Notes under the pieces: model-generated | Seen by the model: only the letters and a program-made list of their open reading frames with translations | Told to the model about the DNA's origin: nothing | Databases searched by the model: none | Position numbers and translations under genes: made by a program | In this document: positions 1-64,000 of the stretch, piece by piece | Numbering within the stretch: the first letter of the stretch is position 1 | Layout of the letters: every line of letters starts with the position of its first letter | Assembly (NCBI GenBank): GCA_021806295.1 | Contig: JAJZXS010000035.1 | Span: 18,052 to 82,051 of the forward strand | Direction: 5' to 3' | Origin: Thermoplasmata archaeon | Lineage (GTDB): Archaea; Thermoplasmatota; Thermoplasmata; Thermoplasmatales; Thermoplasmataceae | Length of the DNA stretch: 64,000 nt

Positions 1-1
1 G

Positions 2-1120
2 CTTCCAACACCGGGCCTTCAGTACTACTGTAAAGAAAATCATATCCCTGGCATAATGATAACTGCATCCCATAATCCTCCACAGTACAATGGAATAAAA
101 GCAATAGACAGTGACGGTACAGAAATTGATGAGGAGAAAGAGGTAAAGATAGAGGAAATCTATGAAAGCAGGAACTACAGAATGGCAGACTGGGATAGGA
201 TAGGAAACTACAGCTATGACAGCACCGGAATAGACCTTTACATGAATAGCATTATAGACTCTGTTAATTCAAAGGCCATATCTGAGAGCAATCTAAGGGT
301 GGCGATAGACACTGGCAACGGGGCATCCTATTATACAAGCCCGGAAATACTCACAAGGCTTAACTGCCATCCAGTTTCACTGAATGCAAACCCCGATGGA
401 AAATTTTCCTCAAGAAACTCGGAGCCAAAACCGGAGAACCTTTCTGATCTCATATCTATAATGAAGACCGGAAAATTCAGCATTGGAATCGCCCATGATG
501 GTGATGCTGATAGATGTGTCTTTATCGACGAAAAAGGTAATTTTGTGGATGGTGACAGGAGCCTGGCCCTGATCACTAAACATACAGTAAAAAGAGGTAA
601 TTCTGTTGTTACCCCTGTAAGCAGCTCCGACGCACTCAGTGAAATATGCTCAGAAAAGGGGGCTAAATTAATTCTAACTAGAGTGGGGGCACCCATTGTC
701 GCCAGGGCCATGATTGACAACAAGGCCACGATAGGCGGGGAAGAAAATGGTGGGATTATATATGGAAAGCACCAGTACTGCAGGGACGGCGCTATGACAA
801 TGGCCCTGATGCTGGATTTACTTGCCAGGGAAAAGAAACCATTATCGGAGCTTCTGAAAGATATCCCGGAGTATTACATGATAAAAACATCTGTTCCGAG
901 AAACAGGGAATGGAATGAAATAAAAGAACTCATAACAAAAAAATTTACAGGCAAGATGTTCGACTTCACCGACGGCATAAAAGTTTATGATGCCGATGGA
1001 TGGACTCTTATAAGGCCCTCAGGAACTGAAAAAATTATCCGTGTCTTTTCAGAGTCGAAATTCAGCGAAAAGGCAAAAAGTTACAATGAAGAATATGTAA
1101 CATTTTTAAAAAATTTATAG
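2..1120 (+). CDS. Phosphoglucosamine mutase/phosphomannomutase family protein (5' partial, runs off the left edge)
   Basis: Frame is open to the window start (LPTPGLQYYCKENHIPGIMITASHNPPQYNGIK). TASHNP phosphoserine loop, DGDADR metal-binding loop, GEENGG and RPSGTE motifs. Confidence 0.93.
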   Translation, partial: LPTPGLQYYCKENHIPGIMITASHNPPQYNGIKAIDSDGTEIDEEKEVKIEEIYESRNYRMADWDRIGNYSYDSTGIDLYMNSIIDSVNSKAISESNLRVAIDTGNGASYYTSPEILTRLNCHPVSLNANPDGKFSSRNSEPKPENLSDLISIMKTGKFSIGIAHDGDADRCVFIDEKGNFVDGDRSLALITKHTVKRGNSVVTPVSSSDALSEICSEKGAKLILTRVGAPIVARAMIDNKATIGGEENGGIIYGKHQYCRDGAMTMALMLDLLAREKKPLSELLKDIPEYYMIKTSVPRNREWNEIKELITKKFTGKMFDFTDGIKVYDADGWTLIRPSGTEKIIRVFSESKFSEKAKSYNEEYVTFLKNL

Positions 1121-1726
1121 ACTTTTATACATGTCAAAGAACCGGGTTATCGCATTTATATTACCTGCGAGGCCGAACCAGATCAGGAGTATTCCTGTGG
1201 CGTATATATCTATTGAATAGAGATCAAAATGCGCAGTTATGAAAAACTGTACGATTGAAAATATTATTATTAATACAAGCCTGTCTGCCCTCCCGGCTAT
1301 ACCAGAATAATCACGTTTCAACCCCAGTGCCTGTGATTGTGTACCCATATAACTTGTCAGAAGTATTCCAAGTATTGCAAACAATCCAAGGTACACATTG
1401 CCATAAATTGAAAAAGTCATGCCAAGAACTATAAACATATCTGAGTAACGGTCGAATACGTGATCTAGCATGTCACCTTTCTTTGAAGAGAGGTTTTTCA
1501 ACCTTGCTATTTTACCATCCAGCGCATCAAACAGTGCTGACATAACTATCAATACAAATGCGAGCAGGAGAAAGTAATGCCCAAGATAATAGGATACGCC
1601 CCCTAAACCTGCAAAAATCAGAGATAAAATAGAGATAGTATTGGGATTAGTTCTTGAAAATTTTTCTGTAATTGGATCCAGGAATTTATCTGCATTTTTT
1701 CTGTAAGAGTCCAGTACCATAGGCAT
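1115..1726 (-). CDS. CDP-alcohol phosphatidyltransferase family protein (archaeal phospholipid head-group synthase)
   Basis: DALDGKIARLKNLSSKKGDMLDHVFDRYSD matches the CDP-alcohol phosphatidyltransferase signature; multiple TM segments. Confidence 0.9.
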   Translation of the reverse strand: MPMVLDSYRKNADKFLDPITEKFSRTNPNTISILSLIFAGLGGVSYYLGHYFLLLAFVLIVMSALFDALDGKIARLKNLSSKKGDMLDHVFDRYSDMFIVLGMTFSIYGNVYLGLFAILGILLTSYMGTQSQALGLKRDYSGIAGRADRLVLIIIFSIVQFFITAHFDLYSIDIYATGILLIWFGLAGNINAITRFFDMYKSL

Positions 1727-1743
1727 GTATGAAAAGGTAATTA

Positions 1744-2961
1744 TTAAATTGTTGTCTTTCCAGTTTTCTTTACCTTATGCCACACACGCTTTGCACCTGT
1801 GATTTCCAGGAACATTGTATATATAGATATCAGCGAATTTATGGTAAGGTATACATAAATCAATGGCAGATAAATTGCATTCTGCTTTTTCTTGATAAGT
1901 ACAAGGATGAAAGCGGCAGCGTATATTATCAGAGATATAACTATAAGGGATATAAAATAGGTTCTCATTGAATGCACGAACGGGTTATAAAAGTTCAGCA
2001 GTGATATGTACATCCATCCGAAAAACAGTATGCCTGAAAATGTCGGTGCAAGTAAGATCATCAGGGCATCCAAATCTGCGAATCTGCTCAGTTTCTTTTT
2101 TGAATGAATAAAAACCTGATGATACCCTCTAAGCCACCTTGTCCTCTGCTTAAAGTATTCTGAATACGATGCAGGTGTCTCCTGAAGTACCTTGGCACTG
2201 CTAAGGTATGCAGACCTGTAGCGGGAATTTGATATCCTCAGTGAGCTTTCCAGGTCTTCTGTGAGGAACTTATCATCCCAGCCACCTATGTTTTTTATTA
2301 CATGCCTCTTAAAATACTGGTTTGAACCTGCAACAGGGACGAATAGATTTAGGTGTGTTCTTCCTATAAGGGTGGCCTTTACAAGTATCTCATCTATTAC
2401 TGCAAGCCTTGTGAATATATTTTCCTCCCTATTTATATAGGAATTGTATCCCTGCAGAACATCCACATTGAAGTAATTCATCCCATAAACGGCGTTTTCA
2501 AGTGTGTTTCTCAGCAGCATGGTGTCTGCATCATAGGTTGCTATGACTTCTCCTCTTGATTTTTCGAAGCAGAAGTTGAGCGCCGAAGCCTTGCTCTTTC
2601 CATCTGGCCTGTTGAATACCTTTACCCTGCTATCCTTATATTCGAATTCCCTGGCTATTTTATATGTATTGTCGCTGGAATTATCAACAACCACGAATAG
2701 TTCAAAGTTCGTATAGGATTGATTAAGAATGGATTCTATGGTTCTCGATATAACAGTTTCTTCATTCTTGGCCGGGACAATTATGCTTACGAGAGGCTTA
2801 TACATCTTGAACCCTGAAAACTGCACCCCATCCAAACTTGAAAAATCTATATCGTATTTTGTAAATTCCTTATACCCGTAAAACAGTATCGGGAACTGGT
2901 AAATAACATAAACGAGACCTATAGCAACAAGTGCAAGGCCAATAGCCTGAAGTATATCCAT
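1744..2961 (-). CDS. Family 2 glycosyltransferase, membrane-bound
   Basis: VSIIVPAKNEETVISRTIESILNQSY, DADTM and QRTRWLRG motifs; C-terminal TM helices. Confidence 0.9.
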   Translation of the reverse strand: MDILQAIGLALVAIGLVYVIYQFPILFYGYKEFTKYDIDFSSLDGVQFSGFKMYKPLVSIIVPAKNEETVISRTIESILNQSYTNFELFVVVDNSSDNTYKIAREFEYKDSRVKVFNRPDGKSKASALNFCFEKSRGEVIATYDADTMLLRNTLENAVYGMNYFNVDVLQGYNSYINREENIFTRLAVIDEILVKATLIGRTHLNLFVPVAGSNQYFKRHVIKNIGGWDDKFLTEDLESSLRISNSRYRSAYLSSAKVLQETPASYSEYFKQRTRWLRGYHQVFIHSKKKLSRFADLDALMILLAPTFSGILFFGWMYISLLNFYNPFVHSMRTYFISLIVISLIIYAAAFILVLIKKKQNAIYLPLIYVYLTINSLISIYTMFLEITGAKRVWHKVKKTGKTTI

Positions 2962-3067
2962 TTTAAGTAGGTATCCATCCAGTATATATAAATTCTTTTC
3001 TATTACATTATTATGTATAAATTTAAATTTCCGTATTTTTTAAATAATCTAAAATTATATTAGTAAC

Positions 3068-3856
3068 ATGGTTCCAAGGGTTATGACTGTTGCATCCACA
3101 GATTCCGGTGGGGGAGCAGGTGTTATGGCTGATTTAAAAACTTTTACAGCAATGAAGGTGTTTGGAACAGCAGTGATCGTTTCACTTACTGCACAGAACA
3201 GTGTTACAGTAAAATCTATTTATGAACTTCCCGTGTCATTCATTAATGACCAGTTCGATGCAGTAATGGAAGATATTGGTACTGATTCTGCCAAGACAGG
3301 CATGCTCTATTCAGAGGAGATCATATCGGCGGTCACAGAAAAATTTCAGCAGTATAATGTAAATAACATTGTTGTAGACCCCGTGATGATCTCCAAAACC
3401 AATGCAAGATTATTGAAAGAGGATGCGGTTTCCACCATGGTGAATAAACTCATGAAAATTGCTACACTGGTAACGCCTAACATACCAGAAAGCGAGGTCA
3501 TTTCATCTATTAAGATTGATTCTGTAATGGATGCAAGGGTTGCAGCAAAGAAAATATATGAGATGACAGGTGCTGCAGTTCTGGTCAAGGGAGGGCATTC
3601 TGGTGGAAGTATATCCACAGATATACTTTATGATGGGCATGAGTACAGTGAATTTTCCGGTACAAGGATTGATACCAGGAATACACACGGCACAGGCGAT
3701 ACCCTGTCTGCCTCTATAGCATCCGGCCTGGCATCGGGCATGACACTGCATAAATCAATTTCAGAGGCAAGAAAATATATAGAAGGAGCAATCGAGAATT
3801 CATTTCCCATGGGTAAGGGCTATGGGGCACTTTCACATTTCTGGGCGATAAAATGA
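3068..3856 (+). CDS. thiD: Hydroxymethylpyrimidine/phosphomethylpyrimidine kinase
   Basis: STDSGGGAGVMADLKTFTA start, VDPVM and NTHGTGDTLSASIAS motifs. Confidence 0.92.
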   Translation: MVPRVMTVASTDSGGGAGVMADLKTFTAMKVFGTAVIVSLTAQNSVTVKSIYELPVSFINDQFDAVMEDIGTDSAKTGMLYSEEIISAVTEKFQQYNVNNIVVDPVMISKTNARLLKEDAVSTMVNKLMKIATLVTPNIPESEVISSIKIDSVMDARVAAKKIYEMTGAAVLVKGGHSGGSISTDILYDGHEYSEFSGTRIDTRNTHGTGDTLSASIASGLASGMTLHKSISEARKYIEGAIENSFPMGKGYGALSHFWAIK

Positions 3857-4884
3857 TAGGGAAGATATCAAGAAAATTTTTTGAAGAAAACATAATAAAC
3901 AGGATTGGAGCTGTGAGGAAAGATGTTACAGTACCACCACGCAATGGCGTCGATGTAGGTATTATTGCAATTAATGGAAGCTACATGGCAGTAACCACAG
4001 ACCCTCTTTACATTGACAGGTCTTTCGGATTTAAAAAAGCGGCTTGGTTTGCATTTCACATACTTGCATCTGACCTTTTTACATCAGGAATCAGGGCCAG
4101 CTATATGAGTATAGACCTGAATCTGCCTGAAGAAATTACAGACGAACAGTTCAACGAAATATGGGATGTTATACATGGTGAATGCGAAAAATACGGCATT
4201 GAAGTGGTTACAGGCCATACTGCCAGATACGCCGGAGTTTCATTTCCCATGGTAGGTGGCGTTACACTGATGGGGGTAGGTGACAAATACATAACAACAG
4301 AGAATGCCTCCCCTGGAGATGTAATTATAATGGCAAGAAGCTGCGGACTTGAGGCCTCCATCATACTTGCATATACATTTCCAGAATATGTAAGGGAAAA
4401 ACTGGGAAATAATACACTGAAGGCTATTCAGAATAAATTTTATACAATGACCTGCGTGCCTGAGGAACTAATGGCTATAGATTATGGGATAGGTGACAGG
4501 ATAACATCAATGCACGATGCCACAGAGGGTGGATTGCTGAATTCTGTTTACGAAATTGGCTATGCTTCCGGCAATGGGGTCATGATAAAATATAACGGCA
4601 TTATTATTGATAATGATATTGCTGCTATTTGCTCGCTTTTCAATATAAATCCAATGAGGTCCATAAGCGAGGGGACATTACTTCTCACCGTTAAGCCAGA
4701 ATATGCAAATGAATTTACAGAGATGCTCAGGAAAAATGGGGTCAATGCCAGTATAATAGGAGAGGTTACAGAAAAGGCCAGGGGAATGAAATTGGTCCAA
4801 AATGGTAAGGAATCAGAAATAAATCCTGAGGAAGACCAGCTATGGGGAGCCGTTTCCGATGGCATAAGGAGGGGATTAAAATGA
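3853..4884 (+). CDS. AIR synthase-related (HypE/ThiL superfamily) protein in the thiamine operon
   Basis: AIRS-like architecture (GDVIIMARSCGLEASIILA, MHDATEGGL); ATGA overlaps with thiD and thiE. Confidence 0.8.
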   Translation: MIGKISRKFFEENIINRIGAVRKDVTVPPRNGVDVGIIAINGSYMAVTTDPLYIDRSFGFKKAAWFAFHILASDLFTSGIRASYMSIDLNLPEEITDEQFNEIWDVIHGECEKYGIEVVTGHTARYAGVSFPMVGGVTLMGVGDKYITTENASPGDVIIMARSCGLEASIILAYTFPEYVREKLGNNTLKAIQNKFYTMTCVPEELMAIDYGIGDRITSMHDATEGGLLNSVYEIGYASGNGVMIKYNGIIIDNDIAAICSLFNINPMRSISEGTLLLTVKPEYANEFTEMLRKNGVNASIIGEVTEKARGMKLVQNGKESEINPEEDQLWGAVSDGIRRGLK

Positions 4885-5501
4885 AACTGGGTGGATTATA
4901 CCTGGTTACACCCCCATATACCGGAATAGAAATATTTACGGCAACAGAAAAAGCCCTGAGGAGTGGGGTCAATATACTGCAGTACAGGGATAAGGAACCT
5001 TCATTCCGTAAAAAAATGGAAAGGGCACAAAAATTCCGGGATATGTGCAGAGAGTACAGCATTCCATTTATCGTTGATGATGATCCTGTTTTGATGGACA
5101 TAGTAGGTGCTGACGGAATCCATATCGGTAAGGATGATGTCCCATTTGAGTATGTGAAATCAAAATATCCTGAAAAAATAATAGGGGTATCTACATATGG
5201 CAGTCCTGAAGATGCAGTTAAGTTTCAGAAACTCGGAGCAGATTATGTTGCTTTCGGGTCTTTTTTCAGTACGAAAACAAAGAATGATGCTACAATGTGC
5301 GATATAAATATCCTTGATAGGCTGGATGATATTAAAATACCTGTATTTGTGATAGGTGGAATAAACAGAGGGAATGTAGATGATGTACTGAAATATAAAA
5401 TCTCAGGAATTGCAGTGGTTTCAGCAATTTATTCAAGCAATGATATTGAGGCAGAGGTATCTTACTATCTGGAAAAATTAAAGAAATACGGCATATCGTG
5501 A
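4881..5501 (+). CDS. thiE: Thiamine-phosphate synthase
   Basis: LYLVTPP, ILQYRDKEPS, DGIHIGKDDVPF and GIAVVSAIY motifs. Start refined to ATG 4881 behind an AAGGAGGGG SD. Confidence 0.9.
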   Translation: MKLGGLYLVTPPYTGIEIFTATEKALRSGVNILQYRDKEPSFRKKMERAQKFRDMCREYSIPFIVDDDPVLMDIVGADGIHIGKDDVPFEYVKSKYPEKIIGVSTYGSPEDAVKFQKLGADYVAFGSFFSTKTKNDATMCDINILDRLDDIKIPVFVIGGINRGNVDDVLKYKISGIAVVSAIYSSNDIEAEVSYYLEKLKKYGIS

Positions 5502-5547
5502 AAATAATTGTACAGAAAAAATATAATACATATTTATATACACAACA

Positions 5548-6318
5548 ATGAAAATCGAACAGGCCCTTATTTCACAGTTAATGATTCTGCTCAATATAAA
5601 AAATGGTAAAACAAGACCCTCAGAGATATCAAAGGAACTGGACATAACACTTCAGGGTGTGGTTTACCATATAAAGATACTGAAGGAAAAGGGATTCATA
5701 GACGAAAAAAACAGTATTACAAAGGAAGGTTTTGACTTTCTTTACAATGGTCTAAATTACATAGAAGATTTTGTGCATTCAAGCCTTATAAGTATAGATT
5801 CTTCACTGGTATGGGAGGTCATATCGGATGAGGATATAGTATCCGGGCAGAAAGTTTCACTTTACATGGACGGAGGATACCTTCATGCAGGGCTATACAA
5901 TGGCAAAGGGGCGCATGGCATTGCCGTAAAAGATTCCAGGAAAAATGAATGCACCGGAGTTACAGCAGTTAGGGAGATTATTAAAATTAATAAATCCAGG
6001 ATAATTATAACTGCTTTCAACAATGTGGAAAAAGTACAGGATATGAAAATTCTGGCTGCAACCATAAAGGATTATATAAACAGTATAAAATTTGATTTTA
6101 TTGGGGTTACTGGAGAAATGGCCAAAACCCTCACTGATACGCTGGAAATCAAACCCGACTTTGAATACGCTTCTATCAATGCAGCATTTGAGGCTGCAAA
6201 GAGGGGATTTACAACGCTCATACTTGTATCTGATAGATTTTTCCATTTCTCACTGAATGAAATTAGGGAACTTCAGGCAAAGAATCCCACTGTTGAACTG
6301 GATTTAAAACATATATAA
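5548..6318 (+). CDS. Winged-helix transcriptional regulator with a large C-terminal domain
   Basis: N-terminal HTH (TRPSEISKELDITLQGVVYHIKILKEKGFI) plus about 180 aa of unrecognised sensor-like domain. Confidence 0.7.
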   Translation: MKIEQALISQLMILLNIKNGKTRPSEISKELDITLQGVVYHIKILKEKGFIDEKNSITKEGFDFLYNGLNYIEDFVHSSLISIDSSLVWEVISDEDIVSGQKVSLYMDGGYLHAGLYNGKGAHGIAVKDSRKNECTGVTAVREIIKINKSRIIITAFNNVEKVQDMKILAATIKDYINSIKFDFIGVTGEMAKTLTDTLEIKPDFEYASINAAFEAAKRGFTTLILVSDRFFHFSLNEIRELQAKNPTVELDLKHI

Positions 6319-6541
6319 ACTGCATTTGACCTGACCTGGCCGAAAAATGTTCCATTCAATTAAGAGGTATGATAAATATATTTTTAATAATATATTTATA
6401 TCAATATATGTTATTTAAAGTAGTCTCGGCTAGTATTATAATCATATATGGATAAAAGTAATTTTTGGGCATTTTTATAAATATTTAAATAAGACTTTAT
6501 TATAAAGGTTGATAATAGAGGTGTAAAAATTATGGAGGACG

Positions 6542-6934
6542 ATGAAAGTGGCAGTAGGGGTACATATCATAGCGGATTTATACGGTGTAGATGCAGAGTT
6601 AATATCTAGCGCTGATGGTATTTCACCTATTATTGAGAATGCTATCAAGGAGGGGAACCTTACAGAGATTTCCTCGCAGTACTATCAGTTCAGGCCCATG
6701 GGCGCCAGTGGCATAGCGCTTCTGGCTGAATCCCATTTATCATTCCACACATGGCCGGAACACGGGCTGGTAACACTGGATATATACACATGCGGGGAAC
6801 ACAGCAACGCTGATAGAGCCTTTAATTATCTTTTGAATGTATTGCATCCGACGTCTATAGAATACAAGAAACTTGAAAGGGGTAGCAAAATAGAGGAAAA
6901 CGTAAAAATTGACAATCCACAGATGATGCTGTGA
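6542..6934 (+). CDS. speD: S-adenosylmethionine decarboxylase-family proenzyme (SpeD/SpeH type)
   Basis: ASGIALLAESHLSFHTWPEHGLVTLDIYTCG matches the pyruvoyl-dependent AdoMetDC core; GGAGG SD just upstream. Confidence 0.9.
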   Translation: MKVAVGVHIIADLYGVDAELISSADGISPIIENAIKEGNLTEISSQYYQFRPMGASGIALLAESHLSFHTWPEHGLVTLDIYTCGEHSNADRAFNYLLNVLHPTSIEYKKLERGSKIEENVKIDNPQMML

Positions 6935-6938
6935 TACA

Positions 6939-7859
6939 TTGAAAAAAGGATTTATTTTATTTTTTTTCTTGTTTTTGTTGTTTTTTCTTGACATCTTAAT
7001 AGGAATTTATCATATAACTTCCATTTACAAAATTTTAGTTTTGCCGGATATCCTGATTTCTGTGGCATCCATATATACTGGAGGTGATGTATTTCTTGAT
7101 GTTTCATACAGTATTGGAAAATCTTATTCATTATCGGAAAAGAATATTGGCCTCTTTATTGTAGGTTTTGCAGCGATAGTTGATGAAATAGCAATGTCTG
7201 TTATGGCAGCTATAGAAAACCTTGGCACCGTTAGTTTCGGCACAATTCAGGGTTCTAATGTTATTACCCTGCTGGCATTTTTTATACTTATACCTTTATA
7301 TTACAGAAAGGGGATTTCCAGATTCAGGGTTGATTCATATGTTATATTGGCAACTTCAGGAATACTTATATTGCTTTCGTTTTATTTTGTAAAGGTGCCA
7401 TTCTATCTGGGATTTATCACCCTAATCATATTTATATATTACATAGTCAAGAAATCCAGGTCTGGAACAAATGATGAAGTTATCAATGTAGAGGAGGTAT
7501 ATCCATCATATTACGGGATAATGGCCCTGGTTTCCATAGCTCTTGCATCATATAACATGATAGATTCTGCGGTTATTATATCACAGGTAACCGGCATTAA
7601 CACATTTATTTCGTCATTTCTGCTTCTTGGCTTCTTCGGTTCACTGCCAGAAATAATGATGATGTTTATTTCAATAAAAAATGGAAGGAATGATGTGTCT
7701 GTAGGATTAATAACTGGAAGCACAGTATACAAGGAAACAGCACTGTTTTCTATAATAGCTTTTATAGGAACCATGACTTTTTACAAGTCATTTTTTTCCA
7801 TGATTATTATGGTTTTACTTTCTATAGTTCTTGTAATATACACCATCATCTTCAAATAG
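6939..7859 (+). CDS. Sodium/calcium exchanger (CaCA) family-like membrane protein
   Basis: Two alpha-repeat-like blocks (FAAIVDEIAMSVMAAIENLGTVSFGTIQGSNV and GFFGSLPEIMMMFISIKNGRNDVSVGLITGSTV); about 10 TM segments. Confidence 0.7.
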   Translation: MKKGFILFFFLFLLFFLDILIGIYHITSIYKILVLPDILISVASIYTGGDVFLDVSYSIGKSYSLSEKNIGLFIVGFAAIVDEIAMSVMAAIENLGTVSFGTIQGSNVITLLAFFILIPLYYRKGISRFRVDSYVILATSGILILLSFYFVKVPFYLGFITLIIFIYYIVKKSRSGTNDEVINVEEVYPSYYGIMALVSIALASYNMIDSAVIISQVTGINTFISSFLLLGFFGSLPEIMMMFISIKNGRNDVSVGLITGSTVYKETALFSIIAFIGTMTFYKSFFSMIIMVLLSIVLVIYTIIFK

Positions 7860-7868
7860 TTAGATATA

Positions 7869-9617
7869 TCAATATCCCCAGAACTGGTCATCTTTCCGTT
7901 TAATGCGTATTAACTCTTCCATGGTTTCCTTCATATCAGGATCCATGTCTTCATCCTTAAGCTCTTTTACAATGTTCGCGGGCACATCCACGTACAGATC
8001 CTCCTCGGCGAAAATCTGCCTGTTGAGGGTTACTCCTTCTATTGCACAGGATAATTCTGTACCCTTATCTGCGTACTGGCAGTTGGTATCTCCGTCCCTT
8101 AGGCTTTTTATGGTGCCTGCATATTTATTTTTGCTGTTGATTAGCTTATCTCCGACTTTTACCCTTCCGGATAACACTTTGATACCAACAATAACGGGCT
8201 TAGCAGCCCTGAAAATATAGTCGGGCATTATAACAAGCTTTGATGGCACGGGTCTGCTATTCTTGCTTTCTTCTTCCAGTTCATGCCTTTTAAATTCTAA
8301 CCATTTGTTCAGATCATCAATCATGGAATAAATTACATTGCCTGTAATAACTCTGACATTGTTGGATTCCATTGCCTCTTTTGCATCACTGGAAACATTG
8401 ACATTGAATCCTACTATTGCCCTATCCATGGGATTGTTAAGCGTTGATACATTTATTATATCTTTTTTGGTAATATCGCCTATCTGTGCTTCCCGTATAT
8501 TAATTTTATTCTGATCCATCTCATAGGCAATGGCCTCCAGTGATCCTATTGCCTCGGCCTTAACTGTGATCCCGTTATCTGAAAGTTTTATATCTGGCTT
8601 TGATTCCTTTATAAGTTCCTCAAAGGCAGTTTCAGTATTTCCATTTTTTATCGCTATTATGGATGTTCCGGACAAAACATCAAGCCTGTCTGTTATAAGT
8701 ATTCTTATCCCGGCAGCGGCACTGGCACTGTTTTTTTCTTCAAGCCCCTTCTTACCGGTAACCAGAATTGCCTTCACCTTGGTAACTGCCGGACCTGAAG
8801 AGGTATTAAGTGCTATTTTATCGCTTTTATGGAGTGTCCCCTGATACAGTATAGTATCAAGTGTTATGCCTAGAGACTCCTCCTTTTTAATTTCAATAAC
8901 AGATCCACGTACATTTTTGTTTTCAAACTGTATTGAATTTTCAAGAAATCTCTGGGCAAGCCCGGTTAGTACCATCAAAATGTCGGGTATGCCAATATTT
9001 AATTTTGCACTTACCGGCACAATTGCAAATGATTTTGTAAAATCAGATATTCTATCATAACGATCTGATGATACGCCTCTTGTGTATAAGTCATTAATTA
9101 TCTTATAGATTCTTTCATCCAGAAGGTCTATATATTCCTGCCTCTGTATTTTCAGTGTGTCCATAAATGAAGTGTTTTTTGTATTGATGAAATATGGGAT
9201 TAAATCTATCTTATTTGCTGCGATTATGAATGGTGTCTTATATTTCTTTAAAACATCTATAGATTCAATTGTCTGTGGCTTTAATCCTTCATTGATGTCT
9301 ATAACCAGTATGGCTATATCTGCCAGAGCACCGCCCATTGAACGCATATTCGCAAATGCCACATGCCCCGGTGTATCTATAAAAAGAAGACCAGGTATTT
9401 TAATCTGAATATTTTTAAAATAATTTTTAATATTTGTCTCGAGAGTTTTTTTATCGATATCTGTTGCGCCAATTTTCTGTGTTATCCCGCCGACTTCCTT
9501 TTTGGCCACCTTTGTGCCCCTTATATCATCAAGGAGAGTGGTTTTTCCATGGTCTACGTGCCCAAGGACACACACAATTGGTTCCCTTAAATTTTTTTTT
9601 GTGGTTTCCATAGTCAA
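7869..9617 (-). CDS. infB: Translation initiation factor aIF5B (IF-2 family)
   Basis: GHVDHGKTTLLDDIRGT, DTPGHVAF and NKIDL GTPase motifs; aIF5B length and C-terminal domains. Confidence 0.95.
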   Translation of the reverse strand: MTMETTKKNLREPIVCVLGHVDHGKTTLLDDIRGTKVAKKEVGGITQKIGATDIDKKTLETNIKNYFKNIQIKIPGLLFIDTPGHVAFANMRSMGGALADIAILVIDINEGLKPQTIESIDVLKKYKTPFIIAANKIDLIPYFINTKNTSFMDTLKIQRQEYIDLLDERIYKIINDLYTRGVSSDRYDRISDFTKSFAIVPVSAKLNIGIPDILMVLTGLAQRFLENSIQFENKNVRGSVIEIKKEESLGITLDTILYQGTLHKSDKIALNTSSGPAVTKVKAILVTGKKGLEEKNSASAAAGIRILITDRLDVLSGTSIIAIKNGNTETAFEELIKESKPDIKLSDNGITVKAEAIGSLEAIAYEMDQNKINIREAQIGDITKKDIINVSTLNNPMDRAIVGFNVNVSSDAKEAMESNNVRVITGNVIYSMIDDLNKWLEFKRHELEEESKNSRPVPSKLVIMPDYIFRAAKPVIVGIKVLSGRVKVGDKLINSKNKYAGTIKSLRDGDTNCQYADKGTELSCAIEGVTLNRQIFAEEDLYVDVPANIVKELKDEDMDPDMKETMEELIRIKRKDDQFWGY

Positions 9618-10033
9618 TAATCCATTATCTCATTCTCATTAAAGAATATTTTATATTCATGGTTATAAGCTTCCTGAGAGTCAGATGCATGAACTATATT
9701 TTCCTCTATGTTTAGGGAGAAGTCTCCACGAATTGTCCCCGGTGCTGCCTTTGATCCATCGGTGGCACCAGCAATGTTTCTGCATGAAACTATTGCGTTG
9801 TCTCCTTCAAGTATTATGGCAACTATAGGACCAGAGGTCAAATATGATACGAGACTGTCAAAGAAGGGTTTGAGGCTATGTACACTGTAATGTTCCTTTG
9901 CCTTTGCCTCGGAAACCTTCATAAGTTTAAGAGACAGAATTTTGAGACCTTTGTTTTCAAATCTGGCTATTATATTCCCTATGAGATGCCTCTTAACTCC
10001 GTCAGGTTTTATGAGTACCAATGTTCTTTCCAT
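9614..10033 (-). CDS. ndk: Nucleoside diphosphate kinase
   Basis: MERTLVLIKPDGVKR, GATDGSKAAPGTIRGDF and NIVHASDS motifs. Confidence 0.96.
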   Translation of the reverse strand: MERTLVLIKPDGVKRHLIGNIIARFENKGLKILSLKLMKVSEAKAKEHYSVHSLKPFFDSLVSYLTSGPIVAIILEGDNAIVSCRNIAGATDGSKAAPGTIRGDFSLNIEENIVHASDSQEAYNHEYKIFFNENEIMDY

Positions 10034-10037
10034 AGTA

Positions 10038-10235
10038 TTACGCCTTTCTCATTTCTTTTATGCGGTGGTATTCATTTGTCCACTTTACATTCCTGGCGGC
10101 CCGTTTTAGGTCTATCATATTGGTTCTGCACTTCTTTGAACAGAAATTCATAACATTTCCGTCCTTTCTAATGTAAATAATACCAGATGCGGGCTCAATG
10201 TCATGCCCGCAGAAAATACATTTTCTATTTTCCAT
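10038..10235 (-). CDS. rpl24e: Ribosomal protein L24e
   Basis: [31 protein letters not shown] zinc-ribbon pattern of L24e. Confidence 0.93.
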
Positions 10236-10240
10236 TTCAT

Positions 10241-10450
10241 TCACCTTATAGATAACCTTCTGGCCTCTCTTGCAGTTTCTCTCAGCATGAGTATATCACC
10301 CACCTTTACAGGACCAAGCACATTTCTTGCAATTATACGGCCCTGGTCCTTGCCTTCGAGAACCCTCACCTTAACGGTTGTTGCCTCTCCGGTCATTCCG
10401 GTTCTACCCATTAGTTCTACTACTTCAGCTGGAGTTGCATCGTCTGCCAT
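10241..10450 (-). CDS. rps28e: Ribosomal protein S28e
   Basis: [50 protein letters not shown] is typical S28e. Confidence 0.95.
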
Positions 10451-10456
10451 AAAGCA

Positions 10457-11053
10457 TCACTCTTCACTTTCTTCTGAATCTTTGCTCTTTTTTGCTGCTT
10501 TCTTTGCAGTTTTCTTGGGCTCTTTCTTTTCCTTCTTTTCTTCCTTTGATTCAGATTCTTTTTCTTTCTTTGCAGTTTTCTTGGGCTCTTTCTTTTCTTC
10601 TACTTTTTCGGCTACTTCTGCTGATGCGGCTTCTGCAGGTTCTTCCTTCTTCTCTTCCTTGGCAGGTGCTTTCTTTTTCTCTTCCTTTCCGGTCTTTGCA
10701 CTTTCTATTGAAGATAAAAGATTCTTGTATGCCTCTTCATTCTTGCCGAAATCAGTAACTGCTATTGAAGCTGCAGATGCAATGCCAACTTTTAATCCCA
10801 GGTCACTTTTATTTTTAACATATGTGTACGGAACCTTTCTCTCCTCACACAGTACAGGAATATAAAATACAACCTCAGGTGGTGATACATCCTCTGCAAT
10901 AACAACAACCTTAGCCTCTCCTCTCTCTATGGCCTTTACTACCTCATTTGTCCCTTTCTTAATCTTACCAGATCTGTATGAATTTTCTACAAAATCCAAT
11001 GCGTCTTTGACTAACGATTCGGGAGCTTCAAACTTTACATAAGTGTTTTCCAT
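10457..11053 (-). CDS. rpl7ae: Ribosomal protein L7Ae with a long charged C-terminal extension
   Basis: TNEVVKAIERGEAKVVVIAEDVSPPEVVFYIPVLCEERKVPYTYVKNKSDLG core, followed by about 75 aa of K/E/A-rich tail. Confidence 0.95.
   Translation of the reverse strand: MENTYVKFEAPESLVKDALDFVENSYRSGKIKKGTNEVVKAIERGEAKVVVIAEDVSPPEVVFYIPVLCEERKVPYTYVKNKSDLGLKVGIASAASIAVTDFGKNEEAYKNLLSSIESAKTGKEEKKKAPAKEEKKEEPAEAASAEVAEKVEEKKEPKKTAKKEKESESKEEKKEKKEPKKTAKKAAKKSKDSEESEE
10500..10597 (-). repeat. Internal duplication in the rpl7ae tail, about 32 nt, offset 66 nt (22 codons)
   Basis: ttctttgcagttttcttgggctctttctttt occurs at about 10500-10530 and again at about 10566-10596; it encodes KKEPKKTAKK twice. Confidence 0.9.
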
Positions 11054-11372
11054 GATAATCCTCCTTCACTTCTGCATGGTATTATAAACTGTAATATAAA
11101 TATTTAGAATAATTTTATGATTCAGGACATTTCAGATTTCTAATTCTATGACCAGATAATACTCTTGACTTTTTATGCCATGTATCTAACAGGTGAACGG
11201 TAATACGCTGATACAATTTATATTTTCTTTGATAATAAATACAATACTAGAAGCCGAAAAGCAATAATATTCAGTATATCCATTATATTAATTCCGGAAA
11301 ATTCTTAAATTAATAGACAAAAATTCGAAGATATGTTGCCAATAAATTTATATAAGTTCAAGTTCACACTTT

Positions 11373-12647
11373 ATGAGTGAAAAAACAGATGTTATCGCTG
11401 CATCAATGATAGGAACCATAATTGAATGGTATGGAATCTTCATTTTTTCATCCGGTGCGGTGTACATAGAAAGAGCATTTTATCCGAATGTAAGCGTTGC
11501 AGAGGGCCTATTACTGGTATTGTTAACATTCGCCCTGGGATTTATAACCAGGCCAGTAGGTGCCTATATCTTCGGGCATTTCGGGGATAAACTGGGAAGG
11601 AAAAGAATACTGCTTCTGACACTTCTTATCTCCGGAATTTCGACCGGACTTACAGGATTAATACCTTCAGAGGCCAGCATAGGTGCACTTGCCATAGTTC
11701 TTCTGGTAGTATTGAGACTTGTTCTTGGATTTGGACTTGGTGGAGAATGGGGAGGAGCAATGCTGTTGACACTTGAGACTTTCAAAAAAAGGAGAGGTTT
11801 TTATTCTTCATTTGTCCAGTCAACAGTTGGTATCGGGCTGTTGCTAGGTACAGCAATATTCATTCCTCTTGTATACCTGTTGCCATCTTCTTTCATGTAC
11901 TCGATTGGATGGAGAATTCCGTTCCTGGCTAGTTTTGTAATAGTTATAGTAGGAGTCTTTATAAGACTAAAAGTGAAAGAAACTCCTGTGTTCGAGGCGG
12001 AGAAGAAAAAGAACAGGCTTTTAAAATCGCCGGAAAAGGAATTGTTCACAAAACACTGGAAAGAGGTTATAGTTGGAACATTGCTTGCCGGATCATCCGG
12101 AAATTTCTTCTACTTTGCAATTTCATTGCTACCGGTACTGTTTGAAGACACCGGAAAAATAACTGTACTGGTGGGACTTATAGGTACTGCAATATTCGGT
12201 ATACTGGATGTGGTATTCGTATTCGTTGGTGGCCAGATATCTGATAAAAGGGGCAGGAGAGTTATTATCGCCGGTGCCAATTTACTTGCACTTATAATTC
12301 TGTTTCCCTCAATATATCTTGTAAGCACAGAATATTTTATTCTATTCCTTTCATTATTTGCAGTAGCACACGGATTGAGTTATTCTCCTATGGGAGCAAT
12401 GATTTCGGAAATATTTCCCACAAGGGTGAGGTACTCTGGAAATTCTGCAAGTTATCAGTACGGCAATTCCTTTATTGGTGGTCCAGCCCCGTACGTTTCA
12501 GACTTTCTTGGAACTTTAGAATACGCACTATATCCAGTTTTCACTCTGATTTTTATATTAATTGCGCTTGGTGTTATATATAAATCAAAGGAAACAGACA
12601 ATATATCACTGGAGGAGCCCGATATTGGTACTGACACCACTACTTAA
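11373..12647 (+). CDS. MFS transporter, metabolite:H+ symporter (MHS)-like
   Basis: GTIIEWYGIFIFS, RPVGAYIFGHFGDKLGRKRIL and GLGGEWGGA motifs; 12 TM segments. Confidence 0.88.
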   Translation: MSEKTDVIAASMIGTIIEWYGIFIFSSGAVYIERAFYPNVSVAEGLLLVLLTFALGFITRPVGAYIFGHFGDKLGRKRILLLTLLISGISTGLTGLIPSEASIGALAIVLLVVLRLVLGFGLGGEWGGAMLLTLETFKKRRGFYSSFVQSTVGIGLLLGTAIFIPLVYLLPSSFMYSIGWRIPFLASFVIVIVGVFIRLKVKETPVFEAEKKKNRLLKSPEKELFTKHWKEVIVGTLLAGSSGNFFYFAISLLPVLFEDTGKITVLVGLIGTAIFGILDVVFVFVGGQISDKRGRRVIIAGANLLALIILFPSIYLVSTEYFILFLSLFAVAHGLSYSPMGAMISEIFPTRVRYSGNSASYQYGNSFIGGPAPYVSDFLGTLEYALYPVFTLIFILIALGVIYKSKETDNISLEEPDIGTDTTT

Positions 12648-12870
12648 ACAAATTATTACCAAATTTTTTTCTCAAGACAAAATAGCAGGTACTATTTATA
12701 AACCTTTAAATTTTAATAGCATTCATTTGTTTCTTGTAAAACGCTGAGTGTTTAAACATGTATAAATTGATTGATAGGTCTATCAAATACTATTTACTTA
12801 TCGGTGGTGACGTTCTAAATATTCATTCCGGGTGTTATAATTTTATACCTGTTCCAAAAGCAGGATTGAA

Positions 12871-12981
12871 TTGCCAATAAAAATCATCTACTACAATGAT
12901 ATCCACTCTGAATTACCTGTGATTTCCAGCTTGAGAGTTAAATATTATGAATCGTTATTTTCCAGGTTATATGCTGTTTAA
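12871..12981 (+). pseudogene. Possible remnant of a 5'-nucleotidase/metallophosphoesterase N-terminus
   Basis: In-frame LPIKIIYYNDIHSELPVISSLRVKYYESLFSRLYAV* resembles the NDIH(S/G) metal-site motif; no further ORF follows. Confidence 0.25.
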
Positions 12982-13021
12982 CTGGATTAGGGCAGGCCTG
13001 CCGGGTAAATTTGAGAAAAAC

Positions 13022-14857
13022 TTACGTAATTGATATGTTATTCAAATCCTCTATAATTGTGGCACCTGAATAGCTGGAAATTATGTTATTATATGTAGGA
13101 AGGAATTTATTATCATTTTTATCTATTATATACATTTTCGAAACTTTTTTTATTTTTTTGGAAATATATTCAAGGTCACTCATGGGATTCCCCGGAAATA
13201 CATTACCCCTTCCATCAGATATCAGCAAAGAGACCGTTTTGAATTTCTCATAAGTGGACAGGTTATATATTTCTATCAGGGCATCATAAAGAGGGGTTTT
13301 TCCCTCACTCTTTATGCTGTTTATATGGTTCCTTAATGATGTAAAGTTTCTGGAAAAATTCATTACAATTTTTGAATGCTGCCCAGAAAATGTTAACAAT
13401 GCTACACGGCTTCTCATTAAATAGAGTTTTTTAAGGAGCATATCTGAAAAATCTTTTGCTATCTGTATCCTTGAACTGAAATTCATTGATCGGCTCGAGT
13501 CAATGGCTATTATAAAGGGAACAGACCCGGATGAAAACGAATCATTTAGAACCACAGTCCTGCTGTTTATTTCACTGAAACCTGATGTCCATGTGTTCAG
13601 CAGCGACGACCTCATATCAATATGAGTACCGGATTTTTTTCCCCGGTGCTTGAACTGCTTTGCAATTCCTGATCTTCCTGAAATTCTGGTTTCCATGCTG
13701 TTTTCTGGCTTTACCTTAATTTTTCCGATCCGGTCTTTTCCGGAGTTATTGTCATGTTTGTCCTTATCTGATCCTTTGCTGTTTCTGAATTTATCACCAC
13801 CCCTGTTATCTTCATCCTCCACATGATTTGTGTTGCTGTTTCCCCCATCTTTATTGTTCTCCTGATTTTCAGGTTCTTTATAGTTATAATCAGGCCTGCT
13901 GTTGCCCTTCTCCCTGATTCTATGGTTGAGGGCGAACTCGAGCGCTTTCTTTAAGTCCTGTTCATTTACATCATTTCTGCCATTATAGGCTGCTATGGCT
14001 TTTGCCGTTTTTACAGTGCTTATCATTGCCCTGTTGCTCAGAGAATTTTTCAGGATTGTATCGGCTATGAACATTAAAAATTCTCTTCTGATTGTAACAT
14101 ATGGGAGTATCTCTCTGGCCTTCATTATTCGTAACTTTATATTCCTATCCCCTTCTTCGAATTTATTGATAAATTCTACCTTATTCCTGTCAAATTCCTC
14201 AACCCGGTTCGATATTTTAAGTAAAGTTTCAGGTGATTCCGGCATTTTTCCCTCCACAGATATTCCGAACCTGTCAAGCAACTGTGGTCTGAGTTCACCC
14301 TCCTCTGGATTCATTGTTCCAACAAGGATAAACCTGGCAGGATGGATATATGATACCCCCTCCCTCTCAACTATATTTACACCAGAAGCCGCAGCATCCA
14401 GGATAGAGTCTACTATGGAGTCCTCCAGCAGGTTTACCTCGTCTATATAGAGTATCCCCCGATTTGCCTCGCCTATCAATCCCTCACGAAGTACTGATTC
14501 TCCCTTTATTGCATGTGAAATATCCAGCGACCCGACTACCCTGTCCAGTGTTGTGCTATTTGGAAGATTCACTATCCTGATTTTCATGTCTTCTGTCTCC
14601 AGTTTGCCATTTTTCTGCCTTTCTATACATTCATCGCATAGATCACCTTCAGGGTCACAGTGGAATCTGCAGCCTTTAACAGCCCTTATCTCCGGCAGTA
14701 CGGATGACAAGGATCGTACCATGGTTGATTTTGCTATGCCCTTTGGGCCGGTAATTAACAATCCGCCTATTTTACTATCTATTGCATTAACTATCAGGCC
14801 AAGTTTGATATCATCATTGCCTACTATGGCTGAGAATGGAAAATAATAAGTTTTCAT
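13022..14857 (-). CDS. Fused ChlI-ChlD type magnesium/cobalt chelatase AAA+ and VWA protein
   Basis: N-terminal AAA+ (GPKGIAKSTMVRSL, ILYIDEVNLLEDSIVDSILDAAASG, GTMNPEEGELRPQLLDRFG), acidic/basic linker, C-terminal VWA/MIDAS (IAIDSSRSMNFSSRI). Confidence 0.92.
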   Translation of the reverse strand: MKTYYFPFSAIVGNDDIKLGLIVNAIDSKIGGLLITGPKGIAKSTMVRSLSSVLPEIRAVKGCRFHCDPEGDLCDECIERQKNGKLETEDMKIRIVNLPNSTTLDRVVGSLDISHAIKGESVLREGLIGEANRGILYIDEVNLLEDSIVDSILDAAASGVNIVEREGVSYIHPARFILVGTMNPEEGELRPQLLDRFGISVEGKMPESPETLLKISNRVEEFDRNKVEFINKFEEGDRNIKLRIMKAREILPYVTIRREFLMFIADTILKNSLSNRAMISTVKTAKAIAAYNGRNDVNEQDLKKALEFALNHRIREKGNSRPDYNYKEPENQENNKDGGNSNTNHVEDEDNRGGDKFRNSKGSDKDKHDNNSGKDRIGKIKVKPENSMETRISGRSGIAKQFKHRGKKSGTHIDMRSSLLNTWTSGFSEINSRTVVLNDSFSSGSVPFIIAIDSSRSMNFSSRIQIAKDFSDMLLKKLYLMRSRVALLTFSGQHSKIVMNFSRNFTSLRNHINSIKSEGKTPLYDALIEIYNLSTYEKFKTVSLLISDGRGNVFPGNPMSDLEYISKKIKKVSKMYIIDKNDNKFLPTYNNIISSYSGATIIEDLNNISIT

Positions 14858-17800
14858 TCATTTTCACCTTCAATTTCCATGTATTCTTCTTCCAGTTTCT
14901 CCTTCATTTCATCGGTGGCATGCCATATATCCCTTTTATATGCCTCTATCATTCTTGATGTGATCTCTGAAAGTGCCCATGGATTCTCCTTTTTGAACCA
15001 GTCCTTCATATTTTTATCCATGATAAATTTCTCAGCTATGTTGTTGAAAATATTATCATTGACCATTCCGGTTGTGGCCCCCCATCCATATAGATGCTCT
15101 ATTTTTTTTAGCATTTCAGTAGCCCCCCGGTATCCAAAATTTTTCTGGGCATCAATCCACTTTTCATTTAGCAACTTTCCAATTGCAGTTCTTTCTATTT
15201 CCTCCTTCATAGTTCTTACTTTTGGCTTATTTGGATTGAATGTGTCCTCGAACATAAGCGATGGATTTGATCCACTCTTTTTTGCCATTAAATAAAATCC
15301 ACCTGCGTAAGAATAATTGCAGGAATCGTCGTTTATATCAATTTCATCTATTTCCCGCTTATGTATGATGGTTTCTATATCCTTTGATATTGAAAGAAGC
15401 TGTTCCCTGGATTCCTTTCCAAAATTGTTTTTGCCATAAGAATATCCCATCCATTCGGTGAATACTTCAGCTAAATCCCCCTCATTTTCCCATCTTGATG
15501 ATTCAACAGCATTATTTACACCGGAACCGTATGACCCTGGCTTTGAAGAGAATATCCTGTCAAGGTGCCCGTATTTCCTGTGATGCTTGATAATAAAGTT
15601 GCTATCCTCGTCCTCATCCAGTTCAGATATTTTCTTAACCGCCATATCTATCAGCTCTATTATATTGAAAAGATTATCGCGGACTATTCCGCTGGATTCC
15701 ACAACCACATCAATTCTTGGCCGTTTCAGTATATCCAGCGGGATGGGCTTAACATCCTTGACCTTTTTGGTTCCCTCCTGCCATACTGGCTCAACGCCCA
15801 GCGTATAAAGTATCTGTGAAATTAGTTCTCCATCTGAACGGTATGCATCCGTAGACCAGAGTACAAATCCTATTGTTTCAGGAAATTTATTTTCTTTTTT
15901 ATACTCGTTTTCTATAAGTTTGTTTGCAAGAACCACCCCCACCTGCCAGGCTGAGTGGCTTGGTATTTTAAACGGGTCAACGGCATAGAAGTTTCTTCCT
16001 GATGGAAGCACATCATATCTTCCCCTGGTAAGTGAACCTGATACCCCTGGCTCTATATATTTGCCTTCCAGTGCTGACAGAATATTCTTTCTTTCATTTT
16101 CCGGAGAATATTTTAATTTCTCTATTATTCCAGATTCAAGTTCAGGCAGCTGACCGCCATTGCCCAGATATTCATTTATTATTGTTTCTGCCGCCTCTTT
16201 CCCCTTTTCTTTATACAGGGAATCATCAAAACGGGTGGCAGTGATAACATAATCCTTTATATCAGCTGTTTCCAGATCCTTTCCATATACATACAGTCCT
16301 TTTGTAACTACGGAATCCTTGAAAAGATTCAATCTATGCTCTATTTCATGAGTTGCCTTATTTGAATCCTTGAAGTCTATTGATAGCCCGATCTTATGAG
16401 AAAGTTTCTGTATTCTATCAAGTATCATGCCCTCTCTGGGTTTATTTTCAGCCTTTTCAGTTTCTTCGTAGTCATCTATGAGGTCCTCGAGTTCCTTTAT
16501 TTCCTCTGGAACCTCATCATAGGCGGTTGGTGGTGTTATATAATCCAGTAATACAGCATAGCTTCTTCTCTTGGCAATGATACCCTCCCCTGGCACATTT
16601 GTTGAGTAAAGGTATAGATTTGGAATTTCTCCTATGGAAATTTCAGGGAAGTCCGAAGGGGACAAACCCAGACCCTTTCCTGGCGTGAATTCCAGCGTCC
16701 CGTGGGTCCCAACGTGTATAATGGCATCTGCCATGAATATCTCCTGAATCCATTTATAAAATGCAAGCCAGTAGTGGGTTATTGGTGTTAGGGAATCATG
16801 TATAGTCCTTATACTGTTGTCATTATCTGCAAAGGTGATCCTCTTTGGCTGTATCCCGATGAATATATTGCCAGATATTATTCCAGGGATTTCTATTTTA
16901 CCGTCCTTGAGCATATAATCTCTTTCATTATTCAGTTTACCCCATCTGGATATAATCTGATCCCTGGAGTCTTCTGGAAGCTTTTCAAAAAATCTATTGT
17001 ACTGCCCAACAGGCATGCTGTAGATCGACCCTCCTTTATTTATTACATCCTCAACAGGTGTCCATTTGCCCTCTGGGATTGCCTTCCTCTCCATGATTGT
17101 TTTTATCAATGATTCTCCATCTTCCGGAATATAATCCAGGGAATATCCTTCGGCTTTCAGGAGATGCATTATATTTGAAACGGAATTGAGCGTGTCCAGC
17201 CCTGTTGCGGTACCGATATTGGCCTCAAGGTCCTTGAAAGAAGACCCAGAATGAAGTATTATGGCAATTTTTTTATCACTGTTCTTCTTATATTTAAGGT
17301 CAATCCATCTGCTTATTCTCCCGGCCATATAACTTACCTGTTCATTGACCGGGACAAGCTCCCTGTATACAGTACCGCGGTCATAAATCTTTTTGATAAG
17401 CCCTATGAGGACCGGCTCTATGGTGCCATCCATTTCAGGAAGCATGGCGCTCATTATTGTTGAAACCACATCAAGACCGGAAGAATCAAGCCATTCTTTT
17501 TCCTCCTTGTAATAGTAAATAAGTCCCTGGAAAACAGGTACGCCAAGTTCCATAAGTGTGGTCTTGTCCTCCTTTTTTATCAGCGAAAATGAAAGCAGGT
17601 TAATAACTGCATCTACAGCCGGTTTTCCATCCTGATAAAAATATTCCTGGATGCATTCCTCGGCACTTTTGATATTTCTGGACTTATCACCGAATCCATT
17701 TGTAAACACAGGAATTGCCGATATTTCCCTGCTGTTCAGTTCATCAATAATAGATCTTACAATGCCGGTGTCATTATCCACCCATGCTGTTCTGTAGAAA

Positions 17801-18264
17801 AGTATGCCTGCCTTTCTGGGATAGCCAGTATTACCGTAATTATAGATCCCGGAGAAGGGCATTTCAACAGGTTCTTTATAGGTACAGCCATCATTCAGGC
17901 TTTCAATGAACAGCACCATATTTTTGATATTTTCATATCCGCCATAGAAATAGTAATTAGATACCCTTTCCTCAACAAATTTGCTTACAGTAGAGTAACT
18001 GCTCAGTATAGGGTCTATGGCAATGACATTCTTTTTATTTTTAATTACGGATTCGATATCCTCAAGAATATTGCTATATATATTCTCCCCTGAAAAATGA
18101 TGTATAAATACAGCATCGGCTGTTTTAATAAAATCAATAAATTCAGAATCCACTGGGTCAAGCCGGGGATATTTTATCTCTATCTCATTTCCGGTTTCCT
18201 CACCTGCTTTAAGGAAGGACTGGATAACAGAACCATTCCAGCCAATAAGTACGGCAAACTTCAT
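14854..18264 (-). CDS. cobN: CobN/ChlH family chelatase large subunit
   Basis: IIHVGTHGTLEFTPGKGLGLSPSDFPEISIGEIPNLYLYSTNVPGEGIIAKRRSYAVLLDYITPP and PSGRNFYAVDPFKIPSHSAWQVG are CobN/BchH hallmarks. Confidence 0.93.
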   Translation of the reverse strand: MKFAVLIGWNGSVIQSFLKAGEETGNEIEIKYPRLDPVDSEFIDFIKTADAVFIHHFSGENIYSNILEDIESVIKNKKNVIAIDPILSSYSTVSKFVEERVSNYYFYGGYENIKNMVLFIESLNDGCTYKEPVEMPFSGIYNYGNTGYPRKAGILFYRTAWVDNDTGIVRSIIDELNSREISAIPVFTNGFGDKSRNIKSAEECIQEYFYQDGKPAVDAVINLLSFSLIKKEDKTTLMELGVPVFQGLIYYYKEEKEWLDSSGLDVVSTIMSAMLPEMDGTIEPVLIGLIKKIYDRGTVYRELVPVNEQVSYMAGRISRWIDLKYKKNSDKKIAIILHSGSSFKDLEANIGTATGLDTLNSVSNIMHLLKAEGYSLDYIPEDGESLIKTIMERKAIPEGKWTPVEDVINKGGSIYSMPVGQYNRFFEKLPEDSRDQIISRWGKLNNERDYMLKDGKIEIPGIISGNIFIGIQPKRITFADNDNSIRTIHDSLTPITHYWLAFYKWIQEIFMADAIIHVGTHGTLEFTPGKGLGLSPSDFPEISIGEIPNLYLYSTNVPGEGIIAKRRSYAVLLDYITPPTAYDEVPEEIKELEDLIDDYEETEKAENKPREGMILDRIQKLSHKIGLSIDFKDSNKATHEIEHRLNLFKDSVVTKGLYVYGKDLETADIKDYVITATRFDDSLYKEKGKEAAETIINEYLGNGGQLPELESGIIEKLKYSPENERKNILSALEGKYIEPGVSGSLTRGRYDVLPSGRNFYAVDPFKIPSHSAWQVGVVLANKLIENEYKKENKFPETIGFVLWSTDAYRSDGELISQILYTLGVEPVWQEGTKKVKDVKPIPLDILKRPRIDVVVESSGIVRDNLFNIIELIDMAVKKISELDEDEDSNFIIKHHRKYGHLDRIFSSKPGSYGSGVNNAVESSRWENEGDLAEVFTEWMGYSYGKNNFGKESREQLLSISKDIETIIHKREIDEIDINDDSCNYSYAGGFYLMAKKSGSNPSLMFEDTFNPNKPKVRTMKEEIERTAIGKLLNEKWIDAQKNFGYRGATEMLKKIEHLYGWGATTGMVNDNIFNNIAEKFIMDKNMKDWFKKENPWALSEITSRMIEAYKRDIWHATDEMKEKLEEEYMEIEGENE

Positions 18265-18466
18265 AAAAGTAAAGTAGATTTTACTATATAATTATTCTGA
18301 GGAAGGAACATGCATTGTAATGTTACTATCACAAAAATTAACTGCATTGAATATGTATGAAAGTTAAATTTTACTGCGCTTTATTTATAAAATTTGACAC
18401 GTTGTATCTTTAATTGTCAATTTTACAAACCAAAATTTAAATATTCATGTATTATTCAGTATAGGA

Positions 18467-18501
18467 ATGACGTCTCCATAATGCAGTGCGCTGATGACGC
18501 C
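18467..18501 (+). promoter_or_regulatory. Direct repeat ATGACGTC/ATGACGCC in the leader of the Hyf-like operon, behind a TATA-like aaatttaaata
   Basis: ATGACGTC at 18467-18474 and ATGACGCC at 18494-18501, 27 nt apart, upstream of the first ORF. Confidence 0.3.
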
Positions 18502-18506
18502 TACTG

Positions 18507-19457
18507 GTGATTAAAATGTTGGAATTAATCCTGGAGACGGTTTCGCAGTATCTGTTCGTTGTTTTATTTTCACCAATTCTTATAGGGATTTTTGAAAAGT
18601 TAAAGGCAAATGTTGAATCCCGGAAAGGCCCCAGTATCTTTCAACCCTATTATGATATATTCAAGTTGTTGAAGAAGGAAACGTTAATCACAAAAGATTC
18701 ATCAAAATTATTTTTATATGCACCGTATATGGCATTTGGCATATATTCCCTTATAGCCCTGATTATTCCAGTGTTCATGACGCAGCCTATAATTTTTACT
18801 GCTTCTGGGGATTTTTTTGCCGGTGCCATACTGTTCTCCCTGGCGGCCTTCATAAAAATAATAGGAACAATGGATTCTGGAAGCAACTTCTCCTCCATGG
18901 GAGCATCAAGGCTTATGTCATTCAACTTCTTCAGCGAGGGCACACTTATAACAGTTTTCTTTGCTGTGGCACTGATAACCGGCACAAATAATCCCTACAC
19001 AACAAATCATTTCCTTATCAGCCATCCACTTTCCAACCTGAGCCTCGTACATATCTTTGCAATATTCGCATTCTTCATGATCTTCATGTACGAATTCGGG
19101 AAGATGCCGACACAGAGTGAGGGAAACCAGGAAATGGGTATGATAGATTCAGGCATAGATTATGAGTACAGTGGCAAGGCCCTTGCAGTAAACAAATGGT
19201 CATCATACATGAAGGTCTATCTTCTGGGATCCGTATTAATCAATGTGTTCCTTATCCCCTGGGGAATGTCCAATACATTTCCATTATTCTTCCTTAACGC
19301 CCTTACAATGATTGCAAAATGGATATTCCTTATAATCATTGTGCTCATAGTAGACACTTCCCTGGCCAAATTACGTCTGTTCAAGGTTATAGACTATCTT
19401 GCTGTGGCATTTACATTTTCAATACTGTTTCTCATACTTTCAGAGGTGATTGCATGA
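18507..19457 (+). CDS. Hyf/Hyc-type membrane subunit (HyfC/HycD; NuoH-like)
   Basis: PILIGIFEKLKANVESRKGPSIFQPYYDIFKLLKKE is typical of the NuoH/HycD family; 8 TM segments. Confidence 0.9.
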   Translation: MIKMLELILETVSQYLFVVLFSPILIGIFEKLKANVESRKGPSIFQPYYDIFKLLKKETLITKDSSKLFLYAPYMAFGIYSLIALIIPVFMTQPIIFTASGDFFAGAILFSLAAFIKIIGTMDSGSNFSSMGASRLMSFNFFSEGTLITVFFAVALITGTNNPYTTNHFLISHPLSNLSLVHIFAIFAFFMIFMYEFGKMPTQSEGNQEMGMIDSGIDYEYSGKALAVNKWSSYMKVYLLGSVLINVFLIPWGMSNTFPLFFLNALTMIAKWIFLIIIVLIVDTSLAKLRLFKVIDYLAVAFTFSILFLILSEVIA

Positions 19458-20095
19458 ACGTAGTTTTTACAGTGATATATTTGATCGCTGCACTCATAGT
19501 AGTAACAGGATTTTATATACAGAGCAACAAATATTTGAGGTCAATGGTCATGACACAGGCATTTCAGTCACTTCTCATTGCCATTATAGCAATACTTCTG
19601 GGTTTCCAGCTTAAGCAGTATACGTTTTTCATACTGGCTGTACTTGTTATTCTGCTGAGGAGTATTCTGGTTACATATTTCCTGGTAGCAAAGATCCCGA
19701 AAAATAAAAATTATTTATATGAATCCAGGCTTCCAACAACCTATTACCTTCTGGTTGATCTTGCATTCATTGTAGTATCCATATTTATAGTGTACTCAAT
19801 ATCATTTATTCATATAATTTCCCGCATATTCCCGGAAAGCAATATTATTCTGTTTCCCCTGCTATTGTTCTTCCAGGGGCTATTTATTATTGCTTCCAGG
19901 AGGAGAACTATTGCACAGATACTTGGCTACATCGAGGAGGAAAATTCACTGATACTCATGGGTACCTTTATTCTTCCGGTTCCAATTATAATAGAAAGCA
20001 GCGTGTTCCTGGACGTTCTGATACTTGTAGTAATTTTTTCAATTATAAGTATTGAAAAAACAGAACATAAACCTGTGGAGGAGTTGAGAGGATGA
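19454..20095 (+). CDS. HyfE-like small membrane subunit
   Basis: Multi-TM protein directly between HyfC-like and HyfF-like genes; RSMVMTQAFQSLLIAIIAILLGF; start refined to ATG 19454. Confidence 0.75.
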   Translation: MNVVFTVIYLIAALIVVTGFYIQSNKYLRSMVMTQAFQSLLIAIIAILLGFQLKQYTFFILAVLVILLRSILVTYFLVAKIPKNKNYLYESRLPTTYYLLVDLAFIVVSIFIVYSISFIHIISRIFPESNIILFPLLLFFQGLFIIASRRRTIAQILGYIEEENSLILMGTFILPVPIIIESSVFLDVLILVVIFSIISIEKTEHKPVEELRG

Positions 20096-21417
20096 TTTAC
20101 GAAATACTCATATTGATTATACCGTTTATTGCTATGGGATTCTACAGGAATATTAAAACCACCAGTATAATAGCAGCTATTGCTGAAATGTTCCTGCTTA
20201 TTCCACTGTACTTTAATTTATCTGATTCAGGGTTCTTTTTCATTGACCGTATTACCTATATATTCATTCTAATGGTAAGCTCTATTTATCTTATGTCCCT
20301 GATCTATTCCAGAAAATATATCCATAATGTAAAGAACAGAGGAATTTCGGAAAATGTTTACTACATCCTCATGGGATTCTTCTATGTTGCCATGGAATTT
20401 GCCCTGATGGTAAATAATTATGGGTTCATGTGGGTTGGAATAGAAACTACTACCATATCATCAGCCCTGCTCTTAATTACTGAAAAATCAGATATATCCC
20501 TTGAGGCTACATGGAGGTATATAATCATAGTATCTGCAGGGGTCACATTCGCCTTCATATCTGTTATATTAATATATTATGCCTTCGGAACGCTTACAGT
20601 TACTGTAATTCTATCTAAGGGAATTACAGATAGTCTTGCTGTGAGGTTGGCTGTCGGAATTGCCCTGGTTGGATTCGGCACTAAAGTGGGTGTTTTCCCT
20701 GTACACACATGGCTTCCGGACGCCCATAGTGAGGCTCCTGCACCTGTGAGTGCAATGTTTTCAGGAGTATTGCTGCCGGTTGCACTATATGTACTTTACA
20801 GAATTTATGAAATCTTTCCCATGAGGGAACTATTTATCTGGGCAGGTACCATTTCAGTGCTTTTTGCTGCCATATTCCTTGGTTATCAGAAAAATTACAA
20901 GAGGATGTTTGCCTATTCAACAATGGAAAATATGAATATAGCGCTCATAGGTTTGAGCACATTTACCCTTGCCGGACTGGTGGGTTCCCTCCTGCTCCTA
21001 TTATCACACAGTTTCGGAAAGGCCGGCGCCTTTTACTCCTCCGGAAATGTTTTTGAGATGTCAGGAACTAAATCAATTGACAGTGTCGGTGGGTTAATAA
21101 GGAACAGGGCAAGTGCCACTTCCATGCTGCTATCCTCTTTTGCCGTAACAGGAACACCTCCATTCGGGACATTTTTCGGGGAATTTCTCATACTCTATTC
21201 TGTTCTTTCCATACATTTCTATGCACAGTTCAGCATAATAGTACTCTCACTTTTCCTTGCATTTGTATCAATAAATTTCAATATATCTAAAATGCTTTTC
21301 AGGGGGAAGTCAGAATACAGCCAGTCAGGCATCAATACTGTTATACCTCTTATAGCAGCAATAATTTCCATATTCATAGGAATTGTATTCCTGGTGGTGT
21401 ATCATGAAATATTATGA
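20092..21417 (+). CDS. HyfF-like proton-translocating (NuoL/M/N, Mrp) subunit
   Basis: FGTKVGVFPVHTWLPDAHSEAPAPVSAMFSGVLLPVALY antiporter-like signature. Confidence 0.92.
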   Translation: MIYEILILIIPFIAMGFYRNIKTTSIIAAIAEMFLLIPLYFNLSDSGFFFIDRITYIFILMVSSIYLMSLIYSRKYIHNVKNRGISENVYYILMGFFYVAMEFALMVNNYGFMWVGIETTTISSALLLITEKSDISLEATWRYIIIVSAGVTFAFISVILIYYAFGTLTVTVILSKGITDSLAVRLAVGIALVGFGTKVGVFPVHTWLPDAHSEAPAPVSAMFSGVLLPVALYVLYRIYEIFPMRELFIWAGTISVLFAAIFLGYQKNYKRMFAYSTMENMNIALIGLSTFTLAGLVGSLLLLLSHSFGKAGAFYSSGNVFEMSGTKSIDSVGGLIRNRASATSMLLSSFAVTGTPPFGTFFGEFLILYSVLSIHFYAQFSIIVLSLFLAFVSINFNISKMLFRGKSEYSQSGINTVIPLIAAIISIFIGIVFLVVYHEIL

Positions 21418-22558
21418 ATTCGGAGACAAGACCGGAAGATACGTCGGGAGAACTGAAAAATATGATGTTTACGCCTCAACACTTGCAGGTATAGGTAAAG
21501 ATGAAGATGACCATGAAGAAAGAACCCCGGGGGAAATATATTTCAATTATGGGCCATCAGCGGGTGGACTCAGGGAATCTGTAAATTTCAGTATCCTCAC
21601 ACCTGGTGAGGCTATAAGGGATGTTATCATAAATTCGGGTTTTAAAAGAAGGAATATAAGAATAACAGGAGATAGTATTTCAGATGTTATGCTAAAGGTA
21701 GAGCGTATCAATGGATTTCACTCAGCATCACATAGCATAGCCTATGCACTGGCCGTGGAGGATGCTTTAAATGTAGATAACAGTGACCTGAATGATGCGA
21801 GAATTGTAGAAATTGAACTGGAGAGGATAAGGTCCAATATTGATGTGATAAAAGGGTTGTGTGAATCCGCCGGGTTTGCCGTGCCAGAAAAACAGCTACT
21901 TCTTCTGAGGGAGGAGGTTGCGAGAATAATTTCCACTGCTTTCGGGCACAGATATTATTTCTCGGTAAATGGCATAAATTCTGTTGATGGTGATTTTTCC
22001 AGAATAACACTCAATTCTGTTGAGAAACAGTTCAGATCACTTTATGACGGCCTGCTATCATCCAAAATATTCCTGGACAGGATACAGGAAAACGGAATTG
22101 TTTCTGACCCTTTATCTACTGGGCCCGCAGCACGTGCGGCAAATTTCAGGTACGATGCAAGGCTGGATTCCGGGTCCCTGAATTATGGAAAATACAGTAC
22201 TGTAATGGAAAGCAGTGGTGATACATTTTCCAGATTTCTGGTCAGGGCAGAGGAAATACTTGAGTCCATAAATATAATAGAATCATATGATATTAAAAAA
22301 ATTTACAGAAAAAATAGAATGGAATTAAATGGATCCGGAGAGGGCACTGCCAGAATAGAATCACCAGCCGGAGACCTCTTTTATTATGTGAAAATAAATG
22401 AAGGCAGGATAATGGATATACAGATGTCGTCACCATCTTATCTTAATATGAGAAATTTCAGATATGCCCTGAAAAATGGCAATATCTTTACCGATTTCTT
22501 TTTTGTATGGGAAAGCTTCGGCATCTGGATATCGGAACTGGAGGTGAGGTTTCAGTGA
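21404..22558 (+). CDS. Group 4 [NiFe]-hydrogenase-like large subunit lacking NiFe ligand cysteines
   Basis: Homologous framework (GPSAGGLRE..., KVERINGFHSASHSIAYALAVEDA, HRYYFSVNGI), but RICGIC-type motif is RINGFH and the C-terminal DPCxxC region is SFGIWISE. Start refined to ATG 21404. Confidence 0.85.
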   Translation: MKYYEFGDKTGRYVGRTEKYDVYASTLAGIGKDEDDHEERTPGEIYFNYGPSAGGLRESVNFSILTPGEAIRDVIINSGFKRRNIRITGDSISDVMLKVERINGFHSASHSIAYALAVEDALNVDNSDLNDARIVEIELERIRSNIDVIKGLCESAGFAVPEKQLLLLREEVARIISTAFGHRYYFSVNGINSVDGDFSRITLNSVEKQFRSLYDGLLSSKIFLDRIQENGIVSDPLSTGPAARAANFRYDARLDSGSLNYGKYSTVMESSGDTFSRFLVRAEEILESINIIESYDIKKIYRKNRMELNGSGEGTARIESPAGDLFYYVKINEGRIMDIQMSSPSYLNMRNFRYALKNGNIFTDFFFVWESFGIWISELEVRFQ

Positions 22559-23154
22559 ACTGGTTCATCAATGGTGTGAAAAAGAGAATAAAAACTGAGA
22601 AACTGGATAAATACAACCTTATGTATCCCTCTATACTGGAAGGAGTAAGCGACTATAACTGCCCAACAGAGGCGATAAACAATGGAAAATGGAATATGGA
22701 TAAGTGCATATTCTGCAGGCAGTGTGATCTGAATCCCACAGGAAAGCAGGATACATATTCTATTGATCAGAAGATTCCGGGCATATTTAAAAAATCTCTC
22801 TACCTTTACCCTGTGGACTCGGGTACATGCGGTGCCTGCAATGTAGAATTTACCACATTATTTTCACCACAGTACGATTCTAGCAGATTCAAAATTTTTA
22901 TGGCAAACACCCCCAGGCATGCCGATGCGCTGGTGGTCATGGGGGTTCATACAGAGGGAATGGAGCAGATTCTCAGGGAGGCTTATGATGCCATGCCTGA
23001 ACCGAAAATTGTTATAGGGCTGGGTGCATGCGCACTCTCCGGCGGAATTATAGGCAGGAGTGCAATGGAGAAATACGATATACGCATTGCAGGATGCCCC
23101 CCCACACCGGCATCAATCCTCAACGCAATAATAGAGGCGAGGGGTAAAAAATGA
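22555..23154 (+). CDS. Ferredoxin-like domain fused to a NuoB/HyfI-like small subunit
   Basis: NCPTEAI...DKCIFCRQC, followed by GTCGACNVEF, GACALSGG and GCPPTP NuoB cysteines. GTG start at 22555 behind GGAGGTGAGG. Confidence 0.85.
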   Translation: MNWFINGVKKRIKTEKLDKYNLMYPSILEGVSDYNCPTEAINNGKWNMDKCIFCRQCDLNPTGKQDTYSIDQKIPGIFKKSLYLYPVDSGTCGACNVEFTTLFSPQYDSSRFKIFMANTPRHADALVVMGVHTEGMEQILREAYDAMPEPKIVIGLGACALSGGIIGRSAMEKYDIRIAGCPPTPASILNAIIEARGKK

Positions 23155-24896
23155 TATATTATTATATCCCCTTAATCACAGTTTTCCTGGCCGCACTGGT
23201 TTCAATAAGATACAGAACTGCGGGCTATATAATTACTGCCATAGCTTCAGGCCTATTTTTCCTCCTAACATTCAGAATTTTTGATTACATTACATACTTT
23301 TACCTGATAGCAGCCATAGTATGGATAATAACTTCTGTATTTTCAATTTCATATTCCAAGAGGTATGGAGGATGGCTTGCACCGCTGTTCATACTGACAA
23401 TTGCCGGAATGATGACAATACTGTATGCAAATAATTTTCTGGTGTTCATAACAGGCTGGGAGATAATGTCAATACCTGCATATTTAACCGTGGCAATAAA
23501 TAAGAAAAATGACATAGAAGCCTATGTATTCATGCTGTTCTCTGAAATAAGTACTGTACTGATCATAACGGCCGCGGTGCTTTCGTATTATTACACCGCC
23601 ACGCTCAATTTTACAGGGCTTTCCAATGATATAGTCCTGCTCATATTTGCCATAGGCGCCATGTCAAAAATGGGATTGACACCTTTCATGATAAGTGAGT
23701 GGCTTCCAATAGCCCATGGAAGTGCCCCGGCCAATTCATCAGCAATTTTCAGCGCAACAATGACGCTCATGGGGGTGTATGGAATATTAAAAATAGCACT
23801 GCTGTCGCCTGTTTCCATTGATATCGGCGTATTATTCATTATTATAGGTGTGATTTCGGTACTCTTCGGGGCACTCTATGCGTATATATCTGAAAATATG
23901 AAATCACTGGGTGGATTCAGTACAATAGAAAATAATGGGGTGCTCATGGCTGCAATAGGCCTGTTTATAGCTGTAAGCGATAACGTATTAAAAGAATTTA
24001 TCCTCATATCCATAGCCATTTTTGCAATGGCCCATTCCATAGCAAAAACCGGGTTATTTATGTCTATAGGCCATACCGGTGTAGAGTATTTCAGTGCAGT
24101 TAAGGAAGAAAGGGATCCTGTTAATCAGATAGGCAAATTTTTTGCAGTGTCTTCCCTTTCCGGGCTGTTTCCATCACTTGGTGGACTGGGAACATGGATG
24201 GTGCTGGAGTCATTTTTCATGGGTGCCTACCTATACGGCCCGCTGGGTATCGCTTCTATCATAGGGGGCTCCCTTATTGCCATGGGAGAGGGTTTCGCTA
24301 CCGCTGCCATGCTGAAAATTTTTTATTTCACCGATAACAGCCGGAAATCACGTGGAAAAAACCTGGAGAATTACACTATTCTGGGTACAGGGATAACTCT
24401 TGTATTTCTGTTCGCTGTATCATTTTTGATTGTGGGAAAGAGTTATATATCTGGCATACCCACTGTTCTTGTATTCAATGGATTTATGATCGAATCTCGC
24501 CTGGGCATATCTGATTTCGGGCTTATAACACCCCTTTACATTGTGGTCCTTCTGGGAGTATTTACATTGATTGTATTTTCGGTCTTCGGAAGACCAAAAA
24601 CCAGAACTACCGTTAGCTGGAATGGCGGGATAGAACAGGGAGAACACTATAATTCTTTCACATATTCTAATAACATCCGCCTTATACTTAAAAGAATACT
24701 CAGGACTAAAAATACAGATGTAAGCAAGGTAGAAACTGTTGATATCTTCTGGATGATCATGATCAATATTGCCAGAGCTTATAGAAATTTTGCTAAATTT
24801 ACAGCATACAAAATCATGAACAGCTCCATATCGGCATATATTATATACATGATAGCAGCATTCATACTTGTTATTATAATTGTATCACTTGTCTGA
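23151..24896 (+). CDS. HyfB-like proton-translocating (NuoL-family) subunit
   Basis: MSKMGLTPFMISEWLPIAHGSAPANSSAIFSATMTLMGVYGI; C-terminal TTVSWNGGIEQGEHYNSFTYSNNIR. Confidence 0.9.
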   Translation: MIYYYIPLITVFLAALVSIRYRTAGYIITAIASGLFFLLTFRIFDYITYFYLIAAIVWIITSVFSISYSKRYGGWLAPLFILTIAGMMTILYANNFLVFITGWEIMSIPAYLTVAINKKNDIEAYVFMLFSEISTVLIITAAVLSYYYTATLNFTGLSNDIVLLIFAIGAMSKMGLTPFMISEWLPIAHGSAPANSSAIFSATMTLMGVYGILKIALLSPVSIDIGVLFIIIGVISVLFGALYAYISENMKSLGGFSTIENNGVLMAAIGLFIAVSDNVLKEFILISIAIFAMAHSIAKTGLFMSIGHTGVEYFSAVKEERDPVNQIGKFFAVSSLSGLFPSLGGLGTWMVLESFFMGAYLYGPLGIASIIGGSLIAMGEGFATAAMLKIFYFTDNSRKSRGKNLENYTILGTGITLVFLFAVSFLIVGKSYISGIPTVLVFNGFMIESRLGISDFGLITPLYIVVLLGVFTLIVFSVFGRPKTRTTVSWNGGIEQGEHYNSFTYSNNIRLILKRILRTKNTDVSKVETVDIFWMIMINIARAYRNFAKFTAYKIMNSSISAYIIYMIAAFILVIIIVSLV

Positions 24897-25002
24897 AATT
24901 TATGAAAAATGTGCATCCTATATTGTAACTGGTTAATACTTAGGTGTTTTAAGCAGAAAAGGTTAATAAATAATAATTATATAATGATATAAATGGAAGA
25001 AT

Positions 25003-25308
25003 ATGGCTAAAGGCCAAATTGCTTCGAGGTTTGATAAATTTATGAATCTGAGAAGAATTTTACTGGACGTTGATAAAGGATTAAACAGGCCCACACTCAC
25101 GGAACTTGCAGGTTCCATAGAAGATGTGCCTGGTGTGGATGCCGTGAAGATAACTGTTACCGAGATGGATATGGAAACTATGGGGACAAGTATAACAGTT
25201 GAGGGGATAAACATCAATTATAATTATCTTGTTAAGGTTATAGAGGATATGGGATGTGCCATACATTCCATAGATGAGGTTATTACCGGAAAGCACATAA
25301 TAAAATGA
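25003..25308 (+). CDS. DUF211 family protein
   Basis: LRRILLDVDKGLNRPTLTELAGSIEDVPGVDAVKITVTEMDMETMGTSITVEGININY matches the DUF211 ferredoxin-fold family as recalled. Confidence 0.85.
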   Translation: MAKGQIASRFDKFMNLRRILLDVDKGLNRPTLTELAGSIEDVPGVDAVKITVTEMDMETMGTSITVEGININYNYLVKVIEDMGCAIHSIDEVITGKHIIK

Positions 25309-25829
25309 ATAAAAAATACATATTTCCGGTAAGCATTGGCCTATCTGATGGTATAATTACTGCCCTGATTCTTGCATCCGGTGGCATCATCGGTAAAAGC
25401 ACCATAGATATGTTTGAGGCTTTTAAAATTTCGTTCGGGTCTGCATTTGCCGGGGCTTTCAGTTATTTTATAGCCCAGTATGCCGGTTTGAATGAAGAGC
25501 TTCACAGAACTGCCCTTCAACTAAATTTAAAGTCTACTGATTATCTATTAAAGGGCCATCTGGGTATAGAAATATTTATTGAATCCCTCATAGGTGCACT
25601 TATTGCGGCTTTTTTCGGTTTTTTAGGGGCACTGATTCCTCTTTCCTCTTCGCTTATAATAAGGGGGAGTGAAATAATCCCGCTTTCCTTATCATATACA
25701 TCCCTGGCAGTTCTGGGACTATTTATAAGCAAATCTACGGCCGGGAGAGCGAGGTTCTGGATTGTAGTTATGGTAACAGTTGGTATTATTGTCACAATTG
25801 CAGGTTTTGAACTGAAGTTAATTGTTTAG
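25305..25829 (+). CDS. VIT1/CCC1-like membrane protein
   Basis: PVSIGLSDGIITALILASGGII plus multiple TM; ATGA overlap with the DUF211 gene. Confidence 0.65.
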   Translation: MNKKYIFPVSIGLSDGIITALILASGGIIGKSTIDMFEAFKISFGSAFAGAFSYFIAQYAGLNEELHRTALQLNLKSTDYLLKGHLGIEIFIESLIGALIAAFFGFLGALIPLSSSLIIRGSEIIPLSLSYTSLAVLGLFISKSTAGRARFWIVVMVTVGIIVTIAGFELKLIV

Positions 25830-25871
25830 ACATACACAATTTTTAAATAATCCGGGACAATTCTTATAATG

Positions 25872-25947
25872 TCGTAGGGGGAGCTCAGAGCTGAGAGGAT
25901 AGGGATCGACCCCATGAACCTGATCCGGGCAATGCCGGCGGAGGGAG
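25872..25947 (+). ncRNA. TPP riboswitch (THI box)
   Basis: gggggagc..CTGAGAggatagggatcGACCCcatgAACCTGATCcgGGCAATGCCggCGGAGGGA carries the conserved CUGAGA, ACCUGAUC, AAUGCC and GGAGGGA blocks in order; the downstream ATG is at 25951. Confidence 0.95.
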
Positions 25948-25950
25948 AAA

Positions 25951-27165
25951 ATGGAATATGATTTGGAAAGCAACAGGAAGATTGCACAGAGTATAGCAAC
26001 ATCACCATGGAATGGCAGGCACTGGATAATTTTTTTTACGGTATCTGTATCATTTTTGATGTGGGGAGTTACACTAAGCATAGCACCTCTTATAACAACC
26101 TGGTATTTTGTTCCTGCCTTTGCATACTATCCGATTATTGGTGCTGCACCGGCAGGACTCCTGACAGGAAACATTGTTATGGGAATAATATCTGATAGGA
26201 CTGGAAGGAGAAGAAGCTACCTCATAACTCTGTTTTTGACTGTAGCGGGACTTGCGGGCATAGGCTTCACATATAATTATGTCGCCCTGATTGCATTTGT
26301 GTTTATAGCGGAATTCGGGCTCGGTGGTGATGAAACCGTATCACTTTCAGTGATGTCGGAATATTTTCCATCACGATACAGAGGAACCGCAATAGTGGAA
26401 TCCTCAAATATGGCCAACATAGGAATAACATTGATGGCCGGTATCTTTTTACTGCTTTCGAGTTCCATTTTTGTCCAGAAAATTGCACTTGTATCCATTG
26501 CAATGATAGGAGGGGCAATATCCCTGTTCGCAAGGCATAGAATAAAGGAAAGCATTTTATGGGAAAATAGAAAAAATATTTATCGAGCACAATTCCATTT
26601 CAGGGGTGCAATGAAATTTATTGCCCTATCTCTGATGGGCATAGCCATAATCGTGGGGTTTGCATTTTCAGACCTTGTGCTTGGACCATTTCATTTCCCG
26701 GAGTATACAGACCTGATTATATTTTTTTCTGTGCTGGCCGAATCGATTACAGGCGTGTTGGGTGGGTTTATTATTGGAAGATCAGGCAGGAAGATCATAT
26801 CCATGATAGGATTTTCCGGTCTTCTTGGATCGTGGATAGTGCTTTTATTGTTCTTTAATGATGTAATATCTAACCTATACCTATTATTGGCCATGCTTGC
26901 TATTAGCTCAGTTTTCGGTGAAATTGCATGGGCATCCAGAGAGCTCCTTGAACCAGAAAATTTTACCAGCCGGTACAGGGGAAGGGGTGTTGGCAGTGTG
27001 CGACTCACAGGTTATACTCTGTATATAGCATTTATATTTATTCTTGCCAGTGCTTCCATTGATCTATACGCCTGGTTTATTCTTATAGTTTATGTGGCAG
27101 GATTTGCCGGGGGTATGCTGTATTTATTGTACGGACTTGAAACTAAGGATTCCTATGTGATTTGA
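25951..27165 (+). CDS. MFS transporter, predicted thiamine or thiamine-precursor uptake
   Basis: MFS motifs (GIISDRTGRRRSYLI, GLGGDETVSLSVMSEYFPSRYRG); directly preceded by a TPP riboswitch. Confidence 0.9.
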   Translation: MEYDLESNRKIAQSIATSPWNGRHWIIFFTVSVSFLMWGVTLSIAPLITTWYFVPAFAYYPIIGAAPAGLLTGNIVMGIISDRTGRRRSYLITLFLTVAGLAGIGFTYNYVALIAFVFIAEFGLGGDETVSLSVMSEYFPSRYRGTAIVESSNMANIGITLMAGIFLLLSSSIFVQKIALVSIAMIGGAISLFARHRIKESILWENRKNIYRAQFHFRGAMKFIALSLMGIAIIVGFAFSDLVLGPFHFPEYTDLIIFFSVLAESITGVLGGFIIGRSGRKIISMIGFSGLLGSWIVLLLFFNDVISNLYLLLAMLAISSVFGEIAWASRELLEPENFTSRYRGRGVGSVRLTGYTLYIAFIFILASASIDLYAWFILIVYVAGFAGGMLYLLYGLETKDSYVI

Positions 27166-28111
27166 TAAATTCTCCCAGTACTTTAAAATCAGATTTCATG
27201 ATTTCAAGGTTTGCTGGATTTCTTAGGGCAGCTGCTGGATGAACTGTGATGAGGTATTTATTTTCAATTATCTTGCCGTGATATGCTGTAATGCCTTTTA
27301 AATTTAGAAGCGCCCCTGCCGCTGTTGCTCCCAGGAGTACAATGATCTGTGGATTCACTATGTCTAACTGCTTTTTCAGGAATGGCATGCATATGGCTAC
27401 TTCATCCTCGGTAGGTGCACGGTTTTCAGGCGGGAAAAATTGTACCACACTTGTAATGTAAACGTCCTCTCTGTCGAGGCCAATTCCCTGTATCAGGCTA
27501 TCGAGGAGTTTTCCACTTCTTCCAATAAATGGCCTTCTTTCCAGGTCCTCATTTCTGCCGGGTGCCTGGCCGATAAAGAATACCTTTGAATTTAGGTTTC
27601 CTTCTCCAGGAACAAAATTGACACTTAAATTCCATTTACTTTTTATGGGAATATTTTTGTATTCGGAATTTAACGCCTCCATATCAAGGTATTTTTTTAA
27701 ATATGAATTTGCATACTGCATGAGGTCTTTCTGGTTCCCGAAGTTAAGATTTCCCATGGCATCAGAATAGTTGAGCCAGACGTAACCTCTATGTTCATCA
27801 GATACTTTCACTATTGTATTCTCGGGCACTATAGACATGAACATTCTCACATGTTTGAGTATTTTTACTGAATTATATGTGAACCTGTACGTTATATCAT
27901 AATGAAAGTATGGTATCAGGTTCTTTTCGTCAATTTTTATTCCCGATTCTTCCCGGGTTTCCCTAATTGCAGCGGCAGTACCTGTTTCCCCCTTCTCAAT
28001 ATGGCCCTTGGGAAAATCAAGCCATCCTTCTGCCCTTTTCAGAAGCAAATATTTATAGTCACCATGGAAACTGGATATGACCACGATTCCATAACTGTAT
28101 TCTTCTCTCAT
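27143..28111 (-). CDS. Nudix hydrolase fused to a family 4-type uracil-DNA glycosylase
   Basis: Nudix box GHIEKGETGTAAAIRETREESGI; UDG motifs IGQAPGRNEDLERRPFIGRSGKLLD and TVHPAAALRNP. Start refined to the internal Met at 28111. Confidence 0.9.
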   Translation of the reverse strand: MREEYSYGIVVISSFHGDYKYLLLKRAEGWLDFPKGHIEKGETGTAAAIRETREESGIKIDEKNLIPYFHYDITYRFTYNSVKILKHVRMFMSIVPENTIVKVSDEHRGYVWLNYSDAMGNLNFGNQKDLMQYANSYLKKYLDMEALNSEYKNIPIKSKWNLSVNFVPGEGNLNSKVFFIGQAPGRNEDLERRPFIGRSGKLLDSLIQGIGLDREDVYITSVVQFFPPENRAPTEDEVAICMPFLKKQLDIVNPQIIVLLGATAAGALLNLKGITAYHGKIIENKYLITVHPAAALRNPANLEIMKSDFKVLGEFIKSHRNP

Positions 28112-28251
28112 GAGTTGGAATTTCAAACATATATAAAAATTAGTCAGACCATTTATACGCATTAATTAATAATGGTAATTAAAAATGACCGAAAAAGAAC
28201 AAATATACAATAAATGAAAAACTCTTTATTTTATAAGCCTTTTCAACTGTA

Positions 28252-28926
28252 ATGAAGATATATGCTGAAATTTATCCGTCCAGAAACCTGGAAACTGTAA
28301 AACAGGACATAAAAAAACTGGCAGATTTTGACGGATTCAACATACCCGACAATCCTCTGGGATACCCGACAATGCCTCCTGAACTTATTGGCTATATGAT
28401 AAGAGAGATGTTTCAGAATAAAGAAATCATACTGAACCAGCGCTTAAAGGACATAAATGAATTAAAACTCCGTTCCATTATAAAGGCAGCCAGGGCAATC
28501 AATGCATCTATTATATTCACACAGGGGGATAAACCAAAATTTGGAAATGAGTTCCATGAAATAAATTCAATAAATGCTATGAAGCTTGCCATCAAAAGGG
28601 GGGTAGAGTCTGGAGTTATATTGAGTTTCAGGAAACCTCTTTCTGAAATTAAAACAAGAATGGATTCCGGTGCTGATATTTATCTTGTTATCAATTTTGG
28701 AGACACTGCCATATTGAATAATATAAACACTGAAAAACTGGTTCCATATATCATAGTGAGAACAGAAAAAAACGGAGACATAGTTGACAGAATCAACCAG
28801 CCCTCCGTTAGATTAAAAGAATTGCATTCTTTTGTAGACCAGTTGCGCAATTATAAGTTCAGGGGATATCTGTTCTCTGTACCGGGAGATACAGTAACAC
28901 TTACTAATATCCACAGATATATTTAA
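28252..28926 (+). CDS. Methylenetetrahydrofolate reductase-like TIM-barrel protein (short)
   Basis: Start KIYAEIYPSRN...DFDGFNIPDNPLGYPTMPPELIGYMIRE resembles the MetF/FAH2 fold in style only. Confidence 0.45.
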   Translation: MKIYAEIYPSRNLETVKQDIKKLADFDGFNIPDNPLGYPTMPPELIGYMIREMFQNKEIILNQRLKDINELKLRSIIKAARAINASIIFTQGDKPKFGNEFHEINSINAMKLAIKRGVESGVILSFRKPLSEIKTRMDSGADIYLVINFGDTAILNNINTEKLVPYIIVRTEKNGDIVDRINQPSVRLKELHSFVDQLRNYKFRGYLFSVPGDTVTLTNIHRYI

Positions 28927-29069
28927 TTTCCTTATTGGCGTGGTATCCAGTAATAGCTTAATGCTTTTCTGCTTATAATACCAAAGGCATGCTATGGATT
29001 TTTACAGCATATTGTATTTTATTTTGTATAAATAATTAATATTTATATATTCTATACAGATAAGGGAAT

Positions 29070-30035
29070 ATGGTTAAAACCATGTACAAATTTGTAATCG
29101 TTGCGATTGCCATAATTCTCGCTGGGGTGTTTATTACAACCTCCTTTTCAGGTTATCAGGATCAACAAACGTCAAATGGAATAACAACAATAGACGCATA
29201 TTCAGCACATAATGTAAAGACTTTGAACAGCTCAGCTGTAACAAATTCGACACCGGCTAATTATATCATGAATCATGATATTATTAAAATTTCCACACTA
29301 ACTCACGTGTTGGTAAATGGGACTTATCTGAATAGTGATATTGTAGATAAGGCTTTGATTACTAATTCCAGCGTTAATGATAGCAGGATTGGCAAGGCAA
29401 CTTTAATGAATATATTTGTGAACAATACATATATTTATATGGCAACAGTGGCAAATGGAAGTATAGAGAATTCAGTTGTATGGTCTGCAAATGTAGAGTA
29501 TGCAGGTATAGAAAATACCAGCATATGGGATTCCAGACTTGCCCATGTAACGGTAGAAAATGCGCATATTTTGAAAGCAAGTATATACAATGGGACTGTA
29601 GAGAATTCAACTTTGTATGATATGGGATTGCAGAATGTCACAGCTTCCAACACATCAATATATGATTCCTCCATGTCCAATGTAGATTTAGAGCATACAG
29701 TTGTCAAAGATGCGTCTATAGATTCTGGATTTATAAACAACTCTAAGTTAATCTATGTAGGATTGGGTTCAGGCGTTCATCTAGGTACAAATGTAACAAT
29801 AATTCCTTCAATAAATTCTTCACCTACACTGCCACCAACTATAGGTCCATCACCCCCACCTGTGCACACATCACCTAAGAGTTCTATCCCAAAGTATAAC
29901 AGCACATCAGTTTTCACAAATCCGGTTCCTGGCTCCACGAATCCATTAGGTGGAAACTGGAATAACCATAATGGTAATATAAATTCGATAAAACCAATTA
30001 ATTTCACAGGACCGCAGAATACCGGGCATAACTGA
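29070..30035 (+). CDS. Predicted secreted or surface-anchored repeat protein (pentapeptide/beta-helix-like)
   Basis: N-terminal hydrophobic segment (FVIVAIAIILAGVFITTSF); degenerate xSxV/xNxxI repeats; Pro/Ser/Asn-rich C-terminus; many N-x-S/T sequons. Confidence 0.65.
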   Translation: MVKTMYKFVIVAIAIILAGVFITTSFSGYQDQQTSNGITTIDAYSAHNVKTLNSSAVTNSTPANYIMNHDIIKISTLTHVLVNGTYLNSDIVDKALITNSSVNDSRIGKATLMNIFVNNTYIYMATVANGSIENSVVWSANVEYAGIENTSIWDSRLAHVTVENAHILKASIYNGTVENSTLYDMGLQNVTASNTSIYDSSMSNVDLEHTVVKDASIDSGFINNSKLIYVGLGSGVHLGTNVTIIPSINSSPTLPPTIGPSPPPVHTSPKSSIPKYNSTSVFTNPVPGSTNPLGGNWNNHNGNINSIKPINFTGPQNTGHN

Positions 30036-30136
30036 ATTTATCCGGCACTTTTTTATTATTTACCGGAAAAATTTTAATATTCTCTAAAACTCATTTCATA
30101 AAAAGTTTAATTAGGTATCCTTACATTGTTAATTCT

Positions 30137-30610
30137 GTGTACTGTGTAACAATAGAGAATAGAAAGGTTTCCAACTATGAAAGCATTTTCCAGATTTTAA
30201 AGTTAAAGGTAGACTCGATATTCGTTATTGATTATGATGCCATAAGGCATAGATACCTTAATCTTAAATTATATAGCGAACTTTCGAAATTTTTTGAACT
30301 TACCATTATGAACTACCCTGAAACAGAGAATGACCTTATGGATACAATAATTAATGGGGCCTCAACGGTAGTAATAAACAACAATCTAACATACAAGAGG
30401 ATATCCAGCTATCTTTCATTTACTCAAAACATAGCCATGAACTATAAATATGTTGATACCTGCATATATTTTTCTGAAATGGGTGGGAATATGTTTCTAA
30501 CAGATAAGGAAATAATGCTTCCATACATACTGGCATATAATTACAATAACTTCCCAATTAAAAATTCCATACAGCTCCAGAATTTCCCATATGACCTGAT
30601 GCAACAATAA
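30137..30610 (+). CDS. Hypothetical protein upstream of pyrD
   Basis: 157-aa ORF on the same strand as pyrDK, with coding-like composition. Confidence 0.6.
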   Translation: MYCVTIENRKVSNYESIFQILKLKVDSIFVIDYDAIRHRYLNLKLYSELSKFFELTIMNYPETENDLMDTIINGASTVVINNNLTYKRISSYLSFTQNIAMNYKYVDTCIYFSEMGGNMFLTDKEIMLPYILAYNYNNFPIKNSIQLQNFPYDLMQQ

Positions 30611-30649
30611 TTAGAATTATTTACATATCAGGAATAGATAGGGGCATAT

Positions 30650-31543
30650 ATGCTGGAAACTGATATAGGAATAAAACTGGAAAACCCATTTATCCTGGCC
30701 TCGGGAATTCTGGATGAAAATGGTTATACAGTAAAGAGAGTACTTGAATCCGGTGCCGGCGCTGCTGTGACCAAATCTATTGGTTCTTCCGAAAGAAGAG
30801 GGTTCGAACCACCTGTTATTTATTCCGATGATAATTATACAATAAATGCAATCGGCCTCTCAAATCCAGGAATAGAGGATTATGGAAATGAGATAAAGAT
30901 AGCATTGCAGGCGGGTAAGCCGATCATAGGAAGCATATTTGCCCAGACCCCGGAGGAATTCGCCAGCCTTGCAAAAAAAATGCAGGGATACGGTGCGTCT
31001 GCCATTGAGTTAAACCTTTCATGCCCACATGTGAACGGATATGGAATGGAGGTTGGTTCCGATCCTGAACTGGTATCTGCTGTAGTCTCAGAGGTCAAAT
31101 CAAATGTAAATATTCCGGTTTATGCAAAACTTTCCCCCAATACATCCGATATGATAGAACAGGCCAGGGCCGCATCCAAATGTGATGGATATGTACTTAT
31201 TAATACAATAAAGGCAATGAAAATTGATATAAATGCAAGAATGCCTGTTCTTAGCAACGTTTATGGTGGCCTCAGTGGCAGGTCAATAAAACCTGTGGGA
31301 ATACGATATGTTTACGAGGTGAAGAAGGAGACAGGTAAAAATATAATAGGCGTCGGAGGTATAAACACTGTAGAGGACGTTCTGGAGTATATCATGGCTG
31401 GAGCCTCTGCAGTCCAGATCGGATCGGCAATTTCATCCCATGGAGTTTCTCTATTCACTGATCTTTCCAAAGAACTGAAGAAATATATGGAGATGAATTC
31501 AATTAACAGCATAAAAGACCTTGTCGGGGTGGCTATCAGATGA
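30650..31543 (+). CDS. pyrD: Dihydroorotate dehydrogenase (class 1B catalytic subunit)
   Basis: AVTKSIGSSERRGFEPPV, NAIGLSNPGI, ELNLSCPHVNGYGMEVG and IGVGGI motifs. Confidence 0.93.
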   Translation: MLETDIGIKLENPFILASGILDENGYTVKRVLESGAGAAVTKSIGSSERRGFEPPVIYSDDNYTINAIGLSNPGIEDYGNEIKIALQAGKPIIGSIFAQTPEEFASLAKKMQGYGASAIELNLSCPHVNGYGMEVGSDPELVSAVVSEVKSNVNIPVYAKLSPNTSDMIEQARAASKCDGYVLINTIKAMKIDINARMPVLSNVYGGLSGRSIKPVGIRYVYEVKKETGKNIIGVGGINTVEDVLEYIMAGASAVQIGSAISSHGVSLFTDLSKELKKYMEMNSINSIKDLVGVAIR

Positions 31544-32283
31544 AATATTTCACTGTATCAGAAAATATAAGAGAGGCAGAAAATGTAAATACACTTGAAT
31601 TCTACGATGATATCAGAATTATTCCAGGGCAGTTCATTATGGCATGGGTGCCTGGTATAAATCAAATTCCCCTGTCATTTTCCTCAACCGGAAGCCCGAA
31701 AAGTATCACTGTCAAGGTTTATGGTGACGCCTCTGCGAAAATTGCCGGCATGAAAACAGGGGATAGGATATTTTATGAGGGGCCTTATGGAAATGGGTTC
31801 AACAATATTACAGGCAAAAAACTTGTTATTGGTGCTGGTAGCGGTATAGCACCGCTTGTACCTCTGGTTAATGAAAGCACCACAGGGATTATTTCAGGGA
31901 AAACTGCCAGTGATATTATTCTCACATCAAAATTCAACCCTGATCGCCTGATCATTGCTACAGATGATGGCACAGCCGGAATTAAGGGATTCGCCACAGA
32001 AGCCATGAGAGAAATCGATATAGAAAGTTTTGATATGATTTATGCATGCGGCCCTGAAATTATGCTGAAGGCGGTCTTTGATTACATAAAGGGCAGGGAT
32101 GTGAAATGCCAGTTCTCTCTGGAAAGATCAATGAAATGCGGCATAGGCATATGCGATTCATGCTCCATAAACGGCTACCAGGTGTGCCATGATGGACCTG
32201 TTTTCACCTCTGAACAGCTAACGAAAATGGATGAATTCGGCAAAACAAAACTTACATATTCCGGGAAACGCGTATTCTTTTAG
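31540..32283 (+). CDS. pyrK: Dihydroorotate dehydrogenase electron transfer subunit
   Basis: FAD/NAD-binding reductase fold (GAGSGIAPLVPL) and [2Fe-2S] CGIGICDSCSINGYQVCHDGPVF. Confidence 0.92.
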   Translation: MKYFTVSENIREAENVNTLEFYDDIRIIPGQFIMAWVPGINQIPLSFSSTGSPKSITVKVYGDASAKIAGMKTGDRIFYEGPYGNGFNNITGKKLVIGAGSGIAPLVPLVNESTTGIISGKTASDIILTSKFNPDRLIIATDDGTAGIKGFATEAMREIDIESFDMIYACGPEIMLKAVFDYIKGRDVKCQFSLERSMKCGIGICDSCSINGYQVCHDGPVFTSEQLTKMDEFGKTKLTYSGKRVFF

Positions 32284-32316
32284 AAACTTTTTAATATAAT
32301 ACAAATATAGCAATAT

Positions 32317-32550
32317 ATGGCAGATGGAGGTATTGAGGAAAAATGTGTTTTTAACCGTTCTGGAGAGTGTTATTTCCTTGAATCTCGGGTTCAGACATGC
32401 CATCTTTGCTTCAACTTCAAAACGTTCACAATGGTGGGCAAAAAAAGAAAGCTGTATTATAACATTTTTGACTATCTTAAAGAAAATGGGCTCAGCGATA
32501 GCCTTTTCCCAAGGGATAATTCAGAACAGGACTCCCTCAAAAATTTATAA
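32317..32550 (+). CDS. Small four-cysteine protein (putative metal-binding)
   Basis: C-x7-C-x9-C-x2-C (KCVFNRSGECYFLESRVQTCHLC); TATA-like sequence just upstream; chosen over the overlapping +2 frame ORF because of the Cys pattern. Confidence 0.55.
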   Translation: MADGGIEEKCVFNRSGECYFLESRVQTCHLCFNFKTFTMVGKKRKLYYNIFDYLKENGLSDSLFPRDNSEQDSLKNL

Positions 32551-32584
32551 TAAGTATTATATTGTAATTTGGCATTGAATTAAA

Positions 32585-32923
32585 ATGTCTTCCAACACAG
32601 ACCATTTTGCAAACAAGAGAACTTTTCTCGCCTGGATGAGAACTGGCATATCTCTCATGGGATTCGGATTCGTTATTGCAAAGTTTGTAATATTTCTCCA
32701 TGCACTGGAGGGGAAGGTCACGTCATCATTCAGCGATTCACTTATTGCAGGGGAGGTAATGATAGTTGTTGGGATGATAACCATTGCATACGGATATGTT
32801 GAATACGTTACAAATGAGAAGGATCTGGATAACAATAAATATTACTCAAGAAAGACGGAACTCCTTGTATTCACCGCAATAATAATAGGCATGGCAATAC
32901 TGCTTCTGCTTTTCATTATATAG
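32585..32923 (+). CDS. DUF202 family membrane protein
   Basis: FANKRTFLAWMRTGISLMGFGFVIAKF is the DUF202 signature; 3 TM segments. Confidence 0.88.
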   Translation: MSSNTDHFANKRTFLAWMRTGISLMGFGFVIAKFVIFLHALEGKVTSSFSDSLIAGEVMIVVGMITIAYGYVEYVTNEKDLDNNKYYSRKTELLVFTAIIIGMAILLLLFII

Positions 32924-32955
32924 GGAATAAAAATTATTTTTATGAAATAATAAGA

Positions 32956-33966
32956 TTATTTCTTAGGCTGGCCTCTGAGAACTATTTCCCGGAGCTCCCT
33001 GCCCACCTGCTCTTCCAGTGAATTATCAAGGTCGTCCATGAGAGATTTTAATTTTTTGGAACCCTCATCATATTCCTCTATCCACTCATCTGCAAATTTG
33101 CCACTCTGTATTCTCTGTGCCTTTTCCTTCATTCTCTTTTTCACGTCCTCATCGATTACATATGGCCCGACTGTCAATCCTCCGTATTTTGCAGTATCGG
33201 AAACTGCCCTCATCATTCCAGATATCCCATTTTCATATATCTGGTCAGTTATGAGTTTCATTTCATTTATTGCCTCAAAATATGCCATTTCTGGCCTGTA
33301 ACCTAATTCCACTATTGTCTGGAATGCTGCCCTTAGCATGGCGGTTAACCCACCAACAAGGTCAAGCTGTTCCCCCATAAGGTCTGTTTCTGTTTCCTCC
33401 TTGAACGTAGTCTCCAGTACCCCTGCCTTGGTTGCACCCAGCGCCTTTGCAATCGCCAGGGATTTCTCAAGGGCCTCTCCGGAATGGTTCTGATGTACGC
33501 TGACGAGAACAGGAACGCCTCCACCCTTCACAAAAAACTCCCTCACAGATGGGCCGGGGGCCTTCGGGGCAGCCATATAAACGTCCACGTTTTCAGGTGG
33601 TTGAATAAGCTTATAATGAATATTGAATCCATGGGCAAATACAAGGTCCATACCATCCCTGAGAACAGGCCTTACCTTTTCACTATATATTTTTCTCTGC
33701 ACCATGTCCGGAACCAGAAATATTACTATATCTGCGTCCTTAAGAGCCTCCTCAGTCTTTACAGGATTGACCCCGTCCTCCAGTGCCTTTTTCCATGAAT
33801 TGCCTTCCCTTTCGAGCCCCAGCTTTACCTTTAGGCCGGAATCCATCAAATTTAGTACCCATGCCCTGCCCTGGCTTCCGTAGCCCAGAACAGCTATATT
33901 CTTGTCCTTTACATATTTCAAATCTGCATCATTATCTGTATATACATTACCAAGTATTTTACTCAC
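32956..33966 (-). CDS. ilvC: Ketol-acid reductoisomerase
   Basis: AVLGYGSQGRAWVLNL, MAAPKAPGPSVR, KEETETDLMGEQLDLVGG and YFEAINEMKLITDQIYENG. Confidence 0.96.
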   Translation of the reverse strand: MSKILGNVYTDNDADLKYVKDKNIAVLGYGSQGRAWVLNLMDSGLKVKLGLEREGNSWKKALEDGVNPVKTEEALKDADIVIFLVPDMVQRKIYSEKVRPVLRDGMDLVFAHGFNIHYKLIQPPENVDVYMAAPKAPGPSVREFFVKGGGVPVLVSVHQNHSGEALEKSLAIAKALGATKAGVLETTFKEETETDLMGEQLDLVGGLTAMLRAAFQTIVELGYRPEMAYFEAINEMKLITDQIYENGISGMMRAVSDTAKYGGLTVGPYVIDEDVKKRMKEKAQRIQSGKFADEWIEEYDEGSKKLKSLMDDLDNSLEEQVGRELREIVLRGQPKK

Positions 33967-34282
33967 TTACAACACCCCATTCATATTTTTTTGATTTATT
34001 ATATTCTATTTCGAACTTATTGTATCTGGCCCCCTCAAGTTCCTCCACAAAATCTATGTCAACCATTTTGCTCAAAGTTATTATGGAAAGATCGAGATTG
34101 CCCAGTTTACTTCTGTCATATATGGACATGTATATGCTACATGTTCCATTCTCCTCTGCCTCCATGTGCATCCATCCTATATCCAGCCAGAACCTCCTGA
34201 AGTTTGCCGCTATTCTTTCAACCAGTCCGGGATCCCGGTAATATGCCTCAATTTTTATTATTCTTTCTTGGGTCACTGACAA
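33959..34282 (-). CDS. ilvN: Small ACT-like protein, probable acetolactate synthase regulatory subunit
   Basis: 107 aa, between ilvB and ilvC with overlaps on both sides; ACT-like RIIKIEAYYRDPGLVERIAANFRR. Confidence 0.65.
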   Translation of the reverse strand: MSVTQERIIKIEAYYRDPGLVERIAANFRRFWLDIGWMHMEAEENGTCSIYMSIYDRSKLGNLDLSIITLSKMVDIDFVEELEGARYNKFEIEYNKSKKYEWGVVSE

Positions 34283-35975
34283 TCACCTCGCTTAATTTTC
34301 CACCCGGCGGAAGTGTGGGAAGCGCAAGCTCTTCCTTATCCACCGGAACACGTATCACTGTAGGAACATTCTCCCTTATAGCCGTCCTGACATACTCCAT
34401 TATATCGGAGTAATTATGCGCCTCGAAGGCATCGGCACCGAACGATTCGGCGTATTTCATTATATTAGGTGAATTCCCATAGTCCACGCCCACTATTCTC
34501 TTATTCTGGAACATATCCTGAACCTGTCTCACAAGGCCGAGTGTCCGGTTATCATTGACCACTGCTATTACAGGTATATGCTCATCTACTGCGGTGGCGA
34601 GGTTATTTCCTGTCATCATAAAGGAACCGTCGCCATCATAGTCAACAACCACCTTATCTGGCCTGCCAACCTTCGCACCCATGGCAGAGGGGAGACCGAA
34701 TCCCATTGTTCCCATGCCTGTGGATGAAAAGAAGGATCTTGGCTCGAGGTTTTCCCAATGTGTTTCTGCCCACATCTGGTGCTGCCCAACGCCTGTTGTC
34801 ATTATGGCATCCCTTGGCAGTGCCTCTCTCAGTGCTTTCAGGATCTGCCACGGCCGCATATAGCCATCATCAGGGGGATGGGAATACTGTGAATAATAAT
34901 CCTTAAGCTCATTTATTCTGCGATTCCATGCATAGTTTGCCTTTTTACGACCCATGACAGACAGGTCATTTAGAAGTTCCTGCAGAAGCACCCGGGCATT
35001 TCCGGCCATGGAAACGTCAGGCTTTATACCCTTGGAAAAATCTGTAGGGTCAAGATTTATAGACATAAATATTTTTTTTGTATCTTTCATTTCATCGTAG
35101 GATGTAAATGTCCTGTCACTGAATCTGGCTCCTATGGCAAGCAGGAGATCTGACTCCAGGGCAACCATACTCGCCTCTGCCCGGCCATAGTATCCCATGG
35201 CACCAACATAAAGCGGATAATCTGCCGGAATCGCAGATTTTCCAGGAAGTGTTGATACAACAGGGCATCCAAGGAATTCAGATAATTTCAGTACCTCATC
35301 TGTGGCATTTGCCCATACAACCCCGGTACCCACCAGCAGTACAGGTTTTTCTGCCTTCATGAGATTAAGCGCCATCTGCCTGACCTTGTCCTTATCTACT
35401 ACAGTCTGGAACGACCTGTAATGCAAATTGGTTGTCTCAGGATAATTAACATTCTCTATATCCTCCATCTGTACATCTCTCGGCACGTCAACAACAACCG
35501 GGCCTGGCCTACCAGTAGACGCGATATAAAATGCATTTTTGACCCATACAGGGATTTCCTCTATGGTTTTAACCTCCACAGCATATTTCGTTACAGGGAA
35601 AGACACTCCAAGAGTATCTGATTCCTGGAAGGAAAGCTTTCCCATGGCATTTCTATTTACAGCTCCTGTGATTGCAACAACCGGAGAAGAATCCTGGTAT
35701 GCCGTAATCAGGCCGGTAACAATATTGGTCACTCCGGGACCGGCAGTTGCAGTCAGGACTCCGGGCCTTCCGGTAGCCCTGGCATAGCCATCGGCTGCGT
35801 GGGCAGCTGCCTGCTCATGCCGCATCAGTATATGCCTCAGTTCACCCGATTCCACGTCTTCAATGAACGAGTCATATAATGGCATGTTGTACAGCCCGGG
35901 GATACCAAAAAGATCTTTTACACCCTCTCTCTTCATAGATTTAACAAGTAATTCAGAACCTTTCATATAAAACAC
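34248..35975 (-). CDS. ilvB: Acetolactate synthase large subunit
   Basis: ThDP enzyme: MRHEQAAAHAADGYARATGRPGV, TAGPGVTN, GAMGYYGR and DYDGDGSFMMTGNNLATAV. Confidence 0.95.
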   Translation of the reverse strand: MFYMKGSELLVKSMKREGVKDLFGIPGLYNMPLYDSFIEDVESGELRHILMRHEQAAAHAADGYARATGRPGVLTATAGPGVTNIVTGLITAYQDSSPVVAITGAVNRNAMGKLSFQESDTLGVSFPVTKYAVEVKTIEEIPVWVKNAFYIASTGRPGPVVVDVPRDVQMEDIENVNYPETTNLHYRSFQTVVDKDKVRQMALNLMKAEKPVLLVGTGVVWANATDEVLKLSEFLGCPVVSTLPGKSAIPADYPLYVGAMGYYGRAEASMVALESDLLLAIGARFSDRTFTSYDEMKDTKKIFMSINLDPTDFSKGIKPDVSMAGNARVLLQELLNDLSVMGRKKANYAWNRRINELKDYYSQYSHPPDDGYMRPWQILKALREALPRDAIMTTGVGQHQMWAETHWENLEPRSFFSSTGMGTMGFGLPSAMGAKVGRPDKVVVDYDGDGSFMMTGNNLATAVDEHIPVIAVVNDNRTLGLVRQVQDMFQNKRIVGVDYGNSPNIMKYAESFGADAFEAHNYSDIMEYVRTAIRENVPTVIRVPVDKEELALPTLPPGGKLSEVIVSDPRKNNKN

Positions 35976-36264
35976 TCCTGAAAAAACTAAAACTCACTGA
36001 CAAGCTACTTCTAAAACTATTCTGGAAAAATACGCCACAGATGTTAGATAAACCTACTCACGCTTTTCAAATTTACCACCGTTACCCGAAATCATTAACA
36101 GGGAACCCCATGATAGTTAAATTCAGACATGCATGATGAATCCGCAGTAATAACAACAGGTAATATGGTTTATGTATATGCAATATTTAATTATTGTGTT
36201 ATTTTTATTGCTAATTAGTAAATAATTAAAAAATGTTAAATATAATAATGCCTTTTATTTCAAA

Positions 36265-37923
36265 ATGAAGCGTTCAGATACGACATACGCCGGACCGGAA
36301 AGATCACCGAACCGTGCGTTTATGAAGGCAATGGGATTGAATGACAGTGACCTAAAAAATTATATGGTGGGCGTTGCAGCCGCATGGAATGAAGCGGGGC
36401 CATGCAACATACATGTTCTGTCACTGGCCAACCACACAAAGGAGGGAATAAGAAGCAAAAGTGGCACTCCAAGGGTTTTTACAACACCGGTTGTCATAGA
36501 TGGAATTGCCATGGGAACCGAGGGAATGAAATATTCACTTGTTAGCAGAGAACTTATTGCCAATACAATTGAATTAACAGTAAATGCCCATGGTTATGAC
36601 GGTTTTGCCGCGCTCTCTGGATGTGACAAAACCTCACCAGGGATGATGATGGCCATGGCCAGAATGAATATTCCATCCATCGTAATGTATTCAGGAACCA
36701 CATTGCCCGGCTACTTCAAGGGAAAGCAGATCGCCGTCGGAGATTTATTTGAGGCGGTTGGGGCGTATATGAATGGCAAAATGACAGAGCAAGATTTTAA
36801 GCTCATGGAGGATAATGCTATACCTACAGCAGGAGCATGTGGTGGCCTCTATACAGCAAATACGATGGCAATGATGACTGAAGTGCTTGGGCTGGCGCTT
36901 CCTGGTAGTGCGTCTCCCCCTGCAGTTGACGGTGCAAAGCAGAAATACGCCTATCAGACTGGAGAAGCAGTAATGCATCTTATAGAGAACGGATTAAAAC
37001 CCAGGGATATACTTACTGAGGAATCATTCTACAATGCCATAACAGTATTGATGGCCTCTGGAGGATCGACAAATGCGGTATTACATCTACTGGCAATTGC
37101 GCATGAGGCAGGGTTGAAACTATCCCTTGATGATTTTGACAGAATTTCCAGGAAGGTCCCGGAAATCGTAAATATGAAACCATCCGGCGAGTACGTTATG
37201 GCTGACCTGAACAAAATAGGTGGAGTCCCTGTTCTGATGAAGGTATTGCTCGAACATGGGCTTTTGAATGGCGATCAGATGACTGTAACTGGAAAAACCA
37301 TTAAGGAAAATTTGCAGGATATAAAAATTTATACACAGGGTAATATAATTTCTGAATTCGATAAACCATACAGCCATGATGGCGGCATAAACATCCTGAA
37401 AGGAAACCTGGCTACCGAAGGAGGAGTTTTTAAAAGCTCTGCATCTAAGGTAAAGTACCACAAGGGCCCTGCGAAAGTTTTTGATTCAGAAGAAGAAACT
37501 TTCAGGGCCATAAAAGACAGGAAAATTAAGCCAGGCGATACAGTAGTTATAAGATATGAGGGCCCGAAGGGCGGCCCAGGCATGAGGGAAATGCTTTCTG
37601 TAACTTCTGAACTCATAGGAGAAGGCCTGGGGGACAGCGTTGCCCTCATCACAGATGGAAGGTTCTCCGGTGCCACAAGGGGAATAATGATAGGCCATAT
37701 AGCACCTGAGGCCATGGATGGAGGCGCAATAGCAATTGTACGTGACGGGGATATGATAGAGATAGACGGCCCTAACAGAAAAATAAACCTCCTGGTAGAT
37801 GAGGATGAGATAAAAAACAGACTTAAGGAGTGGAAGAAACCTGAAATTCGATATAAAACAGGATTACTGAACCAGTATGCGAAACTGGTTACATCCTCAT
37901 CCATGGGGGCGGTGATGGAATAA
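36265..37923 (+). CDS. ilvD: Dihydroxy-acid dehydratase
   Basis: [48 protein letters not shown] and [10 protein letters not shown]. Confidence 0.96.
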
Positions 37924-37958
37924 CCAAAAGACTTTATATTTTTTATTAATTTTGACCG

Positions 37959-38210
37959 ATGGATAGCACAGAAGAAATGAAGAAAAGAGAGGAAGACATT
38001 ACAGGGAAACTGGATGAATTCAGAGGGCAGGCAGAAAAGAATTTTAATGAGATATATGATAAGTTGAATACTCAAAAACTCTCGGAAGAAAATGAGGAAA
38101 ACCTATCACTGGCACTTACCATGATGGAGGCACTTGGAATAGATATACTTCATCTTATCCGTGATTATGAAGACCTTACAGATTACCTGGATATGCTTAG
38201 AAAGTTATAG
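37959..38210 (+). CDS. Small hypothetical, coiled-coil-like protein
   Basis: 83-aa Glu/Lys-rich helical ORF with a TATA-like sequence upstream. Confidence 0.5.
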   Translation: MDSTEEMKKREEDITGKLDEFRGQAEKNFNEIYDKLNTQKLSEENEENLSLALTMMEALGIDILHLIRDYEDLTDYLDMLRKL

Positions 38211-38345
38211 AATGGCAAAATTTTATAATAATAAATTTGAGATATTAACATGGAAATTCTTATATTTAATTTATAATTTTAATAAAATTCTACCTATTTC
38301 TACACGCCTTTCATGAAAGAGAAGATGTGTTCATACACTGCAGTA

Positions 38346-38885
38346 CTAAGGGCATCCCACAAGCGTATTCAATGGAATAAATGGATTTAATAATTTTTCC
38401 CTCTTTATAGAGGCAACATCTATATTATTAATTGTATCACGTATTTTCAACCTGTTTGCCCTTTCTATCACATTTCTGGCTACTGCACTATGGCCACGCT
38501 GCATATGTACACCGGCAACGCATAAAAGTATTATGTACTGGTATGTAACTCTCTCTATTCCTGTTGATGCCTGCCACTGATTTTCCAGTACCTCGTGCGC
38601 CTCCCAGTAGCGCTCACCCTTAATGAGGTAAAGTGCGAAGTTGAATGATGTTGCCCCCTGCAAAAAATCAATTCTGGATGTAAAAAAGTTTGTCCCCATT
38701 CTTTTCATGGTTTTACTGTTAATGTGATAAAAATAGGAAAGCTCTATTCTATGTGATTCCACCCTGAGGTCGTAAACAAATGGATCGTTTTTACGCAGTT
38801 CTCCCATCAATGTGTCCCGGTTTTTTGGATCTGTTTCAATTTCGTATATATTGATATACCTGCCTGAATTCCAGCGTATTTTCAT
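38346..38885 (-). CDS. Protein with a C-terminal DUF309-like domain
   Basis: YWEAHEVLENQWQASTGIERVTYQYIILLCVAGVHMQRGHSAVARNVIERA matches the DUF309 HE-motif pattern; abuts dbh. Confidence 0.75.
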   Translation of the reverse strand: MKIRWNSGRYINIYEIETDPKNRDTLMGELRKNDPFVYDLRVESHRIELSYFYHINSKTMKRMGTNFFTSRIDFLQGATSFNFALYLIKGERYWEAHEVLENQWQASTGIERVTYQYIILLCVAGVHMQRGHSAVARNVIERANRLKIRDTINNIDVASIKREKLLNPFIPLNTLVGCP

Positions 38886-39944
38886 CTAAACACCGAAAAA
38901 ATCGTCAAGGCTTTCGTTATTTGTTATCCTGCCGAGCCTAATGCCAACACGCCTGAAATTTCTATCATCTTCCACCAGTATTTTATTTAAAAGAGTGTTG
39001 GCAATTGTATAGGCATTTTCTTTTGTAATTCTTCCAGATGTATAGGATCTGGAAACTATATCAAGGTCCTCCATAATGCCTATCACAGAAATCTCTCCAG
39101 GCGTTCCTGGTGCCTTTTCATATGCAAAATCCACAGCCTTTTTAATTACTGGTAAAATTATATCGAGATTTCTGGTATTTTCCTGAAGGGTCATGTACCT
39201 GCCAAAGTTTTTTCTAACACGTTCTTCTACAGGCTTGCTATATCTGTTTTCAGCGATGTCAATTAGATAGTTATATTTTGCATTTCCAAGGATTTCCGTC
39301 ATTCCGGCAGGATCTGCCTTCAATATATCACGTATATAATATACACCTGCATCATTCAATCTGGATGACAGGACAGAACCGATCCCTGGAATTCTGGTAA
39401 TTTCAAGTGTGTCAAGGAACTCATCCACATGTTCCGGATCAATATATTTTAATCCGTCAGGTTTTGCCATATCGCCCAGAACTTTTGCTATAACCTTGTT
39501 TACTGATACCCCTACAGATGCTTGCATACCATGAGTTTTAAATATTTTTTCCTTAATTTCGCCGGCAAGGGCGACAGCCTCATTAAAATTATCACACTCC
39601 TCTGTTACGTCTATATATGCCTCATCAATGCTCGCGATTTCCATTTTATCTGAATAGGATGATATGGTTTTCATTACCCTATCTGAAAATTCCTTATAAA
39701 AATCACGCCTGATAGGCAGGAATATAGCTTTATCCCTGCCAACCTTCAGGGCCTGAGGAAGGGGCATCCCGGATTTTATGCCCAGAGACCTTGCTATGTA
39801 GTTAGAAGTTGCAACGGCACCGCTGTTCTCAGTTCTGCCGGAGTAGACACAAACTACTACAGGTTTATCCCTTATGGATGGGTTCATTATTTCCTCCACC
39901 TGTGCATAGAAATAATCAAAGTCCACAAATATTATGAAAGGCAT
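38886..39944 (-). CDS. dbh: Y-family DNA polymerase (Dbh/DinB type)
   Basis: MPFIIFVDFDYFYAQVEEIMNP, ASIDEAYIDVTE and SVGVSVNKVIAKVLGDMAKPDGL. Confidence 0.95.
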   Translation of the reverse strand: MPFIIFVDFDYFYAQVEEIMNPSIRDKPVVVCVYSGRTENSGAVATSNYIARSLGIKSGMPLPQALKVGRDKAIFLPIRRDFYKEFSDRVMKTISSYSDKMEIASIDEAYIDVTEECDNFNEAVALAGEIKEKIFKTHGMQASVGVSVNKVIAKVLGDMAKPDGLKYIDPEHVDEFLDTLEITRIPGIGSVLSSRLNDAGVYYIRDILKADPAGMTEILGNAKYNYLIDIAENRYSKPVEERVRKNFGRYMTLQENTRNLDIILPVIKKAVDFAYEKAPGTPGEISVIGIMEDLDIVSRSYTSGRITKENAYTIANTLLNKILVEDDRNFRRVGIRLGRITNNESLDDFFGV

Positions 39945-40030
39945 TATTATTGAATATGTTATACGATTTTAATTTTTTCTATATTTAAGGAATATATATT
40001 AAAATTATACTTAATCAACCCGTACTGAAC

Positions 40031-41248
40031 TCAAAGTATAAGTGAATTCATACCGGGCTCTCCAGGGTCTCTTTTCATATTCTTTAGTCTTCTGAATATT
40101 TCAAGGGACAAATCAGCCTTATTCATATTTTTAAGTTCATCCCTTTTCTTACCACTGACAATTATATAATCATTGTTTGTTTCTCCGAATGGTGATTTAT
40201 CAAAGCTGTTTAGTATAATAATGTCAGGATCCGATTTTTCAAATTTTTTCTTATCAAAGGATTTTTCGCTATCAAGATTAAATAGAACCATGAGGGATCC
40301 TGGGGCCATATCCCTTATTCTGTCCCTTACCTTGGGCCTGGGAGTTAATATAATATTCTGATCCTTTCCGCTGTCAAGTTTCCCCTTATTTTCCTGTGTA
40401 TCAAAATCCATCAAAGCCATTGGCATCAGGATATAATCATATTTTTCAATGGTTATATACGTGTTTGTTTCTATGATAATTTCTTTCAGGTTGTATTTCT
40501 CCATATAAGTTACATATGATGGTATGCTATACTGGGAATTGCCTACATAAGTTATTACAGAAGCCCCGAGCCGGAAAGCGTTTCTTGCCATCCAGTAGCC
40601 TGTATAGCCTGAGGATCTATTAGTTATTACCCTCACCTGATCTATTGGAAGTTCACTTCTTCCAGATATTATTAGCACTTTCTTACCACTTAGTTCATCG
40701 CCGTAAATGGCTCTGCAAAGGTGGTCTATAATCCTATCATTGTCAGCAAGTTTTGCCTTGGTATCATCGTACTCAGGTTCAACCACAAGTACTCCCATTT
40801 TTTTGAGAGTCTCTATATTCTCCTTATTTACAGGATTCTCCATCATATCCCTGTGCATTGCAGGGACAACAACAATCTTGTTTCCATGCCCCAGGGCATA
40901 GGAAAAGAATAATGATGGTATGCTATCTGAAATGCCTCTTGCCATTTTCCCGATTGTATTATACGATGCTGGTGCAACGAGGAGCACAGTGTTTTCATCG
41001 AACATGGAAATGTGTTCTATGTTTCCAGTTATTTCAGTAACAACAGGATTTCCTGTTGCCCATTCCATTATAGTTTTTCCTATCATTGAAACAGCAGACC
41101 TGCTCATTGCAGAGACAGTTTTGGCACCTTCGCGCTTGATATCTCTAATTAAATCAGGAATTCTATATATTGAAATACTCGCAGAACTGGCGATAATAAC
41201 CTTTTTGCCTGAAAGCATATTTTCGAAATGTGATTCTATGTAGTTCAT
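40031..41248 (-). CDS. coaBC: Bifunctional phosphopantothenoylcysteine decarboxylase/synthetase
   Basis: NIEHISM, APASYNTIGKMARGI, PAMHRDMMENPV and RVITNRSSGYTGYWMAR. Confidence 0.88.
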   Translation of the reverse strand: MNYIESHFENMLSGKKVIIASSASISIYRIPDLIRDIKREGAKTVSAMSRSAVSMIGKTIMEWATGNPVVTEITGNIEHISMFDENTVLLVAPASYNTIGKMARGISDSIPSLFFSYALGHGNKIVVVPAMHRDMMENPVNKENIETLKKMGVLVVEPEYDDTKAKLADNDRIIDHLCRAIYGDELSGKKVLIISGRSELPIDQVRVITNRSSGYTGYWMARNAFRLGASVITYVGNSQYSIPSYVTYMEKYNLKEIIIETNTYITIEKYDYILMPMALMDFDTQENKGKLDSGKDQNIILTPRPKVRDRIRDMAPGSLMVLFNLDSEKSFDKKKFEKSDPDIIILNSFDKSPFGETNNDYIIVSGKKRDELKNMNKADLSLEIFRRLKNMKRDPGEPGMNSLIL

Positions 41249-41362
41249 ATTTTTAATAGTCCATCATGTTTTAAATGTTTTATCCATTTTAGTTCAATTT
41301 ATAAAATTGGACAGAAATTTATAGCCCCATAGATTAATCAAAAAAAGTAGTCAGGAGGCTGA

Positions 41363-42988
41363 TTATGCGCCAGAGCTGGCTCCCGGATTTGCCTTTTCTT
41401 TTTTTGTTCTAATCCGGTCATTTATGCCGTATCTCGTGATCCAGTACACCGTCTTAAAGAATCCAGGAATTGTATTCAGGTTTACTGTTGCGAAATCACG
41501 GGATTTCTGTCCCTTGGTTTCAGACAGCTGAAGGAATATCTTATCAAGATTTTTGAAAACGGTATCCGTCATCAGGTTAAGTATACCCCTTGTTATAGGA
41601 TTTAATCTATCAACCATGTGCGGTATGATTTTTCTGGTGGTCTTGAAATTATATTTCCATGATAGGTAAAGCAGCTCCCAGTATTTGGATGGCAATTTTT
41701 CCATGTAGGGGAATGGATTTTTGCTTATTCTGGATGATGTCATTGGTATAACTGGCAGGGGAAATACCCATGCAGTAAAATTATTCTCAATTATGGAATT
41801 TACCATGTCAATGCTCTGATCAAGGTCTGCATCGTTTTCCTCAGGATAGCCAATTGTCATTGTATAACAGGGAAATATGCTGGCCCTATTCATTATGGGA
41901 GTTGCCTTCAAAATTACATCTTTCCAGTCCTCCGGTTTCCATGGGAATGGTTTGGCATTCATGTATTTATGCATTATTTTGGTGCTTCCGGTTTCAAGGC
42001 CAACAACTGGCGCCTCGGCACCGTACTCCTTAAGTCTGGCGATGTCTGAAATTTCATATACAGTATCGGGCGATGTAAGAACTGCAGGTGCAGATATGTG
42101 TGGAAATGTAATATATCTGGCACCCATGTTCCTGGTTGTTGTGAAGAGATCTACCAGGGCTTCATGGTTTACTCCCAGTTTCTTCTGGCCGTAAAGCATA
42201 ATATCATCTGTAATCAATTCTATGTCTTTATATCCGCTGTCCATGTATAGTTTTATTTCCTTTTTTATGCTGTCCATTGGTATTGTACGGTATGTTTCCG
42301 GCGTAATAGAGCAGAATGAACACCCTCTGGGGCATCCCCTGGTAACCTGTACCTCTCCGAATCTGCCAGGTTTTATGATCTCAGGGATATCCTCAACTTT
42401 CGGCATTCTTCCGGTTATTTCCCTTGGAAGCTGATCGTCATTAAGTGCCTTTTTTACCAGTACAGGAAAATCCAGTTCAGCCTCCCCATTGAAAACAGTA
42501 TCAATATAATCCGGCCTTTTTAGTCCGATCTGCCAGGCTGCAGGGCCTCCCACAATAACCTTCAGGCTGTATCTTTTCTTGATTTGTATTACCTTCTTTT
42601 CAAGTTCCTGAAAATATCTGGCGGTCCAGCTCATCTGACCACCGAATAGCATTGTTAATTTGAATGTTACAGGACTCAGCCCGTACGGGTCATGGACATT
42701 GATTCCCAGAACCTTTGTATCATCACCAATATTATCCTCAAGCCTTTCAGGTGCAACTATTTTTATATCCTCTATGCCATTTTTGACAAGTGCAGCCTCA
42801 AGTTTTCTAAGAGGATACGGGACATACAGAGGTTCTCCGTTCTTATACCGTGCCGGAGGGTCGAAAAATTTATCCATCAAAATTTTTGGTACAACGTTGT
42901 TTGGCATGCATGCTACATAACCCATTACGGAAACCCCACCATAGTTCGTGAAAGTCCCCCTATCCGAGGTAAGTACTACTTTTGCCAT
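41363..42988 (-). CDS. Radical SAM protein with a B12-binding-like N-terminal domain
   Basis: CPRGCSFC (CxxxCxxC), B12-domain-like VLGINVHDPYGLSP...KVIVGGPAAWQ, VVGLETGSTKIM and YTMTIGYPEE. Confidence 0.88.
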   Translation of the reverse strand: MAKVVLTSDRGTFTNYGGVSVMGYVACMPNNVVPKILMDKFFDPPARYKNGEPLYVPYPLRKLEAALVKNGIEDIKIVAPERLEDNIGDDTKVLGINVHDPYGLSPVTFKLTMLFGGQMSWTARYFQELEKKVIQIKKRYSLKVIVGGPAAWQIGLKRPDYIDTVFNGEAELDFPVLVKKALNDDQLPREITGRMPKVEDIPEIIKPGRFGEVQVTRGCPRGCSFCSITPETYRTIPMDSIKKEIKLYMDSGYKDIELITDDIMLYGQKKLGVNHEALVDLFTTTRNMGARYITFPHISAPAVLTSPDTVYEISDIARLKEYGAEAPVVGLETGSTKIMHKYMNAKPFPWKPEDWKDVILKATPIMNRASIFPCYTMTIGYPEENDADLDQSIDMVNSIIENNFTAWVFPLPVIPMTSSRISKNPFPYMEKLPSKYWELLYLSWKYNFKTTRKIIPHMVDRLNPITRGILNLMTDTVFKNLDKIFLQLSETKGQKSRDFATVNLNTIPGFFKTVYWITRYGINDRIRTKKEKANPGASSGA

Positions 42989-43296
42989 AAATAATTAATT
43001 CATACAAATATTTTAATTTTATCAAATTTGGAGAATTATTACTATATGTAAATATTATTAATCGAATTATATTTGTAATAACTGGAAATAAATAGAATGA
43101 TATATCAATCAACTATTAAGTATCATATAATGTTCCAATAAATTATAAAGAAACAGAAATTGTATATCTTGAGAATGTGATGTTTTTGATGTTGATTGTC
43201 ATACATTTCTGTAGAAATTATTTGGCATTAATTGTTTATGCCTGCCTTAAATACTAATTCCAGCTATATAACGCAAAATACATATAGTTATGCTCG

Positions 43297-46200
43297 TTGT
43301 CATACATAATGATTGTTGACTCTATAGAAATGGAAAACTTCAAATCGTATGGAAACAAACAAATTATTAAGGTAAATCAGGGTTTTACAGTAATTATAGG
43401 GCCAAATGGATCAGGAAAAAGCAATATTGGAGACAGCATGCTGTTTGTTCTCGGAATCAGGTCAAATAAAACCGTGAGGGTAGATAAACTTGAAGATTTT
43501 ATACATAAAACTAATCCACCGAAGAAGCATTGTTATGTTACATTAAATGTTATTGCTGATGATGGCACCAGATACGCAATAAAGAGGGAAATTACCTATT
43601 CCGGTGGAGAATATAAGTCAAATTATTATATAAATGACAGAAGATCCACAAGAAACGACGTCCTTAAACTTATAGATAGCTTCCACATATATCTCGATGC
43701 TTACAGCTTTGTCCTTCAGGGAGATATAAATAATATGGTGAAGATGACCGGTGCTGAGAGAAGAAAACTTTTTGAATCAATAGCCGGAATTGAAAGTTAT
43801 AAAGAACGTATCGAAAGTGCCCAGCAAGATATTAATGGATTGAATGAGAATTTAAACAGTATGGATGCGGTCCTGGGAGAAATAAAAAATGTGCTTAACG
43901 TTCTTGGTGTAGACCGGGAAAACGCTATCCGGTACAATACTATCAATAAGGAATTAAACGAGCTTAAACTGTATTTGAAGGTTAAGGACAGGGAGAGATT
44001 GACCCAGGAACTTTCTATGTATAATGGGAATATTTCCCAGAATAACGTAGATATTCACAATCTGGAAACGGAAAATGATACCCTCCAGCAGAGGAAGGAT
44101 GAAATTGCAAATCGAATAGAAGAAATACAGAAACAACTGGACGCAATCGGAGGAACGGAGATAGTTAAAATCCGGCAACTGATAGAAAACCTGACAATAA
44201 GGATTACTGAAAACAGTACAAAAATTGGAACGTTTAAGGAAAGTGTTACTAATTCAGAGTCAAGAATCAGGACATCCAGAGATGCGTATGCTTTCAATCA
44301 GGAACAGCTCGAGAAGAAGATAAAGGAGAAGAAAAATTATGAATCCTATCTCAGAGGGGCTGAAAACAGCATAAAAAAGATAAATGAGGAATTGAACAGA
44401 TTCCGGCAGGAAAATTACGAAAACTCCAGAATGGCACGGGAGATCAATGATAAAATTGGCAGCATAGATAAAGAAATTCAATCAAACAATAGCCTGCTTA
44501 TAAATGATAATGATATCAGTTCAATAGAGAAGGAGATATCATCACTTTCAAGGGAACTCACACTACATGAGGAAAAAATAAAGGATGAAACAGTAAAAAT
44601 AAAGGATTTTAAATGGAAGATAGATAATCTGAAAGGCAATATAGAAGGGTATAACAGAGAAATTAATTCTGTTAACTCTGAGTTTATGACCATCAGAAAC
44701 AAATTAAACGATCTTATTACTGCGAAGAATAACAACGATATAGAGATCAGGAACAAAGAAAAAGAGCTACGTGGCCTCAATTACAGAAGCAGTGCATCTT
44801 CGGCCATGAAAGAAATTAATAATCTTATGGAGGATGATGACAGGATATATGGAACCATTTCAAAACTTATTGAATATAACGAGAAATATACAAATGCAAT
44901 AAGTGTTGCTGCCGGCGGTCGCCTTAATTCTATAGTTGTTGAAGATGACCGGGTTGCACAGAACTGCATTGAAGATTTAAAGGAAAGAAGACTTGGACGG
45001 TTAACATTCATACCTCTGAATAAAATATCATCTGGGTCTGACCGGCAACGTGCAGTAGATCTTGTCAATTCTGGTGAGGCCATAGATTTCGTTAGGAACC
45101 TTGTGGATTATGATTCAAAATTTGAAAAAGCCATAAAATATGCCTTCGGTGATACTGTGCTGATGGATTCAATGGAACATGCCAGAAAGCACATGACCGG
45201 TGTCCGTATTGTTACCCTGGAGGGTGATGTCTTTGAACCATCTGGTGCAATGACCGGTGGATCAATAAAAAATGATGAGCTTCTTGCAAACAGGATTTTA
45301 AAAACTATATCCGATCTGGAGGGCAGCAATGAAATGTTGAAAAGTGAGATAAGCATTATTGAGAAAAAAAACAGTGAAATTTCAACAAAACTTGCAGAGT
45401 TAACAAGAAAGAGAGACATATCAAATAGCAACATAGCCAGTTACCAGGCACAGATGCAGGATTCTGAGAATGCAGTAAAGTCCTCAGGAGAAAGAATAAA
45501 GGATATAAATATTAAAATTGCTGATGCTGAGGAAAGGAAGAAGAATTTCGAATTCAGAAAAAATGAAATCAAACTAAAGGTATTTGAACTTGAAAAGGGG
45601 AAGGAAAAATTATTTAAAAAGTTGAAGGAGCTTGCCCCAGAAAACGTTGAAATAGAGAAACAGATGGAAAATGAGCTGGGAGAAGCACAGAAAAGCAGGG
45701 AGAATTATTCAAATAATCTCGCCCAGATAGAAACTGAAATAGGGCATTTCCAGGAGAAAAGCCAGGAACTTGCAGAAAAGATAGAGAGCCTTGAGAGGGA
45801 AATTTCAGATAATAAGAAATTAATCGAGAAGTATAATCAGGAACTGGATTCCATGCAGGTAGAGCTTCTGGAAAATAAACAGAAACAGAATGAGATAGAA
45901 TCAAGATCTGGAGATCTGTACAGGGAAAAATCGAGACTGTCCACGGAACAGGATAACATTTTTAACAGCATAAGAAAAAATGATGATATGATAAGCAATA
46001 AGAAAACTATCATAGCTTCCCTTAATGCAAAGATAGAAAATATATCATTCCAGCTTGATACTATCAAGTATGAAATAGAAAACAGCAGTGTAGAATTTAC
46101 TGATTTCAGGATCAGCATCAACGATGTAAATAAGAAAATTTCTGAAAACACAAGGAAAATAGAGGAACTGGGAGCAGTGAATATGAAGGCAATTGAGCAG

Positions 46201-46788
46201 TATGATAACGAAATGCAGCGTTATAACAGTACTGAATCTAAATATAAAACTTTATTAAATGAAAAAAATGACCTCATAGAATTGCAGAATCAGATAATAG
46301 AGGATGAAAAGAAAAAATTCCTGGAACTCCTTGATACCATTAATGAACAGTTCAAAAAGTTATATGCGAGGCTGTCCGAGGGAGGAGAGGCAAACCTTGA
46401 AATCACAAGCAGGGAAGATCCTTTAAATGCCGAAGTTTATATAAAGGTAAAACCCAGCGGAAAACAGATGATAAAAATAGATGCGCTTAGCGGTGGGGAG
46501 AAGAGTGTGGCTGTTCTTGCACTTATACTGGCATTCCAGATAAAAAATCCATCACCTGTATATTACCTTGACGAGGTGGATATGTTCCTGGACGGGCATA
46601 ACGCCGAGCACGTAGGAGAACTATTCAGGGAGAACTCAAGAAGCTCACAGGTTGTAATGGTATCACTGAAGGGTGCAGTGTCAAAATTTGCAGACAATAT
46701 AATAGGAGTAACCACAGATGGGCGTGGAAATACAAAGATAGTTCAAAAAAAGGTGGGTGAAGACCTTGGAAAGGGAAGAGATACTTAA
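43297..46788 (+). CDS. smc: Chromosome segregation ATPase SMC
   Basis: Walker A IIGPNGSGKSNIGDSMLF, long coiled coils, hinge GGRLNSIVVEDD...EPSGAMTGGS, signature LSGGEKSVAVLAL, Walker B VYYLDEVDMFLD. Confidence 0.96.
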   Translation: MSYIMIVDSIEMENFKSYGNKQIIKVNQGFTVIIGPNGSGKSNIGDSMLFVLGIRSNKTVRVDKLEDFIHKTNPPKKHCYVTLNVIADDGTRYAIKREITYSGGEYKSNYYINDRRSTRNDVLKLIDSFHIYLDAYSFVLQGDINNMVKMTGAERRKLFESIAGIESYKERIESAQQDINGLNENLNSMDAVLGEIKNVLNVLGVDRENAIRYNTINKELNELKLYLKVKDRERLTQELSMYNGNISQNNVDIHNLETENDTLQQRKDEIANRIEEIQKQLDAIGGTEIVKIRQLIENLTIRITENSTKIGTFKESVTNSESRIRTSRDAYAFNQEQLEKKIKEKKNYESYLRGAENSIKKINEELNRFRQENYENSRMAREINDKIGSIDKEIQSNNSLLINDNDISSIEKEISSLSRELTLHEEKIKDETVKIKDFKWKIDNLKGNIEGYNREINSVNSEFMTIRNKLNDLITAKNNNDIEIRNKEKELRGLNYRSSASSAMKEINNLMEDDDRIYGTISKLIEYNEKYTNAISVAAGGRLNSIVVEDDRVAQNCIEDLKERRLGRLTFIPLNKISSGSDRQRAVDLVNSGEAIDFVRNLVDYDSKFEKAIKYAFGDTVLMDSMEHARKHMTGVRIVTLEGDVFEPSGAMTGGSIKNDELLANRILKTISDLEGSNEMLKSEISIIEKKNSEISTKLAELTRKRDISNSNIASYQAQMQDSENAVKSSGERIKDINIKIADAEERKKNFEFRKNEIKLKVFELEKGKEKLFKKLKELAPENVEIEKQMENELGEAQKSRENYSNNLAQIETEIGHFQEKSQELAEKIESLEREISDNKKLIEKYNQELDSMQVELLENKQKQNEIESRSGDLYREKSRLSTEQDNIFNSIRKNDDMISNKKTIIASLNAKIENISFQLDTIKYEIENSSVEFTDFRISINDVNKKISENTRKIEELGAVNMKAIEQYDNEMQRYNSTESKYKTLLNEKNDLIELQNQIIEDEKKKFLELLDTINEQFKKLYARLSEGGEANLEITSREDPLNAEVYIKVKPSGKQMIKIDALSGGEKSVAVLALILAFQIKNPSPVYYLDEVDMFLDGHNAEHVGELFRENSRSSQVVMVSLKGAVSKFADNIIGVTTDGRGNTKIVQKKVGEDLGKGRDT

Positions 46789-47533
46789 AGCTATGATCAC
46801 CCAGGATATGGGTGAGGATATTCAGTATTACACAGAAATTCTGAATGAAGTTGAGGAGAATATTAGCTATCCGGACGTATTTTCAGAAACTGTGTCCAAA
46901 ATATTCCGTATGGTTTTGACTGGAAAACTTGATCCCTGGAGCGTAAATATTTCAGAATTTAAGGATCTGTTTTTCCGGGAAAGAAATGAAAATTTTGAGG
47001 TTGCTGGAATTTTAATATCAAGCGCATGGCATGTTCTCTACGAAAAAAGCATGAAAATGATGATGGGCGCCATTGATGAACCTGTAGAAGAAAGTTATGA
47101 AGAATTAAGTGACAATACTGAAAATTATGATGTGGACGACTCCACTATGGGTTCCATGCCAGACCTGAATGTTCCTGTATTTCACAGGGAAGCAGCCAGA
47201 GTTACAATAACAGAATTTTTAACGGTTATGAAAAAGGTATATAAAAGCAGGGAAAAGAAACCTGAAAAAGAACCTGAGGAATATTATGATGCTGACATTG
47301 ATGAGGATATTATATCACACTCCAACACTGATACAATAGAACAGGGCATAGAGGAAACCCTGTCAAAAATAGGTAAATATATGAATCCATTTTTTGTGGA
47401 AGATTACTGGGGAAACACAAAAGCAGAAAGGGCAAATTTTATTTTATACCTGCTCTTCCTCCAGAAATCTGGAAAGGTAGAACTCTACCAGGAAGAGCCA
47501 ATGGGTAATATACAGGTTACAAAATTATTTTAG
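46757..47533 (+). CDS. scpA: Segregation and condensation protein ScpA (kleisin)
   Basis: [20 protein letters not shown] near the N-terminus and a C-terminal winged-helix-like region; overlaps the smc 3' end. Confidence 0.85.
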
Positions 47534-48522
47534 GTACCATCTATGATACCGTCCTCTGTCAGGGTTATAACTGCCTCACCCTCCGGTAAGTATGGAGAAT
47601 CTATGAGCCTTGCAATTCTTTTGCCTGCCTTGGCCTTCCTCAGATATATCCTGAAGGTTGCTGTATGCCCGACTATGTTTCCGCCTATGGGTGTCATTGG
47701 GTCTCCGAAGAATACCGCCGGGTTTGCAGATACCTGATTTGTAACTGCTATCACGGCATTATATATTGTTCCGAATTTTAGCAGGTCATGCATATGCTTA
47801 TTCAGTAGCTGCTGCCTTTCAGCTAGCGACCCCCTACCCACATATTCAGAACGGAAATGCGATGTAAGGGAATCCACTATAAGTAGTTTAATTGGAAATT
47901 CCTTTGCAATTTCCGCAGCCTTCTCTGCAAGGAGTATCTGATGATGTGCATTGTATGCTCTTGCAACATGAATTCTTTTGAGTGTTTCGTCCGGGTCAAG
48001 GTTCCTTGCCCTTGCCATCTGGATAACCCTTTCAGGCCTGAAAGTATTCTCTGTATCTATTATAAGGACATCAGAATCAAGCCCACCCTGTTCTTTTGGT
48101 ATTGTTGCATTGACAGCAAGCTGCAACATTATCTGGGTTTTGCCAGAACCGAATTCACCGAAGAATTCCGTAATAGACTGTGTTTCAAGGCCTCCACCTA
48201 TAAGGTTGTCCAGTCCCTGCGCACCGGTTGATAATTTTAAAACCTCCTTCCTTCTCTGCAAAATTTCCTCACCGGTTTCAAAATTACCCACATCTGCGTA
48301 TTTTCTGGCAGCTGCAATAATCTTAACTGCTGCTCCCTCTGCAATACCACTGATATCAGCAAGGTCCTTCGGGGATGCTACTGCGATCTGCATAATATCA
48401 TCATATCCATTTTCACGCAGCTTGTCAGCGGTTGCCTCTCCTACACCGGGCAGGTCTTCTATCGTAAGGTTCTTTTTTTCAGTTAAGTCTTCTGTGTCAT
48501 CAATCTTTTTTTCTTTAGCCAT
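47530..48522 (-). CDS. radA: DNA repair and recombination protein RadA
   Basis: Hh[25 protein letters not shown], Walker [38 protein letters not shown]. Start refined to MAKEKK at 48522. Confidence 0.97.
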
Positions 48523-48523
48523 T

Positions 48524-49537
48524 TTAATATTCAACTCCTTTTATATCAAGTGAGGCATCTGTTTTATTCACCGATAGGTTCTGTTCCATGCCGAACATTG
48601 CCCTTACAGCGTCTATATTTTCAGGTATAACATCGCTTTCCTGGTGAACTGCCTGTATATAATGCAGTCTGTTCTTATAAATATTTATGCTCTCCTTCCA
48701 GATTGCAATCTCATACAGATCTGATCTATTTCTTGAAAGTTCTCTTGCATAGTCCATAACCTGTGCTGTTGAATTTATTTTCTCGCCGCCATTCAGCAGT
48801 ATGATTCTCCTCTTCTGTGACAGGGCATTTAGAACCTCCTGTGTGCCGGGCTGGGAAGCAAGTTCCAGATTTATTACGTGTACATGCATTAAGGTTGTAG
48901 GAACCTTGACTGCAGTGGTTTCTATATTTATGTCCTTCATTACTGTTTTTAAATCTCCTGCATGATGTGATGGATATGACATGGATGGCTCTATGGCATT
49001 TATTGGGCCTTTTTTATTATCGTTGGGATCTGTTGCCCTTCTAAGTATTGTGGAACTGGCACTTTCAATCCCGAAAGCGTCACGTATCGGTGTAAGGGTT
49101 CTGGCAAGTGCCGTTGTATTGCATGATACAACCCTAACATAATTTTTTGCCATGGAATCTGCATAATTTGAATAGGCATTAAAACTGGATTCAGCTGCAT
49201 CACTCCTTTCACCGCCCTCAAGAATTGCCTTGATTCCATACTCTTTATAAAGTTTTAAATTCTTTTCGCCGCTTCCTTCCGGTGTTCCATCAATAACAAT
49301 ATCAGATTCAGCCAGGAGATCTTTAAGTGTCCCCTTTACTTTAATACCACTTTCCTCAAATTCCTTTTTCTTATCACTGTCAGGCACATATATGTTATAA
49401 TATCTGGATGCCTGTTTTGTAACATAATCCGGTGTATTTTTTACTATTCCTGTGACATACATATCATCCTGAACGGAAACGCCATATGCAACCCTTCTGC
49501 CTATTGTGCCGTAACCATTTATAGCAACGCCTATCAT
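48524..49537 (-). CDS. gap: Archaeal (type II) glyceraldehyde-3-phosphate dehydrogenase
   Basis: [26 protein letters not shown], and [11 protein letters not shown]. Confidence 0.94.
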
Positions 49538-49673
49538 CGAAATACGATACTGTTTGATATTATAAATTTATTGATTATAGATAACTGCTGTATATTTGAA
49601 TTAAGGAAATTAGAACAGAGTTTGAAGTTGGGCAGGAAGGAAATAATTATATTATTTGGTTAAATGGTAGGCT

Positions 49674-50822
49674 GTGCCGGATGACATTTTGAAACAGTAT
49701 TTTAGGCAGTATTATTCCACAAACTCACTGGGTATACCGGATATGCTATTTCAGCGGGAAATCGGATTTATCCCGTTCAACGGAACCATGATAAGACACA
49801 AAAAATTTTCCGGTCAGAAACCTATTGAAAGATTTGTAAGGCAGTATGTGCCGCGGCATCTTTACTATTCCTCGGCATACTACAGGTTCCCTGATCAGCA
49901 TAAAATGATGGAAAAAGAATGGCTAGGTGCCGAGCTCATATTTGATCTTGATGCGGATCATATAGAGGGGGCAAACAGAATGACCTATATGGAAATTCTT
50001 GCTGAGGTCAAAAAGCATACACTCAGGTTGCTGGATATGCTCATGAACGATTTTGGATTCGGGGAAAATAATATAAGACTTTATTTTTCCGGAGGGAGGG
50101 GTTACCATGTACACGTGGAAAATGATAAAATTTACACAATGGATTCCGATTCGAGAAGAGATATCGGCGATTATATACGTATAGAGGGACTCAACATAGA
50201 AGACCTCAAAATGCTTGATGACAGTTATTTCAATTATGGTATACTGGGAAGGTTCAATAACTATATTGCAGATTTTTACAGTAATATAGATGAGAATTAT
50301 ATCAAATCTGTTTTTGGCAAATCCTGGTGGAACTATATGAATTATCTTGAGAAGTTCTACAACGGAGAGAAGATTGTAGATTTTTTGAAAAAAGCCCAGG
50401 GCAACAAGTTCAAATTGCTTATAAAAAAAGGCAACAGCAATGAAAATGCGTCTATTGACTATGACAGGATTATGCTGGGGAAACTCCTTCAGGATTTTAA
50501 AAAAAATGCACTGGCTGAAATAGATGAGCCGGTTACAACTGATATTCATAGGCTTATACGGTTCCCATTCAGTTTGCATGGCAAAACCGGGTTAATGGTG
50601 AAACCTGTTCCCATTGACAAACTGAAGTGGTTCAATCCCCTGGATGAGGCCATACCGGAGGTTTTTAAAAATGGTGAGGTAAATATTAACCTGAAAATCA
50701 ATAAATTCTCAATATCTATGAATGGAGAAGATTATTCAATAGAGAAAGGTGAGAATAGAGTTCCGCTCTATCTGGGAATATTCACATCTGCAATAAATGT
50801 TGCAGATTTTATGCAGGAATGA
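49674..50822 (+). CDS. priS: DNA primase small (catalytic) subunit
   Basis: ELIFDLDADH catalytic carboxylates and LYFSGGRGYHVHV; GTG start. Confidence 0.93.
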   Translation: MPDDILKQYFRQYYSTNSLGIPDMLFQREIGFIPFNGTMIRHKKFSGQKPIERFVRQYVPRHLYYSSAYYRFPDQHKMMEKEWLGAELIFDLDADHIEGANRMTYMEILAEVKKHTLRLLDMLMNDFGFGENNIRLYFSGGRGYHVHVENDKIYTMDSDSRRDIGDYIRIEGLNIEDLKMLDDSYFNYGILGRFNNYIADFYSNIDENYIKSVFGKSWWNYMNYLEKFYNGEKIVDFLKKAQGNKFKLLIKKGNSNENASIDYDRIMLGKLLQDFKKNALAEIDEPVTTDIHRLIRFPFSLHGKTGLMVKPVPIDKLKWFNPLDEAIPEVFKNGEVNINLKINKFSISMNGEDYSIEKGENRVPLYLGIFTSAINVADFMQE

Positions 50823-50827
50823 ATTTA

Positions 50828-51559
50828 TCACTGGATCAGGTCCAGGCTTTTTAACCTGAGAAGGAAATCGTCTTTGCTTGTGTCGAACAGTGACGTCAAT
50901 TTTATCAGGTCATCCCCTTCTATGAGCTCTTTTGCACGATCCCTGAATGGCAGTATGTCCTCTTTCTGCAATACCCCCTTCTCCCCCAGGTCTATTATGG
51001 TTTCCCACGCATTAAGCCTTATATACTGATTTGAAGATTTCAAAACGTTGAATAAATATTTTTTATTATCCTCATAATCCGATTCGGTTAAAATTTTAGC
51101 GCCTGTCAGCATGGGCACCATATGCCATGCATCACTGACTATTCCTGGATTTTCACTTTTAAGGCTTTCAATAAATACATTTTTGTATGGCCTGATATAT
51201 GAGCTATCTATATATCCGCCCTTTATCAGGTCCACAGCGTTCCACCATGCTGTTAGGTCCCCACTCTGCACATATGGCATCAGATATGATTTCCTTTTAT
51301 CTATATCCTCCTTTGTTATGTATCCAGCATCTGCAAACCTTCTGGCTAGAACCCATGCATGTACCTTTACCATTTCATCGGTTGTGGTCAGGAGATCAAG
51401 GAAATACCCCTTATTTTCTACCACATATTCCTTTGTCATGATGTTATTATCAATCAGAAAATCAACCTTGTACCAGGCATCCAGCCTTGAAAATTTGTCC
51501 TCCAGCGACAGTGATTTTAAATAATACGATTTGTTATTCTCTATTGCATTGCTTACCAT
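50828..51559 (-). CDS. Helical-repeat (HEAT/ARM-like) hypothetical protein
   Basis: At least five degenerate ~37-41 aa units (e.g. VKVHAWVLARRFADAGYITKEDIDKRKSYLMPYVQSGDL and IRLNAWETIIDLGEKGVLQKEDILPFRDRAKELI). Confidence 0.7.
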   Translation of the reverse strand: MVSNAIENNKSYYLKSLSLEDKFSRLDAWYKVDFLIDNNIMTKEYVVENKGYFLDLLTTTDEMVKVHAWVLARRFADAGYITKEDIDKRKSYLMPYVQSGDLTAWWNAVDLIKGGYIDSSYIRPYKNVFIESLKSENPGIVSDAWHMVPMLTGAKILTESDYEDNKKYLFNVLKSSNQYIRLNAWETIIDLGEKGVLQKEDILPFRDRAKELIEGDDLIKLTSLFDTSKDDFLLRLKSLDLIQ

Positions 51560-51838
51560 GAGTATTAATGTTGTATGGATATAAATATTTTATTGTAATA
51601 TTCCCAGTTATGAAAAGTATATAATAATAATGAAAATTAAATGAAAAAATAAAAAATCAGAAGTTAATTTAGGTATATGCTGAAATATATATATTTTTTT
51701 ACCATAGTAGAATATTTATTGCGAAATTAAGCGTATATAGAATGAATTCAAATGCTAGCATTAATAATCAGAAAAAGTCATATTTATGAATAATAAAGCT
51801 TAAATATGACATATTAATCTAATATATGGTGACAAAAA

Positions 51839-52762
51839 ATGCCTAAACCGTATGTAGCAATAAATGAGGTCGAGATGTTGAATAACGATACGACCATGCA
51901 GATGTTCCAGCAGGTTGGTCCAAAAGTATGCCAGGTAACTGCCAGGCATCCAGGTTTCGTTGGTTTCCAGAACCATATGCAGTTCGGAATAATACCCATG
52001 GGAACAAGATGGGGTGGAGGATCCATGGATATGACCAAGATGGATACAATGAACGTTTACCAGTACACAATGTGGAAGAGCATAAAAGACCATGAGGATA
52101 TGCACAGGGAAAACTTCTCATCAATATTCAGGCTTTGCTCATCCTGCCTTTCACAGGTAGTTTACGGGCCATGGGAACCGTTATATGAAATAGTGGACGC
52201 AAGCATGCCATTGAACACAGAAATGGCAGACTTCACAGTAATGTTCGGAAAGAAATTCGCTGCAGGGGATCCGTCCGGTGTGCCTCCAATATCAATGCCC
52301 TATGGTCAGAGAACTATTGCATTGTCAGAGCATACTGTAAAGAAGGGAAGTGAAAAGGAGTTTGAATCAACAATAGTTGAGGTCATGAAAGATTTCGAGA
52401 ATGCACCAGGATTCTTAGGATACATGATACTGAAAGAAGTGGGTGTATCTGCAGTAGGTTCATTCCAGCTGAAATCCAAGGGTATACACGAATCGCTAGA
52501 ATCAGGTGGAGAGGTTCCAACCCAGCAGGAAGGATCATTCACATATGAGGAAGCCAAACCCACACCACCAGAATACAGGGTGCACATGGAATGGGCAAGT
52601 CCCAATGACGCAATGTTCGGAATAGGCAGAGTGCTATTCGCACATCCTGCAAGGGAAATACACGACAAGGTTCTTGACACATTAATCAGGGGTCCCTACA
52701 TAAGATTACTGAACCCGATGATGGAAGGAACAACCTGGAGAGAATACTTAAACTCTCCATAA
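51839..52762 (+). CDS. sor: Sulfur oxygenase/reductase
   Basis: [10 protein letters not shown]...[46 protein letters not shown] and [21 protein letters not shown] closely follow Acidianus-type SOR; catalytic Cys, CxxC Cys pair and H-x3-H ligands are present. Confidence 0.96.
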
Positions 52763-52810
52763 AAAATTTTTATTTTAAATATAGATACAAGTACTAATAA
52801 ATATATGTTT

Positions 52811-54196
52811 TTATGATCTTTCTTTATTCTCAATTTTTGCGGTATTTTCCTCCTCTTTAAATCTTTTTAGCTCAGCACTGGACGGTGGATATGACATGTC
52901 AAAACCTGATTCACCATGAATGGCCATGTCACCTATTTTCAGTGTTTTATCAGTTTCCTTCAAAGGTATAAATACGCCGATTAATTTCAATATGCCGTAT
53001 GTTAAGGCAAAAACATATATTATTACTACTAATGCTGCGAATGCCTGTATTCCGAGCTGATAAAAATTGCCATATATTGCACCTTTCAATCCCGGGTCTA
53101 TATACTGTGTCACTACTGGGTCCGCCAGAACACCGGTGAGCAGGCCACCGACAACACCAGCAACGGCATGAGAAGAAAATACACCAAGAGTATCGTCTAT
53201 TTTTAACCTAGGTTCTATCTTGTACAGAAATATCCAGGGAATTATTCCTGTGGCGATGCCTATAACCATGGCCCCATATATATTTACATATCCTGCCGCA
53301 GGGGTAATTCCCACAAGACCGGCGATTGCACCCACTGAGGCACCTATTAAAGATGGCTTTTTAAATACTTTCATATCCATAAACATCCATGTTATCATGC
53401 TAACTGCTGTTGCCACGTTCGTATTTATTATGGCAATTCCAGCATCTATGGTACTGCCATATGGATCTCCACCATTAAACCCATCCCACCCAAGCCATAT
53501 AAGGCCAAGCCCTAGCATAACAAGAGCTAAATTGTTTGCCTTCATATGCATTTCTTCCTTTAACCTGGGGCCAATTACCATGGCAGCTACCAGGGCGCCT
53601 ATACCAGCATCAACATGGATAACATAGCCCCCCGAAAAATCTACAGCACCAAGTTGATTCAACCATCCACCGGCAAATAACCAGTACGCAACAGGGCTGT
53701 AAACTAATAGTGACCATGCGGGCACAAATACCATCCATGCCTTAAAATTCATCCTTTCAAGTATGCCACCCATCAGGAGAACAGGAGTGATTGCGGCAAA
53801 AACAAACTGAAAGAACATTACTGTTGAATTAGGAATGCTAAGAGCCTGCTTCTGCGGCCCCACAATAGCCTGGCCACCTATAAAAGACCCACTCATTGCC
53901 GGGAATGGTATACCAAAGATATAATATCCATCTATTTTAAGCGCACTTGAAGTACCAAATCCAAAATTATACCCCGCTATTACCCATATAACAAGAACTG
54001 CAGCAAAGGCATAAAGTGCCATCATCATCGCATTAACCATATATTTTCTCTTCGTTAATCCTGCATAATACAGTGCAAGACCGGGAATGCTTTGAAGGCC
54101 GACGAGTGTTGCTGCAGTTAACATCCATCCATTATTGCCAGTATTTAACCATGATAAACTATCGGGGTGCAACGAAAAAAATATTTCATTAAGCAT
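52811..54196 (-). CDS. amt: Ammonium transporter (Amt)
   Basis: [35 protein letters not shown] and [16 protein letters not shown]; 11 TM segments. Confidence 0.95.
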
Positions 54197-54537
54197 AAGA
54201 ATTAAATTTAAAATAATTAATATAAATTTTTATTAATTTTATGATAATTATACTAAAAAAATATCATATTTAGTGAATTTATTCAGAAAATTTAGATAAT
54301 AAGAGCAATAATCTGTTGAAATGATATGTATTAACATGCCGAAGTAGTAAATAATATGAAATTTAAAAATCTTATATTGGAAATTTTAATTATAGATATT
54401 ATCGGTACAGTGTTTAAATAATTCCTCTAATTTATTATAAATGTCTGGTACCACAATATTATTCATAATCGATGCATTGAAGTATTTTATTTCCACATCC
54501 CAAATAACTTCTCTGTTTAACCTCATGGGGAGATAAT

Positions 54538-54816
54538 TTATTTTTTCTCCGGTATATTGTCTATTTTCTCAATGTATTCATTTATGTTATCAATTATCGT
54601 CTTATAACATCCCTCATCCTTTTTAACCATTATTCTTATATCACCAACATCTGCATATATAATTGAATTGTTTACATGGAAATGTATAACGTTCCTACTC
54701 TTATAATAAAAATGCCCTGGATTTTTCTCCATGATATTTTTAATTCTTCTTATACTCTCTATTAATGTGTTGATTTCATATAGCTCATCTATCTTTGCAT
54801 GATTCATTAGTATCAA
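54538..54816 (-). CDS. Small hypothetical protein
   Basis: 92-aa ORF with no recognised motif. Confidence 0.45.
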   Translation of the reverse strand: MILMNHAKIDELYEINTLIESIRRIKNIMEKNPGHFYYKSRNVIHFHVNNSIIYADVGDIRIMVKKDEGCYKTIIDNINEYIEKIDNIPEKK

Positions 54817-54878
54817 TATGCAAATGAGATATAAAAGTTAATATTTAATAGGATATAAATTGGGTTATTAAATATATT

Positions 54879-55988
54879 TTAAATGTGGAACCATGATTTT
54901 TTAACAGGCTCTCCCTTAAGTTCCTCAATAAGCTCTTTTTCCCTTGAGGATAGATGCTTGGGTACCTGAAGTTTTAAAACAACCAGCAGATCACCACTCC
55001 CGTGCGAGGTAAGCCTGGGCATTCCTGCACCTTTGATTCTTAAAACATCGTCTGGCTGGCTTCCAGCAGGAATAGTCAGATTAAATTTTTCTTTAAATAA
55101 AGGTATCTGTACAGTTCCCCCAAGTGCAGCTGTTGGAAAATCAATGGCTTCCTTAACATATAAATTATCTCCTGTACGTTTTATGTTTGGGTTCTGCTGC
55201 ACATATACAACAGCATACAGGTCACCGGTTACACCGCCGAATGAATTACCGAGCTTCTGGGTTCTCAGCCTTGTATTTGTATCCACCCCTTTTGGTATTG
55301 TAATTGATATGTTTTCCATTTTAGGAATATAGCCCTTGCCATTGCAGACTTTACATGGAGTTTTCGGTATTTTTCCCCGGCCATTGCATGTACGGCACAC
55401 AATAACCTGTACGAAATTGAAGAATCCCTGACCACGTGATATTCTTTCCTTCCCGGTGCCGTGGCATGTTGGACATGTAACAAGCACTCCCCCTTCGGCC
55501 CCAGTGCCGTTGCATGTCTCACACATTGCATTCCGTTTAAACTTAACAGGTTTGGATGCACCGTAATATGCGTCCTCCATGGTAACATTTACCTTAATAT
55601 ATATGTCAAGATCCGGCTGTGTATCATAACCGCCATAGAATCCACCGGTATTTCCACCACCGAAGCCTCCTCCGAATATTTTACTGAAAATATCATTTAT
55701 GTCATCAAAATGGGAGAAGTCTTCCCAGTTAAATCCCGAACCACCTGAACCGCTGGCATCTCCAAATGTAGTGGAGCCGGTAGCATCATATTGTTGCCTT
55801 TTTTGTGGATCAGAAAGTACTTCATATGCTTCTGCAACCTCCTTGAATTTCTGTTCAGCCTCCTTGCTGCCTGCATTGACATCTGGATGGTATTTCTTTG
55901 CAAGTTCTCTGAACTTTGCCCTGATTTCATCCTGCGAAGCATTCCTGTCCACACCAAGGACACTATAGTAATCTGTTGCCATTTCCAC
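54879..55988 (-). CDS. dnaJ: Chaperone DnaJ
   Basis: J-domain [10 protein letters not shown]-rich region and four CxxCxGxG zinc repeats. Confidence 0.97.
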
Positions 55989-57866
55989 TCATTGGTTTTC
56001 CTTATAATCTGTATTTACAGTATTGTCATCATTTCCCTGTTCTGCAGATCCCTGATTCTCAGTATTCTGTTCCTGTGATTCACTGCCCTGTTCTCCCTGC
56101 TGTTGAGTTCCCTGATCCTGCTGTGCCTGTGCCATTTTCTGATACACTGCCGTCATTTCCTTTGTCAGTGTTTCTGTTAATTCCTTTACTTTGTCGACGT
56201 CCTTCTTTTCTACAGCATCCTTCAGGTCTTTTATTAATCCCTGCATCTTTTCCTTTGTCTCACTGTCCAGTTTGTCCCCTGCCTCATTGATTGTTTTTTC
56301 TACTGTGTATGCCAGGGATTCTCCGTTGTTGAGTGTTTCTATATTTTCCTTTTCCTTCTTATCCTCTTCAGCGTACTGTTCAGCCTCTTTTTTCATTTTT
56401 TCTATTTCTTCCTTGGATAGTTTATTAGAGGCACTGATTGATATGCTCTGGGATTTTCCTGTTCCCTTGTCCTTTGCAGATACGTTCAGTATTCCATTTG
56501 CATCTATATCAAATGTTACCTCAATCTGGGGCACACCCCTGGGAGCCGGCGCTATGCCGGTTAGTGTAAAGTTACCAAGGGAAACGTCATCCTTCACAAG
56601 TGGTCTTTCTCCCTGAACTATGTGTATATCCACAGCAGTCTGCATATCTGCAGCTGTAGAGAATACCTGGGTTTTTTTGGTGGGGATTGTTGAATTGGCA
56701 GATATCAGGGGAGTCATTACCCCTCCAACAGTTTCTATGCCCAGGGTCAATGGTGTTACATCTATAAGAACTATATCCTTTATATCGCCCATGAGCACTG
56801 CGCCCTGTATTGCAGCTCCTGTGGCAACTGCCTGCATGGGGTCTACTCCACCCTCAGCCTTTTTGCCGAAGTAGTCCTCAACATACTTTCTGACATAGGG
56901 CATTCTTGTAGGACCACCGATAAGTATAATTTTATTTATGTCTCCCTTTGAAAGCTTGGCGCCCTGAAGTGCCTTGTTAAGTGATTCAGCAGACCTGGCA
57001 ACGATAGGAGCAATTAATTCCTCAAGTTTTGCCCTGGTCAGTTTGTATTCAAGGTGTTTTGGACCGTCCTGTGTAGCTGTTATGTATGGAAGATTAATAT
57101 CTGATTCCAGTACTGTTGAGAGCTCTATCTTAGCTTTTTCTGCGGCGTCCCTGAGTCTTATATATGCAGACTTATCCTTTCTTAGATCTATGCCCTCCTT
57201 CGATTTGAAATCATCGGCAAGGAAGTTCACGATAGCCTCATCCATATCGCTTCCACCGAGCTTTGTATCCCCGGATGTTGACATAACTTCAAATACTCCC
57301 TGGCCGAAATCCATGACTGTTACATCCAGTGTTCCTCCACCGAAATCGTAGATAAGGATTTTTAATGTTTCATTTAATTTATCAATACCATACGCCATAC
57401 ATGCAGCTGTGGGCTCGTTTATAATTCTTTTTACATTCAACCCGGCAATGGCCCCGGCATCCTTTGTAGCCTGCCTCTGATTATCGTTGAAATATGCAGG
57501 GACAGTTATAACTGCGTCATTGACAGGCTCTCCCAGAAAAGCCTCTGCATCCTTCTTAATTTTTTGCAGTATAAACGCAGATATCTGCTGTGGTGTGTAT
57601 TCTTTACCAAATATTTTGTATTTAAAATCTGTTCCCATCTTTCTTTTGGCACCATATATTGTTCCTTCTGGGTTAAGAAGTGCCTGTCTTCTGGCAGGTT
57701 CTCCAACCAAAAGCTGGCCATCCTTTGTGAATGCCACATAGCTTGGGAAAGATTTCCCGCCAAGTGAAACTCCTTCCGCTGCAGGGATAGATTCAGGCTT
57801 ACCTGATATAACCACTGCTGCTGCTGAATTGCTCGTACCTAAATCAATACCTATTATTTTACTCAT
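55989..57866 (-). CDS. dnaK: Chaperone DnaK (Hsp70)
   Basis: [31 protein letters not shown] and [13 protein letters not shown]. Confidence 0.98.
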
Positions 57867-57872
57867 TTTTTA

Positions 57873-58388
57873 TCACCTTTTTGAAACAATTACCTTTGAT
57901 GTCCGTATGACATCCCCATTTAGTGTATAACCTTTCTGAACCTCTTCAAGGACAGTTCCATCCTCTCCCTGATCCAGAACTCCCACGGCCTCTTCTATAT
58001 TGGGATCGTATTTATTTCCCTTTGCTTCAATTACCTTCAGACCATGTGCCTGAAGCACCTTTAGAAGCTGGGATTTAACAGGTTCCAGTTTAGGGTCATG
58101 GGCTATACCTGCGTCCAGGGTGTCAAGAACAGGCAGGAGTTCCTTAACCAGTTCACTGCTTGCATTTTTTCTGATATTACTGATCTCTTTCTCCTTGTAT
58201 TTAGAATAATTTTCCATTTCAGTTCTCTGACGTACGTAGAGGCTTTTGTAATCATTGAGATCGGCCATGGTGCTATTGTACAGATCTTTATATTTTTTCA
58301 TCTCTTCCCTGTCCTTCATTTTGTTTCTCTTCCTTACCTGTTCTATATCGAATTCAAGGGGCCTGCTATATTCTTTATGGTTCATCAT
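57873..58388 (-). CDS. grpE: Nucleotide exchange factor GrpE
   Basis: Coiled-coil N-terminus, LVKELLPVLDTLDAGI, and GYTLNGDVIRTSKVIVSK at the C-terminus; upstream of dnaK. Confidence 0.93.
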   Translation of the reverse strand: MMNHKEYSRPLEFDIEQVRKRNKMKDREEMKKYKDLYNSTMADLNDYKSLYVRQRTEMENYSKYKEKEISNIRKNASSELVKELLPVLDTLDAGIAHDPKLEPVKSQLLKVLQAHGLKVIEAKGNKYDPNIEEAVGVLDQGEDGTVLEEVQKGYTLNGDVIRTSKVIVSKR

Positions 58389-58404
58389 AAGTATATTTGT
58401 TCTT

Positions 58405-58433
58405 CTATATAAATATTTTCTATATAAATATTT
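58405..58433 (-). promoter_or_regulatory. Tandem TATA-like elements upstream of grpE
   Basis: ctatataaatattt at 58405-58418 and again at 58420-58433, 17-45 nt upstream of the grpE start. Confidence 0.5.
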
Positions 58434-58445
58434 ACTTTTTTGACA

Positions 58446-59396
58446 TTATTTATTAAGGGGAATGCCCATAAAATGTTCATAACCCCTATTATTTACAGGA
58501 TGCCATAGCCCTTTATCGTGTATTACATTTATCCCATTATATGTTTCGCCTATATTGTGAACCTCAATATGTTCAGCCTCCATGGCGTGTATAAAGCCTT
58601 CAGTCTCTTCATTATCTACTGTGAACAGAAGCTCATAATCTCCCCCGAATGAAAGTGTTATATCCTCAACTGAAAAACCAGAAATCCGGGAAGCTTCTTC
58701 AACAGAATGTGCCACAGGAATTTTTTCCATGTAAATCCTGAATCCGGTGCCGAAATCCCTATACATCTGATAAATGGATGCATAAATACCATCTGACAGG
58801 TCCATCATAAATTTTGCCCCATTTTTGCTTATTTTCTGGGCTTCTGAAATCCTGGGTTCAATATCCAGCATTTGCCTGATTCCGTATTCTTTATCTGTTC
58901 CATATTTATAATAAATATAGCCAGATCCGGCCGAACCCAGTGAATTGGTAACGAACAGTTGCTGGCCAGGCCCTATATCTGACCGTTTTCTTATAAGATC
59001 AGGTACCTGCCTGCCAACTATTGTTCCAGAGGCAGTAAAATCGTTTCCCTCCTTTGTGTCCCCTCCCAGGATTGTGGCACCATATCTGGAAAGTTCATAT
59101 CTGGCACCGTGATAAAATTCTTCCAGATACTGAATATCATATTCAGGTGAAACTGAAATTGATATGAGCATGCCTTCAGGAATTCCCGCCATAGCGGCTA
59201 TGTCACTTAGATTTAGGGCTGCAAAGAATTTCCCTGCCAGAAAAGGGGGAGTCCCATCCGGAAGATGGGTTGCACGTGTTATGAGGTCAGTGGATAAGAG
59301 AAGGTCCATATCACCGCATTTCAACACTGCACAGTCATCTATATCACGGCCTTTTCCTGCGAGTATGTCTATAATTTCCCGTTCCCCGAGGTTCAT
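58446..59396 (-). CDS. thiL: Thiamine-monophosphate kinase
   Basis: DDCAVL, LSTDLITRATHLPDGTPPFLAGKFFAALNLSDIAAMAG and GGDTKEGN. Start refined to MNLGERE at 59396. Confidence 0.92.
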   Translation of the reverse strand: MNLGEREIIDILAGKGRDIDDCAVLKCGDMDLLLSTDLITRATHLPDGTPPFLAGKFFAALNLSDIAAMAGIPEGMLISISVSPEYDIQYLEEFYHGARYELSRYGATILGGDTKEGNDFTASGTIVGRQVPDLIRKRSDIGPGQQLFVTNSLGSAGSGYIYYKYGTDKEYGIRQMLDIEPRISEAQKISKNGAKFMMDLSDGIYASIYQMYRDFGTGFRIYMEKIPVAHSVEEASRISGFSVEDITLSFGGDYELLFTVDNEETEGFIHAMEAEHIEVHNIGETYNGINVIHDKGLWHPVNNRGYEHFMGIPLNK

Positions 59397-59517
59397 GAGC
59401 TTCAATGAATTTGTTATAATTCCTGCCAATTTAAAGTTTGTTATTGCTGAAGTGTTTGTCGATAGGGAACAATGCAACAGGCTTTCGGCTTAAAGTTAAA
59501 TTGGAAAATATTTATAC

Positions 59518-59538
59518 ATGATAGATATGCTCTATCAT
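59518..59538. promoter_or_regulatory. Perfect 8-bp inverted repeat ATGATAGA-tatgc-TCTATCAT, operator-like
   Basis: Lies directly between a TATA-like aatatttata and the 59541 start codon, in the thiL/chorismate mutase-like divergent region. Confidence 0.45.
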
Positions 59539-59540
59539 AG

Positions 59541-60116
59541 GTGATGAAATTTATCAATGAACTGGATAATCTAAGGGACGAGATTTACCTCAATTCAAAG
59601 AAAATGCTGGAATTACTGGAAAAAAGGAAAGAACTGGCCGCGAAAATAGGTGATATTAAGGATTCTGAAAACCTGAATATACGGAATAGGGGCAGGGAAA
59701 TAGAAATACTGAAAACACTTTCCCGGGATCCTTTCCAGGAATCCGTGCTCAATATTCTTTTCGAATTTTCCATACATTATGAGAAGAAAGTTACAGTGCC
59801 AGATATTAAGCTTAATTATTCTGATTATGGAAACGGATTAAAGTACATAGAATACAGAGGTGACTACAATAATCTCATTTTTCTGCTTTCTAAGATTCTG
59901 AACCCTGGGTCCATCATAAAATGCAGGGACATAGCCATATCTAATCTACTGGCAAATGCAGGGCACCATATTGTAGATTATATTGAACAACCAGATATGG
60001 TAATTAGCCTCGTTAGCAGCCCCCAACAGGATATTGTAATAACAGCAGATTATATTTTGATATCAGAAAGATTCATGAAGAATAGGAACAGCATATACAA
60101 AATTGTGATAGAGTGA
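59541..60116 (+). CDS. Chorismate mutase-like N-terminal domain protein (AroQ-like) with extra C-terminal domain
   Basis: LDNLRDEIYLNSKKMLELLEKRKELAAKIGDIKDSENLNIRNRGREIEIL resembles AroQ helix 1; adjoins tyrA. Confidence 0.7.
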   Translation: MMKFINELDNLRDEIYLNSKKMLELLEKRKELAAKIGDIKDSENLNIRNRGREIEILKTLSRDPFQESVLNILFEFSIHYEKKVTVPDIKLNYSDYGNGLKYIEYRGDYNNLIFLLSKILNPGSIIKCRDIAISNLLANAGHHIVDYIEQPDMVISLVSSPQQDIVITADYILISERFMKNRNSIYKIVIE

Positions 60117-60117
60117 T

Positions 60118-60759
60118 ATGAAAATTCTGATAATAGGATCTGAGGGGAGGCTTGGTATAACACTAATGCATATTTTTCCTAATTCAGAAGGCATCGACAC
60201 AGGTAATGAAGATTTGCTTGAACAGGAGCTTGGGAAGGCCCAGATTGCGTTTCTCGCTGTACCACTGAATGCAACGCTTGATATTATAAACAGGTATCCG
60301 GATTACAGGGGATTTGTTGATCTGACATCTGTGAAATCCCCGATCAAGAGATTTTCTGGAAAAGTAATAAGTATGCATCCCATGTTCGGCCCATCATCTT
60401 ACATAACTAACAAAGATATACTTTTTATAAATGATATATCTCCTGCTAACTCACTGGAGGTAATGCTTGATTTATTTGGTGGATATAATATAACCTCAGT
60501 AACCGCAGATGAACACGATAAACTTATGGCCGAGCTGCTGGTGAAACCATATATACTCTCATATATCTCAGACTCCCGGGAGATGAAGATAGAAACAAGT
60601 TCTCATAAAAAGTTGCTTGAGATTATAGGAATAAAATATGCGGAAAATCAGGATATAATGCTGGACACTATAAAATTCAATAAATATACACAGCCCATAA
60701 TACAGGAAATAGAGGAAAAATTGGGCAATATTAAAAATTTAATAGGTAATAGAAGATGA
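60118..60759 (+). CDS. tyrA: Prephenate dehydrogenase-like protein
   Basis: KILIIGSEGRLG Rossmann start, AFLAVPLNATLDII, VDLTSVKSPIKRF, SMHPMFGPS and DEHDKLMAE. Confidence 0.82.
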   Translation: MKILIIGSEGRLGITLMHIFPNSEGIDTGNEDLLEQELGKAQIAFLAVPLNATLDIINRYPDYRGFVDLTSVKSPIKRFSGKVISMHPMFGPSSYITNKDILFINDISPANSLEVMLDLFGGYNITSVTADEHDKLMAELLVKPYILSYISDSREMKIETSSHKKLLEIIGIKYAENQDIMLDTIKFNKYTQPIIQEIEEKLGNIKNLIGNRR

Positions 60760-61794
60760 TGATAGCCTCTTTAACAGGGTATCATAATCCCCCTGGAAAA
60801 ACATTCTATCTTCAAGCTCAACCTGGTACCTGTATTCCTCGAGATCAAGGGAATTATAATAATCAGAAAGTTTTGTAAAATCGTGGTCCAGGGAACCCTG
60901 AACTATGAGATCCAGCAATTCCCTGTCATAGCTATCATTATGCACTCCCCTCTCCCTGTTTCCTCCAGTTGGATATGAAAGCACCGGGTAACGGGAACCC
61001 AGCTGTATCAGCAGCGTTGCCAGTGAATAGAGCCGTGGGGGCCTGTAAAGGCCTTTCTTCCAGAGCCTTTCAACAAGTGTGTTTTTCTGTATATTCATCG
61101 GATTTATGGATATATCAGCTGAATATGGTCCCACAATTTCCACAGACTTTATTATATCTTCAATGGCCATCTTTTCAGAGATAAACGGCGGCTTGAATAG
61201 AAGATATGTCCGCAATTCTATTTTTTCTCTGTTTAGAATTGTTGCCGCATCAATGAATTTTTTCAGCGTGCTTCCCTTATTTATGGAATATTTCATTATA
61301 TAATCATCAGCACTTTCAAGTCCTATGGCAATACGCAGGTCTATACCGGCCCTTTTAAATGGTTCAAGGGTTTCCTGCCTGATATATTCCGTTCTGGACT
61401 CCACAAGCAGTTTATCAACCTTATTCTTCATCCTTTCAATGAAGTAATCCCTAACAGCAGGGTGGACCTCGTTAGGATCGAGAAAACTTCCGGAGGTAAA
61501 AATTTTTAAGACTTTGGTATCATCCAGTGAATCATACAGTGTGTCTATTTGATGCATCAGATTTTCATCCACTATCTCCGGGGATGTATCATTGAAATAT
61601 CCACACATGGAGCATGCAGTAAATTTATACCATGCACACCCCGTAGTCCTGAAAATACATACCATTGTCTTCTCCGGGTATCCTCTCAGCCTGTCAAGTT
61701 CCTTCCATATGGAAACCGGTTTATTAACGTCGTTTTTCCGGTTGTTCTCATGCATAAGCCCTTTAATGTAAAGTGAATAATCTCTTACTACCAT
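60739..61794 (-). CDS. Radical SAM archaeosine synthase-like protein (RaSEA family)
   Basis: RTTGCAWYKFTACSMCGYFND variant Cys motif, IFTSGSFLDPNEV and IAIGLESADDYI are characteristic of the RaSEA/TIGR01210-type family as recalled. Confidence 0.8.
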   Translation of the reverse strand: MVVRDYSLYIKGLMHENNRKNDVNKPVSIWKELDRLRGYPEKTMVCIFRTTGCAWYKFTACSMCGYFNDTSPEIVDENLMHQIDTLYDSLDDTKVLKIFTSGSFLDPNEVHPAVRDYFIERMKNKVDKLLVESRTEYIRQETLEPFKRAGIDLRIAIGLESADDYIMKYSINKGSTLKKFIDAATILNREKIELRTYLLFKPPFISEKMAIEDIIKSVEIVGPYSADISINPMNIQKNTLVERLWKKGLYRPPRLYSLATLLIQLGSRYPVLSYPTGGNRERGVHNDSYDRELLDLIVQGSLDHDFTKLSDYYNSLDLEEYRYQVELEDRMFFQGDYDTLLKRLSSSSITY

Positions 61795-61916
61795 CCTGTA
61801 TAATATTGATAATACGTATATGAGTGTTATTATGAGATTTTATGATGTTGCTTGCTAATGGTATATTTTAAAGCTCAATGTAAAAAATTATATATTATCT
61901 TAAAATGAACCTAGAA

Positions 61917-61988
61917 GGGCTCGTAGTCTAGTGGTATGATGTCTCCCTGACACGGAGAAGGTCACCGGTCCGAATCCGGTCGGGCCCA
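61917..61988 (+). tRNA. tRNA-Val (anticodon GAC)
   Basis: Acceptor GGGCTCG/CGGGCCC, anticodon stem TCTCC-CTGACAC-GGAGA, T-arm CCGGTCCGAATCCGG; no encoded CCA. Confidence 0.93.
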
Positions 61989-62089
61989 CTTTATAGATTG
62001 GGATTGCATGAATAGGTATGGCCAGGATTTTCATTATATATAAAATATGGAAAGTTTATTTTATCTGGCACATTCAACGTTAATTTTAT

Positions 62090-63740
62090 TCATGAAGAGG
62101 CATGAGTCACCGGAGCTATGGTAACCGGGGTGAATTTATATTTCGGTGTTCCAGTTTCATCGTCCAGTTCTGCGTCCACAACATAGTTTATGTCAGCATT
62201 ATGCATATATGAAAATACAACTCCCGGAATCACATCTTCTGTAATTCTTGCTGATATTTCAAGCTGCCCTGCCCGGGATTTCAAAAGCACCATGGACCCG
62301 TCAGTCACACCATATTTTTTTGCATCAACAGGATTTATCCACAATGTAGGAATATACTTCTGCATCCCTGGAACCCTGTTTATGACCTCGTCTGTGTTAT
62401 ACCTTGTAACAGTTCTTCCAGTGGAGAGTATGAGATCACCGCTTTCCTCCTTTGCCACAACAGGAATGAATTTTGCCTTTCCATTGGGAAGTGAGAACTT
62501 TTCACTGTACAGATGAAGTTCCCCATGTGGATATCTTGAATTTTTGGAATAATCCTTTACATCATTGATATCTACCCCGGAATATATTTTAGAAACTTTT
62601 TTCATTTCTTCGAAGTTTGCCTCCGGAGAGGTTTCAAAAGTAAAACCTGCCTTTTTGGCAATTCTTGCAATAATTTCACCGTCAGGTAAAGCTTCACCGG
62701 GAGGGTCTACTGCCTTGAATCTCCATTTTACAAGCCTGTCAAGGCTGGTAACTGAGCCACTCTTTTCTGCCCATGCCGCAGCCGGCAACACTATATGGGC
62801 GTAATCTGTATTCTCTGTCATGAATATGTCCTGGACAACAACCAGTTCCAGTGATTTAAGAAATTTTTCTATTCTAGCCTTATCCGGCAGGCTTCTTACA
62901 GGATTGTACCCCATGAGAAACAGCGCCTTTATCTTTCCATCACCTCCATAAAATGCCTCCGGTATGTTTGTCCCCTTGCAAACAGGTGGCTTGAATCCCC
63001 ATACTTTAGATAATTCATCGCTATTTGCCTCATTCAATGGCCCGTTCGGGAATGTATCCGGTTTTATCAGGTCACCGGAACTTTGAACGTTTGTCTGCCC
63101 CCTATAAACTATAATTCCAGTCCCCTCCCTCCCTATGTTACCGGTTAACAGCACAAGGTCTATATAGGATTTTATACCCTTCGTACCTGTTGACTGCGTC
63201 AAACCAAGGCCCCATGAAAAAATGGTCTTTCCACCAGAAACAAGGGTGGCAAATTGCTTTATGGTTTCTTCTGGGATTCCTGTTTTTTCCTCTGCAAGTT
63301 CAAGAGTATAGGATGAAACTGTGACCTTATAGGATTCAAAATCGTCCGTCCTTGCATTTATAAAATCATTGTTGACAAGGTTGTTCTGTATGAGGTAGTT
63401 CCCAACTGCATTGATAAGGAAGATATCAGTGCGGGGTTTTATCCTGATATGGACATCTGCAAAAACCTCTGTTCTGGTGGTTCTCGGGTCTATTACTATG
63501 ATTCTGGCACCATTTTGCTTTGCCTCGACAAAATACTGTGATAGCACCGGATGGCTATCTGTAATGGATTCTCCAGCGATAACGATTACATCAGCTTTTG
63601 GAATTTCAGTTACGGATGTTGCACCTGCTCCTATTCCGACCATTTCCTTGAGTGCCTTAGCTGATAGATCATGGCAAACCCTGGCACATGAATCCACATT
63701 ATTTGTGCCCAGCACCCTTCCAAGTTTCTGGAAAAGGTTT
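62090..63740 (-). pseudogene. Formate dehydrogenase alpha subunit (molybdopterin oxidoreductase), N-terminally truncated
   Basis: GTNNVDSCARVCHDLS, VIAGESITDSHPV, VVQDIFMTENTDYAHIVLPAAAWAEKSGSVTS and TGRTVTRYNT. Homologous LFQKLGRV extends upstream of the ORF's ATG but meets an in-frame TAA; the N-terminal [4Fe-4S] domain is absent in the window. Confidence 0.75.
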
Positions 63741-63834
63741 TATAGCTGTAATTATAGTATTAACAGGTAATAACATTCTGTATGGCAATATTCCGGTTTA
63801 GAAATTAGAAATCATGAAAAACCTTATTTAGCCT

Positions 63835-63856
63835 CAGCTATATGACGATATAGCTG
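63835..63856. repeat. Perfect 9-bp hairpin CAGCTATAT-gacg-ATATAGCTG
   Basis: Read directly from the sequence; upstream of the truncated fdh gene. Confidence 0.85.
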
Positions 63857-63998
63857 TGAGAATCGGAGGCGGTTGTTATGCAACTTGACCTTAGAGGCCG
63901 CTTTATAGAATAGCCGCCCTTCGACTCGATTTCTTACCTTATTAATATCTAATAAGGTGAATAGGAGTTTGTCGAGTCTACGATTCTAACTCTCACAG
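63854..63998. mobile_element. Possible MITE or insertion-sequence end bounded by CTGTGAGA/TCTCACAG
   Basis: Terminal CTGTGAGA (63854-63861) and TCTCACAG (63991-63998), with nested internal inverted repeats GACTCGA/TCGAGTC and ACCTTATTA/TAATAAGGT. Confidence 0.35.
63936..63958. repeat. Perfect 9-bp inverted repeat ACCTTATTA-atatc-TAATAAGGT
   Basis: Read directly from the sequence; flanked by GACTCGA (63923-63929)/TCGAGTC (63972-63978). Confidence 0.85.
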
Positions 63999-64000
63999 AA

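Follow-up and report, generated by a model that had tools for sequence, protein, structure and literature searches.

Introduction

Uracil-DNA glycosylases (UDGs) of family 4, such as T. maritima TM0511, T. thermophilus (Tth) UDGa and the S. tokodaii enzyme 4ZBX, excise uracil from single- and double-stranded DNA and are characterised by a first motif of the form GE(A/G)PG, a second motif HPAA(V/A)L with the catalytic histidine, a third motif with an asparagine (N80) that reads the uracil, and four cysteines that serve as ligands of a [4Fe-4S] cluster. The contribution of individual residues has been measured in Tth UDGa, where k2/Km was reduced from 2.4e5 to 2.7e2 by E41Q (about 900-fold), to 5.5e3 by N80A (about 40-fold), to 9.4e1 by H155S (about 2,500-fold) and by about 7-fold by N89A (PMC5387724 Table 1). 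In the E41Q-G42D double mutant the value was back up to 4.5e4, which is only about 5-fold impaired (PMC5387724). Published mutants of the family 4 cysteines were lowered only in part in their activity (PMC5295032). A change of substrate has been described for Brig1, a UDG-superfamily enzyme with a glutamate at the position equivalent to N80, which acts on the glucosylated hmC of phage (PMC11078745).

A DNA glycosylase and a Nudix domain are also found in one chain in MutY/MUTYH, where an HhH glycosylase with an Fe-S cluster carries a C-terminal, MutT-like and non-catalytic Nudix domain (PMC9266487); the review cited here discusses Nudix domains for MutY only. We describe a gene of the archaeal genus Ferroplasma in which the order of the domains is reversed. 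Compared with MutY, the encoded protein has the alpha/beta fold of the UDGs, no Fe-S site, and an N-terminal Nudix domain of the Ap4A hydrolase type with a complete catalytic box. Both kinds of enzyme are already known, and no prior description of their combined architecture was found in the searchable literature, most subscription journals being outside our reach.

Results

A Nudix domain and a family 4-type UDG domain are encoded by one intact gene

The fusion gene is located on the minus strand of the window, by which we refer to the whole stretch of 64,000 nucleotides that was analysed, and consists of an uninterrupted reading frame of 322 codons and a stop codon. The gene and its main parts are as follows.

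27143 to 28111, minus strand: Nudix-UDG fusion gene, 322 amino acids, with the stop codon at 27143-27145 and the ATG at 28111
27695 to 28111, minus strand: N-terminal Nudix domain, residues 1-139, Ap4A-hydrolase-like (Pfam, structure matches, conservation)
27146 to 27694, minus strand: C-terminal family 4-type UDG domain, residues 140-322 (Pfam, NCBIfam, predicted fold)
27659 to 27739, minus strand: residues 125-151, overlap of the predicted Nudix and UDG helices (two separate domain models)

An alternative ATG further upstream, at 28162, would give a longer reading frame. The start at 28111 (MREEYSYG...) is conserved among the orthologues, and this position was therefore taken as the translation start.

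Both domains were identified by Pfam with scores that exceeded the curated cut-offs (NUDIX, residues 10-119, 60.6 bits; UDG, residues 168-301, 124.5 bits), and the NCBIfam model for family 4 UDGs, TIGR00758, gave 166.7 bits, well in excess of the 125.3 required. The score for the archaeal family 4 equivalog NF040953 was about 161 bits (161.5), far below its cut-off of 250. The first-pass annotation, which was made from the sequence and placed a Nudix box and a family 4-type UDG in one protein, was thus correct, and the strings that it quoted (SKWNLSVNFVPGEGN, VVQFFPPENR and EVAICMPFL) are all exact.

It had also raised the possibility that two genes were fused by a frameshift or an assembly error. 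Such an artefact is ruled out by the intact fusion in 10 genomes, with full-length fusions in 8 genomes of the genus and additional paralogues in a sister genus. Full-length fusions were identified in 10 of the 117 genomes of the order, which represent 33 genera, and were confined to Ferroplasma, the genus of the window, and one sister genus (g19). The 8 Ferroplasma genomes with an uninterrupted full-length fusion include that of the window and 7 others, with 55% to 89% sequence identity, and in genome G001 the fusion gene is cut in two by the ends of two contigs, where the neighbouring genes are those expected. The sister genus contained two fusion paralogues in genome G027, with identities of 45% to 48%. 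No fusion was found outside these two genera in 400 genomes from the class, 117 from the order and 390 from the phylum. Among plasmids and phages no fusion was evident; one plasmid match covered 83% of the query at 25% identity.

The dN/dS ratios ranged from 0.06 to 0.11 for the whole fusion gene and from 0.03 to 0.14 for the separate halves, with the exception of one Nudix value of 0.175 at low divergence. Both halves are under strong purifying selection.

The UDG domain has lost the ligands of the Fe-S cluster

The predicted fold of the UDG domain (pLDDT 94.9) matched the structures of family 4 enzymes with TM scores of 0.83 to 0.86, and the order of the motifs was the same. The segments that correspond to the ligands and the base pocket are listed below, with the Tth UDGa numbering for the equivalent residues.

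27638 to 27652, minus strand: residues 154-158, site of the usual CxxC loop, with I154 and K157 at ligand positions 1 and 2
27545 to 27571, minus strand: motif 1, residues 181-189 (GQAPGRNED), with Q182 in place of E41 (role from PMC5387724)
27413 to 27460, minus strand: motif 3, residues 218-233 (YITSVVQFFPPENRAP), with S221 at N80, Q224 at K83, F225 at the third ligand and N230 at N89
27389 to 27391, minus strand: C241, the sole cysteine of the fusion protein, the last Fe-S-type ligand kept
27221 to 27247, minus strand: motif 2, residues 289-297 (TVHPAAALR), with the catalytic H291 (H155)

In an alignment with canonical family 4 enzymes, the four ligand positions were occupied by I154, K157, F225 and C241. 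This bears out the earlier observations that the CxxC is replaced, that the cysteine of VVKCRPPxNR is a phenylalanine, and that only the cysteine in EVAICMPFL is left. The cysteines are not displaced to other positions, since C241 is the only one in the entire protein, and with a single cysteine in 322 amino acids the usual four-cysteine [4Fe-4S] site is not possible, in agreement with the proposal that the cluster is absent. Three orthologues contained one additional cysteine at position 155, a count still short of what the cluster requires, and the last cysteine was absent from one paralogue (L033).

Such ligand loss is not restricted to the fusion. All or nearly all of them were also missing from standalone family 4-type UDGs of archaeal (L113, L124, L125, L126) and viral (L095, L256, L259) origin, in each of which E41, N80 and H155 were intact. 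Since these separate archaeal and viral lineages without Fe-S ligands retain a normal pocket, the alignments indicate that the loss is recurrent and tolerated, which agrees with the partial activity of the cysteine mutants (PMC5295032). It was also noted that the third ligand cysteine was replaced by a histidine, with the other three cysteines kept, in several standalone UDGs (L003, L102, L103, L106-L108, L115, the viral L210, L213 and L224, and others). Because UdgX too has a histidine at the third ligand position, a cluster held by three cysteines and one histidine may be common.

The base pocket of the UDG domain is altered

The fusion proteins also differ from family 4 enzymes in the pocket, which the first-pass annotation had not mentioned. 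H291 (H155), N230 (N89), F195 (F54), E188 and D189 were invariant in all 10 fusion proteins, and motif 2 retains the family 4 pattern with its catalytic histidine. At the position of E41, all 10 had a glutamine (Q182), so that motif 1 reads GQAPG in nine and GQSPG in one, rather than GE(A/G)PG. N80 was replaced by a serine (S221) and K83 by a glutamine (Q224) in nine of the ten; the paralogue L033 retains N80 and K83, and the pocket is for this reason not fixed across the whole fusion clade.

Given that the published cysteine mutants lose activity only partly (PMC5295032), the change of the pocket probably weighs more for the function than the loss of the cluster. The Tth UDGa mutant data and the shifted specificity of Brig1 predict slow or altered excision for the natural pocket changes, as opposed to ordinary UDG activity. 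The same genome contained one other UDG, of the family 5 type, which retains its cysteines.

The resemblance to other members of the superfamily is partial. UdgX shares the family 4-like fold, and its histidine at the third ligand recurs in the nearest standalone relatives of the fusion UDG; the fusion has PPENRAP instead of the KRRIH loop and GQAPG instead of GEQPG in motif 1, and it scored 105 bits with the UdgX model TIGR03914, the cut-off of which is 190. With Brig1 it shares a replacement at N80, the specificity of Brig1 being shifted (PMC11078745). It differs from Brig1 in that the residue is a serine and the locus is conserved across the genus. A role as a defence system was considered and rejected, since the sole PADLOC match was a weak one between the Nudix box and a candidate.

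The Nudix domain resembles Ap4A hydrolases

The Nudix box was complete in the window protein (G36, E42, R50, E51, E54, E55 and G57) and follows the consensus GX5EX7REUXEEXGU, with a threonine at the U position 52, as in human NUDT2. G36, E42, R50, E51, E54 and E55 were invariant in all 10 fusion proteins, and G57 was replaced by an asparagine in one paralogue.

In a sequence search against solved structures, Ap4A hydrolases were the first matches (5e-11 to 2e-9), followed by MutT at about 1e-5. The picture was the same for the AlphaFold2 domain model (pLDDT 95.4), the 17 best PDB matches of which were all Ap4A hydrolases or CT771, which was solved with Ap4A products. The asymmetrical Ap4A hydrolases (NUDT2, C. 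elegans 1KTG, Chlamydia CT771 and Aquifex 3I7U), a type of enzyme that splits Ap4A into ATP and AMP, and the fusion share the Nudix box, the fold, the conserved Y75 and an S-x-E-H...W segment. The fusion differs in carrying a UDG domain, and the identity in the fold alignments was about 24% to 28%. Furthermore, the MutT equivalog models gave 27 to 29 bits on the fusion protein, with cut-offs of 98 to 148. By sequence and predicted fold, the Nudix half is thus Ap4A-hydrolase-like, and not MutT- or dUTPase-like.

The Nudix domains of the fusions were nested within the clade formed by the family's own standalone Nudix proteins (100/100), and shared an inner clade with the standalone proteins of another sister genus, g18 (99/98), which places the domain as native to the host archaeal family. 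A scan with a single sequence found no viral relatives of the Nudix half.

Relatives of the UDG domain and Nudix-UDG linkage in other archaea

Among the archaeal relatives examined, the pair of glutamine at E41 and serine at N80 was present only in the fusions and in standalone UDGs of genomes related to LFW-252_3, a Woesearchaeota MAG (PMC8561730). In these Woesearchaeota-related UDGs, the serine usually occurred together with a glutamine at position 41. Of the viral family 4-type UDGs, 80 of 82 had E41 and all 82 had N80, in a sample that is biased, since the search pattern admitted only E, Q or T at the first position and the majority of the rows had been picked for their similarity to a mostly canonical query.

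A phylogeny of the UDG domains, inferred after removal of the trait columns, grouped the fusions with the Woesearchaeota-related S80 clade and L105 and L112 (97/78, not starred). The standalone UDGs with a motif 1 glutamine and S80 (L003, L102-L104, L106-L109, L115), which are the nearest UDG group in this tree, differ from the fusion in that the CxxC and the last cysteine are kept, the third position is a histidine or cysteine, and no Nudix domain is fused. The tree favours an origin of the fusion UDG from the S80 clade of other archaea. We do not claim a transfer, because the alternative grouping with the canonical UDGs of the same family was not rejected (p-AU 0.108). Since the S80 clade that groups with the fusions keeps the CxxC and the last cysteine, the pocket change probably predates the loss of the cluster.

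The S80-type UDG clade comprises about 11 genomes, and in 4 of them a Nudix gene was linked to the UDG gene. In L163, the Nudix gene runs 13 nt into the start of the UDG gene; both are on one strand and follow the order of the fusion. In the other three (L003, L145 and L150) it was located 0.9 to 3.1 kb from the UDG gene within one conserved cluster, which contains the Nudix gene, a lipoprotein-like gene, the S80 UDG gene and a gene for a small helical protein without a Pfam match. The linked Nudix proteins formed a clade apart from the fusion Nudix domains, so that the association between the two domains seems to have arisen more than once. The linkage between neighbours may represent few events, because three of the four genomes share one syntenic cluster. 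For each of three Woesearchaeota-related genomes, a sample of about 145 surrounding genomes contained no fusion, and no other close pairs of Nudix and UDG genes were noticed by eye among the matches listed for Thermoplasmata and the other sampled genomes.

The fusion locus is conserved within the genus

The fusion gene is located between two genes on the opposite strand.

25951 to 27165, plus strand: convergent MFS transporter gene, the 3' end of which overlaps the 3' end of the fusion gene (context only)
28252 to 28926, plus strand: divergent gene for a protein of 224 amino acids without a Pfam match, a conserved neighbour (context only)

The two 3' ends overlap by 23 nt (27143-27165 of the window). 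The MFS gene was syntenic across Ferroplasma and also adjoins copy 1 of the fusion in the sister genus g19. The divergent gene was likewise syntenic in Ferroplasma (genus g1) and was also found beside the standalone Nudix gene of g18. In g18, this Nudix gene occupies the corresponding locus between matching flanking genes, without a UDG: it ends with a stop codon at the domain border and is followed, in place of the UDG and MFS genes, by a gene that we call radical-SAM-like from the appearance of its sequence alone. Either the ancestor shared by Ferroplasma and g19 gained the UDG domain, or g18 lost it.

Elsewhere in the window, a membrane cluster resembling complex I or group 4 hydrogenases (18507-24896; NADHdh, Proton_antipo_M, Complex1_49kDa, Oxidored_q6) adjoins a CobN/Mg-chelatase gene (14854-18264). 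An apparently exported protein rich in Asn, Ser and Thr is encoded at 29070-30035, with a pentapeptide-repeat match below the threshold.

Discussion

On balance, sequence comparisons and models lead us to favour, with moderate confidence, the view that the fusion is a bifunctional hydrolase-glycosylase of weakened or altered base specificity, encoded on the chromosome and conserved in Ferroplasma and its sister genus. The Nudix half would act as a hydrolase of dinucleoside polyphosphates, or of a similar nucleotide-diphosphate compound. The glycosylase half would cleave the N-glycosidic bond by means of H291, to stabilise the leaving base, and N230, to position the water, and the replacement of E41 by Gln and of N80 by Ser would make it slow on uracil or allow other damaged bases to be accepted. 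Most dU repair would then probably be done by the family 5 UDG of the Fe-S type that the genome also encodes. The two domains were modelled individually, and the C-terminal helix of the Nudix model (residues 125-141) overlaps the first helix of the UDG model (residues 129-151); read across the two models, a single helix may extend from one domain into the other. W160, which is invariant, is located within the segment that replaces the cluster loop. The helical connection and aromatic packing by W160 and F225 could anchor the loop, a task that falls to the cluster in ordinary family 4 enzymes. The cell would benefit from having both activities side by side at sites of repair or on products that are related.

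Different roles for either half have to be weighed against this reading. It is possible that E41Q and N80S together leave almost no uracil excision, and thereby a binding-only or vestigial glycosylase. The UDG half might then be a dead or nearly dead binder of uracil, another lesion or abasic DNA that targets an active Nudix half to DNA, a view that fits the positions of Q182 and S221, which correspond to residues whose single mutation in Tth UDGa lowers k2/Km by about 900-fold (E41Q) and about 40-fold (N80A) (PMC5387724), and the report that inactive family 4 homologues are common in Halobacteria (PMC5295032). We consider it rather unlikely, given that H291, the histidine for the leaving group, and N230, the residue that would position the water, were invariant in 10 of 10 fusion proteins, that the UDG domain is under strong purifying selection, and that the impairment of E41Q shrank to about 5-fold once the following residue was changed as well, so that context can rescue it (PMC5387724). 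The converse, in which the glycosylase is the sole enzyme and the Nudix half reads lesions without catalysis, has its precedent in MutY/MUTYH, where a non-catalytic Nudix domain was grafted onto a glycosylase (PMC9266487). The complete box with its invariant catalytic residues speaks against such a role, as do the Ap4A hydrolases, rather than MutT, as nearest relatives, the separate standalone genes in the host family and the opposite order of the domains, and we regard it as improbable.

The first-pass annotation had proposed that base excision is coupled to sanitisation of the nucleotide pool, with dUTP or 8-oxo-dGTP as candidate substrates. Nudix enzymes do include MutT, and the MutT models gave weak matches of 27 to 29 bits. 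These scores are far below the cut-offs of 98 to 148 bits, and the sequence and fold point to Ap4A hydrolases; the proposal is not supported as stated, and we consider it very unlikely. Another suggestion concerns the cause of the cluster loss and is compatible with any function, namely that the hosts adapted in this way to surroundings that are acidic and rich in iron and oxidants. The hosts are indeed extreme acidophiles (PMC5473848), but the family 4 UDGs of relatives in the same family still have all four cysteines, the family 5 UDG encoded alongside the fusion retains its own, and family 4 UDGs without Fe-S ligands also occur in Woesearchaeota-related archaea and on viral contigs, which leaves this explanation improbable.

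The chemistry of ligases gives rise to Ap4A and 5'-adenylylated ends as side products. A more specific and speculative version of the bifunctional reading, to which we assign a low probability, is that both sites act on one repair intermediate, with the Nudix half removing adenylate or nucleotide caps and the Fe-S-free glycosylase, by virtue of its Q/S pocket, excising a base that is not plain uracil. The protein would then be a self-contained enzyme for excision and end-cleaning, to which gene linkage in the Woesearchaeota-related genomes and fusion in Ferroplasma and g19 would have led in parallel.

The fusion provides a natural test of the role of the [4Fe-4S] cluster in family 4 glycosylases, the ligands of which are gone here and in several archaeal and viral lineages, and of the drift in base specificity upon change of the E41/N80 pair. 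It would be the second, independent joining of a Nudix domain and a DNA glycosylase after MutY, with the domains in reverse and a Nudix site that appears to be functional. The fusion also suggests that in archaea base excision is functionally connected with the metabolism of dinucleoside polyphosphates.
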